From: Phycisphaerales bacterium
GTDB lineage: Bacteria; Planctomycetota; Phycisphaerae; Tepidisphaerales; Tepidisphaeraceae
Assembly (NCBI GenBank): GCA_028291615.1
Contig: JAQGHM010000256.1
Location: 1-64,000, forward strand
Direction: 5' to 3'
Length of the DNA stretch: 64,000 nucleotides
This document shows, piece by piece, positions 1 through 64,000 of this stretch. A program made the position numbers and the translations under genes. Under the pieces are notes generated by a model. That model made no database searches. It was not told the origin of the DNA and saw only the letters and a program-made list of their open reading frames with translations. Numbering within the stretch: the first letter of the stretch is position 1; the number at the start of each line of letters is the position of its first letter.

Positions 1-790
1 TGTGGCTGTCGACGATGATGAGCGTCGGCCGGCCTTCGGTCTGGTTGAAGACCTGGAAGGCGCGCTCGAGCATGGTGAGGTCGTTGGCGTCGCCGACGCG
101 GGTGACGTTCCAGCCGTAGGCGATGAAACGGGTGGCGACGTCTTCGCTGAAGGCGAGGCTGGTCTTGCCTTCGATGGTGATCTTGTTGTTGTCGTAGATC
201 CAGCAGAGGTTATCGAGCTTGAGGTGGCCGGCGAGGCTGGCGGCCTCGGAGGCGGCGCCTTCCATCATGCAGCCGTCGCCGCCGATGGCGTAGACGTTGT
301 AGTCGAACATCTCAAAGCCGGGGCGGTTGTAGGTGGCGGCGAGCCACTTGCCGGCGATGGCCATGCCGACGCTGTTGGCGAAGCCCTGGCCGAGCGGGCC
401 GGTGGTGGTCTCGACGCCCGACGTCCAGCGATACTCGGGATGGCCGGGGCACTTGCTGTCGAGCTGGCGGAACTTCTTGATGTCATCGAGGGGGACGGCC
501 ATCTCGCCGACGGTTTCGTACTTGCGGTTGACGGCCTTCACGCCGGTGAGGTGGAGCATCGAGTAGAGGAGCATGGAGGCATGCCCGGCGGAGAGGACGA
601 AGCGATCGCGGTTGGGCCAGATGGGATCGTTGGGATCGAAGCGCAGGTGGTTCTGCCAGAGCTGGTAGGTGACGGGGGCGAGGGCCATGGGGGTGCCGGG
701 ATGCCCGGAGTTGGCGGCCTGGACGGCGTCCATGGCGAGACAACGGATGGTATCGACGGCCGTTTTCACGATGGCTTGTTGATCGCTCAT
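1..790 (-). CDS. tkt: Transketolase, N-terminal part (cut by window edge)
   Basis: Catalyses transfer of two-carbon ketol units in the non-oxidative pentose phosphate and Calvin-type sugar interconversions, using thiamine diphosphate (ThDP). The 263 residues present cover most of the ThDP-binding domain. I read GHPGTPMALAP near residue 24, the GPLGQGFANSVGMA segment, and the GGDGCMMEG ThDP/Mg motif near residue 168, followed by DNNKITIEG. The start is the ATG at 790; the frame runs off the left edge after LIIVDSH. This is the E. coli TktA-like form. A second, differently built transketolase lies at 9692-11689, so the genome carries at least two. The gene stands downstream of a word-repeat hairpin and not in an obvious operon. 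Confidence 0.95.
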   Translation of the reverse strand, partial: MSDQQAIVKTAVDTIRCLAMDAVQAANSGHPGTPMALAPVTYQLWQNHLRFDPNDPIWPNRDRFVLSAGHASMLLYSMLHLTGVKAVNRKYETVGEMAVPLDDIKKFRQLDSKCPGHPEYRWTSGVETTTGPLGQGFANSVGMAIAGKWLAATYNRPGFEMFDYNVYAIGGDGCMMEGAASEAASLAGHLKLDNLCWIYDNNKITIEGKTSLAFSEDVATRFIAYGWNVTRVGDANDLTMLERAFQVFNQTEGRPTLIIVDSH

Positions 791-931
791 GATTTGGTCT
801 TCCCACTAAGAGAGTTGGTTCGGGCGCGCTGCCCGCGTCGTCCGAGGTGGCGGGCTGGGCGGTATTGTGCCATTTCCTGTGACTTCGGCAATCGGTGGCG
901 CAACAAAAGTTGGATCGCGGGGGGAAGGGAG

Positions 932-1040
932 AACCACGAAGAGCACGAGGGGCACGAAGAAGGCGAGGATGGAGAATGGACGATGGAGGATGGCAAAGGG
1001 GCGATCTTGCGCCATCTTCCATCCTCCATCGTCCATCTTC
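932..1040. repeat. Intergenic word-repeat hairpin (GATGGA word) with CACGAAG word run
   Basis: Between the stop at 1049 and the transketolase start at 790. Positions 932-966 are a run of CACGA-AG type words. Positions 967-994 repeat GGATGGA/GGACGATGGA, and 1012-1040 are their reverse complement (CCATCCTCCATCGTCCAT), giving a long stem around a loop near 1000. It could act as a transcription terminator for the gene ending at 1049, but there is no clear T tract. It belongs to a class of similar hairpins in this window that use different words. Confidence 0.75.
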
Positions 1041-1048
1041 GTTTTGTC

Positions 1049-1711
1049 TTACAGCGTCCCCGACGCCGGCCAGGCGAGGATCGTATCGAGGTAGGCGGGC
1101 TGGGCGATGATCTGCCACGTCGAGCCGGGGGCGACTGCGCTGGCGCAGTCGAACTGGATCGTATTGGCGTCCGCGTTGGTGGCGGCCAGCGGGGCCTGGC
1201 CGTCGAAGAGGATCGTGGCGTCGATCATGTTGCCGTTGCGGATCACCGGCTGATCGAAGGTCAGCGTGCAGGTCGTGCCTGACGCACTCGTGGCGACCAC
1301 CACCGCCGGCGGCGGGGCGTACGGCCCGGGGAAATCATCACATCGCCCGTGGGACGCGTTGAGCACGTGATTGGTCACCGGATCGACGATCCCGAACCCG
1401 CCCGCATCCCACGCCCACGCAGCGCTTGCCGGCACCGGCCCGCTCATCCAGAGGCGGAACTTGACCGGCAGGATCTCCACCGCCTCCAGGATGTCGAGCC
1501 CCGCGAGCGCCAGCGGCAATCCCGCCGGGCTGATCAGCACGCAGGGGCGGTCGGTGATCAGATAGACGCGCCCGCCGTTGGTCTCATCGTGTGCGATCGA
1601 GAGGATCGACGGCCAGGCGGGGTTGTAGTCGTAGCCGTAGAGGGGGTTTTGCGGAATCCCGTCCGGGCGGATCGGGCGGTGGGAGCGGGGTTTGCGTTTG
1701 ACGATGGGCAT
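1049..1711 (-). CDS. Hypothetical protein with C-terminal Ig-like/SwmB-type region
   Basis: Predicted 220 residues. I chose the ATG at 1711 because GAGG sits six bases upstream; the longer frame only extends into repeat DNA. No signal peptide or membrane helix is visible. The N-terminus is basic (PIVKRKPRSHRP) and is followed by a YGYDYNPAWP stretch. The C-terminal third (TLTFDQPVIRNGNMIDAT then WQIIAQPAYL) resembles the 'property of a difference' beta-sandwich seen in planctomycete Ig-like or SwmB repeats. It sits in the same orientation as the gene at 1838-2488 and is separated from it only by a word hairpin, so the two may be co-transcribed. The function is unknown; in other bacteria such proteins often sit beside the family of the upstream gene, but that is recollection and was not checked. 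Confidence 0.7.
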   Translation of the reverse strand: MPIVKRKPRSHRPIRPDGIPQNPLYGYDYNPAWPSILSIAHDETNGGRVYLITDRPCVLISPAGLPLALAGLDILEAVEILPVKFRLWMSGPVPASAAWAWDAGGFGIVDPVTNHVLNASHGRCDDFPGPYAPPPAVVVATSASGTTCTLTFDQPVIRNGNMIDATILFDGQAPLAATNADANTIQFDCASAVAPGSTWQIIAQPAYLDTILAWPASGTL

Positions 1712-1723
1712 GGATTCCTCGGG

Positions 1724-1829
1724 GGAGAAAAGAGATGGGGGGATGGGGGGATGGGGTGATCGGGAGATGGGGAGTGAGGACGATCGCCTGCGCTCCCCAC
1801 CGCCCCATCTCCCCACCTCCCCATCATTT
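1724..1829. repeat. Intergenic word-repeat hairpin (GATGGGG word)
   Basis: The left arm (about 1730-1775) is tandem GATGGGG/GGGAGATGGGG words and the right arm (about 1795-1827) is CCCCATCTCCCCACC words. The arms can pair into a long imperfect stem. It separates two same-strand hypothetical genes and lies just upstream of the ribosome binding site of the 1049-1711 gene. Confidence 0.75.
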
Positions 1830-1837
1830 CAAGCCAA

Positions 1838-2488
1838 CTACGCCGCGATGGTGACGCCGACCGGATCGCTCGCCGGGCCGAGCTCGCCGCGCTCGTTGTA
1901 CCACTGGGCGATGACCCAGAGCACCTTGCCGTTGCTGCCGGCGGGGAGCGGGAGTTGCCCGCGGCTGCGGGTGAGCAGCGCGGCCAGGTGTCCGTCCGCC
2001 GGACTGATCGGGGCGGGGCCGTCGATCTTCATCGAGATCGCCGCGCCGTTGACGCCAGATGGGCGGCTGCGGCGCTCGGGGAAGAGCGGGTCCCAGAGTC
2101 GGATCGAGCCATCGGCGGCGATCGACACCGCGGGCTTGAAGCTGGGGGCGGGGATCGGGGTCTTGGTCGAATCCTTCGGGTTCATCCGCAGATCTTCCCG
2201 CTGACCGGGGGTCAGGGCGGGGAAGGCGCTGATGACCTTCAGGACCTGCCTTGCCTTGGCCGTGGCTGACTTTTTCGCCACATTTTTGTTGGCAACGGTG
2301 ATCTTGTTGCGGGTGGCGGGGTTGTCGATCAGCACCATGCGCGCGGCAAAGTCGGTTGCGGCAGCGCTGATCAGGGTGGCATCGGCCGCGGTTGCGCCGA
2401 ACGCCGTCGGCGTTGCGGTTAATTTTGCCGCGAAATTTTCCAGCCAGACGTTGAGGGGCTGGTCGCCCTGTGGGGGGACTTGCGCCAT
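1838..2488 (-). CDS. Conserved hypothetical protein with N-terminal 'DxWLxNF' domain and C-terminal Ig-like strand
   Basis: Predicted 216 residues, starting at the ATG at 2488 with GGAGG upstream (GAAGGAGGCCGGAC). The N-terminal half is an alanine-rich helical segment with PLNVWLENFAAKL. The middle holds ALTPGQREDLRMNPKD followed by TPIPAP. The C-terminal half contains a PSGVNGAAISMKIDGPAP motif and ends in LWVIAQWYNERGELGPASD, as in fibronectin-like folds. I recognise this pattern from a widespread bacterial hypothetical family of about 200-220 residues (N-terminal 'F/LxAWLxNF', C-terminal 'YxxRWxNxxGExGPWS'). The function of that family is not known to me. No secretion signal is seen. Confidence 0.75.
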   Translation of the reverse strand: MAQVPPQGDQPLNVWLENFAAKLTATPTAFGATAADATLISAAATDFAARMVLIDNPATRNKITVANKNVAKKSATAKARQVLKVISAFPALTPGQREDLRMNPKDSTKTPIPAPSFKPAVSIAADGSIRLWDPLFPERRSRPSGVNGAAISMKIDGPAPISPADGHLAALLTRSRGQLPLPAGSNGKVLWVIAQWYNERGELGPASDPVGVTIAA

Positions 2489-2740
2489 GTCCGGCCTCCT
2501 TCCTTTGTTGAAGAAGCGTGTTGTGGGCGACCCAATTTTCCAGGCCCGCGTTCAAAGCCGCGACGCCCGCGTTCGCCCCGTTGACATTTTTAATCGATCA
2601 AAGTTTGGGGGGACTTTAGAAGTGTAGAGAGACTATAGATAATTTTGTTTTTTGTGGTGCGGCCGTCCCGGCTGCGGGAGCGAAGAGAGACGCCAGGTAG
2701 CCAGATAGCCAAGTAGCCAGAAAGAGGGAAGACACAGGTG

Positions 2741-2798
2741 GCACGGGCGTCCTCGCCCGTGGGCGGGTACGCCCGCCGTTGAACGGTACCCCGTTCAA
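2741..2798. repeat. Three consecutive hairpins including a CACGGGCG...CGCCCGTG element
   Basis: GCACGGGCG-TCCT-CGCCCGTG (2741-2762) is followed at once by GGGCG-GGTA-CGCCC and then by TTGAACGG-TACC-CCGTTCAA (2779-2798), a perfect 8-bp stem. The first hairpin recurs in varied form at 34397-34417 and as an inverted pair at 60064-60166. Confidence 0.75.
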
Positions 2799-2802
2799 GA
2801 AG

Positions 2803-3110
2803 CCCGGAGCGTCAGCGATCTTCAATTCGAGAACCAGACCCACCCACTCGCGCAAGACGCGAGGCCCCCGAACCCGGCCGGGAGACGGGCCGAATCGAGA
2901 GTCCTTTGAGCTTTGCGGCGAAGCCGCTTTCACCTCGCCGTTTGACAATGGGGGGCGATTCGGCCCGTCAGGGGCCCCGAGCGGGTTCGGGGGCCGGAGG
3001 AATGTCGAGGCCCGTTGGAACGCCGCCGCCGCTGCGCTGTTGCGGCGGAAAGACGAGGACGGAGTACCGGCGGTGAAGGGTGCTCCCCTCCGGAAGACCG
3101 CGAAGCATAA
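2803..3110 (-). repeat. Composite interspersed repeat, copy 1
   Basis: Read on the minus strand, the stretch from about 3003 down to 2850 aligns with plus-strand 7064-7237. Shared blocks include CTCCGGCCC, GCTCGGGGCCC, CGCCCCCCATTGTCA, AAAGGACTCTCG and GGGCCTCGCG. The right-hand part (3016-3110) contains GCCGCCGCTGCGCTGTTGCG and a GCTCCCCTC block that also occur at 31575-31660. It is non-coding, with open frames on both strands by composition only. Confidence 0.7.
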
Positions 3111-3451
3111 ACTGGCCGTCGGTATTCTTATGGGAACGATCGCGCGGGCCGCGCGGCGGTCGGAGGAAGAAGAGCCCGGGCTCCGGAGGGCGGAACGAAA
3201 GAGGCGTGGAGGGGGGGGTGCCGGGTGGGAGGCGGGGAGAAACGTTGGGCCTTATGGTGACTTCCCGCTTCCATCCTGCATTTCGAACTCTCGTGTACCG
3301 CGCAGTCTATGGCAGACTTATGCTGATTCGGCGGTACTGAGGTTATCAATATTTGCTTGCCTTTTCGGGCGAGCACCTTATCCTCTGGATCATGCGGGTG
3401 GCGAGTCGCAAGGGTCACTTCGGGGCATTTCGTCATTGGCGAGGGCACATG

Positions 3452-4519
3452 ATGCGCGGGAAGATCTCAGTTGTGATCGTGGGTGTGTTGGCGTGTACCT
3501 CGGCGGCGGCGTCGGCGACGGTGACATTGGATACGGTGACGGTGGGCAATCCCGGTAATGCCAATGACGCCACCGGCTTCGGCTCGGTTGGGTACGCCTA
3601 CCAGATCAACCGATACGAGGTGACCAACAGCCAGTACGCCGAGTTCCTCACCGCCAAGGCGACCAGCGATCCGCTGGGGCTGTACAACACGAACATGTCC
3701 AGCGGCGCCGCGGGTGGGATCACGCGGAGCGGCTCATCGCCCGGCTTCACCTACGCGGTCAAGTCCGGGCGGGGCAATCAGCCGGTCGTTTTCGTCAACG
3801 TGTACGACTCGATCCGCTTCGCCAACTGGATGAACAATGGCCAGGGCGTCGGCGACACGGAGACCGGCGCCTATACGCTGCTGGGCGGCACGCCCACACC
3901 GAGCAACGCCAACAGCATCACGCGCAACAGCGGCGCCAAGGTCGTCCTCCCCAGCAGGGATGAGTGGTACAAGGCAGCCTATCACCAGCCGGCCAGCGCG
4001 GGCGGCGACGGCGACGGCTACTGGCTCTATGCCACGCGTACCAACACTGCGCCGAACAGCGACCAGCCCCCGGGTGACCCGTCCATCCGGAGCAACGTCG
4101 GCAACTTTTACGCGGACGATGGCCTGGCCAACGGCTACAACGATGGCTATGCGGTCACCGGTGCCCCCGAGCCGCTCAGCACCAGCCAGAATTACCTGAC
4201 GGACGTGGGGGCGTACAGCAGCGCTGGCAATTATTACGGCACGTTCGACCAGGGCGGCAACGTCGCGGAGTGGAACGAGCCGTTGCCCGCCGGGGAGCCC
4301 TGGCTCCCGGGCGGTTCGTGGTTCTTCAACTCGACCGCCCTCCAGGCCGGCCAGAGTGAAGTCACCGCTCCGTCCGGCGAGTCCGCTGAGCGCGGTTTTC
4401 GTCTGGCAAGTGTCCCGGAGCCGTCTGGAATCGCACTGATCGTGGTTGGGACGGTTGGCTTGCTGCGTCGAAAACGTCCAACCTATCTCTTCGGAGCTAT
4501 AGCCAAAAACTGTCGATGA
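3452..4519 (+). CDS. Secreted SUMF1/formylglycine-enzyme-like protein with PEP-CTERM anchor
   Basis: Predicted 355 residues. I chose the second of two adjacent ATGs (3452) because GAGGG lies six bases upstream. A signal peptide covers about residues 1-24 (MRGKISVVIVGVLACTSAAA). An FGE/SUMF1-like fold follows: YQINRYEVTNSQYAEFL near residue 50, VVFVNVYDSIRFANWMN, LPSRDEWYKAAY, FDQGGNVAEWNE, PGGSWFFNS and GFRLAS. The end is a PEP-CTERM tripartite signal: VPEPSG, a hydrophobic helix, then RRKR. In catalytic formylglycine-generating enzymes the region before GGSW carries copper-binding cysteines; none is seen here, so this is probably a binding or structural member. Exosortase processing is inferred from the tail. 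Confidence 0.88.
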   Translation: MRGKISVVIVGVLACTSAAASATVTLDTVTVGNPGNANDATGFGSVGYAYQINRYEVTNSQYAEFLTAKATSDPLGLYNTNMSSGAAGGITRSGSSPGFTYAVKSGRGNQPVVFVNVYDSIRFANWMNNGQGVGDTETGAYTLLGGTPTPSNANSITRNSGAKVVLPSRDEWYKAAYHQPASAGGDGDGYWLYATRTNTAPNSDQPPGDPSIRSNVGNFYADDGLANGYNDGYAVTGAPEPLSTSQNYLTDVGAYSSAGNYYGTFDQGGNVAEWNEPLPAGEPWLPGGSWFFNSTALQAGQSEVTAPSGESAERGFRLASVPEPSGIALIVVGTVGLLRRKRPTYLFGAIAKNCR

Positions 4520-4560
4520 CGAGTCGCGGCGCCGTTTGTCGCGCATTTCGTGGCGCAGGA

Positions 4561-5016
4561 CTATTCAAGCGCCCCAATTTCTACCGGCCAGTGTGCGTAG
4601 GCCCAAACGCTGTCTTGATGGCGCTCGATCATGTCTCGGAACTCAGTCACAACGGCGTCGGCGTCGAACTTTTTCTTACCGGCGGCCACCTTGGTGGTGA
4701 AAGATTCAGGGCGATGTCGTGCGGCGCGGTTGGGGCTTTGTGCTTCGGCGGTAAGATATCCCGAACCGACAACGCCATGCTCGCCCTTGTCGTATTCGGT
4801 TTCTCGTTTGACTACCACGGCAGTAATCGGTGGAATTTCGCGGTCATCGCTCAGGAGGAAGAGGTGATACAGAACCTGCGTCATATGGTGCCCCTTCAAG
4901 CCCATAGGCACACCGGTGGCGGCGCTGACTTCTCCGTAGGTAGTGACCTTCCTGCGCGGGACGACGTCTTTCACCAGATGCTTGTAAACGGTTACCGCGT
5001 CATCATGGAGTGACAT
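4561..5016 (-). CDS. Hypothetical protein, faintly like alkyltransferase-like (MGMT/ATL) domain
   Basis: Predicted 151 residues from the ATG at 5016, preceded by GGGGAAGG. The frame is open further upstream but without a good ribosome site. The segment VPRRKVTTYGEVSAATGVP resembles the winged-helix start of O6-methylguanine methyltransferase and ATL proteins. IPPITAVVVKR falls where those proteins carry the PCHR active-site region, and GVVGSGYL falls where they have a GGY turn. The PCHR motif itself is absent, so alkyl transfer is not supported. The C-terminal half (KKKFDADAVVTEFRDMIERHQ) is not recognised. It may belong to a small accessory group with the next two minus-strand genes. Confidence 0.6.
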   Translation of the reverse strand: MSLHDDAVTVYKHLVKDVVPRRKVTTYGEVSAATGVPMGLKGHHMTQVLYHLFLLSDDREIPPITAVVVKRETEYDKGEHGVVGSGYLTAEAQSPNRAARHRPESFTTKVAAGKKKFDADAVVTEFRDMIERHQDSVWAYAHWPVEIGALE

Positions 5017-5350
5017 AAGACCTTCCCCGGGCCAATGGCCCTGTAATCGAATCAAGATATGGTCGGGCCAGGGTACACCCCATCGTAACCGAGAATCAGA
5101 TTCCGCGTGCTGCTGATTGGGCCTTCCTATGGGGTGGGCACTTCGGCAGGCCGAGCGGCCTCCGCCAGCGGTCAACGCGACGGCTTTCGTCTTGAGGGGA
5201 AGTGAGAAGGAAGAGAGGGTGGGGGCGAGAGCGTGAGAGAGGGGGCGGGAGAGAAAACTTGAGGCGATGGTGTCTTTCCCGCCCCCTCTTTCACATTCGT
5301 ATTAGAAGCCTGCAATGGCGCAACTCTTGGGATGAGAGCGCAGATCGCTT
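5017..5350. other. Intergenic region containing a purine-rich word hairpin
   Basis: No credible gene. Positions 5205-5254 are words of GAGAG/GGGGGCG type and 5273-5294 is the complementary arm (CTTTCCCGCCCCCTCTTTCAC), giving a stem of about 20 bp with a few mismatches. It lies downstream of the YodC-like gene and upstream of the 4561-5016 gene. Confidence 0.65.
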
Positions 5351-5560
5351 CTACAAAATCCGACCCTGCTTAATTTTGTCGTCGCTAATTTCCAGTACAG
5401 CAACGTCGAACACGTCCTCGAACTTTTTCTTGCCGTCAAACCAAACGAAGTTTGCGCCATCCTTGGGGCCAGTAGGCTCGTAACTGGCCAATTCTTGGAT
5501 GGTCATAAGCGGACCACCGCTCTTCAGCCGGACGGTGTCGCCCTTATTAAGATTTACCAT
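5351..5560 (-). CDS. YodC/DUF2158 family small protein
   Basis: Predicted 69 residues from the ATG at 5560 with AAGGAGAG nine bases upstream. The sequence begins NLNKGDTVRLKSGGPLMTI and continues with FVWFDGKKKFEDVF, matching the short SH3-like DUF2158 (YodC) family, which typically spans 60-80 residues. The function is unknown in the family. It is small, soluble and not secreted. It lies between the AlbA_2-type gene and the MGMT-like fragment, all on the minus strand. Confidence 0.85.
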   Translation of the reverse strand: MVNLNKGDTVRLKSGGPLMTIQELASYEPTGPKDGANFVWFDGKKKFEDVFDVAVLEISDDKIKQGRIL

Positions 5561-5745
5561 TGCGCTCTCCTTAGCTTAGTGAATTGAATCGAATTGGGTC
5601 AGAACGTTATCCTAACAATGCCTTCAAAGCGATGCAATGTCCACCATGCAGAGATGAGTCAAAACAACCCCGCGTCCTCCTGCTTCTTCGCCTTCGCCTT
5701 CGGGGCCTGCTTGAAGCTCCGGATGTCCGCCGCCGCCGGCGCCGC

Positions 5746-6957
5746 CTAAACATCCGCAAAATATTGCGGGTAGCCGCAGCCCTGCCATATGGCGTCAGGG
5801 ACGGGCTTGAAAATCAAAAACGGATCAATGCTGTAATCTTCGATTAGAACGTCGGGAAGGATTACGTTGTCCTGATCCAATGGATGGTGTTGCTCTGACG
5901 TCGCGGCGCTCATCTCGGCAGGCATGGCAAAAGATTGAATCGCGAGTCTCATTCCCTTGACGCCAAGCATGCTGAAGAACCCAACGAGGGGAAGTGGTAT
6001 GCCATGTGTCCGCAATTGAGCGAGTGAATGCTTGAATGTCCACAGGAGATCACGGCCAAGATGCTCCGGAAACCAGCCCTCAAATCTCTCCGACCGAACC
6101 AGACCCGTGGCGGATTCGAGCGCACCGTTCCGGAACACTTGCGCATAGCTCTTAGCGTGCGATAATCGCTCGCGGTTGATTCCCCTCGCCGGATCCATGA
6201 TCAGGAACCCATCCAGGTTGTGGCGAGAGATCATATGATCGAAAATTGAATCCCTTAAGGTCATCGGTTCCAGACTACGAAATCGATCAAGACCCGAGAT
6301 CAGGGAGGGCGTGTGCTGGAAAGCGGTGACTGGCAGCAGGTGTAGGCAGAGGACGTGGCGATAGGCCGACCCAAGAGGCGACTGGCCCGAAAGAATTTTA
6401 GACAGCCTTTCATCACGAAAGGACCTCATGCGCTGCGGAAGTGCTCCGGCGGCCGCGAAAGCCGCGCGAATGTCCCGCACGTCAAGCTGCTGCTTGCCCG
6501 CCCCCGATCGAGAATAGAATCGAGAGGAATTCTTGAATTTGATCATGTGGGGAGACGACCAGCTCTGCCCCACGCGAATCAGCAACACGGTGCCATCTCT
6601 AAAGCCGTCAATAAACTTCAATTCTACGAGCGGGAGACGGGGGTCTAGACCGTCCCTAAGGACAGCGTCTAATCGGAGCCGTTCGGAGTCAGCATTGACG
6701 GCTGGAACGCCCACCGGCTCTCCAGGCAGACCTGTCGGCTTACCGCTTTCGTCCCGTTCGCCAGTTACGCCATAGAGAATGTCTCCCCCCAGTGCGTTCG
6801 CAAATGATGACACATCCGCTAGAAACTCGCGCTTGTCCTCATCGCTCGATCCCGGAAGCGTCTGCTTGTATTCGATTGTCCGCCCCTCGGGCTCCTTGCT
6901 CGCGATAAAGGTGTAAATGGATTCAGCAGTGATTTGGTCTAATAGCTGGTTGATCAT
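5746..6957 (-). CDS. AlbA_2 (Schlafen-type) domain protein
   Basis: Predicted 403 residues. The ATG at 6957 is preferred over the upstream TTG because GAAGGAG lies at the right distance. The N-terminal domain (about residues 20-160) has the AlbA_2 pattern: GRTIEYKQTLP, then FLADVSSFANALGGDILYGV, then GTVLLIRVGQSW. This region is known as a putative DNA- or nucleotide-binding domain in transcriptional regulators, Schlafen-like proteins and some phage-defence proteins. The C-terminal 240 residues hold no motif I recognise and lack an HTH of the usual RhlG/divergent-AAA_4 type. With its AT-richer composition and unrelated small neighbours, this may be acquired accessory DNA. Confidence 0.8.
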   Translation of the reverse strand: MINQLLDQITAESIYTFIASKEPEGRTIEYKQTLPGSSDEDKREFLADVSSFANALGGDILYGVTGERDESGKPTGLPGEPVGVPAVNADSERLRLDAVLRDGLDPRLPLVELKFIDGFRDGTVLLIRVGQSWSSPHMIKFKNSSRFYSRSGAGKQQLDVRDIRAAFAAAGALPQRMRSFRDERLSKILSGQSPLGSAYRHVLCLHLLPVTAFQHTPSLISGLDRFRSLEPMTLRDSIFDHMISRHNLDGFLIMDPARGINRERLSHAKSYAQVFRNGALESATGLVRSERFEGWFPEHLGRDLLWTFKHSLAQLRTHGIPLPLVGFFSMLGVKGMRLAIQSFAMPAEMSAATSEQHHPLDQDNVILPDVLIEDYSIDPFLIFKPVPDAIWQGCGYPQYFADV

Positions 6958-7063
6958 GATGCTCCTTCGCGTGCTCAATCTGCGAATGCCTTATCTGCGG
7001 CAAGTCTTTTACAACTGTACGCGAAGCCACCTTTGCATATGACGGTTCATTTTGCGTCCGTTG

Positions 7064-7237
7064 AAAATCTCCGGCCCAGCGGGTCGCTCGGGGCCCGAGG
7101 GGCAAAGCCGCCCCCCATTGTCATTCGACGGAGTGAATGCGGCTGCGCCGCGGAAGCAAAGGACTCTCGGCTTTGCCCCTCACCCTCCCGCCCCGCCGGG
7201 CCTCGCGTTGTGGGAATCTCGTGGACCGGCGGAAGAA
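7064..7237 (+). repeat. Composite interspersed repeat, copy 2
   Basis: Homologous to the reverse complement of about 2850-3003. CTCCGGCCC opens it at about 7070, CGCCCCCCATTGTCATT lies near 7110, and AAAGGACTCTCGGCTTTGCC near 7158, ending GGGCCTCGCG near 7207. It lies between the divergently placed AlbA_2 gene and the small membrane protein gene. Positions 6958-7354 otherwise hold no gene. Confidence 0.7.
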
Positions 7238-7354
7238 AGATCGCTGTCGCTCCGCGCTGATTCGATCGGAGTACCGATCGATGTCGCGGGTGCGCGACCA
7301 CGGGCGAGTCGCACCGTGCCACCTGAAAGGATTCGTTGGGCTGCGGCGACCAGG

Positions 7355-7594
7355 TTATGCGGCATCCGGGTTGACGCGTGCCGGCGAATCCGGCGTGGCG
7401 GTCGCTCGTGGATTCGCAGCGCCCGTGCGCCACTCGATGAAGAACAGGGCGCCCCCTGCCACCACGGCGACCGCGCCAACCAGGGCAGCGAAGTGCGCGA
7501 TGTTCCCCTGCCGGTCCATTGCCCCCGCGATAGCCGCGGCGGCAATCATCACGGCCCCGGCGAACACCACGATGGAAACGGCGATAAGACGCAT
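7355..7594 (-). CDS. Small two-helix membrane protein
   Basis: Predicted 79 residues from the ATG at 7594, preceded by a strong GAGGAGG six bases upstream. There are two hydrophobic helices, about residues 3-22 (LIAVSIVVFAGAVMIAAAAI) and 32-50 (FAALVGAVAVVAGGALFFI), joined by a short loop, and then a hydrophilic tail. The function is unknown. It is divergent from the zinc-ribbon membrane protein pair at 7885. Confidence 0.7.
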   Translation of the reverse strand: MRLIAVSIVVFAGAVMIAAAAIAGAMDRQGNIAHFAALVGAVAVVAGGALFFIEWRTGAANPRATATPDSPARVNPDAA

Positions 7595-7884
7595 CGGACC
7601 TCCTCGTGCCGCACAACTGCTGATTAGCCTGACCGGCCGCGCAGGAAGCATCACACCGACACCCGCCAAACGCGGCTGATATCCGCAAATAGGATACCGG
7701 CGATTTGCAGCGGCGGCCATGCGAATACCGTCCCGCCCGGCCGGGTCTCGCCGGATGGGCGGTGCTGTTGTTCTACGCGCTGGAAGTTCGCAGCCCGTGG
7801 TTCGTGCTGGCGTTCGCGGGGTCATGCGTGCTGGGTGCGGCGGCCTTGCGAATACGTCGCCGTACTGCACCACAAAAGGGTAGG

Positions 7885-8469
7885 ATGGCGGGCATCGTGC
7901 TGCGGCGCTTCGGGCGAATCTTCTTTCTCTTGGCGGCGGGGGTGTCGCTGCTGCTTTGCGTTGCGGCGGTGGGGCTGTGGGTGTGGAGTGGGCGGGAGTT
8001 CTCGGCGGTCGTCCGGGATTCGCCCGGGCAGGTCGTGAATGCTGGGGTGTCCCGCGGAGAGTTCGAACTGCTGATTCTCCGGGACGTGGTTTATGATCCC
8101 GATGCGCCGGGCGCGCGACACTGGCGGTGGGGGACTGGGCAGTCGCAAGATCTGCAGGCTTTCGCCACTGAAGACTTTCCCGATGTCTGCCCGCCGGTCG
8201 CCGGTTTCTTCTTCGGGCGGTCCGTCGGGGGCGGAGTTTCGCAGACGCTCCTGCTCCTGCCGATGGGATTTGTCGTTTTACTCACCGCCCTCCTCCCGTT
8301 ATCCGCCGCCATTTCGATCCGTCGGCGTCGCCGAGCCAAGCGGCGGTTATCGGCGGGGCATTGTCCGGGTTGTGGGTACGACTGCCGGGCGACGCCGGGG
8401 CGCTGCTCGGAGTGCGGGCGGGTCTTCGCGGCGGAAAACACCGCTGCATCTTCATCTTGCCCTTCGTGA
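7885..8469 (+). CDS. Membrane protein with C-terminal zinc ribbon, paralogue 1
   Basis: Predicted 194 residues from the ATG at 7885 (AGGGTAGG upstream). An N-terminal helix (FFLLAAGVSLLLCVAAVGLW) is followed by an extracytoplasmic region and a second helix (LLLPMGFVVLLTALLPLSAA). An arginine-rich stretch leads to a zinc ribbon CPGCGYDCRATPGRCSECG at the C-terminus. This architecture (about 200 residues, N-terminal anchor, C-terminal CxxCGYDxR...CxECG) is frequent in Phycisphaerae. The role is unknown. It is followed 49 bp later by a clear paralogue. Confidence 0.85.
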   Translation: MAGIVLRRFGRIFFLLAAGVSLLLCVAAVGLWVWSGREFSAVVRDSPGQVVNAGVSRGEFELLILRDVVYDPDAPGARHWRWGTGQSQDLQAFATEDFPDVCPPVAGFFFGRSVGGGVSQTLLLLPMGFVVLLTALLPLSAAISIRRRRRAKRRLSAGHCPGCGYDCRATPGRCSECGRVFAAENTAASSSCPS

Positions 8470-8518
8470 TCTTCGTCCCTTCGTGGTTCACTCTCCCCCG
8501 GGTGCGCGGCGCGGTAGG

Positions 8519-9157
8519 ATGGCGGGCATCGTGCTGTGGCGCTTCGGGCGAATATTCTTCCTCTTCTTGGCGGGGGTGTCGCTGCTGCTCTGTGTGGCGG
8601 CGGCGGGGTTGTGGGTGCGGAGTTACGCCGCCGCGCAGAACGTCTACCGGCGTTCTGCGCAGTCGACCCTGATTGCCGCAGTGTCGCGCGGCGAATGTGG
8701 CGTGCTGATCCTGGGAGACGGTGAAGGGGGTTTGAACTCGACTGGGGACGGGGCGGCGGACTGGGAGTGGAGCCGCGAACCGTCGTCGGACCTGCTGGAA
8801 GTGCCCGCTGGATACTTTCCCGAAGCGCCCCCGCCGGTCGCCGGTTTCTTCTTTAGCCGCGTCGTCGGGAGCGTGGATTCGCGGATGATGATTCTGCTTC
8901 CGATGGGGTTTGTCGTCACCCTCACCGCCCTCCTCCCGTTATCCGCCGCAGTGTCGATTCGCCGGCTGCGGGCAAAGCGGCGGCGGTTATCGGCGGGGTG
9001 TTGCCCGGGTTGCGGGTATGACTGCCGCGCGACGCCGGGGCGGTGCTCGGAATGCGGGCGGGTCTTCGCGGCGGCGGGGGCGGGAGGGGCGGCGGCGGAA
9101 TTGCAGGCGAGGACGCCCGCACCACCATCGGAGCGGCAAAATGCGGTTCCCGATTGA
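8519..9157 (+). CDS. Membrane protein with C-terminal zinc ribbon, paralogue 2
   Basis: Predicted 212 residues. The start at 8519 (GGTAGGATG) repeats the start context of the preceding gene, and the first 30 residues are nearly identical (MAGIVLWRFGRIFFLFLAGV against MAGIVLRRFGRIFFLLAAGV). It has the same layout: N-terminal helix, variable middle region (more acidic here), second helix, and CPGCGYDCRATPGRCSECGR near residue 175. The two genes clearly arose by tandem duplication. The alanine/glycine-rich tail (AAGAGGAAAELQ) is unique to this copy. Confidence 0.85.
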   Translation: MAGIVLWRFGRIFFLFLAGVSLLLCVAAAGLWVRSYAAAQNVYRRSAQSTLIAAVSRGECGVLILGDGEGGLNSTGDGAADWEWSREPSSDLLEVPAGYFPEAPPPVAGFFFSRVVGSVDSRMMILLPMGFVVTLTALLPLSAAVSIRRLRAKRRRLSAGCCPGCGYDCRATPGRCSECGRVFAAAGAGGAAAELQARTPAPPSERQNAVPD

Positions 9158-9245
9158 TCCGCGGCGGGCATTATCGGCGGCGGCGGTGCCTGCGCCCGCC
9201 GGAGGGCGCGGCCGTATCGAGCGGGGCGAATGTTTCCTACAGGTT

Positions 9246-9518
9246 GTTCAGGACCTGCGACTCCTTGTTTAGAACCCGCGACTCCTTAATACGAACCCGC
9301 TACACCTTGTTTAGAAGCTGCGACTCCTTAGTTTGAACCTGCTACACCTTGTTCAGGACCTGCGACACCTTAATTCAAACGTGCGACACCTTAATATGAA
9401 CCTGCCACACCTTGTTCAGGACCCGCGACACCTTGTTTGGAACCTCCCACACCTTCAAACGAACCCGCCACACCTTGTTTAAGCGCCGCGACGCCGGGTT
9501 GGAAACCGCCCGCTCCTT
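9246..9518. repeat. 21-bp tandem repeat array, about 13 units
   Basis: Units of exactly 21 bp with consensus close to GTTTAGAACCCGCGACACCTT. I count 13 consecutive units from 9246 to 9518, the last two degenerate. Because 21 is a multiple of three, both strands read as heptapeptide repeats (for example FRTRDTL on plus and QGVAGSK on minus). A stop in the minus frame at 9391 and lack of a start argue against a gene. The array fills the space between the zinc-ribbon genes and the transketolase. It is followed at 9577-9605 by a short run of TCCGTG-type words. Confidence 0.85.
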
Positions 9519-9691
9519 TCCGGGTTGCCGCGGCTCCCGGTTCCGCCCCGCATGCTCCCATGGCAGAGCCCGCCTCTGTGTTCTCCGTGTCCTCCGTGGT
9601 GGAACCGCATTCCCCCGATTGCCAAGGGGCGTGTGGCTCGGCTATCGTCCCCCGGTCCGGGAGAACCATCCCCCCGGTCAGGAGCAAGCGC

Positions 9692-11689
9692 ATGAGCTTT
9701 ACCGCCGCCGTGCATCGCAAGGCTATTGAGTTGGGGAAATTGTCCATTGAGATGACGACCGCTGCGGGGAGCGGGCATCCGTCTACCGCGCTGTCGCTGG
9801 CGCACCTGGTCACCGTGCTGATGTATCACCAGATGCGGTGGGATCCTGCCGATCCGTGGAACCGCGCGGCGGATCGGCTGGTGCTCTCCGAAGGGCATGC
9901 GGTGCCGATCGTTTATGCGGCGCTGGCGGACCTTGGGGCGGCGATCGGGCCGGACAAGGCGCATGCGCGGCCGATGACGCGGACGGATGCGCTCTCATTG
10001 CGGGCGATTGGCAGCCCGATCGACGGGCATCCCAATCCGGGGCTGGGGGTGCATTTTTTCGACGCGGCGACGGGGTCGTTGGGGCAGGGGCTGTCGGTGG
10101 CGGCGGGCGTGGCGGCGGCGGCGAAGATGGACGGTTCGACTGCGCTCACCGCAGGTGGCTCGGGCGGTCTCGCGACGGACGTGCGCAACGTCTATTGCAT
10201 CATCGGCGATGGCGAATCGCGCGAGGGGCAGATCTGGGAGGCGATGGATTTCATCGTCGATCATTCGCTGACCAATTGCGTGGCGATCTTCAACTGCAAC
10301 GAGCTGGCGCAGTCGGACTGGGTGAGCGCGCAGCAGTCGGCGGAGGTGCTGGCGAAGAAGGCGGAGGCGTTCGGGTTCGTGGCGCGGGTGATCGATGGGC
10401 ACGATCCGGAAGAGATCAGCAAGGCGCTGAGCGAGTTGCACGTGATTAAGAACGGGCATCGGCCGCTGGCGATTATCGCGCGGACGGTGAAGGGGTGGGG
10501 GGCTTCGGCGGAGCAGGGGATGGGGAAGCATGGGACGCCGGTGAAGAAGGAGGCGCTGCCGAAGATCTTCGAGGAGCTGGAGCGGACGGCGAAGGATCTG
10601 GGCGTTGCGGATTACAAGATCGGCGAGGGTGAACTGAAGATTACGGCTCCGCCGGCTTTAGCCAATGCGGAGCCCAAGGCCGCGGGCGCGATCAAGATCA
10701 ACTTTGACGAAGCGCTGGAAAAGCAGGGGATGCTGAAGGATTTCCAGGCGGGCAAGCCGCTGGCGCCGCGGAAGGCTTACGGGGTGGCGCTGCTGGCTTT
10801 GGCGCAGGCGGACCAGCGGGTGATCGGGTTGGATGCGGATGTGAAGAACTCGACGTTTGCGGAGTACCTGGCGAAGAAACTGCCGGAGCAGTTTCTCGAG
10901 TGCCGGATCGCCGAGCAGAACATGATCAGCGTGGCGGCGGGGGCGGCGGCGGCGGGGAAGATCCCGTTCTGCTCGACGTTCGCCAAGTTCGTCGAGCGCG
11001 CGTATGACCAGATCGAGATGGCGATCAACAGCGGGGCGAATTTCAAGATCACCGGAAGTCACGCGGGCGTGACGCTGGCGGCGGATGGGCCGTCGCAGAT
11101 GTCTTTGCCGGATGCGGCGTTTTTCCGCAGCTTCTGTCATGTGAAGAATTACGCGGGAGAGACGGCGGTGCGGTATTTCTTCCCCGCTGATGCGGTGAGT
11201 TGTTTCAAGATCACGGAGCTGATGGCGAACGTGGATGGGTGCTGCTACCTGCGGACGCTGCGCGCGGAGACCAAGGCACTGTACAAGACGAGCGACACGT
11301 TTGAGGTGGGCGGCTATAAGGTGCTGCGCGAGGGGAAGGATGTCTGCTTCGTGTCGGCGGGGTACATGGTGCACGAGTGCCTGCGGGCGGCGGATGAATT
11401 GGCGAAGCAGGGGAAGAAGGCGAGCGTCATCGATGCGTACTCGCTGCCGCTGCAGGTGGACGGCGTGCTGGACGTGGCGGCGCGGAGCGGGGGGCGGATC
11501 ATCACGGTGGAGGACAATTATACCGGTGGACTCGACGCGGAGATCGCGATGGCGATCGCGGGGCGGGAGGATGAGATGACGCTGCAGTCGCTGTGTGTGC
11601 GGCGGATTCCCAAGAGCGGGCGGGAGCCGGCGGAGGTGCTGGCGTATTGCGGGCTGGGGATGAAAGACATTCTCGAAGCTGCGGGGTAG
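9692..11689 (+). CDS. tkt: Transketolase (complete, second copy)
   Basis: ThDP-dependent ketol transfer between sugar phosphates. Predicted 665 residues from the ATG at 9692 with AGGAG ten bases upstream; the frame extends further upstream only into repeats. The ThDP-binding domain shows AGSGHPSTALSLAHLV near residue 25, TGSLGQGLSVAAGVA near 128 and IIGDGESREGQIWEA near 172. The pyrimidine-binding domain follows (VIGLDADVKNSTFA, RIAEQNMISVAAGAA with the catalytic Glu), and then the C-terminal domain (ITVEDNY). Its spacing resembles the animal-type or short transketolase and not the TktA type of the partial gene at 1-790. It stands alone and is followed by a word-repeat hairpin. Confidence 0.93.
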   Translation: MSFTAAVHRKAIELGKLSIEMTTAAGSGHPSTALSLAHLVTVLMYHQMRWDPADPWNRAADRLVLSEGHAVPIVYAALADLGAAIGPDKAHARPMTRTDALSLRAIGSPIDGHPNPGLGVHFFDAATGSLGQGLSVAAGVAAAAKMDGSTALTAGGSGGLATDVRNVYCIIGDGESREGQIWEAMDFIVDHSLTNCVAIFNCNELAQSDWVSAQQSAEVLAKKAEAFGFVARVIDGHDPEEISKALSELHVIKNGHRPLAIIARTVKGWGASAEQGMGKHGTPVKKEALPKIFEELERTAKDLGVADYKIGEGELKITAPPALANAEPKAAGAIKINFDEALEKQGMLKDFQAGKPLAPRKAYGVALLALAQADQRVIGLDADVKNSTFAEYLAKKLPEQFLECRIAEQNMISVAAGAAAAGKIPFCSTFAKFVERAYDQIEMAINSGANFKITGSHAGVTLAADGPSQMSLPDAAFFRSFCHVKNYAGETAVRYFFPADAVSCFKITELMANVDGCCYLRTLRAETKALYKTSDTFEVGGYKVLREGKDVCFVSAGYMVHECLRAADELAKQGKKASVIDAYSLPLQVDGVLDVAARSGGRIITVEDNYTGGLDAEIAMAIAGREDEMTLQSLCVRRIPKSGREPAEVLAYCGLGMKDILEAAG

Positions 11690-11697
11690 GCGCGATC

Positions 11698-11795
11698 GAA
11701 GCGATTGCCGATTGCCGATTGCCGATTGCGAATTGCCGATTGAAGCGGTGCGTTTTTCAATCGGCAATCCGCAATTCACCATCGGCAATCACGTC
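11698..11795. repeat. Intergenic word-repeat hairpin (GATTGCC word)
   Basis: The left arm repeats GATTGCC (GATTGCCGATTGCCGATTGC) at about 11701-11742. The right arm (11756-11792) is the complement (CAATCGGCAATCCGCAATTC). It begins nine bases after the transketolase stop. It may terminate transcription, but the arms have no following T tract. Confidence 0.75.
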
Positions 11796-11799
11796 GCCC

Positions 11800-11827
11800 T
11801 TGTTCGCTTGTGAAGGAAAGATACAAT
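11800..11827 (+). promoter_or_regulatory. Possible sigma-70 type promoter for atpD
   Basis: TTGTTC at 11800-11805, a 16-bp spacer, and TACAAT at 11822-11827 (5 of 6 to the -10 consensus). It lies 77 bp upstream of the atpD start and just past the word hairpin. Confidence 0.4.
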
Positions 11828-11861
11828 CTCCCGCCCGTGCCCGGCGGCATGCTCCGGGTAA

Positions 11862-13328
<1,467 letters not shown>

Positions 13329-13360
13329 GGCGGACGTGCGTGGAGCACCCACAAACCAGA

Positions 13361-13396
13361 TCGGCCGGCCCGGACGGGCCGGCCGATTTCTTTTTT
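13361..13396 (+). terminator. Rho-independent terminator after atpD
   Basis: A perfect 11-bp stem TCGGCCGGCCC/GGGCCGGCCGA with a GGAC loop is followed by TTTCTTTTTT. It starts 32 bp after the atpD stop. Confidence 0.9.
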
Positions 13397-13589
13397 CCCC
13401 GGCGGGCGGCGCCGCAATTTAGCCGGGAAGCACCCGAATTCTTGCGAAAGGAGGACCGCCGATCGTTTTCGTCGGTTTTCCTTCGCGGATCATGCGCATT
13501 GCAGCTACCTTGTCGTCCGTCAAGATGGGTGTGGGAACCGATGCCCCGGCGAGATCGCCGACGTCCGCGCATCCGCTGTGGAGGGTTTG

Positions 13590-16500
13590 ATGAGGGAAGC
13601 GAATCGTCGTAGGGTGCCATCCCGCAGTTTACGCTCGGCGCAAACGCCCCGCCCCGCCGGCCCCGCCCGAGCCGAGCACCTTGAGTCGCGCCGACTGCTG
13701 ACGGCCGCCATCTCGTTCGACTCGGTCCCACGCGGGTACGGCGCGGCCGATTACAATCCCACCGCCGGGGTCGTAGGCGACTTCAACGCCGACGGCATCC
13801 CCGATCTGGTGGTGACCGACGACCGCCAGCGTTACCCCGGCGACCAGGACCTCCGCATCCTCCTAGGCAACGGCGACGGCAACTTCCACCTCGGCGGCTC
13901 GGCCGTCGTCGGCCACGGCGCCCGCCAACTCGCCGTCGGCGACTTTAACAACGACCACAAGCTGGACGTGCTGGCCACCGACACGGCCGACTCGCGCCTC
14001 GCGATCTTCCTCGGCAACGGCAACGGCACGCTCGGCCCGGTGCTTTACATGCCGCTCGGCGGGGATTACCAGCCGGGCACAATGGCGGTGGGCGACTTCA
14101 ACCGCGACGGGGCGGCCGACTTCGCGATCGGCGACCCCGCCTCGCCCACCCGCGTCTTCCTCGGCGACGGCGCCGGCTCGTTCACCCTGCTCGTCAACGC
14201 CGGCAGCGAAAACGGCGGCTTCCTCCTCCCGAGCTTTCAGGGCGTCCTCGTGACCGACGACGTCAACGGCGACGGCAAGCTCGACCTGATCTCCGGCGAC
14301 GTCGGGCCCGCCCGCCTCCGCGTCATGCTGGGCCGCGGCGACGGATCGTTCGCCGCGGCGCTCACGTCCAACCTGACGACCACCTTGTCCGGCGTGGCGA
14401 TCGCCGACGTGAACGGTGATGGCCGCAAGGACCTCGTCATGAGCGAGGGGAACCTCCAGGAATGGCACGGCGCAGTCCGCCTGGGCAATGGCGACGGCAC
14501 GTTTGGGCCCGAGACGCTGCTGGCCGTCCCCGACGAGCCCAGCGGGGTCGCGATCGCCGACTTCGACCTCGACTTTAAGTTGGACATCGCCTTCGGCACC
14601 AGCGCTGTCGCCACCCTGACGCCGACGCAGAACGTCTACTTCTTCCACGGCGACGGCCGCGGCGGGTTCGGCCCGGCCCAGGCCCGGTACATCTCGGGCG
14701 ACAGCCCCGAAGGCCTCGTCTCCGCCGACTTCAACCGCGACGGCCGCCCCGACGTTGCCGTCAGCCTCTACAAGTCCAACTACACCTACGCCCTGGTGAA
14801 CACTGCCGTCTTCCAGAACTCGATCCGCGGCGTCGTATTCAACGACGACAACAAGAATGGCGTTCACGACCCAGCCGAGACCTTCGTCGCCGGCCGCACG
14901 ATCTACGTTGATGCCAACAGCAACGGCGGCTTGGACGCGGGCGAACAATCGACGACGACCGCCACCGACGGCACGTACGACCTAAGCGTACCCAATGGCA
15001 GCTACGCGATCCGCCAGGTCCTGCCGGCCGGCTGGATCCAGACGTCTCCGACCGGTGCGCCGGGCAGCGCGCTGCCGGCATTCAACGTGACGGCGACCGG
15101 TCATTCGATTCGCGCCGGGGTCGACTTCGGCACTTACTTCCGCGGCACGATCTCCGGCACCCTTTACAACGACTCCAACGCCAGCGGCGTGCGGGAGGCT
15201 TACGAAGACGCAACCATCCCCGGCGGGCAGCGCACGGTTTACGTCGATGCCAACGACAACGGCCAACTCGATGCCGGCGAGATCACCGCGCTGACCGATG
15301 CGCTGGGCGGGTATCGCTTCATCCTCCCGCCCGGCACCTACCGCATCCGCGAGGTCCTCCCGGGCGGCTGGTTTCAGACTGCTCCCGCCAACGCAGGCGG
15401 GAAGAGCGGGGCGTACTTGATCACCGTCGGCGTGGGTCAGGCCGTCACGGACCGCGACTTTGGCAGCACCCAGCTCGGCGGCATCTCCGGTCGCGTCTTC
15501 TATGACCTTACCGCCGACGGCATCTCGGCCGACAGCGATCCCGGACGCGCCGGCTTCGCGGTCTACATCGACTCAAACTTTAACGGCTCCTATGACGGGA
15601 ACGAGTCGTACACCTTCACCGACAACACCGGTCACTACAGCTTCTCAAACCTCTTCCCCGGCAACTACGCGGTCGGCGTCATCAAGCCCGCCGGCTGGGT
15701 GCAGACGACGCCTGCCACACCCCTGGGAACGTTCAAAACCCCCGTCTTCGGCGGTGGCGGCAGCGTCGGTGGCTACGTCGATTTTGGCGTCATCTTCCCC
15801 TCCTACGTCACCGGCCGCGTCTTCAATGATCTCAACGGCGACGGCAACCAGACCGCCGGCGAGAATGGCCTGGCCGGGTTTGGCGTCTTCGTCGACGTCT
15901 CCAACACCGGCTATGGCTCGTTCAGTGACCCAGCCACGCAGACCGACACCCAGGGCAATTACACGCTGCGCGTCCCGGTCGATGGAACCTATAACGTCCG
16001 CGTCACCCGCCCGTCCGGATGGCAATCGACCGTCCCCTCCTCCAACGCGCGCAGCGTCGTCTTCAGCAATGGATCGACCGTCACCGGCCAAAACTTCGGC
16101 CTCAAGCAGGGCGCGTTCAACAACGCCGGCTTCATGACGCCAGTTAACTTTCCCGCGAGCCAATTCAGCTTCGTCAATCCCGCCAGCGTCGCCACCGGCG
16201 ACTTCAACCTCGACAACAAACAGGACTTCGTCGTCGCCAACAACTCCGGCGATGTCACCCTCTACCTCGGCAACGGGCTGGGCGGCTTCACCCGCTCGTC
16301 AGTTGGCTTTGGCGGCTCTGGGAAACGCACCGTCATCACGGCGTTCCTCAACGCCGACAACAAGCCCGACCTGATCACCGCCAACCAGGAGGACGGCACC
16401 GTCAGCGTCTTCCTCGCCAATGGCAATGGGACGTTCCAGAACAACATTGATTACCCCGCAGCCGCCGGCGCTTATTGCGTCGTCGCCGCTGACTTCACCG

Positions 16501-18203
16501 GCGACGGGAAGATCGATCTCGCCGTCGGCGGCATTTCCGGTGCGCAGGTGGTGTTGCTGACCGGTAACGGCCTTGGCGGCTTTGGGGCGCCGATCAGCAT
16601 CGGCCCTTCCGCCGGCACATATGCCATCGCGACCGGCGATTTCAACAACGACAACAAGAAGGACCTCGCCTGGGTTAACCAGTTCACCAACAACGTCATC
16701 GTAGTGCGCTCCAACGGCAACGGTACGTTTCAGGCGCCCATCACCATCACGACCGGCATCAATCAACCCGGCTCGATCGCGCTGGGCGATTTCAACAAGG
16801 ATAACTTCCTCGACATGGCCGTGCTGAACCTCTTCAGCGACGTCGTGCGCGTCTTCAACGGATTGGGCAACGGCACGTTCAACGCCGGCGTGAACTATGG
16901 CACCGGCTCCACCCCAAGCCAGGTCACCACGATGGACGTTGACGGCGACGGCTGGACCGACCTCGCCATCGCCTACAAGAGCGACGGAACGACCAACATT
17001 TCCGGCGGCGTCAACATCCTCCGCAATCACGCCGACGGCACCTTCGAGGCTGCCCTCACCTGCACCGGTCACACCAGTCCCAATTCCGTCGCGACCGCCG
17101 ACTTCAACGGTGACGGCCTTGCCGATGTCGTCGCCACTAATTTCTACAGCGATGACGTCAGCGTCATGATCAACAATCGCTCGCCTTCGGTGATGATCTC
17201 CGGCGTCGTCTTCGATGACGCCAACGGCGACGGCATCAAGGCCGCCAGCGAAGGCTTCCTCGCCGGGCGCGGCGTCTTCATCGATATCGACAACGACGGC
17301 GCGCTGGACCCCGGCGAGCCCATCGCCACCACCAATGCCGCCGGCCAGTTCGTCTTCCCCCCGTTGCCCGCCGGCGCATACGTCGTGCGCCTCGTCCCCG
17401 ATCCCGCCTGGTCCCAGACACTCCCCGCCGCCGGCGCGGGGCAAAGCCTCACCCTAGCGGCCGGCAGCAGCGCCAGCCTCACCTTCGGGCTGCACGACAT
17501 CCAGCCCCCCGCCGTCTTCGCCGCCGACTTCCTCTTCAACGCTCCGGCGATGACGCTTCGCTTCGCCTTCGACGAAAATGTCGGCACATCGCTCACCGCC
17601 GCCGACTTTCAATTGACCAACCTCACCACCGGCCAAACCGTGCCGGCTGCGAACATCACGCTCAACTACGTCGCCGGCTCGTTCGTCGCCTCGGTCACGT
17701 TTCCCAACTACAGCCACGGCACGCTGCCCGACGGCGATTACCGTATCACCCTCGCCGCCGGGTCGTTTGCCGATGCCTCCGGAAATCTCTCTGCAAATGC
17801 CTCCGGGCTGGACTTCTTCGTTCTCGCCGCCGATGCCAATCACGACCGCTCGGTCGATTTCCTCGACCTCGCCGCGCTTGCGCAAAACTACAACACCACC
17901 AGCAAGACCTTCCCCCAGGGCGATTTCAATTACGACGGCAACGTTGATTTCCTCGACCTCGCGCTGCTGGCTCAGCGCTATAACACGACCCTCGCCCTCC
18001 CCGGCGCACCTGCGCCGCTCCCCTCCGCCAGCGTCTCCTTCTCAGCCGACTGGGCCGCCGCGGTGGCCAAGTCCGCCCCTCTCCCGCCACCACCGCCAGC
18101 GGTCGCGAAGCCCAAGGTCAAACCCAAACCGATCTTCAACACGCAAAGACCGATCAAGCTTCCGCCCAAGCCGGTCCCGAAGCACAAAGCCTCAGCGCAT
18201 TAA
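13590..18203 (+). CDS. Giant LEPR-XLL surface protein: FG-GAP/VCBS repeats, SdrD-B domains, dockerin-like C-terminus
   Basis: Predicted 1,537 residues; ATG 13590 with GGAGGG five bases upstream. The N-terminus is basic and holds HLESRRLLTAA near residue 30, the LEPR-XLL type motif of planctomycete exported proteins. A first block of FG-GAP/VCBS repeats (about 45-400) shows GDFNADGIPDLVV and DVNGDGKLDLISGD, with Ca-binding DxNxDGxxD loops. Four SdrD-B/Cna-B-like domains follow (about 410-850: GVVFNDDNKNGVHD, RQVLPAGWIQT). A second FG-GAP block covers 870-1190, then one more SdrD-B domain and an Ig-like domain. A dockerin-like pair (DRSVDFLDLAALAQNYN, YDGNVDFLDLALLAQRYN) is near 1420-1460. The tail is rich in Pro and Lys. 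A role in adhesion or scaffold display is inferred. Its 3' end overlaps the opposing sigma factor gene by 12 bp. Confidence 0.9.
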   Translation: MREANRRRVPSRSLRSAQTPRPAGPARAEHLESRRLLTAAISFDSVPRGYGAADYNPTAGVVGDFNADGIPDLVVTDDRQRYPGDQDLRILLGNGDGNFHLGGSAVVGHGARQLAVGDFNNDHKLDVLATDTADSRLAIFLGNGNGTLGPVLYMPLGGDYQPGTMAVGDFNRDGAADFAIGDPASPTRVFLGDGAGSFTLLVNAGSENGGFLLPSFQGVLVTDDVNGDGKLDLISGDVGPARLRVMLGRGDGSFAAALTSNLTTTLSGVAIADVNGDGRKDLVMSEGNLQEWHGAVRLGNGDGTFGPETLLAVPDEPSGVAIADFDLDFKLDIAFGTSAVATLTPTQNVYFFHGDGRGGFGPAQARYISGDSPEGLVSADFNRDGRPDVAVSLYKSNYTYALVNTAVFQNSIRGVVFNDDNKNGVHDPAETFVAGRTIYVDANSNGGLDAGEQSTTTATDGTYDLSVPNGSYAIRQVLPAGWIQTSPTGAPGSALPAFNVTATGHSIRAGVDFGTYFRGTISGTLYNDSNASGVREAYEDATIPGGQRTVYVDANDNGQLDAGEITALTDALGGYRFILPPGTYRIREVLPGGWFQTAPANAGGKSGAYLITVGVGQAVTDRDFGSTQLGGISGRVFYDLTADGISADSDPGRAGFAVYIDSNFNGSYDGNESYTFTDNTGHYSFSNLFPGNYAVGVIKPAGWVQTTPATPLGTFKTPVFGGGGSVGGYVDFGVIFPSYVTGRVFNDLNGDGNQTAGENGLAGFGVFVDVSNTGYGSFSDPATQTDTQGNYTLRVPVDGTYNVRVTRPSGWQSTVPSSNARSVVFSNGSTVTGQNFGLKQGAFNNAGFMTPVNFPASQFSFVNPASVATGDFNLDNKQDFVVANNSGDVTLYLGNGLGGFTRSSVGFGGSGKRTVITAFLNADNKPDLITANQEDGTVSVFLANGNGTFQNNIDYPAAAGAYCVVAADFTGDGKIDLAVGGISGAQVVLLTGNGLGGFGAPISIGPSAGTYAIATGDFNNDNKKDLAWVNQFTNNVIVVRSNGNGTFQAPITITTGINQPGSIALGDFNKDNFLDMAVLNLFSDVVRVFNGLGNGTFNAGVNYGTGSTPSQVTTMDVDGDGWTDLAIAYKSDGTTNISGGVNILRNHADGTFEAALTCTGHTSPNSVATADFNGDGLADVVATNFYSDDVSVMINNRSPSVMISGVVFDDANGDGIKAASEGFLAGRGVFIDIDNDGALDPGEPIATTNAAGQFVFPPLPAGAYVVRLVPDPAWSQTLPAAGAGQSLTLAAGSSASLTFGLHDIQPPAVFAADFLFNAPAMTLRFAFDENVGTSLTAADFQLTNLTTGQTVPAANITLNYVAGSFVASVTFPNYSHGTLPDGDYRITLAAGSFADASGNLSANASGLDFFVLAADANHDRSVDFLDLAALAQNYNTTSKTFPQGDFNYDGNVDFLDLALLAQRYNTTLALPGAPAPLPSASVSFSADWAAAVAKSAPLPPPPPAVAKPKVKPKPIFNTQRPIKLPPKPVPKHKASAH

Positions 18204-19565
18204 CGCCCCCATCGCCTGCTGCAGATCTCCGGGCGTCGCGTATTTCCCCGCGGCGATGTCCGTCGCCAGTTTGCGGATGGCCGGCGCTTTCTGATCCCAC
18301 TGCGCCATCGTGCCTGCGTTGAGCGTCCGCAGCACCTCCGATGAGATTCGCCAGTTGTTCCCCACCTGCTCCAGCGGCACGTCGCCGGGGCCCGAGCGCC
18401 CCATGTTCACGATCGCGCGGTTGCCGTTGATCGTCTCGGGGGCGTTCAGCACGTCGGCGGGGTCAACGCCGCCGCCAAGGTCGGCGAACTGTTTTCCGGC
18501 CGCCTCGCCAAACTCGGCGGTCACCGCCTTTTGCAGCGAGTCGACCGCCGACAGGACGTGCACCACTTGCTTCAACGTCGTCTCCTGCTGCGCGGTCAGT
18601 CCGGTAAAGCACTTCAGCATTCCATCTTCGTCGCCCGCCAGGCCGGCCTTGTATGCCGCGACGACCACGCCCTTGGGCGTGAGCGGCGCTGCCGCGGCGG
18701 GATTGGTCGCAGGCGCGGTCGCCGCCGGCGCCGCTGCGGACGGCTTCGCGCCAGCCTTGTCACCCGCGCCGGGTTTACCCGAGCCCGTCACCTGCGCCAC
18801 GCCGATCGAAAGACCGATCGCCGCCAGTACCAGCAGGCCTGCGCCCGCTCCGATTTTCGCATTCGTCCAGGGCATCATGTGCAGTGCTCCGCGTGAAAGT
18901 GAAAGGACCATCGGCGACGCCAAACCTGGCGTTGCCGTAACCGCCGCGACCGACGCCGCCGTCGATGCCGGCGCGGCTTGGCTCGTGTAACTCAACATCC
19001 CCGCCGCCAGCGTGCCCGCCGCAATCGCCATCCCCCTGCCGCTCAGCAGCGTGCGCATGCGATCGATCGCACGGGAGATGCGTTTCCGCGCCGCCGGCTC
19101 GCCGATCGATAGCGCCTCTCCGATCTCGGCAAAACTCTTCCGCTCGTAATACCGCAGCAGGATCGATTGCCGGTCCGCCTTGGGGAGCTTGCCGACCACC
19201 TCATCCAGCACCGGGGCCAGAGTCTCCCACGCCTGTTCATCCATCGTCGATTGTTCTTCCTTGGCCATGACCGCGGCCCGCCTCTCGTGCGTCCTGCGCC
19301 GCCCGGCCGACCGCAGCGCCATCGCCGACGCCCGCCGCGTCACCCGAAACAACCACGCCGACAGCACCACCCCCCCTGCCAGTTTCGGGGCGTGTCGCGA
19401 CAGCGCCAGAAAGACCGCCTGCGTCACGTCGTCCGCCGTGTGCGGGTCGCGCACCTGCCGCAGCGCCGCCGAGTAAACCCAGTCGAGGTGGCGGGCCACC
19501 AACTCGGCAAAGGCGCGCGGGTCGCCGTCGTTCACGTGCCGCCGTAAGATTTCCAGATCGCTCAT
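18192..19565 (-). CDS. ECF-type sigma factor with membrane-anchored C-terminal extension
   Basis: Predicted 457 residues from the ATG at 19565 (GGA six bases upstream); an ATG two codons earlier at 19571 is the alternative. Sigma region 2 is at about residues 10-80 (DPRAFAELVARHLDWVYSAA, DDVTQAVFLALSRHAP) and region 4 at about 120-172 (LPKADRQSILLRYYERKSF, IGEPAARKRISRAIDRM). Typical ECF factors end near residue 190. Here an Ala-rich segment is followed by a transmembrane helix at about 237-258 (GAGAGLLVLAAIGLSIGVA), a Pro/Ala linker and a 150-residue soluble domain. That domain would lie outside the cytoplasm and could sense a signal directly, replacing a separate anti-sigma factor; this is inference. 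The gene is convergent with and overlaps the giant surface protein gene. Confidence 0.88.
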   Translation of the reverse strand: MSDLEILRRHVNDGDPRAFAELVARHLDWVYSAALRQVRDPHTADDVTQAVFLALSRHAPKLAGGVVLSAWLFRVTRRASAMALRSAGRRRTHERRAAVMAKEEQSTMDEQAWETLAPVLDEVVGKLPKADRQSILLRYYERKSFAEIGEALSIGEPAARKRISRAIDRMRTLLSGRGMAIAAGTLAAGMLSYTSQAAPASTAASVAAVTATPGLASPMVLSLSRGALHMMPWTNAKIGAGAGLLVLAAIGLSIGVAQVTGSGKPGAGDKAGAKPSAAAPAATAPATNPAAAAPLTPKGVVVAAYKAGLAGDEDGMLKCFTGLTAQQETTLKQVVHVLSAVDSLQKAVTAEFGEAAGKQFADLGGGVDPADVLNAPETINGNRAIVNMGRSGPGDVPLEQVGNNWRISSEVLRTLNAGTMAQWDQKAPAIRKLATDIAAGKYATPGDLQQAMGALMR

Positions 19566-19741
19566 ACGCATTCCAATCTATCCAGCAGATGCCAACGACC
19601 CGAAATTGTGACGAGCAAAATTGCGATATTAATTCCCGCGCCACAGTGCTGTGATTCAGAAGAAACCTTTGACAGACCCCGCGCCGGGGAGTTAGGGTGT
19701 GCCAACTCTACTCAGGGGCGGCATTCGAACCGAGGGCGATC

Positions 19742-22700
19742 ATGCAGTGCAAAAAAAGGCGGGTGCGGGGTAAGAAGCCCGGGTCGCCGATCGAAGTGCT
19801 CGAACCGCGGCGTTACCTCGCGGGACAAATGATCGCCGCCACGACGCCCGAATCGACGCCCGTCGCATTCGGCAACGCAATTTACTACCCCGCCTACGAC
19901 GCCAGCCATAACGGCGCCATATATCGCTCCGACGGCACCACGGATGGGACGGTCGTCTGGCGGCGTCCGCCGGCGCCCGCGAGCCTTGCCAGCGGTCGCA
20001 GTCTCACGCCCGTTGGCGCCAAGCTTTTCTTCATCGACCTCGCCCAGGAACCGGGCGCCGACGCCGGGGTTCTCAGCCCCGAACTCTACGTCTCCGACGG
20101 CACCGCTGCCGGAACGCGCGTTCTGACCAACCTGCTCAACCCCGTTGAGAACGGCGGCTTCGACGCCCTGCACGCCGTCAACGGAAAACTCGTCTTCCTC
20201 TGCAACAACACCGCCGACGGAAACGAGATGTACGAGTCCGATGGCACCGTCGCCGGCACCCATCGGGTTCGCGAGGCCGTCCCAGGAAGCGAGGGGATGT
20301 GGGGAGGCCAGTGGATCGGCAACCTGCTTTACTTCGCCACCCGCGAGAACGACGGCGCCAGTTGGTCCATCTGGACGTCGGATGGCACCGACGCCGGCAC
20401 GAAGGTCGTCGCCACCCTGTCCGATTCCGGCAGCCCCGTTGGATTTCCCACTAACTATTGCCCGGTCGGCAACAGGCTGCTCTTCCAGGCGCAAGACTGG
20501 ACCGGCGCGTCGGTCGTCTGGGCGGTGGACGCCGGTCAACAGGCTGCACACCGACTGCTGCCCGGCGTAACGCTCTTCGCGCCGGCAACGCCAGTGCTCT
20601 ACTCCACGGGCAATAAAGCCTACTTCATCGCCGAGCCCGCCGACCAGCAGCGGCAGACCGGCGGAGGGCTGTACGTGACCGACGGCACCACCGCCGGCAC
20701 TCATCGCATCACCATTGCCCAACCAGGCTTGGAATGGGATCTCGACGCGGCGCCCAATTTCACCCAGTTTGGGAGCAATCTCCTCTTCGCCTCCCGCGCG
20801 GGGCTCTGGGTTACCGATGGCACCGATGCAGGTACGAAAAAACTCTTCGACGGTGAAATCGTCGGGCTCACCCAGGCCGGCGCTAAGGTCTATTTCCGGG
20901 GCTCGGCCGGTGGGTTCAATAACGAGCTTTGCGTGTCCGACGGCACGCCGCAGGGGACCCGCCTGCTCGAAGTGCTCAATCCCGGCGACAGCAACGGTTC
21001 CTGGCCGTGCAGCTTCATGCAGTGGGGCAGTGACGTTTACTTCGCCGTGATCAACGGCCCCGAGCAGGGATTGTATCGGGTTCCCGCGACCGACGGACCG
21101 GTCACGAGCATCGCTGGAACCATCTACGTAGACGCCAACGCCAACGGCCAGGCTGATCCCGGCGAGCGCGGTGTCACGGGTCGCGCGGTGTTCGACGACG
21201 TAAACGGCAACGGCGTTCGTGACCCGGGTGAACCCTCCGCCGTCACCGACGCCACCGGAGCGTACGCCATCGAGTTGCCCCCGGTGCTTCCCGGCGGTCT
21301 CGCTACCGCTCCCGAATTGCGCCAGATTCTGCCGAGCGGCTCGGTGCAAACCTGGCCCAGCGATGGCGGTGGGTGGGATGCCCAGCTCGCCGCCGGCCAG
21401 CAACTTATCCGCCGAGACTTCGGATCACAGGGCGGCGCGGGCGAACTCGCATCGATCTCCGGCCTGATCTTTCGCGACACCGATCGCAGCGGCACGCGCA
21501 GTCCAACCGAACTTCCATTGAGCGGCCAAACCGTCTACCTCGACCTGAACAACAACGCCAAGCTCGACCTGGGCGAACCCTGGGCGCTGACCAACCTGAT
21601 CGGGCGCTACACGCTGGCCGCACTTCCCGCCGGCACCTACACCGTGCGGCAGGTCGTGGCAGCAGGCCTGGTGGCGACCTTTCCAAAAAACAGTGCCGGT
21701 CAAGTTGTCTCCGTCGTCACCAATCAGGCGGTCGCCGGTCGCGATTTCGGCGCCGGCCCCGCCCCCACCACCGGATCGCTCAGCGGCACGGTTTTTAAAG
21801 ACGTCAACGCAAACGGCATCAAGGATACCGGCGAACCCCCGCTCGCAGGTTGGACCGTCTGGCTCGACACCGACAACGACGGCGTCCTCGACACCACCGA
21901 AGCCTCTGTCCGCACCGATACCTCAGGCAATTACAAGTTTTTCAACCTTCTCCCAAAAACCTACACCATCCGTCAAGTAATCCAACCCACTTGGAAACAA
22001 ACCCTTCCCCTCACCAATGCGGCGATCACGGCGAATGTTGTGGGTGGGGTTGATACTTCCAATCGAAACTTCGGCGATACCCCGATCGTGCTTCCGCCGC
22101 CACCTCCGCCACCCCCTTCGGGTGGTTCGATTGCGGGGCTGCTCTTCAACGACGCGAACGCGAACGGCATCCGCGACATCGGCGAGACGCCACTCGGGGG
22201 TTGGACCGTGTTCCTCGATGCCGACAAGGACGGCATCCTGGATACAGGCGAATTACGGGTGATTACCCCGTCGACCGGTGTCTACGCTTTTAATAAGCTC
22301 CCGGCGGGTGCATACCGCATCCGGGAGATCTTCCCGGCAGGTTGGCGCTCCACAACCTCCAGTGGATTCCTCGATGCCACCATCACGTCGAACCAAGCTT
22401 TGGGATCCAAGAACTTCGGCAATACCCAGCGGGTGGCTATTTCGGGGAGCCTCTTCAACGACCTCAACCGCAACTTGCGGCGAGACACTGGCGAGCTTGG
22501 CCTTGCAGGGTGGAAGATCTTCCTCGACACCGATGGCGACGGGGTCCTCGATACCAACGAACGCTCCTTCCTGACCGATGCAGCGGGGAACTGGGCGTTC
22601 AAAGACCTCGCCGCAGGAGCGTACCGCGTCCGCGTTCTTAAACCGGCGGGTTGGAACCTTACGACGCCGGCGGGTGGCCTTTTCACCTTGACGCTGGGAT

Positions 22701-22750
22701 CCGGACAATCTGCGGGATCAAAGCTATTCGGTGCGGCGAAGATCAGTTGA
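19742..22750 (+). CDS. LEPR-XLL protein with ELWxxDGT repeats and SdrD-B domains
   Basis: Predicted 1,002 residues; ATG 19742 with GAGGG upstream. The basic N-terminus (MQCKKRRVRGKK) leads to VLEPRRYLAGQ near residue 22. Seven ELWxxDGT-type repeats span about 45-425, for example LYVSDGTAAGTRVL, IWTSDGTDAGTKVV and LWVTDGTDAGTKKL, a beta-propeller-like hyalin repeat family. Five SdrD-B/Cna-B-like modules follow (about 440-1000) with GTVFKDVNANGIKDTGEPPL type signatures and RQV/REIFPAGW strands. There is no dockerin and no C-terminal anchor. A TTGACA at 19669 lies 73 bp upstream but its -10 partner is weak. The protein is probably exported and displayed; the exact role is unknown. Confidence 0.88.
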   Translation: MQCKKRRVRGKKPGSPIEVLEPRRYLAGQMIAATTPESTPVAFGNAIYYPAYDASHNGAIYRSDGTTDGTVVWRRPPAPASLASGRSLTPVGAKLFFIDLAQEPGADAGVLSPELYVSDGTAAGTRVLTNLLNPVENGGFDALHAVNGKLVFLCNNTADGNEMYESDGTVAGTHRVREAVPGSEGMWGGQWIGNLLYFATRENDGASWSIWTSDGTDAGTKVVATLSDSGSPVGFPTNYCPVGNRLLFQAQDWTGASVVWAVDAGQQAAHRLLPGVTLFAPATPVLYSTGNKAYFIAEPADQQRQTGGGLYVTDGTTAGTHRITIAQPGLEWDLDAAPNFTQFGSNLLFASRAGLWVTDGTDAGTKKLFDGEIVGLTQAGAKVYFRGSAGGFNNELCVSDGTPQGTRLLEVLNPGDSNGSWPCSFMQWGSDVYFAVINGPEQGLYRVPATDGPVTSIAGTIYVDANANGQADPGERGVTGRAVFDDVNGNGVRDPGEPSAVTDATGAYAIELPPVLPGGLATAPELRQILPSGSVQTWPSDGGGWDAQLAAGQQLIRRDFGSQGGAGELASISGLIFRDTDRSGTRSPTELPLSGQTVYLDLNNNAKLDLGEPWALTNLIGRYTLAALPAGTYTVRQVVAAGLVATFPKNSAGQVVSVVTNQAVAGRDFGAGPAPTTGSLSGTVFKDVNANGIKDTGEPPLAGWTVWLDTDNDGVLDTTEASVRTDTSGNYKFFNLLPKTYTIRQVIQPTWKQTLPLTNAAITANVVGGVDTSNRNFGDTPIVLPPPPPPPPSGGSIAGLLFNDANANGIRDIGETPLGGWTVFLDADKDGILDTGELRVITPSTGVYAFNKLPAGAYRIREIFPAGWRSTTSSGFLDATITSNQALGSKNFGNTQRVAISGSLFNDLNRNLRRDTGELGLAGWKIFLDTDGDGVLDTNERSFLTDAAGNWAFKDLAAGAYRVRVLKPAGWNLTTPAGGLFTLTLGSGQSAGSKLFGAAKIS

Positions 22751-22880
22751 TGCAGGGATTCCCCCGATACGACCCCCTGTCATTGCGGGTCCGCACCCCC
22801 GGATGTTCTTTCATTGCGGTCTCATCTGAACATTATTAAGCTGACAGAATAAGTGGGTTTGGCGTTCTCGGAGGAAATTG

Positions 22881-25800
22881 GTGACTTATCCCCCCGGCGG
22901 CAAGAAGCGGCCGCGCCCCCCTGCCACTCGAAATGCGCGTCGAATCCTCATCGAGGCGGTCGAAGCCCGGGTTCTCCTCTGCGCATTGCATGAGAATGGC
23001 GGGAGTTCTATCCACATTACGTTCAGGGACGGGTCTGCCACGCCGCTGGACCTGCACTTTAGCCCTATCGAGCCTGCCGGGATTGTGGGGCCGACTGCTA
23101 ACATTCAGTCGCAGACCACCGCCCTCTTCACGCCCATAACCACTTGGTCCACCGCGGCTAATGGATTGCCGATCCTGAACAGCCTGCCAGGGGCTCCTAC
23201 CGCGATCTATCTCGACTTTGATGGGGACACGGCTTCGGGGACCACCGCGTACAGCGAGGATGCGGACTCGACGACTTACAATCTCGCCGAACAAACCAGC
23301 ATTGTTGAGGCGTGGCGGCAGATTTCCGCTTACTTCGCGATGTTCGACACGAACGTGACGACGCAATTCGTCAGTTCGACGCCGAAAGCCTGGGACATCA
23401 TCGGGAACAATGCCGGCGGGGCGACGGGGGGATATGCGTATGTGGGGACGTTTCCGAATTCGGCTCCGGAGGCGTTCAATGCGGCCAGCAACGCCAAGAC
23501 GCGCGAGTCGGGAATGGCGCACGAGTTAGGGCACGTGTTCGGGCTGCAGCACCAATCGTCGTATGACAGCCTGGGGGTGAAGGTCAACGAGTACATTTCG
23601 GCGGTTGATTCGCTGCATGGGGCGATCATGGGGGTGGATTACAGCGGGACGATTCATAAGTGGTTCGTCGGGCACTCGGCGACGGGCGTGACGTCGCTGC
23701 AGGATGACATGGCGGTGATCTCGGGGAAGATCAAGGCGAAGGAGGCGGCGGGAGGCGATGGGTATCGGCCGGACGATTTTGCCGACACGATCGCCACGGC
23801 TGCGCCGCTGGCTGTCAACGCCGGCCTGCAATACGCTTCGGGCATTATCGAACGGCGCACGGATGCGGATGCATTTTCGTTCACGGCAACCGACGGCGGG
23901 GTGACAATCGCGGCGATTCCGGACAGTCCGTCGGGAGTGGATCTCAAGTTGGAGATTTACGATTCGGCGGGAAACCTGGTGGCCGCCAAGGACGGCGCGA
24001 CCAACGACCAGCGCATGACGCTGGCGCTGCCGTCGGGCACTTACTACGCGCTGGTTTCGAGTCACGGGGATTACGGCGATCAGGGGATGTATGACCTGAG
24101 CGTCCGGGCGCTGCCGGCCGGATGGTCATCGGCTGACATCGGGACGACCGGACTGGTCGGTTACACGGAGTTCGATCCCGCGACCGGGGCGTTTACCAAC
24201 GCCGGCGCGGGGAGCGCGGTTTCGGGAACGGCGGACAGCCTGCACTACGTCTACCAAACGCTGAACGGCGACGGCGAGATCGTCGCGCGGGTATTTCAGA
24301 ACGACAACACCAATGCGTCGGCAAAGGTCGGCTTGGACATCCGAGATGGGCTGGCGAATAACGCCAAGCACGCGGCGATCACGCTCACGCCGACCGGCGG
24401 GGCGCAGTTTATCTATCGTTCCAGCGCCGGGGGTTCGGCGGCGACCATCAGCGGCGCTACGAATGCGCTGCCGACCTGGGTGCGCCTGGTTCGCGCAGGG
24501 AACGACTTCACCGGTTACACGTCGCCGGACGGGGTGACGTGGACGCAGGTCAGCCAAGTGACGATCTCGATGAGTACGAGCGTGTCGGTGGGCATGATCA
24601 CGTCGTCGCTCACGACGACCAAGCTGGACCTGGGACAGATCGACAGCGTCGCGATCATCGGCGACACGACGCCGGTCGCGCCGGTCTACAACACGCTCCC
24701 TGCGCCGACGGATCTGGCCGTCACCGCCGCCCCGACCGGCACCGGCATGAGCCTCTCCTGGACGGACGTTGCGGGATCAACGGGCTTCAACGTGCTGCGG
24801 TCGAGCGACGGCATCACCTACTCATCCATCGGAACCACCGCGGCGGGCGTGACGACTTACACGGATGCGATCCCGGGCACGTGGATGCGCTATTTTTACA
24901 AGGTGGCGGCGCGCGACGCGACGGGCGCTTCAGCGCCGTCGGCGGCTGCGAGCGGCATCCCACGACCGGCCGCGCCAACGGGGATGGTGATTCACACGAC
25001 GTCCACCTCGACCAACACGCTGGTGATCGACTGGAAGGACGTCAGCGGGGACGCGGGGTATCGGATCGAGCGCTCGGCCGACGGCGGCACGACCTGGTCT
25101 ACGCTGGCGACGGTGGGCATCAACGTTCCCTCGTACAACAACACAGGGCTTCCTGCGGGGACGACGTACATCTACCGCGTGGTCACGCTTAGCGCAGCGG
25201 GGGATTCTGCGCCTTCGACGACGATCACCGGCGCGAGCCGCCTTCCCGCGGTGACGGGTACGGCGTTCGACACCATCGCATCCACCCAGATCACGTTCCA
25301 CTGGACGGATATCGCGGGCGAGACGGGTTACCGGATTGATCGGTCGCTGGATGGCACAACGTGGTCGACGCTGACCTCGGCAGTGGCCGCCAACGTTACG
25401 ACGTACACCGACTCCACCGTGACCGCGTTGAAGGAGTATTACTATCGCGTTTATGGGATTACCGCGCAGGCGCTGAGCCTCGTCTCCTCCACGTACATTT
25501 TCGCGGGCACGCCCAGCACGGCACTGCCGACGCCGTGGACATCGGCCGACATCGGCACGCTCTATGGGCGCGGCGCGTCGGGTTTATCCGGCGGGACTTA
25601 CACGCTGATCAGCGGCGGCAGCGACATTTCGGGCACGGCGGACAGTTTCCACTACACGTCGCAGCCGCTGGCGGCGGATGGGCAGATCATCGCCCGGATC
25701 GCGACGCTGGAGAACACGGACGCAAATGCCAAGGCGGGCGTGATGATTCGCGCCAGCACGGCGTCGGGGGCGGCGTACCTCGGGGTGTTCGTCACGCCCA

Positions 25801-27635
25801 CCGCGGGCCTGATGCTGCAAACGCGCTCGACGACCGGCGGCACGACGACGGTGACCGCGGGGCCGACGACTGCGGTTGCGCCTTACTGGGTGAAGGTGGT
25901 GCGCTCGGGCTCGACGCTGAGCGGGTATTACTCGGCCGACGGCATCACGTGGACGCAGGTGGGGGCGAACCTGACGCTTTCTCTGGGCACTGGCGCGTCG
26001 ATCGGGCTGGCTTCCACGAGCCGCAGCACCACGCTGCTCAGCACGGCGACGGTCACCAACGTGACGACGAATCTCGCGCCGACAGTGGCGACGCCGGCTG
26101 CGGCGGGAGCGCCGACGAATGCGAACACGACGGCGCTGAGCGTGCTGGGCGCGGACGATTCAGGCGAAGCGGGCCTGACCTACTCGTGGACGGCGACGAC
26201 GATTCCCGCCGGCGCGGCGACACCGACGTTTTCGCTCAACGGGACGAACGCGGCGAAGAATGCGACGGCGACGTTCTTCAAGAGCGGGTCGTATACGTTC
26301 CTGGTGACGATTACCGATGCGGGTGGGCTGAAGGTCACTTCGAGCGTTACCATTGGCGTCACGCTGGCGGTACCACCGACAATGGCGACACCTGCGGCGG
26401 CGAATCCGAACCCGGTCGTGAGCGCGGACACGACCGCGCTGGCCGTCCTGGGCGCGGACGATCAGGGCGAGGCGGCGCTGAAGTACACCTGGAGCGCGAC
26501 GACCATTCCCAGCGGCGCGACGACGCCGACGTTCTCCGTGAATGGCACGAACGCGGCGAAGAAGAGCACGGTCACGTTCTACAAGGATGGAAGTTATCAG
26601 TTCCTGGTGACGATCACCGATGCGAGCGGGCTGTCGGTAACGTCGAGCGTCAGCGTGAACGTGACACTGCCGGTAGCGCCGACGGTTGCGACGGCGGCGA
26701 CGGCTGATCCCAATCCGGTGAAGTCGGGGAACACGGCGAACCTGAGCGTGCTGGGAGCGGACGATCAGGGCGAGGCGAATCTGACTTACACGTGGACGGT
26801 GACGGCGAGCCCGGCGGGTGCGACTGCGCCAACCTTCTCCGTGAATGGCACAAACGCGGCGAAGGATTCGATCGCGACGTTTGCGCAGCCGGGGGATTAC
26901 ACGTTTCGCGTGACGATCACCGATGCGGGTGGGTTGTCGGTGACGTCGAGCGTTGACGTGAGCGTGCCGACGCCGCCGGAGGTTACGGGGCGGGATTTCG
27001 ACTTCCATAAGACGTTGAGCTTCACGTTCAGCGCGGACGTCTCGGCGAGCCTTGGGGTGGAGGATTTGACGGTGCAGCCGCTTGCATCCGGGGCGGCGGC
27101 GCTGATGCCGGTTTCGGTGGTGTGGAACGCGGAGACGCGGACGGCGACGTTCACGTTTGCGAGCGACTTTGGCGATGGGGATTATCGCGCGACGTTGTCG
27201 GCTGCTGGGGTGAGCGACGGGGCGGGGGTTCACCTGGCGTCGGACGCGGCGTATGCGTTCTTCGCGATGACGGGCGACATCAATCGCGATCGCTCGGTCG
27301 ACTTCATGGACCTGGCGATACTGGGGCAGAGCTATAACACGTCCGGGAACAGCTACTATCAGGGCGACCTGAACGGGGACGGGAACGTCGATTTCCTGGA
27401 CTTGGCGATTTTGGCCCAGCGTTACAACAATACGCTGCCGCCCGCGCCGACTGCGGCAGTGGCGGTGGTGGCGGAAGCGGCATTGGTTGCGGCGCCTGCA
27501 CCTGCCCCCGCGCCCGCGGCTAAGTTTTCGACGATCCGGGTCAATATTGCGAAGGATCCGGATTCGAGCGTTCGGGTTGCCAAGGTGGAAAAGGTGCGGG
27601 TTGTTGTGGTTCCGGTGAAGCGCAAGGGGCATTGA
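22881..27635 (+). CDS. LEPR-XLL metzincin-like protease with FN3/PKD-type modules and dockerin
   Basis: Predicted 1,584 residues. GTG 22881 is six bases after GGAGG; the TTG at 22878 is too close. IEAVEARVLLCA near residue 27 is a divergent LEPR-XLL motif. A zinc-protease domain spans about 85-300, with HELGHVFGLQH at 214-224 (HExxHxxGxxH) and a possible Met-turn in GAIMGVDYSG. A pre-peptidase-like domain follows (DADAFSFTATDGG). Then come two 'TSADIGT' beta-sandwich modules, three fibronectin III-like domains (ISLSWTDVAGSTGFNV type), and three PKD-like repeats of about 95 residues (LSVLGADDQGEANLTYTW, VTITDAGGLSVTSSV). The dockerin-like pair is DRSVDFMDLAILGQSYN and GDGNVDFLDLAILAQRYN. The C-terminus is a basic tail ending PVKRKGH. 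Secreted proteolysis is inferred. Confidence 0.88.
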   Translation: MTYPPGGKKRPRPPATRNARRILIEAVEARVLLCALHENGGSSIHITFRDGSATPLDLHFSPIEPAGIVGPTANIQSQTTALFTPITTWSTAANGLPILNSLPGAPTAIYLDFDGDTASGTTAYSEDADSTTYNLAEQTSIVEAWRQISAYFAMFDTNVTTQFVSSTPKAWDIIGNNAGGATGGYAYVGTFPNSAPEAFNAASNAKTRESGMAHELGHVFGLQHQSSYDSLGVKVNEYISAVDSLHGAIMGVDYSGTIHKWFVGHSATGVTSLQDDMAVISGKIKAKEAAGGDGYRPDDFADTIATAAPLAVNAGLQYASGIIERRTDADAFSFTATDGGVTIAAIPDSPSGVDLKLEIYDSAGNLVAAKDGATNDQRMTLALPSGTYYALVSSHGDYGDQGMYDLSVRALPAGWSSADIGTTGLVGYTEFDPATGAFTNAGAGSAVSGTADSLHYVYQTLNGDGEIVARVFQNDNTNASAKVGLDIRDGLANNAKHAAITLTPTGGAQFIYRSSAGGSAATISGATNALPTWVRLVRAGNDFTGYTSPDGVTWTQVSQVTISMSTSVSVGMITSSLTTTKLDLGQIDSVAIIGDTTPVAPVYNTLPAPTDLAVTAAPTGTGMSLSWTDVAGSTGFNVLRSSDGITYSSIGTTAAGVTTYTDAIPGTWMRYFYKVAARDATGASAPSAAASGIPRPAAPTGMVIHTTSTSTNTLVIDWKDVSGDAGYRIERSADGGTTWSTLATVGINVPSYNNTGLPAGTTYIYRVVTLSAAGDSAPSTTITGASRLPAVTGTAFDTIASTQITFHWTDIAGETGYRIDRSLDGTTWSTLTSAVAANVTTYTDSTVTALKEYYYRVYGITAQALSLVSSTYIFAGTPSTALPTPWTSADIGTLYGRGASGLSGGTYTLISGGSDISGTADSFHYTSQPLAADGQIIARIATLENTDANAKAGVMIRASTASGAAYLGVFVTPTAGLMLQTRSTTGGTTTVTAGPTTAVAPYWVKVVRSGSTLSGYYSADGITWTQVGANLTLSLGTGASIGLASTSRSTTLLSTATVTNVTTNLAPTVATPAAAGAPTNANTTALSVLGADDSGEAGLTYSWTATTIPAGAATPTFSLNGTNAAKNATATFFKSGSYTFLVTITDAGGLKVTSSVTIGVTLAVPPTMATPAAANPNPVVSADTTALAVLGADDQGEAALKYTWSATTIPSGATTPTFSVNGTNAAKKSTVTFYKDGSYQFLVTITDASGLSVTSSVSVNVTLPVAPTVATAATADPNPVKSGNTANLSVLGADDQGEANLTYTWTVTASPAGATAPTFSVNGTNAAKDSIATFAQPGDYTFRVTITDAGGLSVTSSVDVSVPTPPEVTGRDFDFHKTLSFTFSADVSASLGVEDLTVQPLASGAAALMPVSVVWNAETRTATFTFASDFGDGDYRATLSAAGVSDGAGVHLASDAAYAFFAMTGDINRDRSVDFMDLAILGQSYNTSGNSYYQGDLNGDGNVDFLDLAILAQRYNNTLPPAPTAAVAVVAEAALVAAPAPAPAPAAKFSTIRVNIAKDPDSSVRVAKVEKVRVVVVPVKRKGH

Positions 27636-27656
27636 GTTTGCCGCTGCGGAATTGTC

Positions 27657-27685
27657 TTCCCAGCCGTCATTAACTCTTATATAAT
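27657..27685 (+). promoter_or_regulatory. Possible sigma-70 type promoter
   Basis: A perfect TATAAT at 27680-27685 with TTCCCA (4 of 6 to the -35 consensus) 17 bp upstream at 27657-27662. It sits 25 bp before the start of the next LEPR-XLL gene, in an AT-richer gap. Confidence 0.45.
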
Positions 27686-27710
27686 CTCCGCTGCACCCCT
27701 TTGGAGGCGC

Positions 27711-29651
27711 TTGGCTTTGTCGCAACGTCCCTGCATTCAATCTTTGGAGCCGCGACTGCTGCTTACGGCGGTGGACCCTTACAACATGGGGAAGGGGGAC
27801 TGGATCTGGACCCTCAGCAACGCGCGTGCGAATACGGGGACTTCGACCAACCTGGCGCTGTTTCAGTACATGAAAAGCAAGGGGATGAAGTGGGCGATCG
27901 TTAAAGCGGCGGATGGCACGAGTTCGACCTATGGCAGCACGCAGTTTACGGCGCAACTGGTTGCCGACGCGCATACTGCGGGGCTGAAGCTGTTCGCCTA
28001 TCAGTACGTTCGCGGCGCGGACCCGGCCGGCGAGGCGGCGGCGGCAAAGGCGGTGATCGCGCGAGCTAATCCGGACGGTCTTGCGATCGACGCTGAGGGA
28101 GAGTACGAGGCGCTGGCGAACAACGCCGCGGCGGCGACGACTTACTGCACGACGATCAAGGCGGCGTATCCGAGCCTGTTCATGGTGCATGCGCCGTTTC
28201 CGATCGTGTCGTATCACTCGGCCTTCCCGTATTACACGTTCGGCAAGTACTGCGACGCGGTGATGCCGCAGGATTACTGGGGCGCCATCAAGGTCACGCC
28301 CACGCGGATGGTGCAGTGGCAGAACGATGAGTGGAACACGCTTTACAACAGTTGGAAGGGGACGAGCAAGGCGGATGGGATCAAGCCGATCGTGCCGATC
28401 GGGCAGGGGTGGAACGATACCTCGACCAACTTCACCAGCGGCGCGGATATCCAGACGTTCGTGACGCAGCTCAAGACGATCGCCAATCCGGCGGGGCCGG
28501 GCGGGTACAAGGGCGTTTCGTACTGGTCGGTGCAGCATCACACGGCGGACATGTGGACGGGGATCGGGGCGGCGAACATCGGCGACCCGGTGTTTACCGT
28601 CGGGCAGACGGTGCAGGTGAGTGGGACGGGGACGACCGGGCTTAAGGCGTGGTCGGATTCGACGAGCATCGCGCCGGCGACGTTCACGACTCAGCCGGAG
28701 GGGGCGGTGGGGACGATCGTCTCGGGGCCGGTCTTTGCGCAGAATTACAATCGCTGGCAGATCCGGTACAAGGGGGAGACGGTGGATCGCTGGAGCGCGG
28801 AGGATTACCTGGTGGCGGCGGCAGCGCCCAGTGCGCCGGTGTACGTGTCGCCCGGAAATGGGGTGACGGTGGCGACGCCGCCGGCGAAGCTGGATTGGAA
28901 TGATGTCGGGGTGGCGATTTCTTACGATGTTTATCTGGATGGGGTGCTCAAGACGAATACGACGGCTTCGGAGTATGCGATCTCCAGCTTGATTGTGGGG
29001 AGTCATAACTGGCAGGTGAAGGCGAAGAACTCGGCGGGGACAGTGGCGGGGGCGACGTGGAGTTTCACTTATATGCCGGTGCCGGTGGCGCCCAGCGTGC
29101 CGACGCCGGGGAATGCTGCGGTGTTGTACGTGCCGCCTGCGGCGCTGGATTGGGCGGATGCGACGTACGCGACGTCTTACGATGTTTATCTCGACGGGGC
29201 GCTGCTGGGTAACGTGGCGGCGAGCAAGTGGACGTTGACGAACGCGCCGGCGGTGATGACGCCGCACACCTGGCGGGTGGTGGCACGGAACGTCAGTGGC
29301 TCGACGTCGGGGGCGAATTGGACGTTTGAGGTGGATCCGATCGCGGGGGATGCGAATGCGGACGGCGTGGTGAATACCGGGGATTTTAAGATCGTCATGA
29401 GCCACAACGGCCAGGCGGGCGGATGGGGGGCGGGAGATTTCAGCGGGGATGGGCTGGTGGATTTCACGGACTTCCAGGTGTGGGAGCTGAACTTCGGCAA
29501 GACCGCGCCGGTGGCGGCGGACCCCATTTCGGCGGACGCGGTGTTGGCGGATGCGACGGCGATAACTCCCGTGGCGGTGAAGCGGCCACCGTTTTCGCTG
29601 ACGCCGATCCGGCGTCCCGCGCCGCAGGCGCCGGTGCGGCGGCGGGGTTAA
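27711..29651 (+). CDS. LEPR-XLL protein with TIM-barrel (lysozyme/glycosidase-like) domain and dockerin-like end
   Basis: Predicted 646 residues. The TTG start at 27711 follows GGAGG; a TTG two codons later has better spacing, and no ATG or GTG fits. SLEPRLLLTAV at about residues 11-21 is the clearest LEPR-XLL motif here. Residues 25-290 look like a TIM barrel of a glycoside-hydrolase-like kind: KWAIVKAADG, LKLFAYQYVRG, PDGLAIDAEGEYEAL, VMPQDYWG, PIVPIGQGW and GGYKGVSYWSVQHH. The acidic AEGEYE could be catalytic, but the family is not certain. An SH3-like segment follows (VGQTVQVSGTG..WQIRYKGE), then two Ig/FN3-like modules (YDVYLDGVL, YDVYLDGALL), then a dockerin-like pair (GDANADGVVNTGDFKIV, DFSGDGLVDFTDFQVW) and a basic Pro-rich tail. 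Confidence 0.85.
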   Translation: MALSQRPCIQSLEPRLLLTAVDPYNMGKGDWIWTLSNARANTGTSTNLALFQYMKSKGMKWAIVKAADGTSSTYGSTQFTAQLVADAHTAGLKLFAYQYVRGADPAGEAAAAKAVIARANPDGLAIDAEGEYEALANNAAAATTYCTTIKAAYPSLFMVHAPFPIVSYHSAFPYYTFGKYCDAVMPQDYWGAIKVTPTRMVQWQNDEWNTLYNSWKGTSKADGIKPIVPIGQGWNDTSTNFTSGADIQTFVTQLKTIANPAGPGGYKGVSYWSVQHHTADMWTGIGAANIGDPVFTVGQTVQVSGTGTTGLKAWSDSTSIAPATFTTQPEGAVGTIVSGPVFAQNYNRWQIRYKGETVDRWSAEDYLVAAAAPSAPVYVSPGNGVTVATPPAKLDWNDVGVAISYDVYLDGVLKTNTTASEYAISSLIVGSHNWQVKAKNSAGTVAGATWSFTYMPVPVAPSVPTPGNAAVLYVPPAALDWADATYATSYDVYLDGALLGNVAASKWTLTNAPAVMTPHTWRVVARNVSGSTSGANWTFEVDPIAGDANADGVVNTGDFKIVMSHNGQAGGWGAGDFSGDGLVDFTDFQVWELNFGKTAPVAADPISADAVLADATAITPVAVKRPPFSLTPIRRPAPQAPVRRRG

Positions 29652-30125
29652 GGCGGCGGCGGCGGTCGGAGTTGGGTTCGTTCTGCACCGGCGCGCGCGG
29701 ATGACGGTGGCGCGTCGTCGAATTTGGGACATTCGGGGACTTTTTGGGACATCGAGTGGCTTCGTTTTGCGCCGGCGCGCGGGCCCGTTCGACTCGCTGC
29801 GCTCGCTCAGGACAGGGGGTGTTAATATGGGTAGGGTGAATTTCGCATTTCTCGAAAAATGTTGCATTTGATCGCATTTGGTTGCATCGCAATTTTTCCT
29901 CTGGCGGAGCGGGTGACGGGTTTGATTGTCGGTGCGCATGCCGGGCCTCCATATGGACCGGGGGCGGTGCGCATTCGGGACCACGTTGGCGCGGCGATCT
30001 TGGAAAAATGCTGGATTTAAAGCTGATTTCGTGGGAAAGGGCTAGGATTTTTTTGTTTCAGGGGGGTGCGCGCAGAGGGTCCTGCATGCGCACCAGAGCG
30101 CGATCTGCGGGTTTCGGCGGAACGA
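29652..30125. other. Gene-free region with several short interspersed repeats
   Basis: Two copies of TTCGTT-TGC-CCGGCGCGCG (about 29678-29698 and 29761-29781), a GGGACAT/GGGACTTTTTGGG pair, a CTCGCTGCGCTCGCTCAGG word (about 29796-29815), and ATTTGATCGCATTTGGTTGC repeats near 29868. On the minus strand these read as xQNEA-type peptide repeats, a known look of planctomycete intergenic DNA. No credible gene. The response regulator on its right needs no promoter here because it is transcribed leftward. Confidence 0.6.
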
Positions 30126-30503
30126 TCATGCCTTTGCGGGCGGGTCCGCGTCCGGCTCCGCGATGCGTGCGATCGTCTGCTTCAAGACGTCGAAGTTGAC
30201 CGGCTTGGCGAGGTGGGCGGCGAAGCCCGCGGCGCGGCTGCGCGCTTCGTCCACCGGTGCGACGAAGGCGGTGAGGGCGATCGCCGGGGTGTTGCAGTGG
30301 CGGCGGATACGGCCCAGGAGTTCCCAGCCGTCGAGGTCCGGCAGGCCGATGTCGGAGATGATCAGGTCGAAATCGGCCGTCTCGCACGCCCGCAGCGCCT
30401 CCGCCCCCAGGGCGGCGACCTGCACCGCATGCCCGCCGCGGCGCAGGAGGCGGGCAAGGGAGTCGGCGCTGTCGTGATGATCTTCAATCAGCAGGATGCG
30501 CAT
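30126..30503 (-). CDS. Single-domain response regulator (CheY-like receiver)
   Basis: Predicted 125 residues, a single receiver domain without an output domain. The acidic pocket is EDHHDS (residues 7-12), the phosphoacceptor is the Asp in LIISDIGLPDLDG near residue 51, the switch Thr is in ALTAF, and the conserved Lys is in LAKPVNF. The N-terminus MRILLIEDHHDSADSL is typical of receivers related to hybrid-kinase REC domains. It has no clear Shine-Dalgarno before the ATG at 30503. It lies close to another receiver gene at 31147-31509 and probably relays phosphoryl groups from an unlinked kinase. Confidence 0.93.
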   Translation of the reverse strand: MRILLIEDHHDSADSLARLLRRGGHAVQVAALGAEALRACETADFDLIISDIGLPDLDGWELLGRIRRHCNTPAIALTAFVAPVDEARSRAAGFAAHLAKPVNFDVLKQTIARIAEPDADPPAKA

Positions 30504-30566
30504 CGGGCGGGGGCGGGCTAAAGATCTACCGAATATCGAACCGTCGCGGGGCTGGGTTGGTGGCGG

Positions 30567-30833
30567 TCATGCCTCGGCCGGGAGTGGGGCAGGCGCAGGG
30601 GCGCTGGGCGGCGCTGGGTCTCTGGGGAGACTCGCCCCATGGCCAAGCTTGACGAAGAGGGTGATGATCGCGTCGAGCACGACCCGCTCGGTGGACAATA
30701 ATTCCCGCATGTCGAGCACCAGTTGCTCGGTGGGGACCGCTGCGCTGTCGAGATACTTCTTCTGCAGCGCCGCAACGGCCAACTGCCGTTCGGCGGCGGC
30801 GAGCATGAGGGTGTTGATGTCGGGGTCATTCAT
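30567..30833 (-). CDS. Small hypothetical protein between two receiver genes
   Basis: Predicted 88 residues from the ATG at 30833. It is mostly helical: NTLMLAAAERQLAVAALQKK, then VLDMRELLSTERVVLDAIIT, with a short Pro/Ala tail. No membrane helix or signal peptide. The helical character and position between two CheY-like genes suggest a phosphotransfer or partner protein, but no HPt histidine motif is seen and no homologue is recognised. The ribosome binding site is weak. Confidence 0.55.
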   Translation of the reverse strand: MNDPDINTLMLAAAERQLAVAALQKKYLDSAAVPTEQLVLDMRELLSTERVVLDAIITLFVKLGHGASLPRDPAPPSAPAPAPLPAEA

Positions 30834-30942
30834 GGTGGATTGACGCTGGCTGGGTTGAGGCGGCGGCCGGGGCCGGAGAAGGACGGCCGCGACCAACTTA
30901 CCCAAAATATTGAAGAATCCAACCCCGCGCGCGCGCTCAGGT

Positions 30943-31035
30943 TTATCCACCCCCGAGCGGAGCGGCGCTGTCGTCCAGCACGAGCACGCGCGGCATACGC
31001 CTGATCGCCGGCCGCACATCGTCTTTCGTATTCAT
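30943..31035 (-). pseudogene. Possible receiver-domain remnant (30 codons)
   Basis: A short frame from ATG 31035 to TAA 30943 contains RVLVLDDSAA, which matches the first strand and acidic pocket of a response-regulator receiver, and then stops. It lies within 31510-30834, a stretch otherwise flanked by two intact receivers. It may be a truncated third receiver; chance is possible at this length. Confidence 0.3.
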
Positions 31036-31146
31036 GGCGTGGCCATAGTACATCCCGCCTGCCTCGCCGTGAAACTGGCAACCGAAAATCCTTAAGCGCG
31101 CCACCGTCCTGCCATCGAGGCCCGGCGGCGGGATGTTGGCGGTGAG

Positions 31147-31509
31147 TCAATCGTCGGCGAGCAACCGATCGACGACCTGAGCGATCTTGGCCGACGCTTT
31201 GATGAAGACGTCGTCCACGCCGGCGGCGGCCAGGTTCGGGAGGTCCACCGCGGTGGGCTGACCGGTGTAGATCACCACGCGCGTCCGGGCATACAGCGGA
31301 TTGTCGCGCAGGCGCTGCAGGACCTGCATCCCGTCCAGGCCGGGCATGGCCAGGTCAAGGAGGATCGCGTTGGGAACGACCTCCGTCAGCCGCTGCAGGG
31401 CATCGGCGCCCCCCAGGGCGATCATCGCGGCGTGGCCGCGGCGCTCGATTTCGATGCGAATCATCTGCGCGGTGTCGGGGTCATCGTCAACGACGAGCAC
31501 GGTCTTCAT
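31147..31509 (-). CDS. Single-domain response regulator (CheY-like receiver)
   Basis: Predicted 120 residues, receiver domain only. VLVVDDDPDTAQMI carries the acidic pocket (D8-D10), AILLDLAMPGLDG holds the phosphoacceptor Asp near residue 52, VIYTGQ has the switch Thr, and FIKAS the conserved Lys. It ends with a helix (IAQVVDRLLADD). It is transcribed in the same direction as the receiver at 30126-30503. No output domain, so it probably acts by protein contact or as a phosphate sink. Confidence 0.93.
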   Translation of the reverse strand: MKTVLVVDDDPDTAQMIRIEIERRGHAAMIALGGADALQRLTEVVPNAILLDLAMPGLDGMQVLQRLRDNPLYARTRVVIYTGQPTAVDLPNLAAAGVDDVFIKASAKIAQVVDRLLADD

Positions 31510-31559
31510 GATCGTGGGAGGCTACGGGTTTCGTGCAGCCGTGACAACGCACGTTCTTG

Positions 31560-31690
31560 CCGCTTCCATTCCCCCGCCCCCGGCCGCCGCTGCGCTGTTG
31601 CGGCGGAACGGCGAGGGATGACTACATGCGGTGGTGGGCGCTCCCCTCTCTTCGAGCCTGAGCGGAGTATGGAAGAAGGATCGACGGGCG
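31560..31690 (+). repeat. Interspersed repeat related to 3016-3110
   Basis: It shares CCGCCGCTGCGCTGTTGCGG and the following GGCGGAA with 3022-3047, then a GGTGGGCGCTCCCCTC block matching GGTGAAGGGTGCTCCCCTC near 3073. It sits upstream of the receiver gene. The rest of 31510-31843 holds nothing I recognise. Confidence 0.6.
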
Positions 31691-31843
31691 GAATTGGGGA
31701 CATGCTCGATTGTACGGGAATGGTGGTGATACTCGACATGCGCTGGGCAGCCCACCTGCCAGGTGCGGATATGATCTCCGCGCCTCGCCGGGCGCTGTCC
31801 GGAGTGCCGAGCGTCCTGCGGTCGAGGGACCACAAGCAGGCGA

Positions 31844-32441
31844 TCAACCGAGTCTTCTCAACTTCTCTGCATAATCGCTAGCCGTTCTGTGCAAGGCGGG
31901 AACCGGATTCCCGCATTCTGGACATACCCCAACGCTTTCCCGAATGTCGTACCCGCACTGATCGCAAAGTCCGCGGCGGCGCAGGCCTTGTCGCTGGCGG
32001 GCTCTGACGACTGACGACGCTAACCGCGCTGCTGGAAGGAGTGCGACCAGAACGAACAGCACGCTATAGGAGACCGACCATCGAACAGGCGATAATCTCG
32101 GTTTCATCGATAACCGGCTGAGGAGGCTACTTGTCGTTGTCCATTGATTTTGGATGCGCATCAATGCGCTGAGTCCGACAGGTTGCTCAGACTTTTCAAC
32201 GAGCAGCTTTGACCGCCAACGAAGCCATAGCATCGGCCGTTCGTCAAGTTCTCGTTGGGCTTCATTGTTGATGCTCAGCCCGCCCTTTTCCGCCGCCAGT
32301 TGCCATAGGGATCCCGTTGAAGCCAAACTCAAAAGATCGATCTCCCCAGTTGCTCCATGCCGCAAGCCCCAGGATTCCGCACAACAACATCAGCGACAAC
32401 GCAGTCACCGCATTGAGGAGAACTAGAAACCAGGACTTCAC
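31844..32441 (-). pseudogene. Zinc-ribbon membrane protein gene with probable frameshift
   Basis: The C-terminal frame (31844 to about 32365) has a membrane helix (WSVSYSVLFVLVALLPAARL) and the ribbon CDQCGYDIRESVGVCPECG. It lacks the N-terminal anchor seen in relatives at 7885 and 8519. That anchor is present just upstream in another frame: GTG 32441 starts KSWFLVLLNAVTALSLMLL and GILGLAAWSNWGDRS. Joining them needs a one-base shift at about 32325-32360. So this is either a recent pseudogene or a sequencing indel. If intact the protein would be about 195-200 residues, matching the family length. Confidence 0.65.
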
Positions 32442-32580
32442 GCCATCGTTTATACCAAACGCAGGGCAGTTGAGGTTCAGTCGATTTTGCGGTGCGAAAC
32501 CGGCAAGCGACTTTGGTGGGGTTCGATGGAATTCGAGCGCGCGTGTGCGGGGGATTGCGCAACCGAGGGACGATGAAAGT

Positions 32581-32616
32581 CATACTGGCCGCGCGTTGAG
32601 ACGCGCGGCCAGTATG
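32581..32616. terminator. Perfect 16-bp stem-loop after the NCS2 permease gene
   Basis: CATACTGGCCGCGCGT, loop TGAG, and the exact reverse complement. It lies 24-59 bp past the stop of the permease gene on the minus strand. No T tract follows on either side, so it may stabilise the 3' end and not terminate by itself. Confidence 0.65.
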
Positions 32617-32639
32617 AGTTGGACAAGGTGATCGGGGAT

Positions 32640-34358
32640 TTAATCCATCGCCACGGCGAGATCGTCGTCGGTGGCCATTGCGCCCGGCGTTCGTGCGGGC
32701 TTGCTGAGTGTAAGGACGGGTTTGAGCGGGGCGGCGGCGGGGGCGTGGCCGTGCTCTTCTTCCTCGGGCATTTCGGCGGCGGTGAGGGGGGCGGCGACGG
32801 AGAAGCGGCTGGCGGCGTAGAGGATGGCGCCGACGATGAAGTAGGCGGCGACCACCGTGGGGTTTTGCTTGAGGCCGACCTCCTCGCCGTGCATCAGGCC
32901 GAAGAAGGTGAGCACGCCGCCGGCGGCGGAGAACATCGCGGCGTTGAAATACTTCCGATCAATGATGAAGACGGTGACCGAGCCGAGGATCACGCCGGCC
33001 AGGATGGAGCCGCCGCCGAGGATGGAGAGGCCGTGGTAGAAGACGCCGGTCTGGGCCATGGCGGCGATCATCTCATCGGTGACGTGATGGATGCCGGAGA
33101 CCGAGCCCAGGGCGTTGTTGATCAGCAGCAGCGCCCAGGCCGCGAGCGACGGCACGATCGCGACGACGATCGCCGGGGCATGGCGCTTAGGGCTTTCCTG
33201 GAAGGCTTGTGAGCCGATCAGCATGCCGATGTAGAGCAGGATCGGTGAGATGGCAACGACGGGGACCAGCGCGGTCATCAGCGAGATGACGCCGAAGCAG
33301 GCAAGGGCGATGACCATGACACCCGTGGCGGCGGAGTAGCCGATGCGGCCGCCCATGGCTTTCCAGCCGGGGTGGCCGATGTAGACGGCGTTGATGTACG
33401 GATTGCCCAGGAGGCAGCCGATCAGGGAGACGACGCCGTCGGCGGTCAACACCCGCGTGGTGGGATAGTCGTCGCCGGCGGCGCTGGCGCTGACGACGTT
33501 GTCCATTGCCTCGACGAGGTCATAGATGCCGAAGGGGATGGCGGTGACGAGGATGGTGGAGAGGAGCTGCCAGTTGAGGCCCTTGAAGATGAGGTACGCA
33601 GGTATCCCGGGCGTGGGGACGGAGAAGCCAAAGGTCTGGAAGGAGTCTTTCAATTTGCCGAAGCTCAGGCCGCCGACCTGGTACTGGGCGGGGAGGAGCG
33701 TTGATCCCCAGGCGATGAGCGCGCCGGCGGCGATGGCGACGAGGCCGGCGGGGATGCCGCCGTATTTCACGCCGCCGAACCAGCTCACGAGGATGATGGC
33801 GAAGCAGACGATGCCGATCACTGGCGTCATGAACATCTCGAGGGCCGGCTTCATGGAGATGAAGGTGATGGCGACGCCGGCGAGTGCGCCGAGCAGCGCG
33901 GCCTTGGGGGTGATCTTGCGGATGATCGGGGCGAGGAAGCCGCCGCCCATGAGGACGAAGCTCTGCAGGAACACCCAGACGAGCCCCGCCTGCCAGGCGA
34001 GCATGGGGTCGCCGGTGCTGAGTTTGACCGGGAGCATGATGACCAGCGTGACGATGAACATGTGGGGGACACTGATGCCGCTGGGGAGGGCACAGACGTC
34101 GGTGCGTCCGGTCTTCTTCGCCAGGCGATAGGCGAGCCAGGCGTAGTACATGGTGCTCATGAACATCATCAGCCCCGCGGCGGGGAGGATGTGCTTGAAG
34201 ACCATGTCCGGGGGCATCTTCAGCACGTAGAGCAGCAGGCCGCTCAGGGTGAGGAGGTTCACCAGGATGTTGGTGCCGAAGCCGAAGAAGGCGTTCCAGT
34301 CGCCGGGGACCCAGAGTTTGGGTTTGTCATGGGCGAGTGTTGGGGAGAGGGCGTTCAT
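32640..34358 (-). CDS. NCS2-family permease (AzgA-like)
   Basis: Integral membrane uptake carrier for a nucleobase or ureide-like compound. Predicted 572 residues from the ATG at 34358 (GGAG six bases upstream), somewhat longer than the usual 430-550. It opens with WNAFFGFGTNILVNLLTLSG and has about 12 hydrophobic helices. Typical segments are VIGIVCFAIILVSWFGGVKY, FGIYDLVEAMDNVVSASAAG and LLGNPYINAVYIGHPGWKAM. The C-terminal 60 residues are cytoplasmic, acidic (PEEEEHGHAP) and Pro/Ala-rich. It is followed on the same strand, upstream in sequence, by a cysteine hydrolase (72 bp gap). The pairing suggests uptake and hydrolysis of a nitrogen compound such as biuret, ureide or a purine breakdown product. 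The exact substrate cannot be read from sequence. Confidence 0.85.
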   Translation of the reverse strand: MNALSPTLAHDKPKLWVPGDWNAFFGFGTNILVNLLTLSGLLLYVLKMPPDMVFKHILPAAGLMMFMSTMYYAWLAYRLAKKTGRTDVCALPSGISVPHMFIVTLVIMLPVKLSTGDPMLAWQAGLVWVFLQSFVLMGGGFLAPIIRKITPKAALLGALAGVAITFISMKPALEMFMTPVIGIVCFAIILVSWFGGVKYGGIPAGLVAIAAGALIAWGSTLLPAQYQVGGLSFGKLKDSFQTFGFSVPTPGIPAYLIFKGLNWQLLSTILVTAIPFGIYDLVEAMDNVVSASAAGDDYPTTRVLTADGVVSLIGCLLGNPYINAVYIGHPGWKAMGGRIGYSAATGVMVIALACFGVISLMTALVPVVAISPILLYIGMLIGSQAFQESPKRHAPAIVVAIVPSLAAWALLLINNALGSVSGIHHVTDEMIAAMAQTGVFYHGLSILGGGSILAGVILGSVTVFIIDRKYFNAAMFSAAGGVLTFFGLMHGEEVGLKQNPTVVAAYFIVGAILYAASRFSVAAPLTAAEMPEEEEHGHAPAAAPLKPVLTLSKPARTPGAMATDDDLAVAMD

Positions 34359-34396
34359 GGGGTACTCCGATTGTTTTTGCGCAGTTGATCAATGTT

Positions 34397-34417
34397 GCAC
34401 GGGCGACCAGCCCGTGT
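34397..34417. repeat. CACGGGCG hairpin element
   Basis: GCACGGGCG-ACC-AGCCCGTGT is a short imperfect palindrome in the gap between permease and hydrolase, one of four such elements in the window (2741, 34397, 60064, 60142). Confidence 0.6.
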
Positions 34418-34430
34418 TGGCTATTAATGT

Positions 34431-35108
34431 TCAGATGAGGGCGGCGAGGACGTCCTTCGAGTGGGTGACCCAGCCGAAGATGCCGCCCTGGGCTTTGATC
34501 ATTTTCAAACCCATCTCATGGAATTCGGGAAAGTAGGAGCCCACGCAGTCTGCGGGGACGAGGCAGTCGTAGCCGCGGTCGTTGGCTTCGCGGACGGTGG
34601 TGTTGACGCAGACCTCGGTGGTGACGCCGGTGACAACGAGCTGGGTGATGCCGCGGTTCTGGAGGATGGCGTGGAGGTCGGTGGCGAAGAAGGCGCCTTT
34701 GCCGGGCTTGTCGATGACGGGCTCGCCAGGGGCGGGGTAGAGCTCTTTGATGATGTCGTGGCCTTCTTCGCCGCGGACGAGGATGCGGCCCATGGGGCCG
34801 GGGTCGCCGATGCAGGTGGCGGAGCGCCCGCGGATCTTCTTGGCGGGGGGGAGATCGGCGAGGTCGGGGCGGTGGCCTTCGCGGGTGTGGATCACCTGGA
34901 GGCCTGCTTTTCGCCAGGCGGCGAGGAGTTTCTTATTGGGTTCGATGGTGCGGCGGAGCTGGGCGACGTCGTTGCCGAGCATCTCGCCGAATCCCCCGGG
35001 CTCGAGGAAGTCGCGCTGCATATCGATGATGAGGAGGGCGCACTTCTCGGGGGAGAAGTCGTAGGGATACGGCTCGGCGGCAATTTCGACAGAGCTGCTG
35101 ACTAGCAT
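34431..35108 (-). CDS. Cysteine hydrolase of the isochorismatase family (biuret hydrolase-like)
   Basis: Predicted 225 residues from ATG 35108 with GGGAG eight bases upstream. Catalytic triad: Asp in [15 protein letters not shown] near residue 29, Lys in [13 protein letters not shown] near 135, and Cys in [20 protein letters not shown] near 168. The [19 protein letters not shown] segment and the [21 protein letters not shown] end resemble biuret and ureidoacrylate amidohydrolases, which release ammonia from ureides. It lies upstream of the NCS2 permease on the same strand (probable operon of two). A TTGACA at about 35149-35154 on the minus strand may belong to its promoter, but the -10 is poor. 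Confidence 0.87.
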
Positions 35109-35330
35109 GGACAGGTCTCCCGAGGCGATGCGGCGCGAGGTGGGTTGGTGTCAAAAGAGCGAAAATCGTGCCGAATGCGCGCATATTCGCATCTGTTGAG
35201 CCTGCATGGGGTTGGGAAGATATGGAGGTTTGAATGAATCTTCGAGAAACGCAATTTTGTTACGCAGGGGGGCGCTTGCAACACTTTGGGTGTGCAGCGG
35301 GTGAACAAAACGGTGTAGAGCAAATAAGGC

Positions 35331-35359
35331 TTGACGAGGCTACCTTGGCATCCTATATT
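35331..35359 (+). promoter_or_regulatory. Strong sigma-70 type promoter for the ICMT-family gene
   Basis: TTGACG at 35331-35336, a 17-bp spacer, TATATT at 35354-35359. Both hexamers are 5 of 6 to consensus with ideal spacing. It directs transcription to 35407, and its downstream edge touches the operator-like palindromes. Confidence 0.65.
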
Positions 35360-35393
35360 TTGACTAATCAAAGTTGTTATTTTGATTAATCAA
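35358..35393 (+). promoter_or_regulatory. Twin palindromic operator (two TTGAYTAATCAA sites)
   Basis: TTTTGACTAATCAA at 35358-35371 and TTTTGATTAATCAA at 35380-35393. Each core (TTGAYTAATCAA) is an inverted repeat, and the two are 22 bp apart, about two helical turns, so a dimeric repressor could bind both on one face. They cover the region from the -10 box to the ribosome binding site, a position typical of repression. Confidence 0.6.
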
Positions 35394-35406
35394 CATGAGG
35401 TGCCTT

Positions 35407-36060
35407 ATGCGATATGTCGCTTTTCTCCTGGTGTTCGAGGCGGTGATTGCGGCACTGCTGTTCGGTGCGGCAGGCCGGGTGGATCTTCCGTGGACGTGGG
35501 CGCTTCTTGCGTGTCATGCGACCGTCATGGGGCTGGGGCTGATCGCGATGGGTCCGGAGCTTCGCCGGGAACGGATGCGGCGGCGGGGCGGGGGGATCGA
35601 TCGGGTTTTCCGCAGTCTCATACTGGTTTTTGTGCTGATCCACCTGGTGGTGGCTGGGTTGGATGCGGGGCGGTTTGGTTGGTCGCCGGCGTTTCCGGCG
35701 GGCGTGCGGGGGGCGGGGCTGGTGGTGTACGTGGTTGGGATTGCCGTGTCGATGTGGGCGATGTCGGTGAACCGGTTTTTCGAGCCGACGGTGCGGATTC
35801 AGGCTGACCGGGGACATTACGCTGTCACGGACGGGCCATATCAGTTCGTGCGGCATCCGGGATATGCGGGGATGTTGCTGGCGGTGTTCGCTGAATGCGC
35901 GGTGTTGGGGTCGCTATGGTCGGCGTTGCCGGCGGTGGCGTTCGCGGCGGTGCTGGCGGCGCGGACGAGGATGGAAGATCGGATGCTGCGCGCGCAGTTG
36001 GGCGGATATGCGGAATACGCGGGGGCGGTGCGGTATCGGTTGGTGCCGTGTGTTTGGTAG
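35407..36060 (+). CDS. ICMT/PEMT-family membrane methyltransferase
   Basis: Predicted 217 residues. I chose ATG 35407 (GAGG six bases upstream) over ATG 35395, which lies within the operator and lacks a ribosome site. It has about five membrane helices (LLVFEAVIAALLFGAA, WALLACHATVMGLGLI, LILVFVLIHLVVAGL, GLVVYVVGIAVSMWAM, LWSALPAVAFAAVLAA). The C-terminal catalytic signature includes DGPYQFVRHPGYAGMLL and RMEDRMLRAQLGGYAEY, as in isoprenylcysteine carboxyl methyltransferase and phospholipid methyltransferase families. Methylates a lipid-like or isoprenylated substrate at the membrane using SAM; the substrate is not known. Tightly regulated by the twin palindromes, by inference. Confidence 0.85.
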   Translation: MRYVAFLLVFEAVIAALLFGAAGRVDLPWTWALLACHATVMGLGLIAMGPELRRERMRRRGGGIDRVFRSLILVFVLIHLVVAGLDAGRFGWSPAFPAGVRGAGLVVYVVGIAVSMWAMSVNRFFEPTVRIQADRGHYAVTDGPYQFVRHPGYAGMLLAVFAECAVLGSLWSALPAVAFAAVLAARTRMEDRMLRAQLGGYAEYAGAVRYRLVPCVW

Positions 36061-36082
36061 TGCGGCGTGGCGGACGTTGTTT

Positions 36083-36667
36083 TTACGAGCGGGAGAAAAT
36101 GCGACGGACGGCTGGGACGAGAAGCGCCGGGCTCGCGAGCAGGGGCAACGAGAAGATGATGTGGGTGGTGGGCATCGTGTGCAGGACGCCGCTGTAGACG
36201 ACGAAGATGGTGGAGGCGCCGTCATCGCCGCCACGGGAGTAGGTGAAGTGGCCGTGGCGGACGAGGTTGGTGGCGGCGACCCAGTGGATGATGATGAGCG
36301 TAACCTGAAGCATCAGGTAGGCGATCGTCGGGCCGCGGGCGCGGCGGCCAAATAAGCCGAACGCGCACGCCAGAACGGGAAGCAAGGCGATTAGGGTCAT
36401 CGCGGGCAGGACGAGGATGTAGGCCCAGAAATCGATCGTGTAGCTTTCGGAGGGCGGGAATTGGCGAGCGATGTCAAAGAGTTGGCGGAGGTTGTCCAGC
36501 TTGGATAATTCCAAGGCAACCAAAACCGCGAAATAGCCGAGGGAAACGATCAATGTGATGGTGAATGCGCGCTTTTGGCGGTATGGAGAGGGACGTTTGG
36601 GCGTCGCGTACTCAATTGCGTTTTGGGGGGAGGTGGCGGATGGGATGGGGGGCGTGAATTTCCGCAC
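36083..36667 (-). CDS. Four-helix membrane protein, unknown function
   Basis: Predicted 194 residues; GTG start at 36667, with no good Shine-Dalgarno, so the start is uncertain. Helices at about 36-52 (ITLIVSLGYFAVLVALEL), 82-104 (FWAYILVLPAMTLIALLPVL), 114-133 (IAYLMLQVTLIIIHWVAA) and 165-190 (TTHIIFSLPLLASPALLVP). An N-terminal Pro/basic segment (FTPPIPSATSPQN) would be cytoplasmic. It is convergent with the methyltransferase gene (22-bp gap). No family recognised. Confidence 0.65.
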   Translation of the reverse strand: MRKFTPPIPSATSPQNAIEYATPKRPSPYRQKRAFTITLIVSLGYFAVLVALELSKLDNLRQLFDIARQFPPSESYTIDFWAYILVLPAMTLIALLPVLACAFGLFGRRARGPTIAYLMLQVTLIIIHWVAATNLVRHGHFTYSRGGDDGASTIFVVYSGVLHTMPTTHIIFSLPLLASPALLVPAVRRIFSRS

Positions 36668-36748
36668 GCGGGGATTGTATCGGTGGGGGCTTCTTATATC
36701 ACTTACCGAATTGGGCTGGGCGAAGCCGCAAGCGACGGGGAGCGCGGA

Positions 36749-37654
36749 TCAGACCGCGGCGTGGGCTTTGACTTGTTTTTCGGCGTGATAGCTGGAGCGG
36801 ACCAGCGGTCCGGATTCGACGTGGCGGAGGCCTTTCATCTCGCCGCGGTCTTTCCACAACTTGAACTCGTCGGGGTGGACCCAGCGTTCGACGGGGAGGT
36901 GATTTGGCGTGGGCTGGAGGTATTGGCCCAGGGTTAGGATGTCGCAACTGATGGCGACCAGGTCGTCGAGAACCGAGTCGATCTCATCCCCGGTTTCGCC
37001 CAGGCCTAGCATCATGCCGGTTTTGGTCAGGAGGCCTTGATCCTTGGCGATTTGGAGGAGCTTGAGGCTGCGGTGGTATTTGGCCTGGGGGCGGACGGTT
37101 TTGTAGAGGCGGGGGACGGACTCAATGTTGTGGTTGAGGATCTCGGGTTTCTCGTCGAGGACTTTTTGCAGGGCGGCCCAGTCGCCGCAGAAGTCGGGGA
37201 TGAGGACTTCCACGCTGGTGCCGGGGGATTGAAGGCGGATCTGGCGGATGGTTTCGGCCCAAACCTCCGCGCCGCCATCAGGGAGCTCGTCGCGGTTGAC
37301 GGAGGTGATGACGACGTGGCCGAGGTTCATGATGCGGACGGCGTCGCCGACGCGCTGGGGCTCATCGAGGTCGAGCGTGGGGGGCTTGCCGGTGGCGATG
37401 TGGCAGAAGCCGCAGGAGCGGGTGCAGACGTCGCCGAGGATCATGAGGGTGGCGGTGCCAGCGGCCCAGCACTCGCCCATGTTGGGGCACTTGGCGGATT
37501 GGCAGACGGTGTGGAGGCGGTGGTCATTGACCATCCGCAGCAACTTGGCGTATTCGTCGCCGGCGGGCATTTTCATCTTGAGCCAAGCGGGCTTGCGACC
37601 GGCGGGTTGGGAGGCGGCGGCGGGGTCGGGGATTACGTTGAGGGGGAGGGGCAT
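36749..37654 (-). CDS. lipA: Lipoyl synthase
   Basis: Radical SAM enzyme that inserts two sulfurs into octanoyl groups on lipoyl domains of 2-oxo acid dehydrogenases and the glycine cleavage system. Predicted 301 residues from the ATG at 37654; the longer open frame upstream is the toxin remnant. Auxiliary cluster CxxxxCxxxxxC is in [14 protein letters not shown] near residue 50. The radical SAM cluster CxxxCxxC is CTRSCGFC near residue 77. Also present are [24 protein letters not shown] and [16 protein letters not shown], and the C-terminal RSSYHAE that supplies the serine ligand. No lipB neighbour is seen. Its ribosome binding site is weak. Confidence 0.96.
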
Positions 37655-37802
37655 GGCTGATCTTTTGTCCGGCGAATCAGGCGACAACGCAGTGCGACCA
37701 GAGCATCTTAGGGCGTGGCGCGAAGCGTGGCAAACGGGCTCAATTCTCGCTATGCGGTCAACGTCACACACCACCACTACGTGCAAATCCGGCAAATACC
37801 TT

Positions 37803-37944
37803 TCACGGGTTCGGCGGTTCCGCCAACAACAGCGGTTCGAACCCTGCCTCCTTAAAATACCGCCCGCGCATGATGCTCGTCGCGGCGGTTCAGCAGGGCA
37901 ATCCAAAACGAGGTGTCAGCGAACAGCGGGGCCGGGTCGGTCAT
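37803..37944 (-). pseudogene. PIN-domain toxin (VapC-like) remnant with internal deletion
   Basis: The frame starting at ATG 37944 reads [20 protein letters not shown], a textbook PIN N-terminus with the first catalytic Asp, and stops at 37852. In the next frame, 37862 down to 37803 reads [18 protein letters not shown] and stop, which matches the usual C-terminal end of PIN toxins ('DxHFxxAGFxxLL'). The roughly 80 central residues, including the remaining acidic residues, are missing, so the toxin cannot be active. ATG 37944 overlaps the antitoxin TGA by four bases (ATGA), the usual toxin-antitoxin coupling. Confidence 0.7.
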
Positions 37945-38177
37945 GGCTGCTTGGGCTTGCCGTAGAGATAATGGTCGTGCTGGTGCGCCAGGTCGGTCGG
38001 CACAGATGGATCATCGACCGCCTGCTCCGCGATCCGATCGAGCGCCGACGGGGACGGGGGATCGCCAACGGGGACTTCCGGTTCGATATGCACGAGCAGC
38101 CGCTGATTACGCGGCAAGTCCAGCGGCTCGTCAGGCACGATCACCTTGCCGTCGAAATGACCTTTTAGCGCTACCAT
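37941..38177 (-). CDS. Antitoxin, AF2212/DUF104-like (VapB-type partner)
   Basis: Predicted 78 residues from ATG 38177. The start MVALKGHFDGKVIVPDEPLD followed by LPRNQRLLVHIE matches the AF2212/DUF104-type antitoxins that pair with PIN-domain toxins. The C-terminal half, in which the antitoxin would wrap the toxin, is acidic and low in structure (DRIAEQAVDDPSVPTDLA). Its stop overlaps the start of the toxin remnant, as in intact operons. The antitoxin frame is fully open though its toxin is deleted. It could still be a DNA-binding or orphan antitoxin, or be drifting. Confidence 0.8.
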   Translation of the reverse strand: MVALKGHFDGKVIVPDEPLDLPRNQRLLVHIEPEVPVGDPPSPSALDRIAEQAVDDPSVPTDLAHQHDHYLYGKPKQP

Positions 38178-38295
38178 GACAATGTCCTCGCACTCCGATC
38201 ATATACCGGCTACCGGGCCGCAGCCATGCGGCCGTGCGGCGGTGGATGGATTTAGGCATATCCGACTCATGCCGATTCAACCTCCGGTGCGGATA

Positions 38296-38361
38296 CGCCC
38301 CCGCATCCGGACACCGCCCCGGCGAGGCGCGGAGATCATACCCGCAAGCCGCGCAGCGATG
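38296..38361 (-). pseudogene. Degenerate zinc-ribbon remnant
   Basis: The minus strand reads HRCAACGYDLRASPGRCPDAG, the ribbon seen in the proteins at 7885, 8519 and 31844, but with the last CxECG mutated to CPDAG and no anchored gene attached. It lies in the 298-bp gap between the antitoxin and the YmdB-like gene. No promoter or start is evident. Confidence 0.5.
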
Positions 38362-38475
38362 CGCCGAGCCCGCCGGCGGGGAACGGGGGGGAGCGCGCGC
38401 CGCGCTGGCAGACGGCTGAGCAATCCGGGACGTGGGCGGTATGGCGGACCGCGCTTCAACGATATACTCGCCCAA

Positions 38476-39339
38476 ATGTCGATTCGCATCCTTTGTCTGG
38501 GGGATATTGTTGGCCGGCCGGGCCGGAAGGTGGTGGAGCAGAAACTCAAGGGGCTGGTGAAGGAGCGGGGGATCGACCTGGTGATCGCCAATTCGGAGAA
38601 CATCGCGGCGGGGAGCGGGATTACGGCTAATTTGTTTCACAAGGTGCGGGCGTATGGGGTGGACGTGGTGACACTGGGGGATCACGTGTATCGCAAGGCG
38701 GACATTTTGCCGACGATGCAGGCGAGCGAGCGGATCGTGCGGCCGGCGAATTTGTCGCCGCAGGCGGTGGGGCGGACACATACGGTGGTGACGACGGCGG
38801 GCGGGGTGCAGGTGGGGGTGTTCTGCCTGCTGGGGCGGATCTTCATGAACAACATGCCGGCGGACGATCCATTTGCGACGGCGGACCGGGTGCTGCGGCA
38901 GTTTCCGGCGGGGGTGAAGGTGATCGTCTGCGACATGCACGCCGAGGCGAGCAGCGAGAAGGTGGCGATGGGGCATCACCTCGACGGGCGGGCGTCGATG
39001 GTGGTCGGGACGCACACGCACATCCCGACGGCGGACTCGAAGGTGCTGGGGGGCGGGACGGCGTTCATCAGCGATTTGGGGATGTGCGGGCCTTACGATT
39101 CGGTGCTGGGACGGCGGAAGGAGAAGGTGCTGAAGTTCATGACCACGAGCATGCCTACGCAGTTCGACGTGGCGACGGGGGACGTGCGGATGTGCGGGGC
39201 GATCGCGGAGATCGATGAGACGACCGGGCGGGCGATCTCGATGGAGCGCGTCGAGGTGCAGGGGGAGAGCGTGGACCCGGCGTACGACGCGGATGACAAG
39301 TCGAACTGGCAGGGTGGACAGGCGGGCGGCGGGGAGTGA
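38476..39339 (+). CDS. YmdB-like (TIGR00282-type) metallophosphoesterase
   Basis: Predicted 287 residues from ATG 38476; the longer frame starts in remnant DNA. Metallophosphoesterase core: ILCLGDIVGRPGRKVVEQKL near residue 5, VIANSENIAAGSGIT near 38, VVTLGDHVYRKADIL near 65, VIVCDMHAEASSEKVAMG and VVGTHTHIPTADSKVL. YmdB proteins are 2',3'-cyclic or 3',5'-cAMP phosphodiesterases that affect sporulation and biofilm choice in Bacillus. The usual GNH metal motif is GDH here, a substitution that may keep function but should be noted. The C-terminal extension (DADDKSNWQGGQAGG) is not conserved. It is transcribed alone. Confidence 0.88.
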   Translation: MSIRILCLGDIVGRPGRKVVEQKLKGLVKERGIDLVIANSENIAAGSGITANLFHKVRAYGVDVVTLGDHVYRKADILPTMQASERIVRPANLSPQAVGRTHTVVTTAGGVQVGVFCLLGRIFMNNMPADDPFATADRVLRQFPAGVKVIVCDMHAEASSEKVAMGHHLDGRASMVVGTHTHIPTADSKVLGGGTAFISDLGMCGPYDSVLGRRKEKVLKFMTTSMPTQFDVATGDVRMCGAIAEIDETTGRAISMERVEVQGESVDPAYDADDKSNWQGGQAGGGE

Positions 39340-39363
39340 GCCGCCCTCACGCGAGCGGCATTG

Positions 39364-40308
39364 CTAGCGCAGGAACGGAAGGTCGCTCGATTCGTCGGCG
39401 GTCACTTTCTTCTTCAACTTGCCGAGAATGACCGAACTCGCTGACGGATCGTCAGAGCTTGACGGCGCTGTAGCGGCTGGGGGGCGTCCACCCAGCAGAT
39501 CCGCTGAGGCGCTGGCCTGCGGAGTGTTGGATGTTGAGGCGGGGGTCGCCTCGGTGACTGCCAGGGGCGTTTCAGGGGTCGTCGCAACGGAATCGAGATT
39601 CCGCTGGTTGGGAAGATCGCCGCGCGAGAAGAAGTTTACTTGTACCCCGCCGCTGAGCATTTCGACCGGGAACTCGCCGGCGCCGTCGAGCAGTGTCGGG
39701 TCTTCAACTTGGCCGGGGTCGCCGGCGGCGTTGGGGTCGCTCGTGACATCAACCAGACCGCCCTGGTCGCTGGCGATGTTATCGCTTATGCCGGAATCGG
39801 CGCCGTCGATGCCGTCGCCGAGATTTAGCCCGCCGAAGTTGTCCACCGGCACCCACCCGTCAACCTGGTCGCCATTGAGCAGCGCAGTTATCTCGTCGGC
39901 TGTGGGCTCGCGATCGAGGGTCCACGCCCAGCCGTCGGGCCAGGCAAGCGTGTTCGTGCCATCATCGGTATTGTCGGTCGTATCGTTCCCCGGGTCGGAT
40001 ACGTCGAGGGTATCTCCGGAGAGATCGGTAATGGACATGTCGCCCGTCGAGTCGTCCGTGGTGTCGCCAATCGACGTGTCTGTTGCTGAATCTCCGCTGT
40101 TGTCGGTCGAGGGATCGTTGTCAACCTGGATGGGGGGATCGAGATGGAAGAGTACATCAGAAGGGACCGCAACTGCACCGGCGCTGAGCACGCGGCGCAG
40201 CTCCAGCGCTTCCATGACGATGCCTGCTTTAAAGCGGGGGTCGGTTATGGCCGGCAGGCGGGCTGCAGCGGAACCCAGACAGAGCGACAACGCGGTTGAT
40301 GCGGACAC
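39364..40308 (-). CDS. LEPR-XLL-like acidic extracellular protein
   Basis: Predicted 314 residues. GTG 40308 is six bases after GGGAGGA, so I prefer it to the GTG at 40314. ALELRRVLSAG near residue 34 is a variant LEPR-XLL motif. The protein is highly acidic and low in complexity (STDNSGDSATDTSIGDTTDD, DPGNDTTDNTDDGTNT). The C-terminal region is Thr/Ser/Ala/Pro-rich (ATPASTSNTPQASASADLL) and ends KKKVTADESSDLPFLR. No known domain is seen. The composition suits an exported or secreted protein, perhaps cation-binding. Downstream of the large 40527-44255 gene and on the same strand, so the two could be co-regulated. Confidence 0.65.
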   Translation of the reverse strand: MSASTALSLCLGSAAARLPAITDPRFKAGIVMEALELRRVLSAGAVAVPSDVLFHLDPPIQVDNDPSTDNSGDSATDTSIGDTTDDSTGDMSITDLSGDTLDVSDPGNDTTDNTDDGTNTLAWPDGWAWTLDREPTADEITALLNGDQVDGWVPVDNFGGLNLGDGIDGADSGISDNIASDQGGLVDVTSDPNAAGDPGQVEDPTLLDGAGEFPVEMLSGGVQVNFFSRGDLPNQRNLDSVATTPETPLAVTEATPASTSNTPQASASADLLGGRPPAATAPSSSDDPSASSVILGKLKKKVTADESSDLPFLR

Positions 40309-40459
40309 AGGCACTCCTCCCGGAAGATTCGCAATGACGACGTGTAAGGGGCGATCGAATTATGGTCAGCACCGGAATCAAACACAATCAAATTCGGATT
40401 CCAACGAGCGGGAAATCATCGAAGCATGTCGGTGGAATCCATATCCCGGGCACGGGTGC

Positions 40460-40493
40460 AAAAAAACGGCGGTCCCCGGTATGGGAACCGCCG
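40460..40493 (-). terminator. Rho-independent terminator after the delta-60/RTX gene
   Basis: On the minus strand CGGCGGTTCCC pairs with GGGACCGCCG around an ATACC-type loop, followed by a run of seven T (plus-strand A7 at 40460-40466). It is 34-67 bp downstream of the stop at 40527. Confidence 0.85.
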
Positions 40494-40526
40494 CTATTGC
40501 TTTGAAGACGCGTTAATCGCTTTTGA

Positions 40527-43500
40527 TCAGATGTCGGTGACGATCTCGCCGCCTGCGACGCCGAGGAGGAAGTCGAAGGTGCCGCCGCCGGCGACGTTGG
40601 CGATGAGCCAGTCCTGGCCGTTGTTGCCGGAGAGGAGGTCGATCGAGGTGTCGTTGAAGATGTTGGCGGCCTTGAGCAGGTTGGCTCGCAGGGTGGTGAC
40701 GCGGGTGTTGTAGGAGCTGCCGCCGCTCCAGATGCTGCGGATGGAGGCGAGACCGGCGGGGTTGGTGTCGTGGACGGTGGCGCCGGCGATGAGGATGTCG
40801 TCACCGTTATCGCCGGTGATAAGGTCGGAGCCGAGGCCACCGATGAGGATGTCGCGGCCGTTGCCGCCGCTGATGATGTCGGTGCCCGCGCCACCGACGA
40901 CGACGTCGTCGCCGGCGTTGCCTTCGAGGATATTGGTGCCGGCTTCGCCGAAGATCATGTCGTTACCGCCACCGCCCTGGACGATGTCGTTGCCTTCTGC
41001 GCCGTGGATTTCGGCCGCGATGGTGATGCCGTTACCGATGGTGACGATGTCATTACCCGCGCCGGCCTGAATGATGATGCTGCTGACGGCGGAGAAGGAG
41101 AAGGTCTGGTTGATCTGGGTGCCGACGACGACGCGATAGTTGCCGGCGGCGTTGAGGGTGACGTTGATCGTGTTGGCTGCGGAGTCGCCGGCGATGGTAA
41201 GAATGCCGCCGGACAGGGTTGCGGAAGCGGTAACGTTGATGCTTGCGGTCGTGGCGTTGACGGCGCCCGCGTTGTCAGTGACTTTGAGAGTGACAACGTA
41301 GGTAGCACCGTCGGTGGGGGTGAAGCTGTAGCTCGAAGCGGTGCCGGAGGTACCGTAGGCGACGCCGTCACGCGTGACGCTCCAATCGTAGGTGAAGGTG
41401 TCGAGCGAGCCGGGGTCGGTGACGGTGCTGGTGAGGTTGATTGGCGTGCTGGCCGGGGATGAAGTCGGGGCGCCGTTGATGGTGGCGGTGGGTGCGACGT
41501 TGGTGACGGTCACGGTTTTGGTGTCGGTGCCGGTGCCGCCGTCAGAGGCGGTGACGATCAGGGTGACGACGTAGGAGCCGTTGTCGTTGGGGGTGAAGGT
41601 GAAGTTAGGGGCGCCGCCGGTCGCGTATGGGGTGGGGTTGCCATTCTTGGTCACGCTCCAGGCATAGGTGGAGATCGTTCCCGACGAGCCGGGAGTGAAG
41701 GTGCTGGTGAGGGAGATAAGTGAGCCTTCGGGGGAGGAGGCGGGGGCGCCGTTGATGGCGACGGTGGGGTTGACGATGACCGGGACGACCACGGTGGCGT
41801 TCCCAAGGAAGCGCTCGACGGCGATGTCTTTGTTGTTGGGGGCAGTTAACACGGTGCCCGCGACGATGACGTTGTCAGAAGCATCGACGGCGATGCCAGC
41901 GGGGTCGGTTTCGCCCGCAACGACGCCGGTTAAGGCGACGCCGTCGCCGGAGAAGGCGGTGTCTGGCATGCCGTTCGCAGTTAGGCGGAGCACGATCAAC
42001 TGGCTCGGGGTTGCGCCCAAAGTGGCGCTGACCACGTCAATGCGACCGGCGGAATCGATGGTGACCCCGTTTGCGCCGCCTTTCGTAAAAATGGTGCCGA
42101 ACTGACTGAACGTGACGACGCCGTCGTTGTTGCCGTCACCATTGAATGTCGTGTCGGGTGCACCAGTGACGGGGTTATATCGAGCGACGACGATCGCATC
42201 GCCTGACGCGCCTGCAGCGACGATCTTGCCAGATGCGTCGGCGGCGAGGGCGTTGAATGTGGTTGCATTGGGCGAGAGGACGAGGCCGTCCCCGTCAAAA
42301 GTGGGATCGACCGCGCCCCCGTTGGTGTAGGCGACCAAGGCCGCATCGTAGACGTTACCGTCCGATGTGGTGCTCCCTGCAATGACGATTCGATGATCAG
42401 CCAGGACTAGCAGTGCCTTGGCGATGTCGGTGCTGGCGTCGAGAGAATGGGGGGTGGCAACCTGGAGCAGGTCAGTGACGACGACCGTTCCGGCGTGGAA
42501 TGCGGGATCAATGTCCCCCGTACCGAGATAGCGGGCAACGAAGAAATCGCCGAAATTAGTGTCTGCGGTCCCGGCGACGATGACGTTGCTTCCGTCGGTG
42601 GCGACGCGAACCACATAGTCAGGAGTGGCCGTGGCACTGGTGTCGAGGACCAGGACGTCGGCAACCGTGACCACGCCACTGGCGTTGAAGAAATGGTCCA
42701 GGGTGCCGGTCGCGTCAAATCGGGCGACGGTGGCGGCCCTGTCGGGAGTAACGCCGGCGACAAGAATGCGCCCGGACGCATCGATGGCGATGCCGCTGAC
42801 GGACTGGAGGCCGGCGACGAAGTCCAAGACGTCGCTGCTTCCGTTAAACTGGGTGTCGGGACTGCCGTCGGCAGCGTTGTGGATGAGGAAACCGTGAGAG
42901 GTCCCGGTTGACACGTTGCTGGTGCTGCCGCCGATCAGTGTGCCGCCTGCCCCATCGGTAATAATCGCTTTCGCCACGTCGTTTGTGGGGAGGGTGAAGC
43001 CCGTGGTGGTGGGTCCGGTCACGCCGGTGCTGCTGATGGCTCCGACGACGATGTCGTTGTCATTGGGGGCGACGAGAACGGCTGCGGCATAGCTCAGAGT
43101 GCCATCGGAGCCGACCGCCAAGGATGGGAGATTGTTGCCGAGGGCGACTGGGGCGGAGAGCGTCTCGGGCGGCAGCCCATTTCCTGTGAATCGGAAGGCG
43201 CCGGGGTGATTGACCGCGCCTTCGGGAACAATGCCGGTGGCGTAAATGCGGCCGGCGTTATCGATGCCACCACCGCGGACTGAAATGCCATCGCCGGCGT
43301 ATTCAAATTGATCGCCAATATTGACGTTGCCGGTGACCAGGTTGTACTTGACGATGCCAGCGCCAGCCGTACTGCCAATCCCGATCAACTGGGTGTCAAG
43401 GGCCAAAGCTTTGATGCTTGAATTGCTTCCTGTAAAGGGGGTGATGACGACGCCGTCGCCGGTGGATGTCGGGCCGTCAAATGCCGCATCGAGCTCGCCG

Positions 43501-44255
43501 GCAGAGTTATATTTTGCCACGGTGAAGGAGGTTTGTCCGCCGACGTCGGTTGACTCACCGCCTGCAAAGAGATTTCCAAGGCCATCGAGAACGATGGAGT
43601 TAATCACCGCGCTTGCATTGATCGCGGTGGAACTGAGGAAAATCGTGTTTTGGCTGCTGCTATCCAATTCCGCGACGGCAAAACTAGAGTGACCAGTCAG
43701 GCCCGTATAGCCGCCGATGGCGATGACACCGGCTTTAGCATCGATCGCGAACGCCTCGGAAGATGACGCGAAATGGACGGTCTTAACCCCGTCGCTGTCG
43801 AAGGAGTGGTCGATCTGCCCGTTCGAGAAGAAGCGGGCGACGGCCATGTCACCACCGCCGCTTCCGGCAGCGAGGATGTTTCCGGTCGGATCGACTGTAA
43901 TGGCTAAGACGAGGCTGTTGCCGCCGAATTTAACAGTCGCTTTGCCGCCGTCGCCGAAGGTCGTGTCGAGGCTTCCGTCGGCATCGAAACGGGCGAGAAA
44001 CGCGTCGTTCGAGCCGGCCTGGGTGCCGGCAACCAGCGTCTTGCCATCCTGGCGAAACGCGGCGGTCGGCGTATCGGAAGACGGCCCCAGCAATCCCACG
44101 GTAAAGGCCAAGTCCGATGCTCCGGCTGCAGTCAGCAGCCAGCGACTTTCCAATGATTCAACGACTGCGCCGGCCGCACGGTGAAGCGGCGCGGGATGCG
44201 ACGACGAAGTTCGATGACGACGATTCCGCTGTTGCGCAGACGTACCCATAGACAT
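40527..44255 (-). CDS. Giant LEPR-XLL surface protein: delta-60 repeats, PKD-like domains, RTX calcium repeats
   Basis: Predicted 1,242 residues; ATG 44255 (AAAGGAA upstream). The basic N-terminus ends in VESLESRWLLTAAG near residue 36. At least ten delta-60 type repeats of about 55 residues follow (FDADGSLDTTFGDGGKATV, ARFDATGTLDHFFN, RLTANGMPDTAFSGDG), covering about 50-830. Two PKD/Ig-like modules follow (INGAPASSPEGSLISLTST, SSYSFTPTDGATYVVTLKV). The C-terminal 150 residues are RTX nonapeptide repeats (GGGGNDMIFGEAG, GGAGTDIISGGNGRDILIG), which fold as a Ca-bound beta-roll. RTX tails usually mark Type I secretion in proteobacteria, but no such system is seen here. The last 50 residues end LLGVAGGEIVTDI. 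Anchoring or adhesion is inferred. Confidence 0.9.
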   Translation of the reverse strand: MSMGTSAQQRNRRHRTSSSHPAPLHRAAGAVVESLESRWLLTAAGASDLAFTVGLLGPSSDTPTAAFRQDGKTLVAGTQAGSNDAFLARFDADGSLDTTFGDGGKATVKFGGNSLVLAITVDPTGNILAAGSGGGDMAVARFFSNGQIDHSFDSDGVKTVHFASSSEAFAIDAKAGVIAIGGYTGLTGHSSFAVAELDSSSQNTIFLSSTAINASAVINSIVLDGLGNLFAGGESTDVGGQTSFTVAKYNSAGELDAAFDGPTSTGDGVVITPFTGSNSSIKALALDTQLIGIGSTAGAGIVKYNLVTGNVNIGDQFEYAGDGISVRGGGIDNAGRIYATGIVPEGAVNHPGAFRFTGNGLPPETLSAPVALGNNLPSLAVGSDGTLSYAAAVLVAPNDNDIVVGAISSTGVTGPTTTGFTLPTNDVAKAIITDGAGGTLIGGSTSNVSTGTSHGFLIHNAADGSPDTQFNGSSDVLDFVAGLQSVSGIAIDASGRILVAGVTPDRAATVARFDATGTLDHFFNASGVVTVADVLVLDTSATATPDYVVRVATDGSNVIVAGTADTNFGDFFVARYLGTGDIDPAFHAGTVVVTDLLQVATPHSLDASTDIAKALLVLADHRIVIAGSTTSDGNVYDAALVAYTNGGAVDPTFDGDGLVLSPNATTFNALAADASGKIVAAGASGDAIVVARYNPVTGAPDTTFNGDGNNDGVVTFSQFGTIFTKGGANGVTIDSAGRIDVVSATLGATPSQLIVLRLTANGMPDTAFSGDGVALTGVVAGETDPAGIAVDASDNVIVAGTVLTAPNNKDIAVERFLGNATVVVPVIVNPTVAINGAPASSPEGSLISLTSTFTPGSSGTISTYAWSVTKNGNPTPYATGGAPNFTFTPNDNGSYVVTLIVTASDGGTGTDTKTVTVTNVAPTATINGAPTSSPASTPINLTSTVTDPGSLDTFTYDWSVTRDGVAYGTSGTASSYSFTPTDGATYVVTLKVTDNAGAVNATTASINVTASATLSGGILTIAGDSAANTINVTLNAAGNYRVVVGTQINQTFSFSAVSSIIIQAGAGNDIVTIGNGITIAAEIHGAEGNDIVQGGGGNDMIFGEAGTNILEGNAGDDVVVGGAGTDIISGGNGRDILIGGLGSDLITGDNGDDILIAGATVHDTNPAGLASIRSIWSGGSSYNTRVTTLRANLLKAANIFNDTSIDLLSGNNGQDWLIANVAGGGTFDFLLGVAGGEIVTDI

Positions 44256-44596
44256 GGTCCAGTTCCTTTCCGGCAGCGATGGTTTGATGAACCTCGCCGC
44301 GATGACCAACGATGACGTGTAAACTGAACTGGCGTGACGTGCCGATCGGCGAGGACAGGCGGTAGACCTTGCCCGGGTCTATGTATCCGCCCGCTTTCTT
44401 CCCACTCCGGAGTCGCACACAACAGCCATTCAACGACGGGAGGCCAGTATTGCCGTGCCTGCAATCAAATGCAAGAAAAACGCGATGTGCGCTACTTTCC
44501 GCAATAATATCGAAATTTGCGGAACTAATGAAATCTGTGACTGTATTTGTTACCGGACGTGTAGAGAAACTATGGATAAAGCGACGGCCCGGTCTT
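44256..44596. other. Intergenic leader of the delta-60/RTX gene
   Basis: About 340 bp upstream of the giant gene and downstream of the DinB gene. I see no credible gene. It becomes AT-richer at 44460-44575 (CTGTATTTGTTACC, ATCGAAATTTGC) and probably holds a long leader or promoter. Confidence 0.5.
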
Positions 44597-45088
44597 CTAG
44601 AAGAGTAGCGGCTTACCCAGTTTCCGGCGGATCACCTGGCATTGGCCGACGTGCATCATGATGTGGCTGACGGTCATGAGGATCAGGTGGCCGACGGTGG
44701 GTGCGAAGTCGGCCATGGGGCCGGGGGTGGGGCGGGCGAGCTGTTCGGGGGCGAGGGTTTTGACCCATTCGGCGATGGCGCCGTGGGTTTGGGCGAAGGC
44801 TTCTAGGAGCTGGGTTTTGTCGGGGAAATAGGCCGGGTCGTCGACGTTGGCGGTCTTGCCGCTGCATTTCTCGCCGATCCTGGCGGCGGCTTCGGGGACG
44901 ATGCCGGGCGCGGCGGCGTTAATCATGTGGGCGGCGCTGCCGATCAGGTGACCGAGTTGCCAGGCGGCGTGGTTTGCGCCGGGGACCGGGCGGGCGAGCA
45001 TATCTTCCTGGGAGAAGTCGGAGAGGGTCATCTTAAGGATTTCACCGTTGCGGGTGATGTTGTCGCTCATCAATTCGATTGGGGACAT
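44597..45088 (-). CDS. DinB family protein
   Basis: Predicted 163 residues from ATG 45088 (AAGGAG nine bases upstream). A four-helix bundle with the three-His metal site pattern of the DinB/YfiT superfamily: NHAAWQLGHLIGSAAHMIN near residue 41 and SHIMMHVGQCQVIRRKLGKP at the C-terminus. Members act as bacillithiol or mycothiol-dependent thiol transferases or are uncharacterised, and the length fits. It is downstream of the DUF3299 pair on the same strand, but an 88-bp gap and lack of a clear link argue against a functional operon. Confidence in the family is high, in the substrate low. Confidence 0.85.
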   Translation of the reverse strand: MSPIELMSDNITRNGEILKMTLSDFSQEDMLARPVPGANHAAWQLGHLIGSAAHMINAAAPGIVPEAAARIGEKCSGKTANVDDPAYFPDKTQLLEAFAQTHGAIAEWVKTLAPEQLARPTPGPMADFAPTVGHLILMTVSHIMMHVGQCQVIRRKLGKPLLF

Positions 45089-45176
45089 GAGGCGGGGCTC
45101 CTTGCAATTGCAGAGGGGATTGGGATGGTTGGGAATTGCAAGGGACTCGGTCACTGAAGTGACCAAGCCTTGTTCT

Positions 45177-45722
45177 TCAGGAGACGGGTTCTACGCGCTC
45201 TACGTCTAACTGGAAGACGCTGCTGACTGCGCCGCCGGTGTTGATCACGTTGATGTGGAGGGTGCCGTAGACCTTGATGGGGGGGCCGCCGACGTAGTTG
45301 GTGACCTGATTACCGCCGGGGACGCGGCAGGCGACGAAGTGCTGCGGCTTGGGGGGGCCGCCGAAGCAGCAGCGCGCGACGGAGTAGCAGAGGCTGAAGT
45401 TGGTGACCTTGGACCCGGCGGCATCGCCGCCCGGGGCGACTTCGCCGACGAGGAGCACTTTCTTTCCGTCGAGTTTGCGGAAGCGTTCGGGGACGTCGGC
45501 GATGGTGCCATTGACCTCGTTCATCTCGAAGTTGCTCATGGCCTTTAGCTCGACATCGTAATGGTCTCCCGCGCTGACGACGCCGCCTTGGATCACGCTT
45601 TCATAGGTGACCTTTGCGGCGTATCCGACGAGTGCGAGCAGGAGGGCGACGACCAAGCCGACGCGGGCGATCATGGCCCAGTTGGTCCTTCGTGTATCGG
45701 GCATTTGTGCAGTAGCTTCCAT
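45177..45722 (-). CDS. DUF3299 protein, membrane-anchored
   Basis: Predicted 181 residues from ATG 45722 (GAGG seven bases upstream). An N-terminal helix (VGLVVALLLALVGYAAKVTY) anchors it; the rest would be outside the cytoplasm. LCYSVARCCFGGPPKPQHFV is the DUF3299 signature (CCFG(Q/G)PP), followed by VYGTLHINV and VFQLDVERVEPV. The function of the family is unknown; it is often found near metal or ABC-type lipoprotein export genes. It lies 46 bp downstream of a second, longer DUF3299 gene, and the two are probably co-transcribed. Confidence 0.85.
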   Translation of the reverse strand: MEATAQMPDTRRTNWAMIARVGLVVALLLALVGYAAKVTYESVIQGGVVSAGDHYDVELKAMSNFEMNEVNGTIADVPERFRKLDGKKVLLVGEVAPGGDAAGSKVTNFSLCYSVARCCFGGPPKPQHFVACRVPGGNQVTNYVGGPPIKVYGTLHINVINTGGAVSSVFQLDVERVEPVS

Positions 45723-45768
45723 GACGATACCTCAAATAGCCTCAGGTCAACGACCTGCCGACGCACAG

Positions 45769-46539
45769 TTATTTTGCTGCGGGTTTTACGCTTTGCACGT
45801 CCATCTCGAAGACGCTGACGATGTAGCCGTCGTCCTTCTTTTCCTCGACCTTCAGGATTCCTTCGCAGATGATCTCGTCGGGGAAGTAACCGACGGCCTT
45901 GCCCTTGGGCGTGTGGACGACGATCTGATGCTGGATCTGCGGAGGCTGGCCGAAGCAGCAGGCGAAGAGGCTGGGCACCAGTGAAAAGTGGCTGATATTG
46001 TCGGCCTGGTCAAGGGGGATCATAAAGCCGGAGACGCGGATCTTACTGCCGCTGAGCTTCTTGACGTCGTCGGGGATGTTGCCGCCCTTGTCGGCGTCGT
46101 ACTCGAAGTTACCGAGATCTTTGATGCCGACAGCCAGCGCTTCGCCTTCCTTCGGGGGGACGTGCTTCTTGCGCTTCTCGGCTGCGGTTTGGACTTGCGG
46201 TTGATTGAGTTGGTCGGGCGGGACAGGAGACGAGGCGGCCAATTGCTTGATGTTGGTTTCGCAGACGCGGATCTGTTCCTGGATCGCGCCCAGGCGGGTC
46301 TTGTCGTCCTTGACCTTGTCGGCGATCTTGGTGAAGAGTTCCTTGGCCAGGGAATACTGGCCGCGGTTGAAGGCTTCGCTGGCGCGGACTTCCATGGTCG
46401 CGAGGGCGTCCTTGGCGTCAGCGGCGGGCTTGGTGTCGGTTGCCTGTTTCTTATCGTCTGCAGCGGGCTTCTTATCCTCGGCCCTTGCGATGAAGGGCAC
46501 GGCCAGGAGGGCAGTCAGGATGAGGATGCTTAGCTTCAT
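45769..46539 (-). CDS. DUF3299 protein, exported
   Basis: Predicted 256 residues from ATG 46539 with GGAG five bases upstream. Signal peptide KLSILILTALLAVPFIARA. A Lys/Asp/Ala-rich low-complexity stretch (about 22-50) precedes a helical region with TPR-like spacing (ASEAFNRGQYSLAKELFTKI). The DUF3299 domain at about 150-250 has SGFMIPLDQADNISHFSLV and PSLFACCFGQPPQIQHQIVV, and ends with VFEMDVQSVKPAAK. First gene of the pair. Its partner retains the same CCFG motif, so both copies are under selection. Confidence 0.87.
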   Translation of the reverse strand: MKLSILILTALLAVPFIARAEDKKPAADDKKQATDTKPAADAKDALATMEVRASEAFNRGQYSLAKELFTKIADKVKDDKTRLGAIQEQIRVCETNIKQLAASSPVPPDQLNQPQVQTAAEKRKKHVPPKEGEALAVGIKDLGNFEYDADKGGNIPDDVKKLSGSKIRVSGFMIPLDQADNISHFSLVPSLFACCFGQPPQIQHQIVVHTPKGKAVGYFPDEIICEGILKVEEKKDDGYIVSVFEMDVQSVKPAAK

Positions 46540-47018
46540 TTCAACTCCGATAGGGAATGCTGATTCTCGCAGGTTCTACTGCGCGTCCTGCCATCAGGTT
46601 CACGCTTCACCTCATAAGTATACCCATTCGGCAAGCTCGTTGCAGAATTAGATGTTATCTAACATCGTCCAAACCATCAACTGGCGCGTTTAAGTTATCG
46701 CGCACTTTGTGAACTCGGTGTAGTTATTCCTTGGATTGAAGTTCTACAAAGACAAACCCCGCGGGGGTGCCGCGGGGTCTGTCCGGGAAGGGGAAGATGG
46801 TACGGGCGCCCTCCGAACCCGACTGCGGCTATTGGCCGCTAGACGGCAAGCGTCCGCTTCAACCTCAACATGGTCGGTGGAGGGGGCGCGTGGGACACCC
46901 GGTTTGAAAATACTTCCTTGGCGGGGATGGATTTGCGCAGGGGGAGGGGCGAAACCGCAAGCGACTGCTGGGCGGTTTCTGGTTGCCGATCGGATTAGTT
47001 TTTGATGGGGCGGCGGGC
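46540..47018. other. Gene-free region with a GC-rich hairpin
   Basis: 46751-46783 is an inverted repeat (GACAAACCCCGCGG / CCGCGGGGTCTGTC). On the minus strand it is followed by TTTG, so it may terminate the sigma factor gene ending at 47019. The AT-rich part at 46620-46740 lies upstream of the DUF3299 pair and may contain its promoter. No ORF with a start and ribosome site is visible. Confidence 0.5.
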
Positions 47019-48899
47019 TTAGCGGCGACGGCGGCGGCGAAGCAGGGTGGCGGCGGATAGGAGGAGGCCGGCGATGCCGCCGATTGCGGGTTCGGGGACG
47101 GCTTGGAACGCACTGGGGGCGAAATCGGATGGGGCGGTCGGCGCGGCGGCGGGGGGCAGGATGGCGTCGGGGAGTGACGGAGCGCAGAGGCCGTCGGGAT
47201 GATGATGCCATTTCGGAATGTGCGTGGGGAGTTCGCCCGACGCTGCTAACTGCGCGAGATCGGCGGCGTGGGGGCAGGGGCCGGTGAGGGTGTTGGGATC
47301 GTCGCCGGCGACGACGGCATAGGGGCTTAGGCCGTGGTGGTCGGATCGATCGTTCCAGTGGCGGGGTGTCGTGTGATCGCCGTCTTCGATGAACATACGA
47401 CGGATGTGGCCTGGCGGACTTGCTGCGCCGTTGTCGACGATGGCCACTTCGACCGGCTTGCCGTTGGGTGCGCCGGTACCGGTTGATTGTTCATGTCCGC
47501 CGAACCAGGCATCCATCTCGTCGCGGGCGCGCTCGCCGGAATGCGGGAGGAGGGCCAGGCATTGCGCGACGACGCGGTCGGAAGGCGACAGCGACGGCGA
47601 TGCGTCCTGGGGGCGGGCGGCGGGGCGGGCGGGCGGTGTTGCCGATCGTGCGGCGACTGCAACCGGCGCTGCCGTCCCGGAGACGGCGCGGCGGACCTCG
47701 ATGGGCGCGGGGGGCGTTTCGCTGGCGAAGTTACGCGGCACGGGGGCGACGCCGGCGTAGGTGGTGTTGCTGGCTAGCGAGCGCGATGCGCCGGCGGGGG
47801 CGGCGGCGATCGTCGATGTGACGTGACTATTCTTGAGCGTCGTTTCGGCCTGCGGAAGGGGCGACGGCTTGGGTTCGGGATCGTCTGCGCCCGAACGATA
47901 GGGCGGCTCGTTGGAGATGGTGGTGACGAACGGTTTGGCGGGTTGAGGGGCAGGCGATTGAGAACTTGAAACGATGATTGGCGCTTTGGGAGTCGGAACA
48001 ATCACGGCCACTTGTCCTGATGGACTTGCGGCCGGCCGACTGGTTTTGGGCATCGACCAGATGCCCACGACTGTCACGGCGGCCACGAGTTCGGCTGCCA
48101 ACGCGGCGCGGAGCAATCGACCTGAGGCTCCCGCCGCGGCTGTCATGGCCTGGCGCGCCATCCACTGAGCGAGGATCGAGGCTTGGCCGGGCGTGGTTGC
48201 TGCCGTGACGACCGAACTGTTGAATCCCATCGGCAGGGCCGACGCGGCGCGGCTGCGCAACAGCACGACCAGGGCGAGCAGCGTGGCTACCGGGGCGCGC
48301 TTGCTTCCGAGGCGTTTACGAAGGCGGCCCAAGGCGCGACCTACGCGCTTTTTGACGCCTTCTTTTCCGATTTCGAGCACGTCGGACATCTCGTTCAGGG
48401 AGAGGCCTTCGTAAAAGTGCATCAGAAGCGCCTGGCGATCGCGCTCGGTGAGGGTGGCCAAGGCGTCGTCGAGGGCGGCCTGGGTGTCGGGGGAGACTGC
48501 GGCGCGGCGGGGGGCCATGCGCTCGATGGCCAACTCGCGGGCGACGTCCTCGCGGCGGCGATATCTTGCCTGCTGCTTGCGGGCGTCTTTAACCACGAAG
48601 CGGGCGGTGTTGAACAGCCAGCCGCTCAGGCGGGTTTGCTCGGTGATCGTTTCCGCGCGGCGGGCCAGGATGATGAAGACCGCCTGGGCGGCGTCTTCGG
48701 CCATCTGCTGATCGCGCAAGGCTTTACGGCAGGTCGCGTGGACCCAGGAGAGGTGCCGGCCGACCAGTTCTGAAAACGCTTCCTGCGAGCCGAAGTCGAC
48801 GTAGCGGCGCAGCAGGGCCCAATCGTCGGCGGTTTGACCCGCGATCGAAGCCCGGTCGGCATGAGTGGTCGTACTGTTCATCGCGACGGACGTACGCAT
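47019..48899 (-). CDS. ECF-type sigma factor with transmembrane linker and C-terminal PEP-CTERM signal
   Basis: Predicted 626 residues from ATG 48899; ATG 48881 is an alternative without a Shine-Dalgarno. Sigma region 2 at about 37-105 (FSELVGRHLSWVHATCRKAL, DAAQAVFIILARRAETI) and region 4 at about 143-197 (LTERDRQALLMHFYEGLSL, GVKKRVGRALGRLRKRL). Hydrophobic segment 203-215, then TPGQAS and a transmembrane helix at about 262-283 (LLRAALAAELVAAVTVVGIW). A 310-residue Pro/Ala/Ser linker follows, holding GPCPHAADLAQLAASGELPT and PKWHHHPDG. The end is AVPEPAIGGIAGLLLSAATL followed by RRRRRR, a PEP-CTERM exosortase signal. Such a sorting tail on a sigma factor is not usual. The ORF is continuous, with no sign of two fused genes. 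Its layout parallels the sigma factor at 18192-19565. Confidence 0.85.
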   Translation of the reverse strand: MRTSVAMNSTTTHADRASIAGQTADDWALLRRYVDFGSQEAFSELVGRHLSWVHATCRKALRDQQMAEDAAQAVFIILARRAETITEQTRLSGWLFNTARFVVKDARKQQARYRRREDVARELAIERMAPRRAAVSPDTQAALDDALATLTERDRQALLMHFYEGLSLNEMSDVLEIGKEGVKKRVGRALGRLRKRLGSKRAPVATLLALVVLLRSRAASALPMGFNSSVVTAATTPGQASILAQWMARQAMTAAAGASGRLLRAALAAELVAAVTVVGIWSMPKTSRPAASPSGQVAVIVPTPKAPIIVSSSQSPAPQPAKPFVTTISNEPPYRSGADDPEPKPSPLPQAETTLKNSHVTSTIAAAPAGASRSLASNTTYAGVAPVPRNFASETPPAPIEVRRAVSGTAAPVAVAARSATPPARPAARPQDASPSLSPSDRVVAQCLALLPHSGERARDEMDAWFGGHEQSTGTGAPNGKPVEVAIVDNGAASPPGHIRRMFIEDGDHTTPRHWNDRSDHHGLSPYAVVAGDDPNTLTGPCPHAADLAQLAASGELPTHIPKWHHHPDGLCAPSLPDAILPPAAAPTAPSDFAPSAFQAVPEPAIGGIAGLLLSAATLLRRRRRR

Positions 48900-48952
48900 G
48901 AAGTCCGTGGACACAACAATAGCGAGGGAGGACAGGGGTGGGCAAAGAAAAT

Positions 48953-50221
48953 TCAGGCGTCGCAAAGAACGTCGATGCAGAGGACGTAAAGCTTGCTGTT
49001 GCCGACGTCGCGGAAACCGGTGGAAAGCGTGCGGCAAACGTTGCCCGAAGCGAGGGATACGTAGGGATCGGTGGTGTACTTGTGCAATTCTACGTCGAGC
49101 AGGATGTAGTAATACTCCTTGAGGGAGTGATCAGCGCCGCGCAGGGCGGGGCGGAACATGACGCCGTTGGGGCGGCGGGGGACGTCGGGGTTGCAGACGG
49201 TGTCGGTTACCTGCAGGCCGGCTTCGTCCAAAACGTAGATGCACTCGACGCGCGGGAACTTACTGATTAAGCCGGCGAGGACGACGTCGAACTGTTCGAC
49301 GTGGCATTGCGAGAGCTCGCAGAGGATCTCGTTCAGGACGATGGTGAAGCGGCGGTGCTCGAGCTTGCGCTGGTTGATCTTGCCGACCATGTAGCTTTTG
49401 AAATCGCGCGCGAGCTGCGCGACGCGGCCGCCGGCGGCTTCGACGTGCGCGATGCCGGGGCGTTCGGGGCGGCCTAAGAAGAATCCCTGGAGGAGGTCTG
49501 CGCCCAGTTCCAGGGAGACCAGGGCTTCGGCGCGGGTTTCGATTCCCTCGGCCACGACCAGCGCGCCGATCTTTCGGGCGAGGTGGACCAGCGATTTGAG
49601 GGTTTCCTGCTTGTGGTAGTCCTGGTCGAGGTCGCGGATGAGGCTTCGGTCGACCTTGAGGATGTCGGGCTTGATCAGCGGGATGCGGTCGAGGTTGGAG
49701 TGGCCGGTGCCGACGTCGTCGAGGACGAGGAGGAAGCCGCAGTCGCGGAAGCGTTTGAGGAGGTCGCCGAGGCGCTGCGTATCGGCGAACTTGCTCTCGA
49801 GGATCTCGACGGCGACGCGGTTGGGCGGCAGGCCCCATCGGCGGCAGGCCTCGAGGAGGCTGCCCGCGCCGGGGCGCTGGTCATCCGCCGAGCCGTCGAA
49901 ATTGAGGAAGAGAATCAGGTCTTCGTTGCGGTTTTCGAGGCGGGCGAAGGTGCGGATGGCGGTTTCGCGGCAGAGGCGTTCGAGCTCGTCGCCGATGCCT
50001 TCTTCGTTGGCCATGCCGAAGAGTTGGTCGGGCGGGATGAGTTGATCGGATTGCGGGATCGCGCCGCGGCTGAGCGCTTCGACGCCGATGATGCCGCGCG
50101 AGAGGGCTTCGAGGCCGGTGACGGCTTTCTGGCGTGCGGAGAGGATGGGCTGAAAGTAGGTGACGACCCCGCGACGGGCGATGATCTCGCGAGCCGAGAG
50201 GGCGCAGGTGGTGGCCGCCAT
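48953..50221 (-). CDS. EAL-domain cyclic-di-GMP phosphodiesterase with C-terminal sensor-like domain
   Basis: Hydrolyses c-di-GMP to pGpG, lowering the signal that favours biofilm. Predicted 422 residues from ATG 50221. EAL domain about 20-270. The signature is present twice in tandem (GLEALSRGIIGVEALSRGAI, about residues 36-55). The other catalytic residues are intact: LILFLNFDG (Asn), VAVEILESK (Glu), LVLDDVGTGHSNL (Asp-Asp), ILKVDRSLI (Lys), VVAEGIET (Glu) and LLQGFFLGRPE (Gln). The C-terminal 150 residues resemble a PDC/dCache-like domain (FPRVECIYVLDEAGLQVTD, LKEYYYILLDVELHK). No GGDEF domain. No membrane helix, so it is probably cytoplasmic. It lies between the sigma/PEP-CTERM gene and a LEPR-XLL gene on the opposite strand. 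Confidence 0.9.
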   Translation of the reverse strand: MAATTCALSAREIIARRGVVTYFQPILSARQKAVTGLEALSRGIIGVEALSRGAIPQSDQLIPPDQLFGMANEEGIGDELERLCRETAIRTFARLENRNEDLILFLNFDGSADDQRPGAGSLLEACRRWGLPPNRVAVEILESKFADTQRLGDLLKRFRDCGFLLVLDDVGTGHSNLDRIPLIKPDILKVDRSLIRDLDQDYHKQETLKSLVHLARKIGALVVAEGIETRAEALVSLELGADLLQGFFLGRPERPGIAHVEAAGGRVAQLARDFKSYMVGKINQRKLEHRRFTIVLNEILCELSQCHVEQFDVVLAGLISKFPRVECIYVLDEAGLQVTDTVCNPDVPRRPNGVMFRPALRGADHSLKEYYYILLDVELHKYTTDPYVSLASGNVCRTLSTGFRDVGNSKLYVLCIDVLCDA

Positions 50222-50514
50222 GAACGCACGAATCCTTAGCCGCAGAAGTTCCCGCCGCCCCCGGGTTTGGGGCGTTCGCCGGGCGGCAATCCCGGTCAAA
50301 AGTAAGTTGCGGGGACGTTACATCAGTTCCTCGACATTCGTGCGCATGGTTCCTGATCGAGTATCGACGGACGCGGGGGGCGGGTTTACCTCATCGCTGG
50401 TATAGACTTACAGTGACGTTGGTAAATGCATGGGGCACGCCGGAATTCCCCTTCCACGAGCTCAGCCGCAGGCATTAGAGTGTTCACGGGTGAGAGGATC
50501 AGGAGCGTCCGAGA

Positions 50515-51972
50515 ATGCATATTCCAAACGTTCCCACGGTGGATGCGCTCGAGCCGCGCTTGCTGCTGAGCCAGACGGTCTCGCCGCTGTTGCTTACAAT
50601 GAGCGCGGACAGCGTCATCGTTGCGGCTAAGAAGTCTAAAGACGAAGGGGAAAAGTCGAAGGGGAAGGGACATGTCAAGGCGAAGAAGTCGCCGGAGATC
50701 ATGGTGCTGTTGAACAATTCATCGATTGCCAACGGCGTGGCTACGGTGGATTTCGGGACGGTGACGGTGGGCAACGGCGCGCCGGTGCGGACGTTTCAGA
50801 TTCATAATGATGGCAAGGGATCGCTGGCGATCGGGAGCATTTCGCTGCCGGCGGGTTTCTCGTTATTGGACGCGCCGGCGGGACGGCTGGGGCGCGGGGA
50901 TACAACGTCGTTTACGGTGCGGATGGATAGCGGGTCGGTGGCGACGCGGGGCGGGCGGCTTACGTTTTCCAATAATGACGCGGATGAGGGAGCGTTTTCG
51001 ATCGGGTTGAAGGGGCGGGTGGTGGCGAAGGTAGTTACGCCGCCACCGCCTCCACCGGTGACGCCGCCGGCTCCTGGCAAGCCGGGGGTGACGGTGTGGC
51101 GGGTGCGCGGGACTCGATCGGCGCTGGCGGTGGCGGATGGGTCGTCTGCGGCGGTGGAGTTTGGCGCGGTGGCGGTGGGGGCGCGGGTGCCGAGCCAGAC
51201 GTTTCGCGTGGCGAATGAGGGGACGGCGACGCTGAGTTTGGGCGCGGTGCAACTGCCGGCGGGGTTTCGGCTGGTGGGGTCGTTGAGCGCGACGCTGGCG
51301 CCCGGGGCGATGGATGAATTTACGGTGGCGATGGATACGGGGACCGCTGGCGTGCGAAGCGGAGAGATTCGCTTTTCTACGAATGATGCGCGGGCGTCGG
51401 TTTTTAACTTCTCGATTCGCGGCGCTGTGGCGACATCAGCGCCGACGACGCCGACACCGCCGCCGGCCAAGGCACCTACGCCGGGAGTGCAGGGGACGAC
51501 GCTGATCGTGAACGGCACGGCGGGCGACGACGTGATCGTGGTGGGCGGGAAGAGCAGCGCGATCTCGGTGACGATCAACGGCCGGCTGATGACCGGCAGC
51601 CCGTTCGCTGGGGTGACGAAGGTGATCGTCAACGCGGGGGACGGGAACGACAGCGTGACCCTCTCGCGGCTGTTCATCAACGCGACGGCGAACGGCGGAT
51701 TCGGCGATGATACGCTGATCGGCACGGCGGCAGATGATGTGCTCAACGGTGAGGCGGGGAATGATTCGCTCGAGGGCGGGGCGGGGAACGACAACCTGCT
51801 GGGCGGCGACGGCAACGATACGCTGACGGGCGGGGCGGGTGTGGATGTATTTCATGGCGAAGGGGGGAATGACGTGCTTAATGCCATCGATGGGATTGGG
51901 GATGCGGTGCTGGACGGCGGCGGCGGGGCGGATGTGGTGCATCGGGATCGGGTGGACCCGGCGGCGAGTTGA
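50515..51972 (+). CDS. LEPR-XLL protein with choice-of-anchor/Abl-like domains and RTX repeats
   Basis: Predicted 485 residues from ATG 50515 (AGGAG nine bases upstream). DALEPRLLLSQTVSPLLL at about residues 10-27 is a near-consensus LEPR-XLL motif. A Lys/Gly-rich stretch follows (AKKSKDEGEKSKGKGHVK). Two beta-sandwich modules of the 'choice-of-anchor D' type (VDFGTVTVGNGAPVRTFQI, VEFGAVAVGARVPSQTFRV) are joined by Pro-rich linkers. The C-terminal 140 residues are RTX repeats (GFGDDTLIGTAADDVLNGE, GAGNDNLLGGDGNDTLTGG), ending with a GGGGADVVHRD unit. Displayed or secreted Ca-binding protein by inference. Divergently placed relative to the EAL gene. Confidence 0.88.
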   Translation: MHIPNVPTVDALEPRLLLSQTVSPLLLTMSADSVIVAAKKSKDEGEKSKGKGHVKAKKSPEIMVLLNNSSIANGVATVDFGTVTVGNGAPVRTFQIHNDGKGSLAIGSISLPAGFSLLDAPAGRLGRGDTTSFTVRMDSGSVATRGGRLTFSNNDADEGAFSIGLKGRVVAKVVTPPPPPPVTPPAPGKPGVTVWRVRGTRSALAVADGSSAAVEFGAVAVGARVPSQTFRVANEGTATLSLGAVQLPAGFRLVGSLSATLAPGAMDEFTVAMDTGTAGVRSGEIRFSTNDARASVFNFSIRGAVATSAPTTPTPPPAKAPTPGVQGTTLIVNGTAGDDVIVVGGKSSAISVTINGRLMTGSPFAGVTKVIVNAGDGNDSVTLSRLFINATANGGFGDDTLIGTAADDVLNGEAGNDSLEGGAGNDNLLGGDGNDTLTGGAGVDVFHGEGGNDVLNAIDGIGDAVLDGGGGADVVHRDRVDPAAS

Positions 51973-52095
51973 TCGACAGTAGTTTTGGCGACGGGGTCTT
52001 GTTTTATCCGTCATGATCAATCGACCGCGACCTGCACGGTTCGGTCGTAGGTGTTGCGGCCTTGTTTGCTGCCCCTGCGTTGGCTTTCAAAGAAA

Positions 52096-52121
52096 ACCGA
52101 GCTTTTCTTTAAAAGCTCGGT
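52096..52121. terminator. Bidirectional hairpin terminator
   Basis: ACCGAGCTTTT, loop CTTT, AAAAGCTCGGT: an exact 11-bp inverted repeat between convergent genes ending at 51972 and 52176. T and A runs within the stem base could serve either direction. Confidence 0.75.
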
Positions 52122-52175
52122 GGGCATTCCGCACGCCGATCCGGGTCGTCGCTTGAGGTTCCGAACCGCGGCGCG

Positions 52176-53696
52176 CTAGAAATCCTTCCGCTGCCGGGCT
52201 GTGGCGATGTTGAGGATCTTGCGGTATTTCGCGACCGTGCGCCTGGCGAGGTCGATCCCCTGTTCCTTTAGCTTGTCCACGATCTCGTCGTCATTCAGCG
52301 GGTTCTTTTTATCTTCCTCGTCGATGATGATCTTGAGCTTTTCCTTGACGGCGTCCCAGCTCATGTCTTCGCCTTCGGCGCTGGTGGTGCCGCCGGAGAA
52401 GAAGCGGCGTAGCGGGAAGACGCCGCGGGGGGTTTGGATCCACTTTTCGCTGACGGCGCGGGAGCCGGTGGCGACGTGGATGCCGAGCTGGTCGGCGACG
52501 AGGATCATCGGTAGCGGCTTGAGAAATTCGGGGCCCTTTTCGAAAAAGTCACGCTGGGCATCGACGACCACGCGGATCACCCGGGCGATCGTGCTCTTGC
52601 GCTGCTCGATGCTTTCCAACAACCACCGCGCGTTACGGACGTTGTTGGTCAGGAACTCCTTGGTCTTCTTGTCGAGGTTCTTTTCCTTGAGCATCTTCCG
52701 CCAGCGGCCGCCGATGTAGAGGTTTTCGGCGGGATCGTTGGACATCTTGATTTCCAGGCGGCCGGTCTCCTCGTCGAGGTAGATGAAGGCGTCGGGTGTG
52801 ATCGGGGGGGCGTCGTCGTGGCCGATCTGCTTGCCCGGGTGCGGGTGCAGGCGGGAGAGGCGGCGGACGGCTTCCTTCAGGTCTTCGATCGGGCGGCCGA
52901 GCTTTTTGCTGATCTGCGGGTAGCGGTTCATCTCCAGGTCTTTGAGATGATCGGTGACCAGCTTGCGCTCAAGCTCGAAATCGTGGTCTTCGTTGTCGGG
53001 GTCTTCTTCCAGGGCGTTGATCTGGAGGAGCAGGCATTCGCCGATGTCGCGGGCGCCGACGCCGGGGGGTTCGAGGGTTTGAACCATCTTGAGCGCCGCC
53101 TGCAGGTCTTCGATCGCCAGCGGCTTTTTGGATTCGCTGCGGATCGTCTCCAGGTCGATGCGGAGATAGCCCTGTTCATCGATGTAACCGATGATCGCGC
53201 GACCGGCTTGGCTAATTGCAGGCGAGCACTCGACGAACGTCCACTGGTCGAGCAGGTGGTCGGTGAGGTTGCCGGTGCGGTCGGGGGAATTGTTGAGGGC
53301 GTCGAGCTTTTTATCACGTTCGCCTTCGCCGCCTGAGACGCGGTGGTTGAAGGAGGAATTGGTGGCGAATTCCTCGTTTTCGAGGTATTCGCTGATGCGT
53401 TCCAAGCGGTCGAAATCGTCCTGGCTGTCGTTCCCCTGCTCCTGAACGACCAAGGACTGTTCGCCCTCTTCGCGCGGCTCGCGGATTTCGGGGCCCTCGG
53501 TGGGGGTTTCGGTGACGGCGTTGACATCGGTTTCGCCATCCCGCATCTCGAGGACGGGGTTGGACTCATATTCCTGCTCGATGCGCTCTTCCAGGGCCAT
53601 CAGGGGCAACTGGAGGATCTCCATCGACTGGATCATGCGCGGCGTGAGAAGCTGGCGCATCTCCTGCCGCATGGACGTAGACTGGGATAACTGCAT
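52176..53696 (-). CDS. rpoN: RNA polymerase sigma-54 factor
   Basis: Sigma-54 directs RNA polymerase to -24/-12 promoters that need enhancer-binding activators. Predicted 506 residues from ATG 53696 (the upstream start lacks a ribosome site). Region I: QLSQSTSMRQEMRQLLTPRM, then ILQLPLMALEERIEQEYESN. An acidic region II (EIREPREEGEQSL) follows. The core-binding domain shows RAIIGYIDEQGYLRIDLETI. The DNA-binding C-terminus ends with the RpoN box ARRTVAKYRKILNI near residue 490. Length is normal. A promoter candidate lies at 53753-53782. No activator gene is seen next to it. Confidence 0.96.
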   Translation of the reverse strand: MQLSQSTSMRQEMRQLLTPRMIQSMEILQLPLMALEERIEQEYESNPVLEMRDGETDVNAVTETPTEGPEIREPREEGEQSLVVQEQGNDSQDDFDRLERISEYLENEEFATNSSFNHRVSGGEGERDKKLDALNNSPDRTGNLTDHLLDQWTFVECSPAISQAGRAIIGYIDEQGYLRIDLETIRSESKKPLAIEDLQAALKMVQTLEPPGVGARDIGECLLLQINALEEDPDNEDHDFELERKLVTDHLKDLEMNRYPQISKKLGRPIEDLKEAVRRLSRLHPHPGKQIGHDDAPPITPDAFIYLDEETGRLEIKMSNDPAENLYIGGRWRKMLKEKNLDKKTKEFLTNNVRNARWLLESIEQRKSTIARVIRVVVDAQRDFFEKGPEFLKPLPMILVADQLGIHVATGSRAVSEKWIQTPRGVFPLRRFFSGGTTSAEGEDMSWDAVKEKLKIIIDEEDKKNPLNDDEIVDKLKEQGIDLARRTVAKYRKILNIATARQRKDF

Positions 53697-53752
53697 AATT
53701 AACAACCACTTAACCCGCATACCGGCGAGGGCATGCCATTTGCTTACACTGA

Positions 53753-53782
53753 TTTATAGCACTGGACGCACCCAAGGGTAAA
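53753..53782 (-). promoter_or_regulatory. Possible sigma-70 type promoter for rpoN
   Basis: On the minus strand TTTACC (53782-53777), an 18-bp spacer, TATAAA (53758-53753). It ends 57 bp before the rpoN ATG at 53696. Confidence 0.45.
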
Positions 53783-53878
53783 GCGCAAAAATCCGGAGGC
53801 TCGACACGAAGCCGTTCAGGGTAGACGATGCGCCTACCAATAGACAGCTTCATGGAAGATAGCCCATATGAGGTGTTC

Positions 53879-54787
53879 ATGGCCGGATGGCAGCGGTGGT
53901 ACATGATAACGGCGGTAATCGTGGGACTGACGGGGCTGGGATGCGACTCGCGCCGGACCAGCGCCCCTACGCCAGCCGGGCGGCCGAAGATTGCCGTGCT
54001 GGCAAGCGTCTATCCGATGGCGGAAATGGTGAATCGCATCGGCGGCGGATATGTGGAGGTTCAATGGCTGGCAGAGGGTGGACAGCGGCCGGAAGAGGTT
54101 GAGGCGGCGGGGAGCGATTTGAAGCAGCGGGCGAATAAGGCGGAGATGATGATCACGTCCGGCCCGTGGGATGGCTGGGCGGTGGCGGAGCAGAGCGAGG
54201 AGGCGAGGGAGGCGCGGCTGGTCGAGCCGGGACGAACGGCGGCGGCGCGGGGGGCGGATGCAAGGTCCTACCTGTGGCTTGACCCGGTCGTAGTGCGCGA
54301 GATGGTGGAAGCGGCGCGGGCGCGCCTGACCGCGATCGATGCGAACCGGGAGGCGGACTACCGCGCCAACGCGCGGGCGTATCAAGCGGAGGTGGATGCG
54401 GTGGATCGGGAGTTTCGTGAAGGGCTGGCGGGAGTGAAGGGGAAGACCGTCCTGGCGGTGCGGCCGGTTTGGGGGGCGATGTGCGCGCGGTATGGGTTGG
54501 AGTTGCGGACGCCTGTGGTGGCGGAGGAGGGCAAATCAGCCATGATCGACGAGCGGTTGACGCAAGCGGATTTCAGGGAGATTGCGCGGGTGGCGAAGGC
54601 GGCAGGGGCGAAGGCGATTTTCGTCGATGTCTCCACGCCCATCGCCGTACGGCAGCAGATCGAAGAAAAGACCGGGCTGCGGGCGGTGACGCTCGACGCG
54701 CTGGGCAGTAGCGCCGCTGACGGGCAGAACACCTGGGCGAAGGTGATGCGTTACGATCTGGCGCAGCTTAAGAAGGGGCTGGAGTAG
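53879..54787 (+). CDS. Metal ABC transporter substrate-binding lipoprotein (ZnuA/TroA-like), altered metal site
   Basis: Predicted 302 residues from ATG 53879 (GAGG five bases upstream); upstream ATGs lack this. Lipoprotein signal WYMITAVIVGLTGLGCDS, with the lipobox Cys near residue 22. The TroA fold shows KIAVLASVYPMAEMVNRIGG, GSDLKQRANKAEMMITSGPW, AYQAEVDAVDREFREGL and VRPVWGAMCARYGLE, ending LTQADFREIARVAKAAG. The usual His ligands are missing: GGQRPEEVEAAGSDL replaces 'DPHxYEPxPSDL', and ARSYLWLDP replaces 'DPHxWLDP'. A metal other than Zn, or a non-metal ligand, should be considered. The matching ATPase and permease genes lie at 56345 and 57309, split off by an opposing gene. Confidence 0.82.
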   Translation: MAGWQRWYMITAVIVGLTGLGCDSRRTSAPTPAGRPKIAVLASVYPMAEMVNRIGGGYVEVQWLAEGGQRPEEVEAAGSDLKQRANKAEMMITSGPWDGWAVAEQSEEAREARLVEPGRTAAARGADARSYLWLDPVVVREMVEAARARLTAIDANREADYRANARAYQAEVDAVDREFREGLAGVKGKTVLAVRPVWGAMCARYGLELRTPVVAEEGKSAMIDERLTQADFREIARVAKAAGAKAIFVDVSTPIAVRQQIEEKTGLRAVTLDALGSSAADGQNTWAKVMRYDLAQLKKGLE

Positions 54788-54790
54788 AGG

Positions 54791-56275
54791 TCACCGCTCG
54801 ATGGTGAATGGGCCGACGGCGTAGGTGTGGTGGTCGTCACCGTCGGCGAGAGGAAGGGCGATTGGCTGATCGGTCTTGGGATCGACGAGGCAGAGGCGGA
54901 GCGTATAGCGGCCGGGTTGGACGTTCTGGAACGTGACGTCTTTTGCCAGCGGGTAGGTCTGTCCCTTGATCCAGCGGTCGCAGCCGGTTTTATTGGCGTC
55001 GGCGGTGGCGATTGTTTTGCCGGCTTCGTCGGTGAGGGAGAAACGCAGGGTGAAATCGCGCATCGCGCGGCCGACGGCACGGTTGAGCCAATCCGACTCG
55101 ACGCGAAATGCGACCCCGGCGCGAGCGCTGGGCGGATACTGCACGCGCGTCGGCACGAGGCGGTAGCCCATCGTCCGTAATCCAAGCTCGATCAAGTCCT
55201 GGCGCTCTTTCATGAAGTCGCGGGCGTCACCCCCCTGCCAGCCGAGGAGGTTGATGTAGTTGGGGTGGAGGCTCAGAGCGTCGTCAACTTTCCATTCCAC
55301 GGAGCCGGGTTTGCCGCGCTTGGAGTGGGCGAAGCCGCCGAGGAACTCGCAGAACATCGGCCCTTTCTTCAGCGTCGCGAAGGCGGCTTCGTTGAGTTTG
55401 CGCTCGTTGGAATGCACCGCGCCACCGGCGCCATCGCGCCGCAAGGTGACGTTGGGAACGGTCAAGGCGTGATCGAAGGCGGAATAGCGGAGGAAGTCGT
55501 CGTAATTGGCGGTGAAGGCGGCGTCGAAGGCTTTGGTGGGACCGGCGTAGAGTTCCTTCGGGCCGTCGGGGTCGTAGGAATAACTGAGCGCGAGGTAGTG
55601 ATCCTTGATGCATTTGGAATAGAGATCGATGACGCCGATGAGGGCGGCGCGGCGGTCTTCGAGCGTGGCGTAGCGGTAGCCGCTGTGCCATTCGCCCCAG
55701 ACGCCGAAGCCGCGCAGATCGACCAGCGTGACGGGACGATCCTTGCTGAAATGCGCAGCGACGGCGGTGAGGAATTTCTCCAGCCGCTCGCGGTAATACG
55801 CATCCCGCGCATCGACGACGACGTACGGAATGCCTTCCATCATCCGCGTCTGCTTGCGGTCTTCGGACAGCTTGTCGAGCACGTGATCGGGTACGCCTTT
55901 GCCGGATGGCGGGTTGGCGTTGTTCCACCAGACGAGCGATTCGGTGCTGAGGCGGAGCTGGATCTGCTTGCCGCGTTTCTTCCAGTAATCGTAGGCGAAA
56001 TCGGCTTTGGTAAAGTCGTATTCGTCCGCGCGCGTCTCGATGTCCTGCCAGGAAAACATGATCGCGACGGCGTCCACCGCGGCGAAGTTTTCATCGGGCA
56101 AACCGACCAACGTGCTGCTGCCGCCGGGGCGCGAGTCTAGCGGGTAGTTCTCGTAGAGGACCCAACCCATGTCGGGGTTGTGGAGGATGGCCTTGGGGTC
56201 CTCGCGCGGCGCGACAGTTAAAGGTGCGGCGGCGGCGATGAATGGGAAGAGGATCAGCAGGAAAAGTGACCGCAT
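54791..56275 (-). CDS. Putative secreted glycoside hydrolase with C-terminal DUF4832-type domain
   Basis: Predicted 494 residues from ATG 56275. Signal peptide RSLFLLILFPFIAAAAPLT. TIM-barrel-like N-domain: NPDMGWVLYENYPLD near residue 35, VDAVAIMFSWQDIETRADEY, ADFAYDYWKKRGKQIQLRLS and TLVDLRGFGVWGEWHSGYRY, with acid residues (GFGVWGEW) as the likely catalytic pair. The C-terminal half contains FCEFLGGFAHSK, HPNYINLLGWQGGDARDFMK and FTLRFSLTDEAGKTIATAD, and resembles DUF4832-type sandwich domains of planctomycete GH proteins. The substrate is unknown. It stands head-on inside the metal transporter locus and ends 3 bp from its first gene. Confidence 0.82.
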   Translation of the reverse strand: MRSLFLLILFPFIAAAAPLTVAPREDPKAILHNPDMGWVLYENYPLDSRPGGSSTLVGLPDENFAAVDAVAIMFSWQDIETRADEYDFTKADFAYDYWKKRGKQIQLRLSTESLVWWNNANPPSGKGVPDHVLDKLSEDRKQTRMMEGIPYVVVDARDAYYRERLEKFLTAVAAHFSKDRPVTLVDLRGFGVWGEWHSGYRYATLEDRRAALIGVIDLYSKCIKDHYLALSYSYDPDGPKELYAGPTKAFDAAFTANYDDFLRYSAFDHALTVPNVTLRRDGAGGAVHSNERKLNEAAFATLKKGPMFCEFLGGFAHSKRGKPGSVEWKVDDALSLHPNYINLLGWQGGDARDFMKERQDLIELGLRTMGYRLVPTRVQYPPSARAGVAFRVESDWLNRAVGRAMRDFTLRFSLTDEAGKTIATADANKTGCDRWIKGQTYPLAKDVTFQNVQPGRYTLRLCLVDPKTDQPIALPLADGDDHHTYAVGPFTIER

Positions 56276-56344
56276 GCGTGTGATACCGGCTTCGGGCGCG
56301 AGCGTTCGAGGTTCGCCCCGGAACTATGGGCGTGCTAGGATTGC

Positions 56345-57166
56345 ATGGACATGGCCGCCATCGTTGACATCTCGCACCTGGATTTTGCCTACGGGCAACA
56401 ACTGGTGCTCAAGCACATTCACCTGCAGATCGAAGCCGGCAGCACGCTGGGGTTGATCGGGCCTAATGGTGGCGGCAAGACGACGCTGATGCGGCTGATG
56501 CTCGGGTTGCACAAGCCGACGGTTGGCGAGGTCCGCGTGGACGGGCTGCGCCCCGCGGCGGCGGTGCGGGCGGGGAACGTGATCGGTTACCTGCCGCAGA
56601 AGGCGCACTTCCCAGTCAATCTTCCGCTTAGCGTCCGCCAGGCGGTTCGGCTTGGGTTGGTGGGTAAGACCGGGATGCTCCGTGGCTATGCGAAGGATGA
56701 TCTGGCATTCGTCGAGCATCTCCTCGATCGCCTGGGCATGTTGGATCTCGCCGACCAACCCGTCGGCCAACTCTCGGGCGGGCAGGCGCAGCGCGCCTTC
56801 ATCGCGCGGGCGCTGGCGGCCCGGCCGAAGATCCTGCTGCTTGATGAGCCGACGACTGGAATTGATCGCAGCGGCCAGCAGCGGTTTATCGAGCAGGTCG
56901 TGAAGCTTAAGGAAGAGCTGGGGCTGACGCTGGTCTTCTGCAGCCATGATCTGCGGGCGGTTTCGAGCATCTCCGATCGGATCGCTTGTTTGAATTTGAC
57001 GCTGCATTATCACGACGTGCCGCATCGCATGCCTGCGCGGCTGGCGGTGGAGATGTTCGCCTGCGATTTGGAAGCGATGGGGGTGACGCCGGGCGTGGAA
57101 CCGGCGTGCGCTTGCCCGCAGGAGCATGTCGAGGCGCCTGCGGTGCCGGTCGAGCGCGCGGGGTAG
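56345..57166 (+). CDS. Metal ABC transporter ATP-binding protein (ZnuC/MntB-like)
   Basis: Predicted 273 residues from ATG 56345 (AGGA upstream). Walker A GPNGGGKTTLMRLMLG near residue 41, signature QLSGGQAQRAFIARAL near 139, Walker B ILLLDEPTTGID, and H-loop VFCSHDLRAVSS, as in metal-chelate ABC ATPases. The last 30 residues have a CACPQEHVEAPA cluster that could bind metal; this is unusual for the family. It lies 69 bp past the glycosidase gene start and is followed by the permease gene after 142 bp, so the permease is translated from its own start. Confidence 0.92.
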   Translation: MDMAAIVDISHLDFAYGQQLVLKHIHLQIEAGSTLGLIGPNGGGKTTLMRLMLGLHKPTVGEVRVDGLRPAAAVRAGNVIGYLPQKAHFPVNLPLSVRQAVRLGLVGKTGMLRGYAKDDLAFVEHLLDRLGMLDLADQPVGQLSGGQAQRAFIARALAARPKILLLDEPTTGIDRSGQQRFIEQVVKLKEELGLTLVFCSHDLRAVSSISDRIACLNLTLHYHDVPHRMPARLAVEMFACDLEAMGVTPGVEPACACPQEHVEAPAVPVERAG

Positions 57167-57308
57167 ACAGGGGCGTGCGAGAGTGATGCACCTGGGCGCG
57201 GCCCGCGACTCGACTGAGCGCGCCGAAGTCAAGCGAGCCGGCTAAAAGGTTGGTTGAACCTCGACCCGGCTTTGAGGAACACTCCCTCACCCGTAAACTG
57301 CGCCGCGC

Positions 57309-58172
57309 TTGCTACTCTTCAACGATCCTATCTACCGCAACGCTCTGGTCGCCGCCTGCGCCATTGGCGTCGCCTGCGCGCTGCTCAGCGTGCTGGTGGT
57401 CCTGCGCCGCTGGGCGTTTATCGGGGAAGGGATCAGTCACGCCGGGTTCGGTGGTGTCGGCACGGCGTGGCTGCTCAGCCTCGCGCTTCCGGTGCTGGCC
57501 AGCGAAGTCGCCGCTTATTCCGTCGCGATCGCCTTCTGTCTGGCGATGGCGCTGATCGTCGGCTGGGTCAGCCGGCGTGATCGTGTGAACGCCGACGCTG
57601 CGATCGGTATCGTGCTGGTCGGATCGCTCGCCTGGGGATTCGTCAGCCTTGCCGTTTATCAGCATCGCCGGATGGCGGGCGCGCCGCCCGCCAGCGGGTG
57701 GGAGTTTTATCTCCTGGGCAGAGTGCAAAACCTTTCGCGCGAGACGATGTGGGCGTGCGTTTGCGTCTCCGCGGCCGTCGTCCTCACGCTCGCGATCCTC
57801 GCCAAGGAGATTCTCTTCTACTGCATGGATCCGGATCTGGCGGAAGTCAGCGGCGTGCGCGCCGTCTTTGTGCATTACCTGTTGATGCTCATGCTGGCGC
57901 TGATGATCGTCGTCGCCATGCGCCTGGCGGGTTACCTGCTGGTCACCGCGTTATTAGTACTGCCCGGCGCGACTGCGCTGGTCGTCTCGCAACGATTGAA
58001 AACCGTGCTGACTATCTCCGTCGTCGTCAGCCTGTTGGGGATGATCTGCGGATTAGCACTTCAGGCGCGCTATAACTTTTTGGAAGGCGGGCCGCCGATG
58101 GTGCTCGTCCTGGTCGCTCAGTTTGCGATCGCGTACGCGTGGAGCATGCTTCGGACGCGACGCAGCACATAA
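57309..58172 (+). CDS. Metal ABC transporter permease (ZnuB/MntC-like)
   Basis: Predicted 287 residues. The TTG start at 57309 gives LLFNDPIYRNALVAACAIG; no ATG or GTG with a Shine-Dalgarno is nearby, so the start is uncertain. About eight membrane helices of the ABC-3 family: ALLSVLVVLRRWAFIGEGIS near residue 30, ISHAGFGGVGTAWLL, VNADAAIGIVLVGSLAWGF, LAGYLLVTALLVLPGATALV and QFAIAYAWSMLRT. Length fits the family. It forms the transporter with the ATPase just upstream and the distant binding protein at 53879. Confidence 0.9.
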   Translation: MLLFNDPIYRNALVAACAIGVACALLSVLVVLRRWAFIGEGISHAGFGGVGTAWLLSLALPVLASEVAAYSVAIAFCLAMALIVGWVSRRDRVNADAAIGIVLVGSLAWGFVSLAVYQHRRMAGAPPASGWEFYLLGRVQNLSRETMWACVCVSAAVVLTLAILAKEILFYCMDPDLAEVSGVRAVFVHYLLMLMLALMIVVAMRLAGYLLVTALLVLPGATALVVSQRLKTVLTISVVVSLLGMICGLALQARYNFLEGGPPMVLVLVAQFAIAYAWSMLRTRRST

Positions 58173-58181
58173 CGATCGAGG

Positions 58182-58577
58182 TCATTCCTTCTCAAACGCC
58201 TCGCGCTCGAACGGATTATCGTGATACGCATCGCGCCCTCGAATCTTCAGCACCGCCGACGCCAGCAGGTACGCCGGGATGAACAGCGGCCCCCAGCGTT
58301 CACACTGCCGGACGTGGATGCGCTCGTGCGAGCGCGTGCGCGTGTGGCAGGCCGCATCACGCGCGATGACCACGTGTCCCAGGGTCATCGCGCTCGCCCC
58401 GCCGGGCATTGGGACGAGCTTGCTCAGGAGGAATGCGCTGAAGCCGCCCCACACTTCCAGTACGCCGCTGTGCCACCGCGCACGCCCGCCGGTGAGCAGG
58501 GTTGGAACGGTCGCCAGCAGGCCGACCAAAGTGGTCGGAAAAGCCCACAAATAAACCAGCGGTTTGAGCACCTTCAT
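58182..58577 (-). CDS. Membrane protein with HExxH-like motif
   Basis: Predicted 131 residues from ATG 58577. Helices near 5-27 (LVYLWAFPTTLVGLLATVPT) and 100-112 (LFIPAYLLASAVLKI). A conserved HERIHVRQCERWGPLFIPAY motif near residue 84, followed by GRDAYHDNPFEREAFE, is typical of a small hypothetical family of cyanobacteria and planctomycetes; the HExxH core could bind Zn. Ribosome binding site weak. It is convergent with the permease gene (9-bp gap). Function unknown. Confidence 0.75.
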   Translation of the reverse strand: MKVLKPLVYLWAFPTTLVGLLATVPTLLTGGRARWHSGVLEVWGGFSAFLLSKLVPMPGGASAMTLGHVVIARDAACHTRTRSHERIHVRQCERWGPLFIPAYLLASAVLKIRGRDAYHDNPFEREAFEKE

Positions 58578-58948
58578 GGCGAAGCAAACACCCCCTCGGG
58601 ACCGCGGGTGGATAAGCTGACCGACCCTGGCGCATGTCCGATAAGTCGGACGGGGCCAGACGACAGGGAGCCGATCTTATCCGACCCCCCCTGCTGCGGG
58701 CGCCCAGCGCCAGCGCACCGCCGCGTCATTCTCACCAACAGGTTGTCAACATGCTATGTCCGATAATATCGGTTACAATTCCTTCATCCACCTTTGCTTA
58801 CGTCGTCACCAGCAGAGTTATCCACAATGCGCCAAACACCATTACCACTAATACTATCTAGAGTCTTTTGATAATGAAGTAATGGTTGTACATTAGGCGA
58901 CCCCCGTTTTGGCGGGGCAAAACGACCTGGAAGGAAAGGCACAACGAC
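58578..58948. other. Candidate replication-origin-like region upstream of dnaN
   Basis: It contains a perfect DnaA box TTATCCACA at 58818-58826, TTATCCACC on the minus strand at 58607-58615 (8 of 9), and three copies of a related 9-mer: GTCCGATAA (58636-58644, 58758-58766) and TTATCCGAC at 58677-58685. GTCCGATAAGTCGGAC at 58636-58651 is a perfect inverted repeat. The last 140 bp before dnaN are AT-rich (ACTAATACTATCTAGAGTC, then TTTTGATAATGAAG). This could be oriC or only the dnaN promoter region; dnaA is not in the window. Confidence 0.45.
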
Positions 58949-60052
58949 ATGAAAGTGATCTGTAACCGAGGGGCACTTCTCGAGGCCCTCAACGTGGCCG
59001 GAACCGTGGTGGCCTCCCGCACGCCCAAGCCATCCCTTCAGTGCGTCAAACTTTCTGCGCCGGACAAGTCGCTGACGGTCATGGCGACCGATCTCGAAGT
59101 CGCCATCCGGTATATCGACCACCAGGTTCAAATCGATGAACCGGGCGAAGCGCTGGTTCCCGCGGACAAGATGCGCGACATCGTCCGCGAGAGCGTGGAT
59201 GACACGCTGTCGATCGAAATCTCAGGCGACAACGCGATCATCAAGGGCCAGGATTCGAATTTTAAGATCTTTACGCAGAACGTTGCCGAGTTCCCGCCTG
59301 TGCCGGACTTCGAAGGTGAGCCGCAGTTCGAGATCGCTGGCGGACACCTGAAACAGCTCATCGGGCAGACGCTCTTCGCTGCGGCGAAGGAAAGCTCGCG
59401 CTACGCGTTCAACGGCGTGCTCGTGAGCGTGAAGGGGAAGAAGATCAGCCTCGTCGCCACAGACGGCCGCCGCCTCGCGATGGCCAAGGGCGACCTCGTC
59501 AGCGATAACTCCGGCAAGGACGGCGTCAAGGCAATCATCCCCGCCAAGGCGCTGACGCTGATCGACAAGCTGGTGGATGATCCCGAAGAAGCCGTCGGGT
59601 TTCAGATCAAGGAAAACCAGATCCTGGTGCACACGTCGAGCGCGACGCTGACGAGCAGCCTGGTTGAAGGGCAGTTCCCTCCGTTCGAAGACGTGATCCC
59701 AAAGGACTGCGACAAGAAAATGACGGCCTCGACGGCCGACTTCCTCGCAAAGATCCGCCTGGCGTCGCTGCTGACCACCGAGGAGAGCAAGGGCGTGCGC
59801 CTGACGTTCACTAAGAAGGGACTGGTGCTTTCAAGCCGCTCGCCTGAGAGCGGGGAAGCGACCGTCAATTTCCCGTGCAAGTACGAGGGGACGGACGTCG
59901 AAATCGGCTTTAACCCGACGTTCCTGATCGAGGCGCTGCGCGTGGTGGACAGCGACGACATCACGCTGGAATTGACGGCGCCTAATCGGCCTGGATTGCT
60001 TAAGGGCGGGCCGGATTTCCTGTACGTGATCATGCCGGTGAACTTGCAGTAA
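58949..60052 (+). CDS. dnaN: DNA polymerase III subunit beta (sliding clamp)
   Basis: Processivity clamp of DNA polymerase III. Predicted 367 residues, the family's usual length, from ATG 58949 with AAGGAAAGG upstream. I see three similar clamp domains: KVICNRGALLEALNVAGTVV at the start, LKQLIGQTLFAAAKESSRYA near residue 130, and MTASTADFLAKIRLASLLTT near 260. RYAFNGVLVSVKGKKISLVA and LVATDGRRLAMAKG are characteristic, and the C-terminal RPGLLKGGPDFLYVIMPVN holds the family-ending motif. Neighbouring dciA-like gene and DnaA-box region upstream fit a replication locus. Contrary to the classic order there is no dnaA, recF or gyrB beside it in this window. Confidence 0.97.
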   Translation: MKVICNRGALLEALNVAGTVVASRTPKPSLQCVKLSAPDKSLTVMATDLEVAIRYIDHQVQIDEPGEALVPADKMRDIVRESVDDTLSIEISGDNAIIKGQDSNFKIFTQNVAEFPPVPDFEGEPQFEIAGGHLKQLIGQTLFAAAKESSRYAFNGVLVSVKGKKISLVATDGRRLAMAKGDLVSDNSGKDGVKAIIPAKALTLIDKLVDDPEEAVGFQIKENQILVHTSSATLTSSLVEGQFPPFEDVIPKDCDKKMTASTADFLAKIRLASLLTTEESKGVRLTFTKKGLVLSSRSPESGEATVNFPCKYEGTDVEIGFNPTFLIEALRVVDSDDITLELTAPNRPGLLKGGPDFLYVIMPVNLQ

Positions 60053-60063
60053 ATTCGCCTGCC

Positions 60064-60166
60064 CGTATCACGGGCGTCTCGCCCGTGCAAGAAACGTCGG
60101 AGATTACAGAGATTCACGGTTCTCGAACCACCAAACAATCAGCACGGGCGGGACGCCCGTGATACG
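60064..60166. repeat. Inverted pair of 25-bp CACGGGCG elements
   Basis: CGTATCACGGGCGTCTCGCC (first 20 of 25 bases, 60064-60088) and GCACGGGCGGGACGCCCGTG (60142-60166 region) are reverse complements at 24 of 25 positions. Each is also an imperfect palindrome. The pair begins 12 bp after the dnaN stop. Confidence 0.8.
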
Positions 60167-60228
60167 TTGAATGTTGATTTCCGACACGCTCAAGCTCTCA
60201 GGCTTGCCAGCGTCCGAGGCGCACCCGC

Positions 60229-60639
60229 ATGGCTTTACCCCGCCCCAACTACGAATTCCTTCAGCTCCAGCGCCTGCAAAAGGTCAAGCAATCCGGCCCG
60301 CCGCCTGCCAATAAGCTTGGCGGCGAGATGGTCACCTTCTTCAAGCAGTGCGTCGCCAAACGCCAGACGCATCTCGGCAAGATCGCCGAAGCCTGGGGAA
60401 CGCTGGTTCCGCTCAGCCTGAGCGAACATTGCTCGCTGGAATCGCTCAGCCGAGGCACGCTGACCGTTGTCGTCGATTCGTCGTCCCACCTCTACGAGCT
60501 CAAGCAACTGCTGCTGGCCGGAATCCAGCAGCAGATGTTCCTCGCCTGCAAATCGACCGGCTTGAAAAAGATAAGCCTCAAGCCGGGCCGCTGGTATGAG
60601 GGCGGGGGGCGCGACGACCGCAAGGTCAAGTTTCAGTGA
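60229..60639 (+). CDS. dciA: DUF721/DciA-like protein (replicative helicase loader family)
   Basis: Predicted 136 residues from ATG 60229. PNYEFLQLQRLQKVKQ is followed by a predicted helical domain and the DUF721 core LGKIAEAWGTLVPLSLSEHC (about residues 48-67), then LTVVVDSSSHLYELKQLLLA. DciA loads DnaB in bacteria that lack DnaC/DnaI, and its gene commonly lies near dnaN. The C-terminal extension (GRWYEGGGRDDRKVKFQ) is basic. The stop overlaps the end of the opposite gene by 7 bp. Confidence 0.85.
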   Translation: MALPRPNYEFLQLQRLQKVKQSGPPPANKLGGEMVTFFKQCVAKRQTHLGKIAEAWGTLVPLSLSEHCSLESLSRGTLTVVVDSSSHLYELKQLLLAGIQQQMFLACKSTGLKKISLKPGRWYEGGGRDDRKVKFQ

Positions 60640-61232
60640 AATGCGAACATCACGCCGACGTAATACTCGATCCCGTCGATCGACGGGTTCTTTTCCGACC
60701 CGTGGATGTGGCCGTTGGAGAGGTGAAAGTACCGCACGCCGCCCGTGAGGTAGGTGTCGTCGGCCAGGCGATACGCGAGGCCCAATCCCGCGCGGGCGTT
60801 AATGTTGTAGGTCGTCCCGCCGATGGGAACAGCCGAGTTGGCCCACGAATATCCGCCGCCGCCGTCGATGTAGAACGAGAATTTATCAACGGTGTAGAGG
60901 ATCGACCGCCCGAGCACGAAGACCGCGCCCGCGTCGGTGCTCTCACCGAATGCCTGGTTGACGTGAAACCCCTGTGCGAAGAGCGTGAGGCTGTGGTTGT
61001 CGAAGACGTAATACCCGACACCGACGGACGCCGTCGCGAATTCTTCGACCGAGAAGCGGATGGGCGTCGTGTAGGATCCTTGGAACTCGAACGTCTTGGT
61101 TCCCTGCGCGAAGGGTTTGTGCGGTACGACGTCCAGGCGGAAATCGTCATCTCCATTACTCGCCTGCGCCATGGGCGAGAAGGTCAGACAAAGAATTCCA
61201 ATCCACGCGATTCGCAAAGGGCTTGTGGTCAT
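60633..61232 (-). CDS. PagL-like lipid A 3-O-deacylase
   Basis: Outer membrane enzyme that trims acyl chains from lipid A. Predicted 199 residues from ATG 61232. Signal peptide LRIAWIGILCLTFSPMAQA. Amphipathic beta strands of an eight-stranded barrel (VGVGYYVFDNHSLTLFAQGF, GLGLAYRLADDTYLTGGVRY). The C-terminal segment GVRYFHLSNGHIHGSEKNPS followed by GIEYYVGVMFAFH matches the PagL catalytic His-Ser-(Asn/Glu) end. An acyloxyacyl hydrolase label is equally apt. It ends opposite the DciA-like gene with a 7-bp overlap. Confidence 0.85.
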   Translation of the reverse strand: MTTSPLRIAWIGILCLTFSPMAQASNGDDDFRLDVVPHKPFAQGTKTFEFQGSYTTPIRFSVEEFATASVGVGYYVFDNHSLTLFAQGFHVNQAFGESTDAGAVFVLGRSILYTVDKFSFYIDGGGGYSWANSAVPIGGTTYNINARAGLGLAYRLADDTYLTGGVRYFHLSNGHIHGSEKNPSIDGIEYYVGVMFAFH

Positions 61233-61339
61233 GTCCGGCGCACTATAATCCGCCAGCATTACTCCGCGAACGGAGAATTCCCCGTTTAGCCGGCCCGCTT
61301 GCGGGCCGAGTTCCTCGCCTTGCGAAAACCCCGAAGCTC

Positions 61340-63274
61340 ATGTGCGGATTCGCCGGCATAGTGACCTGGGACAACCGCCACCGCGTCCACCGCGACGTGC
61401 TGGAACGGATGTCCGCGCGCATCGCGCATCGGGGGCCGGATGGGCAGGGGTTGTGGATCAACCACCAAGAAGAAGCGACGGCGGAGCGGCCGCAGGTGGG
61501 GCTGGTGCATCGGCGGCTGGCGATCTTGGACCCCGACCCACGATCCAATCAGCCGTTCACTGATGGACGTGGCAACTGGTTAGTCTACAACGGCGAGATC
61601 TATAATTTCCGCGAGCTCCGCCAGGAACTCTCGAGCCTGCGCCCCGATTACGCGTGGCGCACGACCGGCGACACCGAGGTTCTGTTGCTCGCCTACGACG
61701 TCTGGCGGATGGAATGCTTGGAAAAGCTCAATGGCATGTTCGCCTTCGCGATCTGGGATGAACAACAAAAGGAACTCATCCTGGCCCGGGATCGCATGGG
61801 TCAGAAGCCGCTGTATACCGCCTTTGCCGTGCCGGCTAATGGAGAATCCAACGTCACCGTCGCCTTCGCGAGCGAACTCGCTCCCCTGCGCTGCCTCCCG
61901 TGGATCAAGAACGACATACGAACGGGCGCAGTCGCCGAATACCTACGGTGGGGTTACGTACCACACGCCGGCACGATCTACGACGGCATCCACAGCATGT
62001 TCCCTGGGAAGGGCTCGCACTGGCGCCGACGTAGCATCGCTAACCGTCATTACTTTCATCTAACTGGTTCGCACGCACCCACCCTCGCAAGTGTCGATGA
62101 CCAAGTTGCCAGACGCACCACGCGCGAACTGCTCACGCAAGCCGTCCAACGTCAACTCGTCTCCGACGTGCCGCTCGGCTGCTTTCTCTCTGGCGGAGTG
62201 GACAGTTCAATCGTGGCCGCGTGTATGCGTGCGACTGGACAGCGCACAGTTACATTCTCAATCGGTTTCGACGACCCGCGCTACGACGAGTCAGAATTCG
62301 CGGCGAAGGTGGCGAAACATCTTGGAACGGAACATCACACCTTTACCGTCCGCCCGGATGCTATCCACGACCTTCCCGCTCTGGCGGCCGTCTTCGGTGA
62401 GCCGTTTGCGGACTCCTCGGCCCTCCCGACTCACTATCTCGCCCGCGAAACCCGACGTCACGTGAAGGTCGCCCTCTCTGGAGACGGCGGCGACGAACTG
62501 TTCGGCGGCTACGACCGATATCGCGCCATCCGACTCGCCCACCGCCTCCAATCGCTGCCGCGGCCGATCCGCGCGTCGCTGAAGCGCTCAATGGAATTGT
62601 CCGCCCGTGGCACCCACCCAAAATCTCTTTCCTCGCGACTTCGCCGTCTCTTTAGTCCGCTTCAGCTCTCGTTGGCGGAGCAATACGCCAGCTACATGCG
62701 ATTGTTCGACGATGCGACCATTGCCACATTGCTTATCCGCGGCGACGAACTGCCTTGCGAATCGCCGTATGCGGTTACTCACACTTGGGCCGATGAATTC
62801 AGGCGTGGTCGAGATGCCGTGCAAACCTCCCTCGCAGTCGATCGCGTCACTTACCTCCCCGACGATCTCCTCACCAAAGTAGACCGCTGCTCCATGCTAC
62901 ACGCCCTGGAGGTCCGCTCCCCCTTCATGGACCCCGACCTCGTCCGCTTCGCCTCGACCCTCACCACCCCCCAACTCCTCAAAGGCGGCCCCAAGCGCAT
63001 GCTCCGCGAGGCCTTTGCCGCCGATCTTCCCGCGTGGGTCTTCAAGCGAAAGAAGATGGGCTTCGCCGTGCCGATCGGCGAATGGTTCCGCTCCTCCCTT
63101 CGCCCAATGCTGCACGATCACCTCTTCGCCGCCGACTCGTTTGCGGCGAGCCATTTTAATATGGCCGTCGTTCGTCGCCTGGTGGACGAGCATGAAACCT
63201 ATCGCGTCGATCATTCCCAGCGGCTTTATGCCCTGCTCATGCTCGAGTTGTGGTGGCGGACGCAGCGGGGCTGA
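61340..63274 (+). CDS. asnB: Asparagine synthetase (glutamine-hydrolysing)
   Basis: Makes asparagine from aspartate, ATP and glutamine. Predicted 644 residues from ATG 61340, chosen because Cys2 (MCGFAGIV) must be the first residue after Met removal. The glutaminase domain follows (ARIAHRGPDGQGLW, VYNGEIYNFRELRQEL, TTGDTEVLL). The synthetase domain has the PP-loop LGCFLSGGVDSSIVAACM near residue 285 and KVALSGDGGDELFGGYDRYR. Also present are the C-terminal LPDDLLTKVDRCSMLHALEV and KRKKMGFAVPIGEWFRSSL. Codon use shows relatively few rare codons and the ribosome site is weak. In planctomycetes such paralogues often sit with polysaccharide genes, but no such gene is near it. Confidence 0.96.
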   Translation: MCGFAGIVTWDNRHRVHRDVLERMSARIAHRGPDGQGLWINHQEEATAERPQVGLVHRRLAILDPDPRSNQPFTDGRGNWLVYNGEIYNFRELRQELSSLRPDYAWRTTGDTEVLLLAYDVWRMECLEKLNGMFAFAIWDEQQKELILARDRMGQKPLYTAFAVPANGESNVTVAFASELAPLRCLPWIKNDIRTGAVAEYLRWGYVPHAGTIYDGIHSMFPGKGSHWRRRSIANRHYFHLTGSHAPTLASVDDQVARRTTRELLTQAVQRQLVSDVPLGCFLSGGVDSSIVAACMRATGQRTVTFSIGFDDPRYDESEFAAKVAKHLGTEHHTFTVRPDAIHDLPALAAVFGEPFADSSALPTHYLARETRRHVKVALSGDGGDELFGGYDRYRAIRLAHRLQSLPRPIRASLKRSMELSARGTHPKSLSSRLRRLFSPLQLSLAEQYASYMRLFDDATIATLLIRGDELPCESPYAVTHTWADEFRRGRDAVQTSLAVDRVTYLPDDLLTKVDRCSMLHALEVRSPFMDPDLVRFASTLTTPQLLKGGPKRMLREAFAADLPAWVFKRKKMGFAVPIGEWFRSSLRPMLHDHLFAADSFAASHFNMAVVRRLVDEHETYRVDHSQRLYALLMLELWWRTQRG

Positions 63275-63404
63275 GCCTGCGCCGAACAATTCGCTCGTTC
63301 CCATTACTGTAAATTGCTTCCTGGGTGGGGAAGGTCAATCGCTTAGCTCAACGCGTCGATGAGATGCAAAGACGTTTACGCCGCAATCGCGGGGAGTTGA
63401 AGCG

Positions 63405-64000
63405 ATGTCAGATTCATTCGGGGAAGGTCAGCCGACGCCGGCTAATGACGGCTGGCAGGGTCTGCGGTTGGGGCAGGCGGAACCGGCGAAGCCCGGAGTC
63501 GTCGCGACGCCGCCAGCGATGGCGAAGGGCGGGGTTTCCAATTCGCCCAAGTCGATTCCGTATGCGCGGCGGGCATATCCGGTCGGGCCGAATGTGCGGC
63601 CGGGGGTGCTGACGGCGCTGGGCGTGATCAGCATCATCGTTGGCGCAATCGCGCTCCTGGTAAATTGCGGGCTGATGGCAATATGGGGATATGGATACCT
63701 GATGGCTTCAGATCGGCAGACAAGGGCGGCGGTGGCGGCGGCGTCTCCCGACGTTCCCCCGCCGCCGGCTGTCATTGCGCCGACGCCGGCGAACTTGACC
63801 GCGTATACCGGCGATTGCGTGGCAGCCGACGGGCTGCCCCGCGCGGCGCGGCGCGCGGTGATCGACACGGTGCGGGCGAAAGGCGTGGCGCTGTCACTCG
63901 ACCGCGCCGCCATGCTCGATCGGTTGCTCGCCGAAACGGGGGCATCGGCGTTTGGTGCGGACAGCACGTTGGCTCAGGAGATTCGCGTGGAAGCCGGGGG
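63405..64000 (+). CDS. Membrane protein of unknown function (cut by window edge)
   Basis: Open to the right edge; 198 codons present. ATG 63405 with GGGGAG eight bases upstream. The N-terminus is Pro/Gly-rich (DSFGEGQPTPANDGWQGLRL) and is followed by one helix at about 72-95 (LTALGVISIIVGAIALLVNC), then an Ala/Pro-rich region (AAASPDVPPPPAVIAPTPAN) and a soluble part with DGLPRAARRAVIDTVRAKG. The layout resembles planctomycete proteins with a short cytoplasmic tail and a large external domain. No family recognised. A 130-bp gap before it holds nothing obvious. Confidence 0.7.
   Translation, partial: MSDSFGEGQPTPANDGWQGLRLGQAEPAKPGVVATPPAMAKGGVSNSPKSIPYARRAYPVGPNVRPGVLTALGVISIIVGAIALLVNCGLMAIWGYGYLMASDRQTRAAVAAASPDVPPPPAVIAPTPANLTAYTGDCVAADGLPRAARRAVIDTVRAKGVALSLDRAAMLDRLLAETGASAFGADSTLAQEIRVEAG

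Follow-up and report, generated by a model that had tools for sequence, protein, structure and literature searches.

The window analyzed here, a stretch of 64,000 nucleotides from a Phycisphaerales bacterium of the family Tepidisphaeraceae, encodes an ECF sigma factor that is predicted to span the membrane and ends in a PEP-CTERM signal. The anatomy of such sigma::PEP-CTERM proteins and their conserved exosortase signal are supported by sequence and evolution. We propose, with a probability of roughly 0.6, that the protein is a one-protein envelope sensor, namely a membrane-held ECF of which the exported end is a substrate of exosortase, coupling the state of the envelope to transcription.

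The gene is a single unbroken frame of 626 codons, in which sigma-70 regions 2 and 4 are followed by a transmembrane (TM) helix termed TM2, a Pro-rich linker, and a VPEP-helix-RRRRRR end (Table 1). GC at codon position 3 is the highest or near-highest through to the 3' end of the gene, and thus the PEP-CTERM tail lies in the coding frame. The open reading frame, the Pfam matches, and the codon-position-3 GC agree with the first-pass annotation, which had described one continuous frame joining the two sigma regions; the TM helix it had placed near residues 262-283 was recovered by hydropathy at about 262-280. The protein scored 85.2 bits against TIGR02937 (cut-off 42.9) and, possessing regions 2 and 4 without regions 1.1 and 3, is an ECF (group 4) sigma factor by domain content. 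No anti-sigma domain was found after region 4 among the Pfam and NCBIfam matches listed for the protein. When residues 1-320 were modelled with AlphaFold (mean pLDDT 79, pTM 0.44), the sigma helices were well predicted, and the model resembled the solved ECF sigma factors SigW, AlgU, and SigK; it also has a pair of short helices separating region 4 from TM2 and one long continuous helix at 242-281. The protein begins with the sigma domain and bears no N-terminal signal peptide; its internal TM helix could serve as a signal anchor.

Table 1. Positions in the window of the sigma factor gene, its parts, and the gene upstream of it.
Feature	Position	Strand	Basis or remark
Whole gene, 626 aa	47019..48899	-	ATG 48899 to TAA 47021-47019
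Sigma-70 region 2, aa 45-112	48564..48767	-	Pfam PF04542 Sigma70_r2, 41.1 bits, above gathering
Sigma-70 region 4, aa 146-195	48315..48464	-	Pfam PF04545 Sigma70_r4, 41.9 bits, above gathering
Weak hydrophobic helix, aa ~204-222, probably non-spanning	48234..48290	-	Hydropathy 1.74; model helix 207-220
TM2 transmembrane helix, aa ~262-280	48060..48116	-	Hydropathy 2.01; model helix 242-281; charge bias N-in
Pro-rich linker, aa 284-600, inferred extracytoplasmic, unconserved among homologues	47100..48050	-	Alignment A1
PEP-CTERM tail, VPEP-helix-R6, aa 601-626	47022..47099	-	HMM scores, shuffles, alignment A1
EAL-domain gene (c-di-GMP phosphodiesterase-type), upstream of the sigma gene	48953..50299	-	53 bp gap

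The tail of the window protein, AVPEPAIGGIAGLLLSAATLLRRRRRR, has the form that defines PEP-CTERM, with a PEP motif, a TM helix, and a basic cluster at the extreme C-terminus. A VPEP-like end arising by chance, or an assembly or cloning join, would fit the scores of this tail against the curated models, which stayed below the cut-offs (12.8 vs. 20.7 bits for Pfam PF07589 and 14.3 vs. 16 bits for NCBIfam TIGR02595). However, a tail HMM built from 22 PEP-CTERM tails that the own genome encodes in frames other than sigma factors gave 27.0 bits for the window tail, a score that 20,000 shuffled versions of its 40 residues never reached (best, 15.3 bits). All six of the sigma tails tested, four from the own genome and two from G003, outscored all of their own shuffles, and the cut-off of TIGR02595 was reached by relatives (L035, 23.1; L052, 19.2; L027, 24.6; L274, 25.2; L283, 19.9). 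VPEP and the basic end were kept in all of the nearest homologues, and the same architecture was found in the independently assembled genomes JANYKD and DBZL as well as in 14 members of the C143 clade described below. We therefore reject an origin of the tail by chance or by a join, to which we assign practically no probability; both had been left open by the first-pass annotation, and its identification of the tail as PEP-CTERM stands. From its sequence, the window tail is a genuine, conserved PEP-CTERM signal.

Four sigma::PEP-CTERM genes were found in the own genome: the window gene and one each on contigs C241 (DVPEPSAVLIALGAFAFATLRHRPRR...), C152 (AVPEPGGIGVALITVAMGLMGRRRRR), and C143 (SAPEPGTLSLLTGGLCLLALKRRRRR...), all with the same order of parts as the window protein. 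The closest relatives elsewhere, encoded on C365 and C28 of G003 (Phycisphaerales MAG JANYKD), end in VPEP-helix-Arg, and a further one in G013 (DBZL01, UBA1161) is interrupted by a gap in the assembly, beyond which the frame ends in SVPEPTGPILLMTAAALLLLRRVPRRRP. These closest relatives, from two more genera, thus retain the VPEP tail, albeit with linkers that cannot be aligned, and the tail is conserved across further genera as the earlier reading required. In the alignment of five window-type proteins (A1), the linker was essentially unalignable, and VPEP and the two C-terminal Arg residues were invariant. The sigma domains of these relatives are at most 49% identical to that of the window protein. 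A scan of genome contigs with two short peptide patterns matched one sigma::PEP-CTERM genome only, and an absence in that scan is weak evidence.

The EAL-domain gene lies immediately upstream of the sigma gene, and co-transcription of the two and a link to c-di-GMP are possible. No EAL gene was found beside the relatives of the window gene, and this adjacency is thus not conserved. A sigma-54 (rpoN) gene is also present in the window (52176-53720). In Proteobacteria, sigma-54-type sites are found upstream of many PEP-CTERM genes.

The C143 protein belongs to a second, distant sigma clade (clade I, hereafter the C143 clade). Besides the own genome, 16 genomes of the family encode an orthologue, which brings the total to 17 among the 26 searched; the gene starts were uncertain in several orthologues. 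All 14 orthologues with a readable C-terminus, from 13 genera, end in PEP-CTERM (the other three, truncated at a contig end or by an N run, were excluded from this count). In the alignment of nine C143-clade proteins (A2), PEP and the two C-terminal Arg residues were invariant, and the middle parts differed or were missing. Residues 597-944 of the C143 protein aligned at 36% identity (E 1.4e-44) with L288, a sigma-free protein of ~400 aa from another family that has a signal-peptide-like start and a PEP-CTERM end. Similar sigma-free passengers were found in several other families. Among 298 genomes drawn from the class Phycisphaerae, which this distribution covers, full sigma-passenger-PEP proteins were seen in this family only, the passenger elsewhere being free of sigma. 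By this homology, the C143 protein looks like a secreted PEP-CTERM protein with the signal peptide swapped for a sigma factor and a TM helix. No conserved neighbour, anti-sigma factor or exosortase, was found around the C143-clade orthologues, and thus control is probably built into the protein itself. In a promoter scan upstream of C143-clade genes, neither ECF-like nor sigma-54-like sites were clearly above shuffles.

The passenger of the C143 protein (L027, G000:C143:1-6500, 3437-4525) is predicted to adopt an all-beta fold (pLDDT 83, pTM 0.84), with the last strand (YFAVS) directly N-terminal to the PEP motif. The model resembles ZU5 domains (3f59, E 9e-4, target TM 0.58) and, weakly, the GAIN domain. 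Self-cleaving domains of the ZU5/GAIN type use His and Ser/Thr. These residues do not appear conserved in the C143-clade passengers, and we do not claim autoproteolysis.

In the phylogeny of 166 sigma domains, the PEP label appeared in three places, namely the C143 clade, the window clade (95% SH-aLRT), and C152 alone, and it changed at least three times on the tree. About 100 sister membrane-type ECFs from the same genomes and Verrucomicrobiota lack the PEP-CTERM tag and bear other C-terminal modules instead, ankyrin repeats among them. In the own genome, a paralogous ECF with C-terminal ankyrin repeats was found at 1351-3726 of L015, and other ECF paralogues carry further, mostly unidentified C-terminal domains, which suggests that sensor modules were swapped behind a common sigma-TM platform. 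The window also encodes, at 18540-19586, a further protein of this membrane-ECF family, in a 461-aa frame with no PEP-CTERM and with one stop inside the matched stretch.

The charge flanking TM2, summed over 16 proteins, is +30 before and +5 after the helix, which argues for a cytoplasmic sigma part and an external linker. Homology provides the strongest evidence on topology: the passenger of the C143 type is related to secreted PEP-CTERM proteins of the ordinary kind, and the C-terminal part of the C143 protein therefore very likely resides outside the cytoplasm. For the window protein, the charge bias and the analogy with the C143 clade place the linker very probably outside the cytoplasm, in agreement with what had been proposed for it.

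PEP-CTERM/exosortase substrates are known as exported surface or matrix proteins. The own genome (87% complete, 5% contamination) encodes three EpsH-family exosortases, which match PF09721 at 144-149 bits; the earlier reading had proposed to look for such genes. PEP-CTERM reading frames number at least 25 in this genome, and a sigma factor is among them. Exosortase was found in 59 of the 61 genomes searched, nearly all of those compared being metagenome assemblies, and is nearly universal in the class; its co-occurrence with sigma::PEP-CTERM therefore has no discriminating power.

In the sensor that we propose, the N-terminal ECF sigma part would be cytoplasmic and anchored to the inner membrane through TM2, and the C-terminal half would be exported, with its PEP-CTERM end recognized and processed by exosortases. 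Processing after PEP, which we infer from the signal and the exosortases of the host, would fix the outer end to the surface or set it free there. Whether the exported half has been sorted, and whether it is tethered to the matrix, would then decide if TM2 is cut, and intramembrane proteolysis at TM2 would free sigma, as we infer from the precedents of the IutY and ECF52 (SCO4117) types; the target genes of the window sigma factor are conjectural. The earlier proposal that cleavage of the tail could free the sigma part is mechanistically doubtful: TM2 still anchors the protein, so that tail cleavage alone cannot release sigma without a second cut at TM2. We put forward only tentatively that exosortase covalently joins the outer end of the membrane-held sigma factor to the surface or matrix, such that the cell directly reads sorting or attachment.

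The PEP-CTERM end might instead be a second membrane anchor only, or never be processed, in which case the protein would be a membrane-anchored ECF of the ordinary type, with a loop in the periplasm. The hydrophobic helix with its strongly basic end would suit such an anchor, and the ~100 related ECFs of Planctomycetota and Verrucomicrobiota have C-terminal extensions without a sorting signal. However, a plain anchor needs no PEP motif, yet the motif is invariant in A1 and A2 where the linkers are not, and the window tail fits the exosortase-substrate model of its host; we thus consider this reading unlikely. Similarly, the tail could have been carried along without regulatory meaning when sigma was joined to surface-protein genes, given that the C143-clade passengers derive from ordinary PEP-CTERM surface proteins and that the repeated change of the PEP label on the sigma tree implies recurrent fusions (or losses). 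Such a residue of gene fusion is quite improbable, since the tail has been retained across the 13 C143-clade genera and in deeply diverged window-type proteins despite their unalignable linkers, which points to selection on the tail.

The topology itself would differ if two membrane helices formed a hairpin that left the linker cytoplasmic, and if the tail were a tail-anchor-like end. The hydropathy of segment 204-222 in the window protein (1.74) is in line with such a hairpin, but this segment contains Arg residues, its model helix is short (207-220), and its counterpart falls below the hydropathy cut-off in many relatives. Together with the charge bias, which places the C-terminal side of TM2 outside, these observations render a cytoplasmic linker very improbable.

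Membrane-anchored ECFs with C-terminal extensions that are activated by proteolysis have been described, namely IutY (ECF243) and SCO4117 (ECF52) (PMC8999054). The window protein would share with them the union of sigma and a membrane-bound extracytoplasmic sensor in one polypeptide, and its Pro-rich linker has a parallel in the Pro-rich periplasmic region of SCO4117; on the other hand, IutY and SCO4117 have anti-sigma-like segments and no exosortase signal (PMC8999054), whereas the window protein ends in PEP-CTERM. In its C-terminal PEP motif, TM helix, and basic cluster, and in its exosortase-bearing host, the protein matches the substrates of the PEP-CTERM/exosortase (EpsH) system (Haft 2006, PMC1569441), but these generally begin with a signal peptide (PMC1569441), which the sigma factor together with the internal TM helix replaces here. 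Large C-terminal domains also occur in planctomycete ECFs (ECF57, WD40, and others), which come from the same phylum and likewise consist of sigma and a long extension, but no sorting signal has been described for them and they are proposed to act through protein interaction (PMC8999054, PMC8567305). Transcription is also linked with the PEP-CTERM system by PrsK/PrsR-sigma-54 of Proteobacteria; there, a kinase and a regulator that are separate proteins act on the genes of the sorting system (PMC1569441), whereas here the sigma factor bears the tag. We found no description of an ECF sigma factor together with PEP-CTERM in the full-text literature, a corpus to which most subscription journals do not belong, and the three papers co-mentioning PEP-CTERM and sigma-70 contain a single PEP-CTERM mention each, under titles on other subjects. 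Altogether, membrane-anchored ECFs with extracytoplasmic extensions are already known, and one ending in a sorting signal appears to be new.

The retention of sigma and PEP-CTERM in one protein in many genera of the family suggests a hitherto undescribed link from surface-protein sorting to gene control, and conservation over at least 13 genera makes the combination more than a curiosity. To our knowledge, few if any examples of a sorting machinery feeding back on transcription have been described. If our reading is correct, a conserved sigma factor predicted to be a substrate of exosortase would represent a testable sensing mode, extend the ways in which ECF sigma factors are controlled, and make it possible to follow what becomes of exosortase products, about which little is known. 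Were the outer end linked to the surface, a single polypeptide would form a line from the matrix to the promoter.
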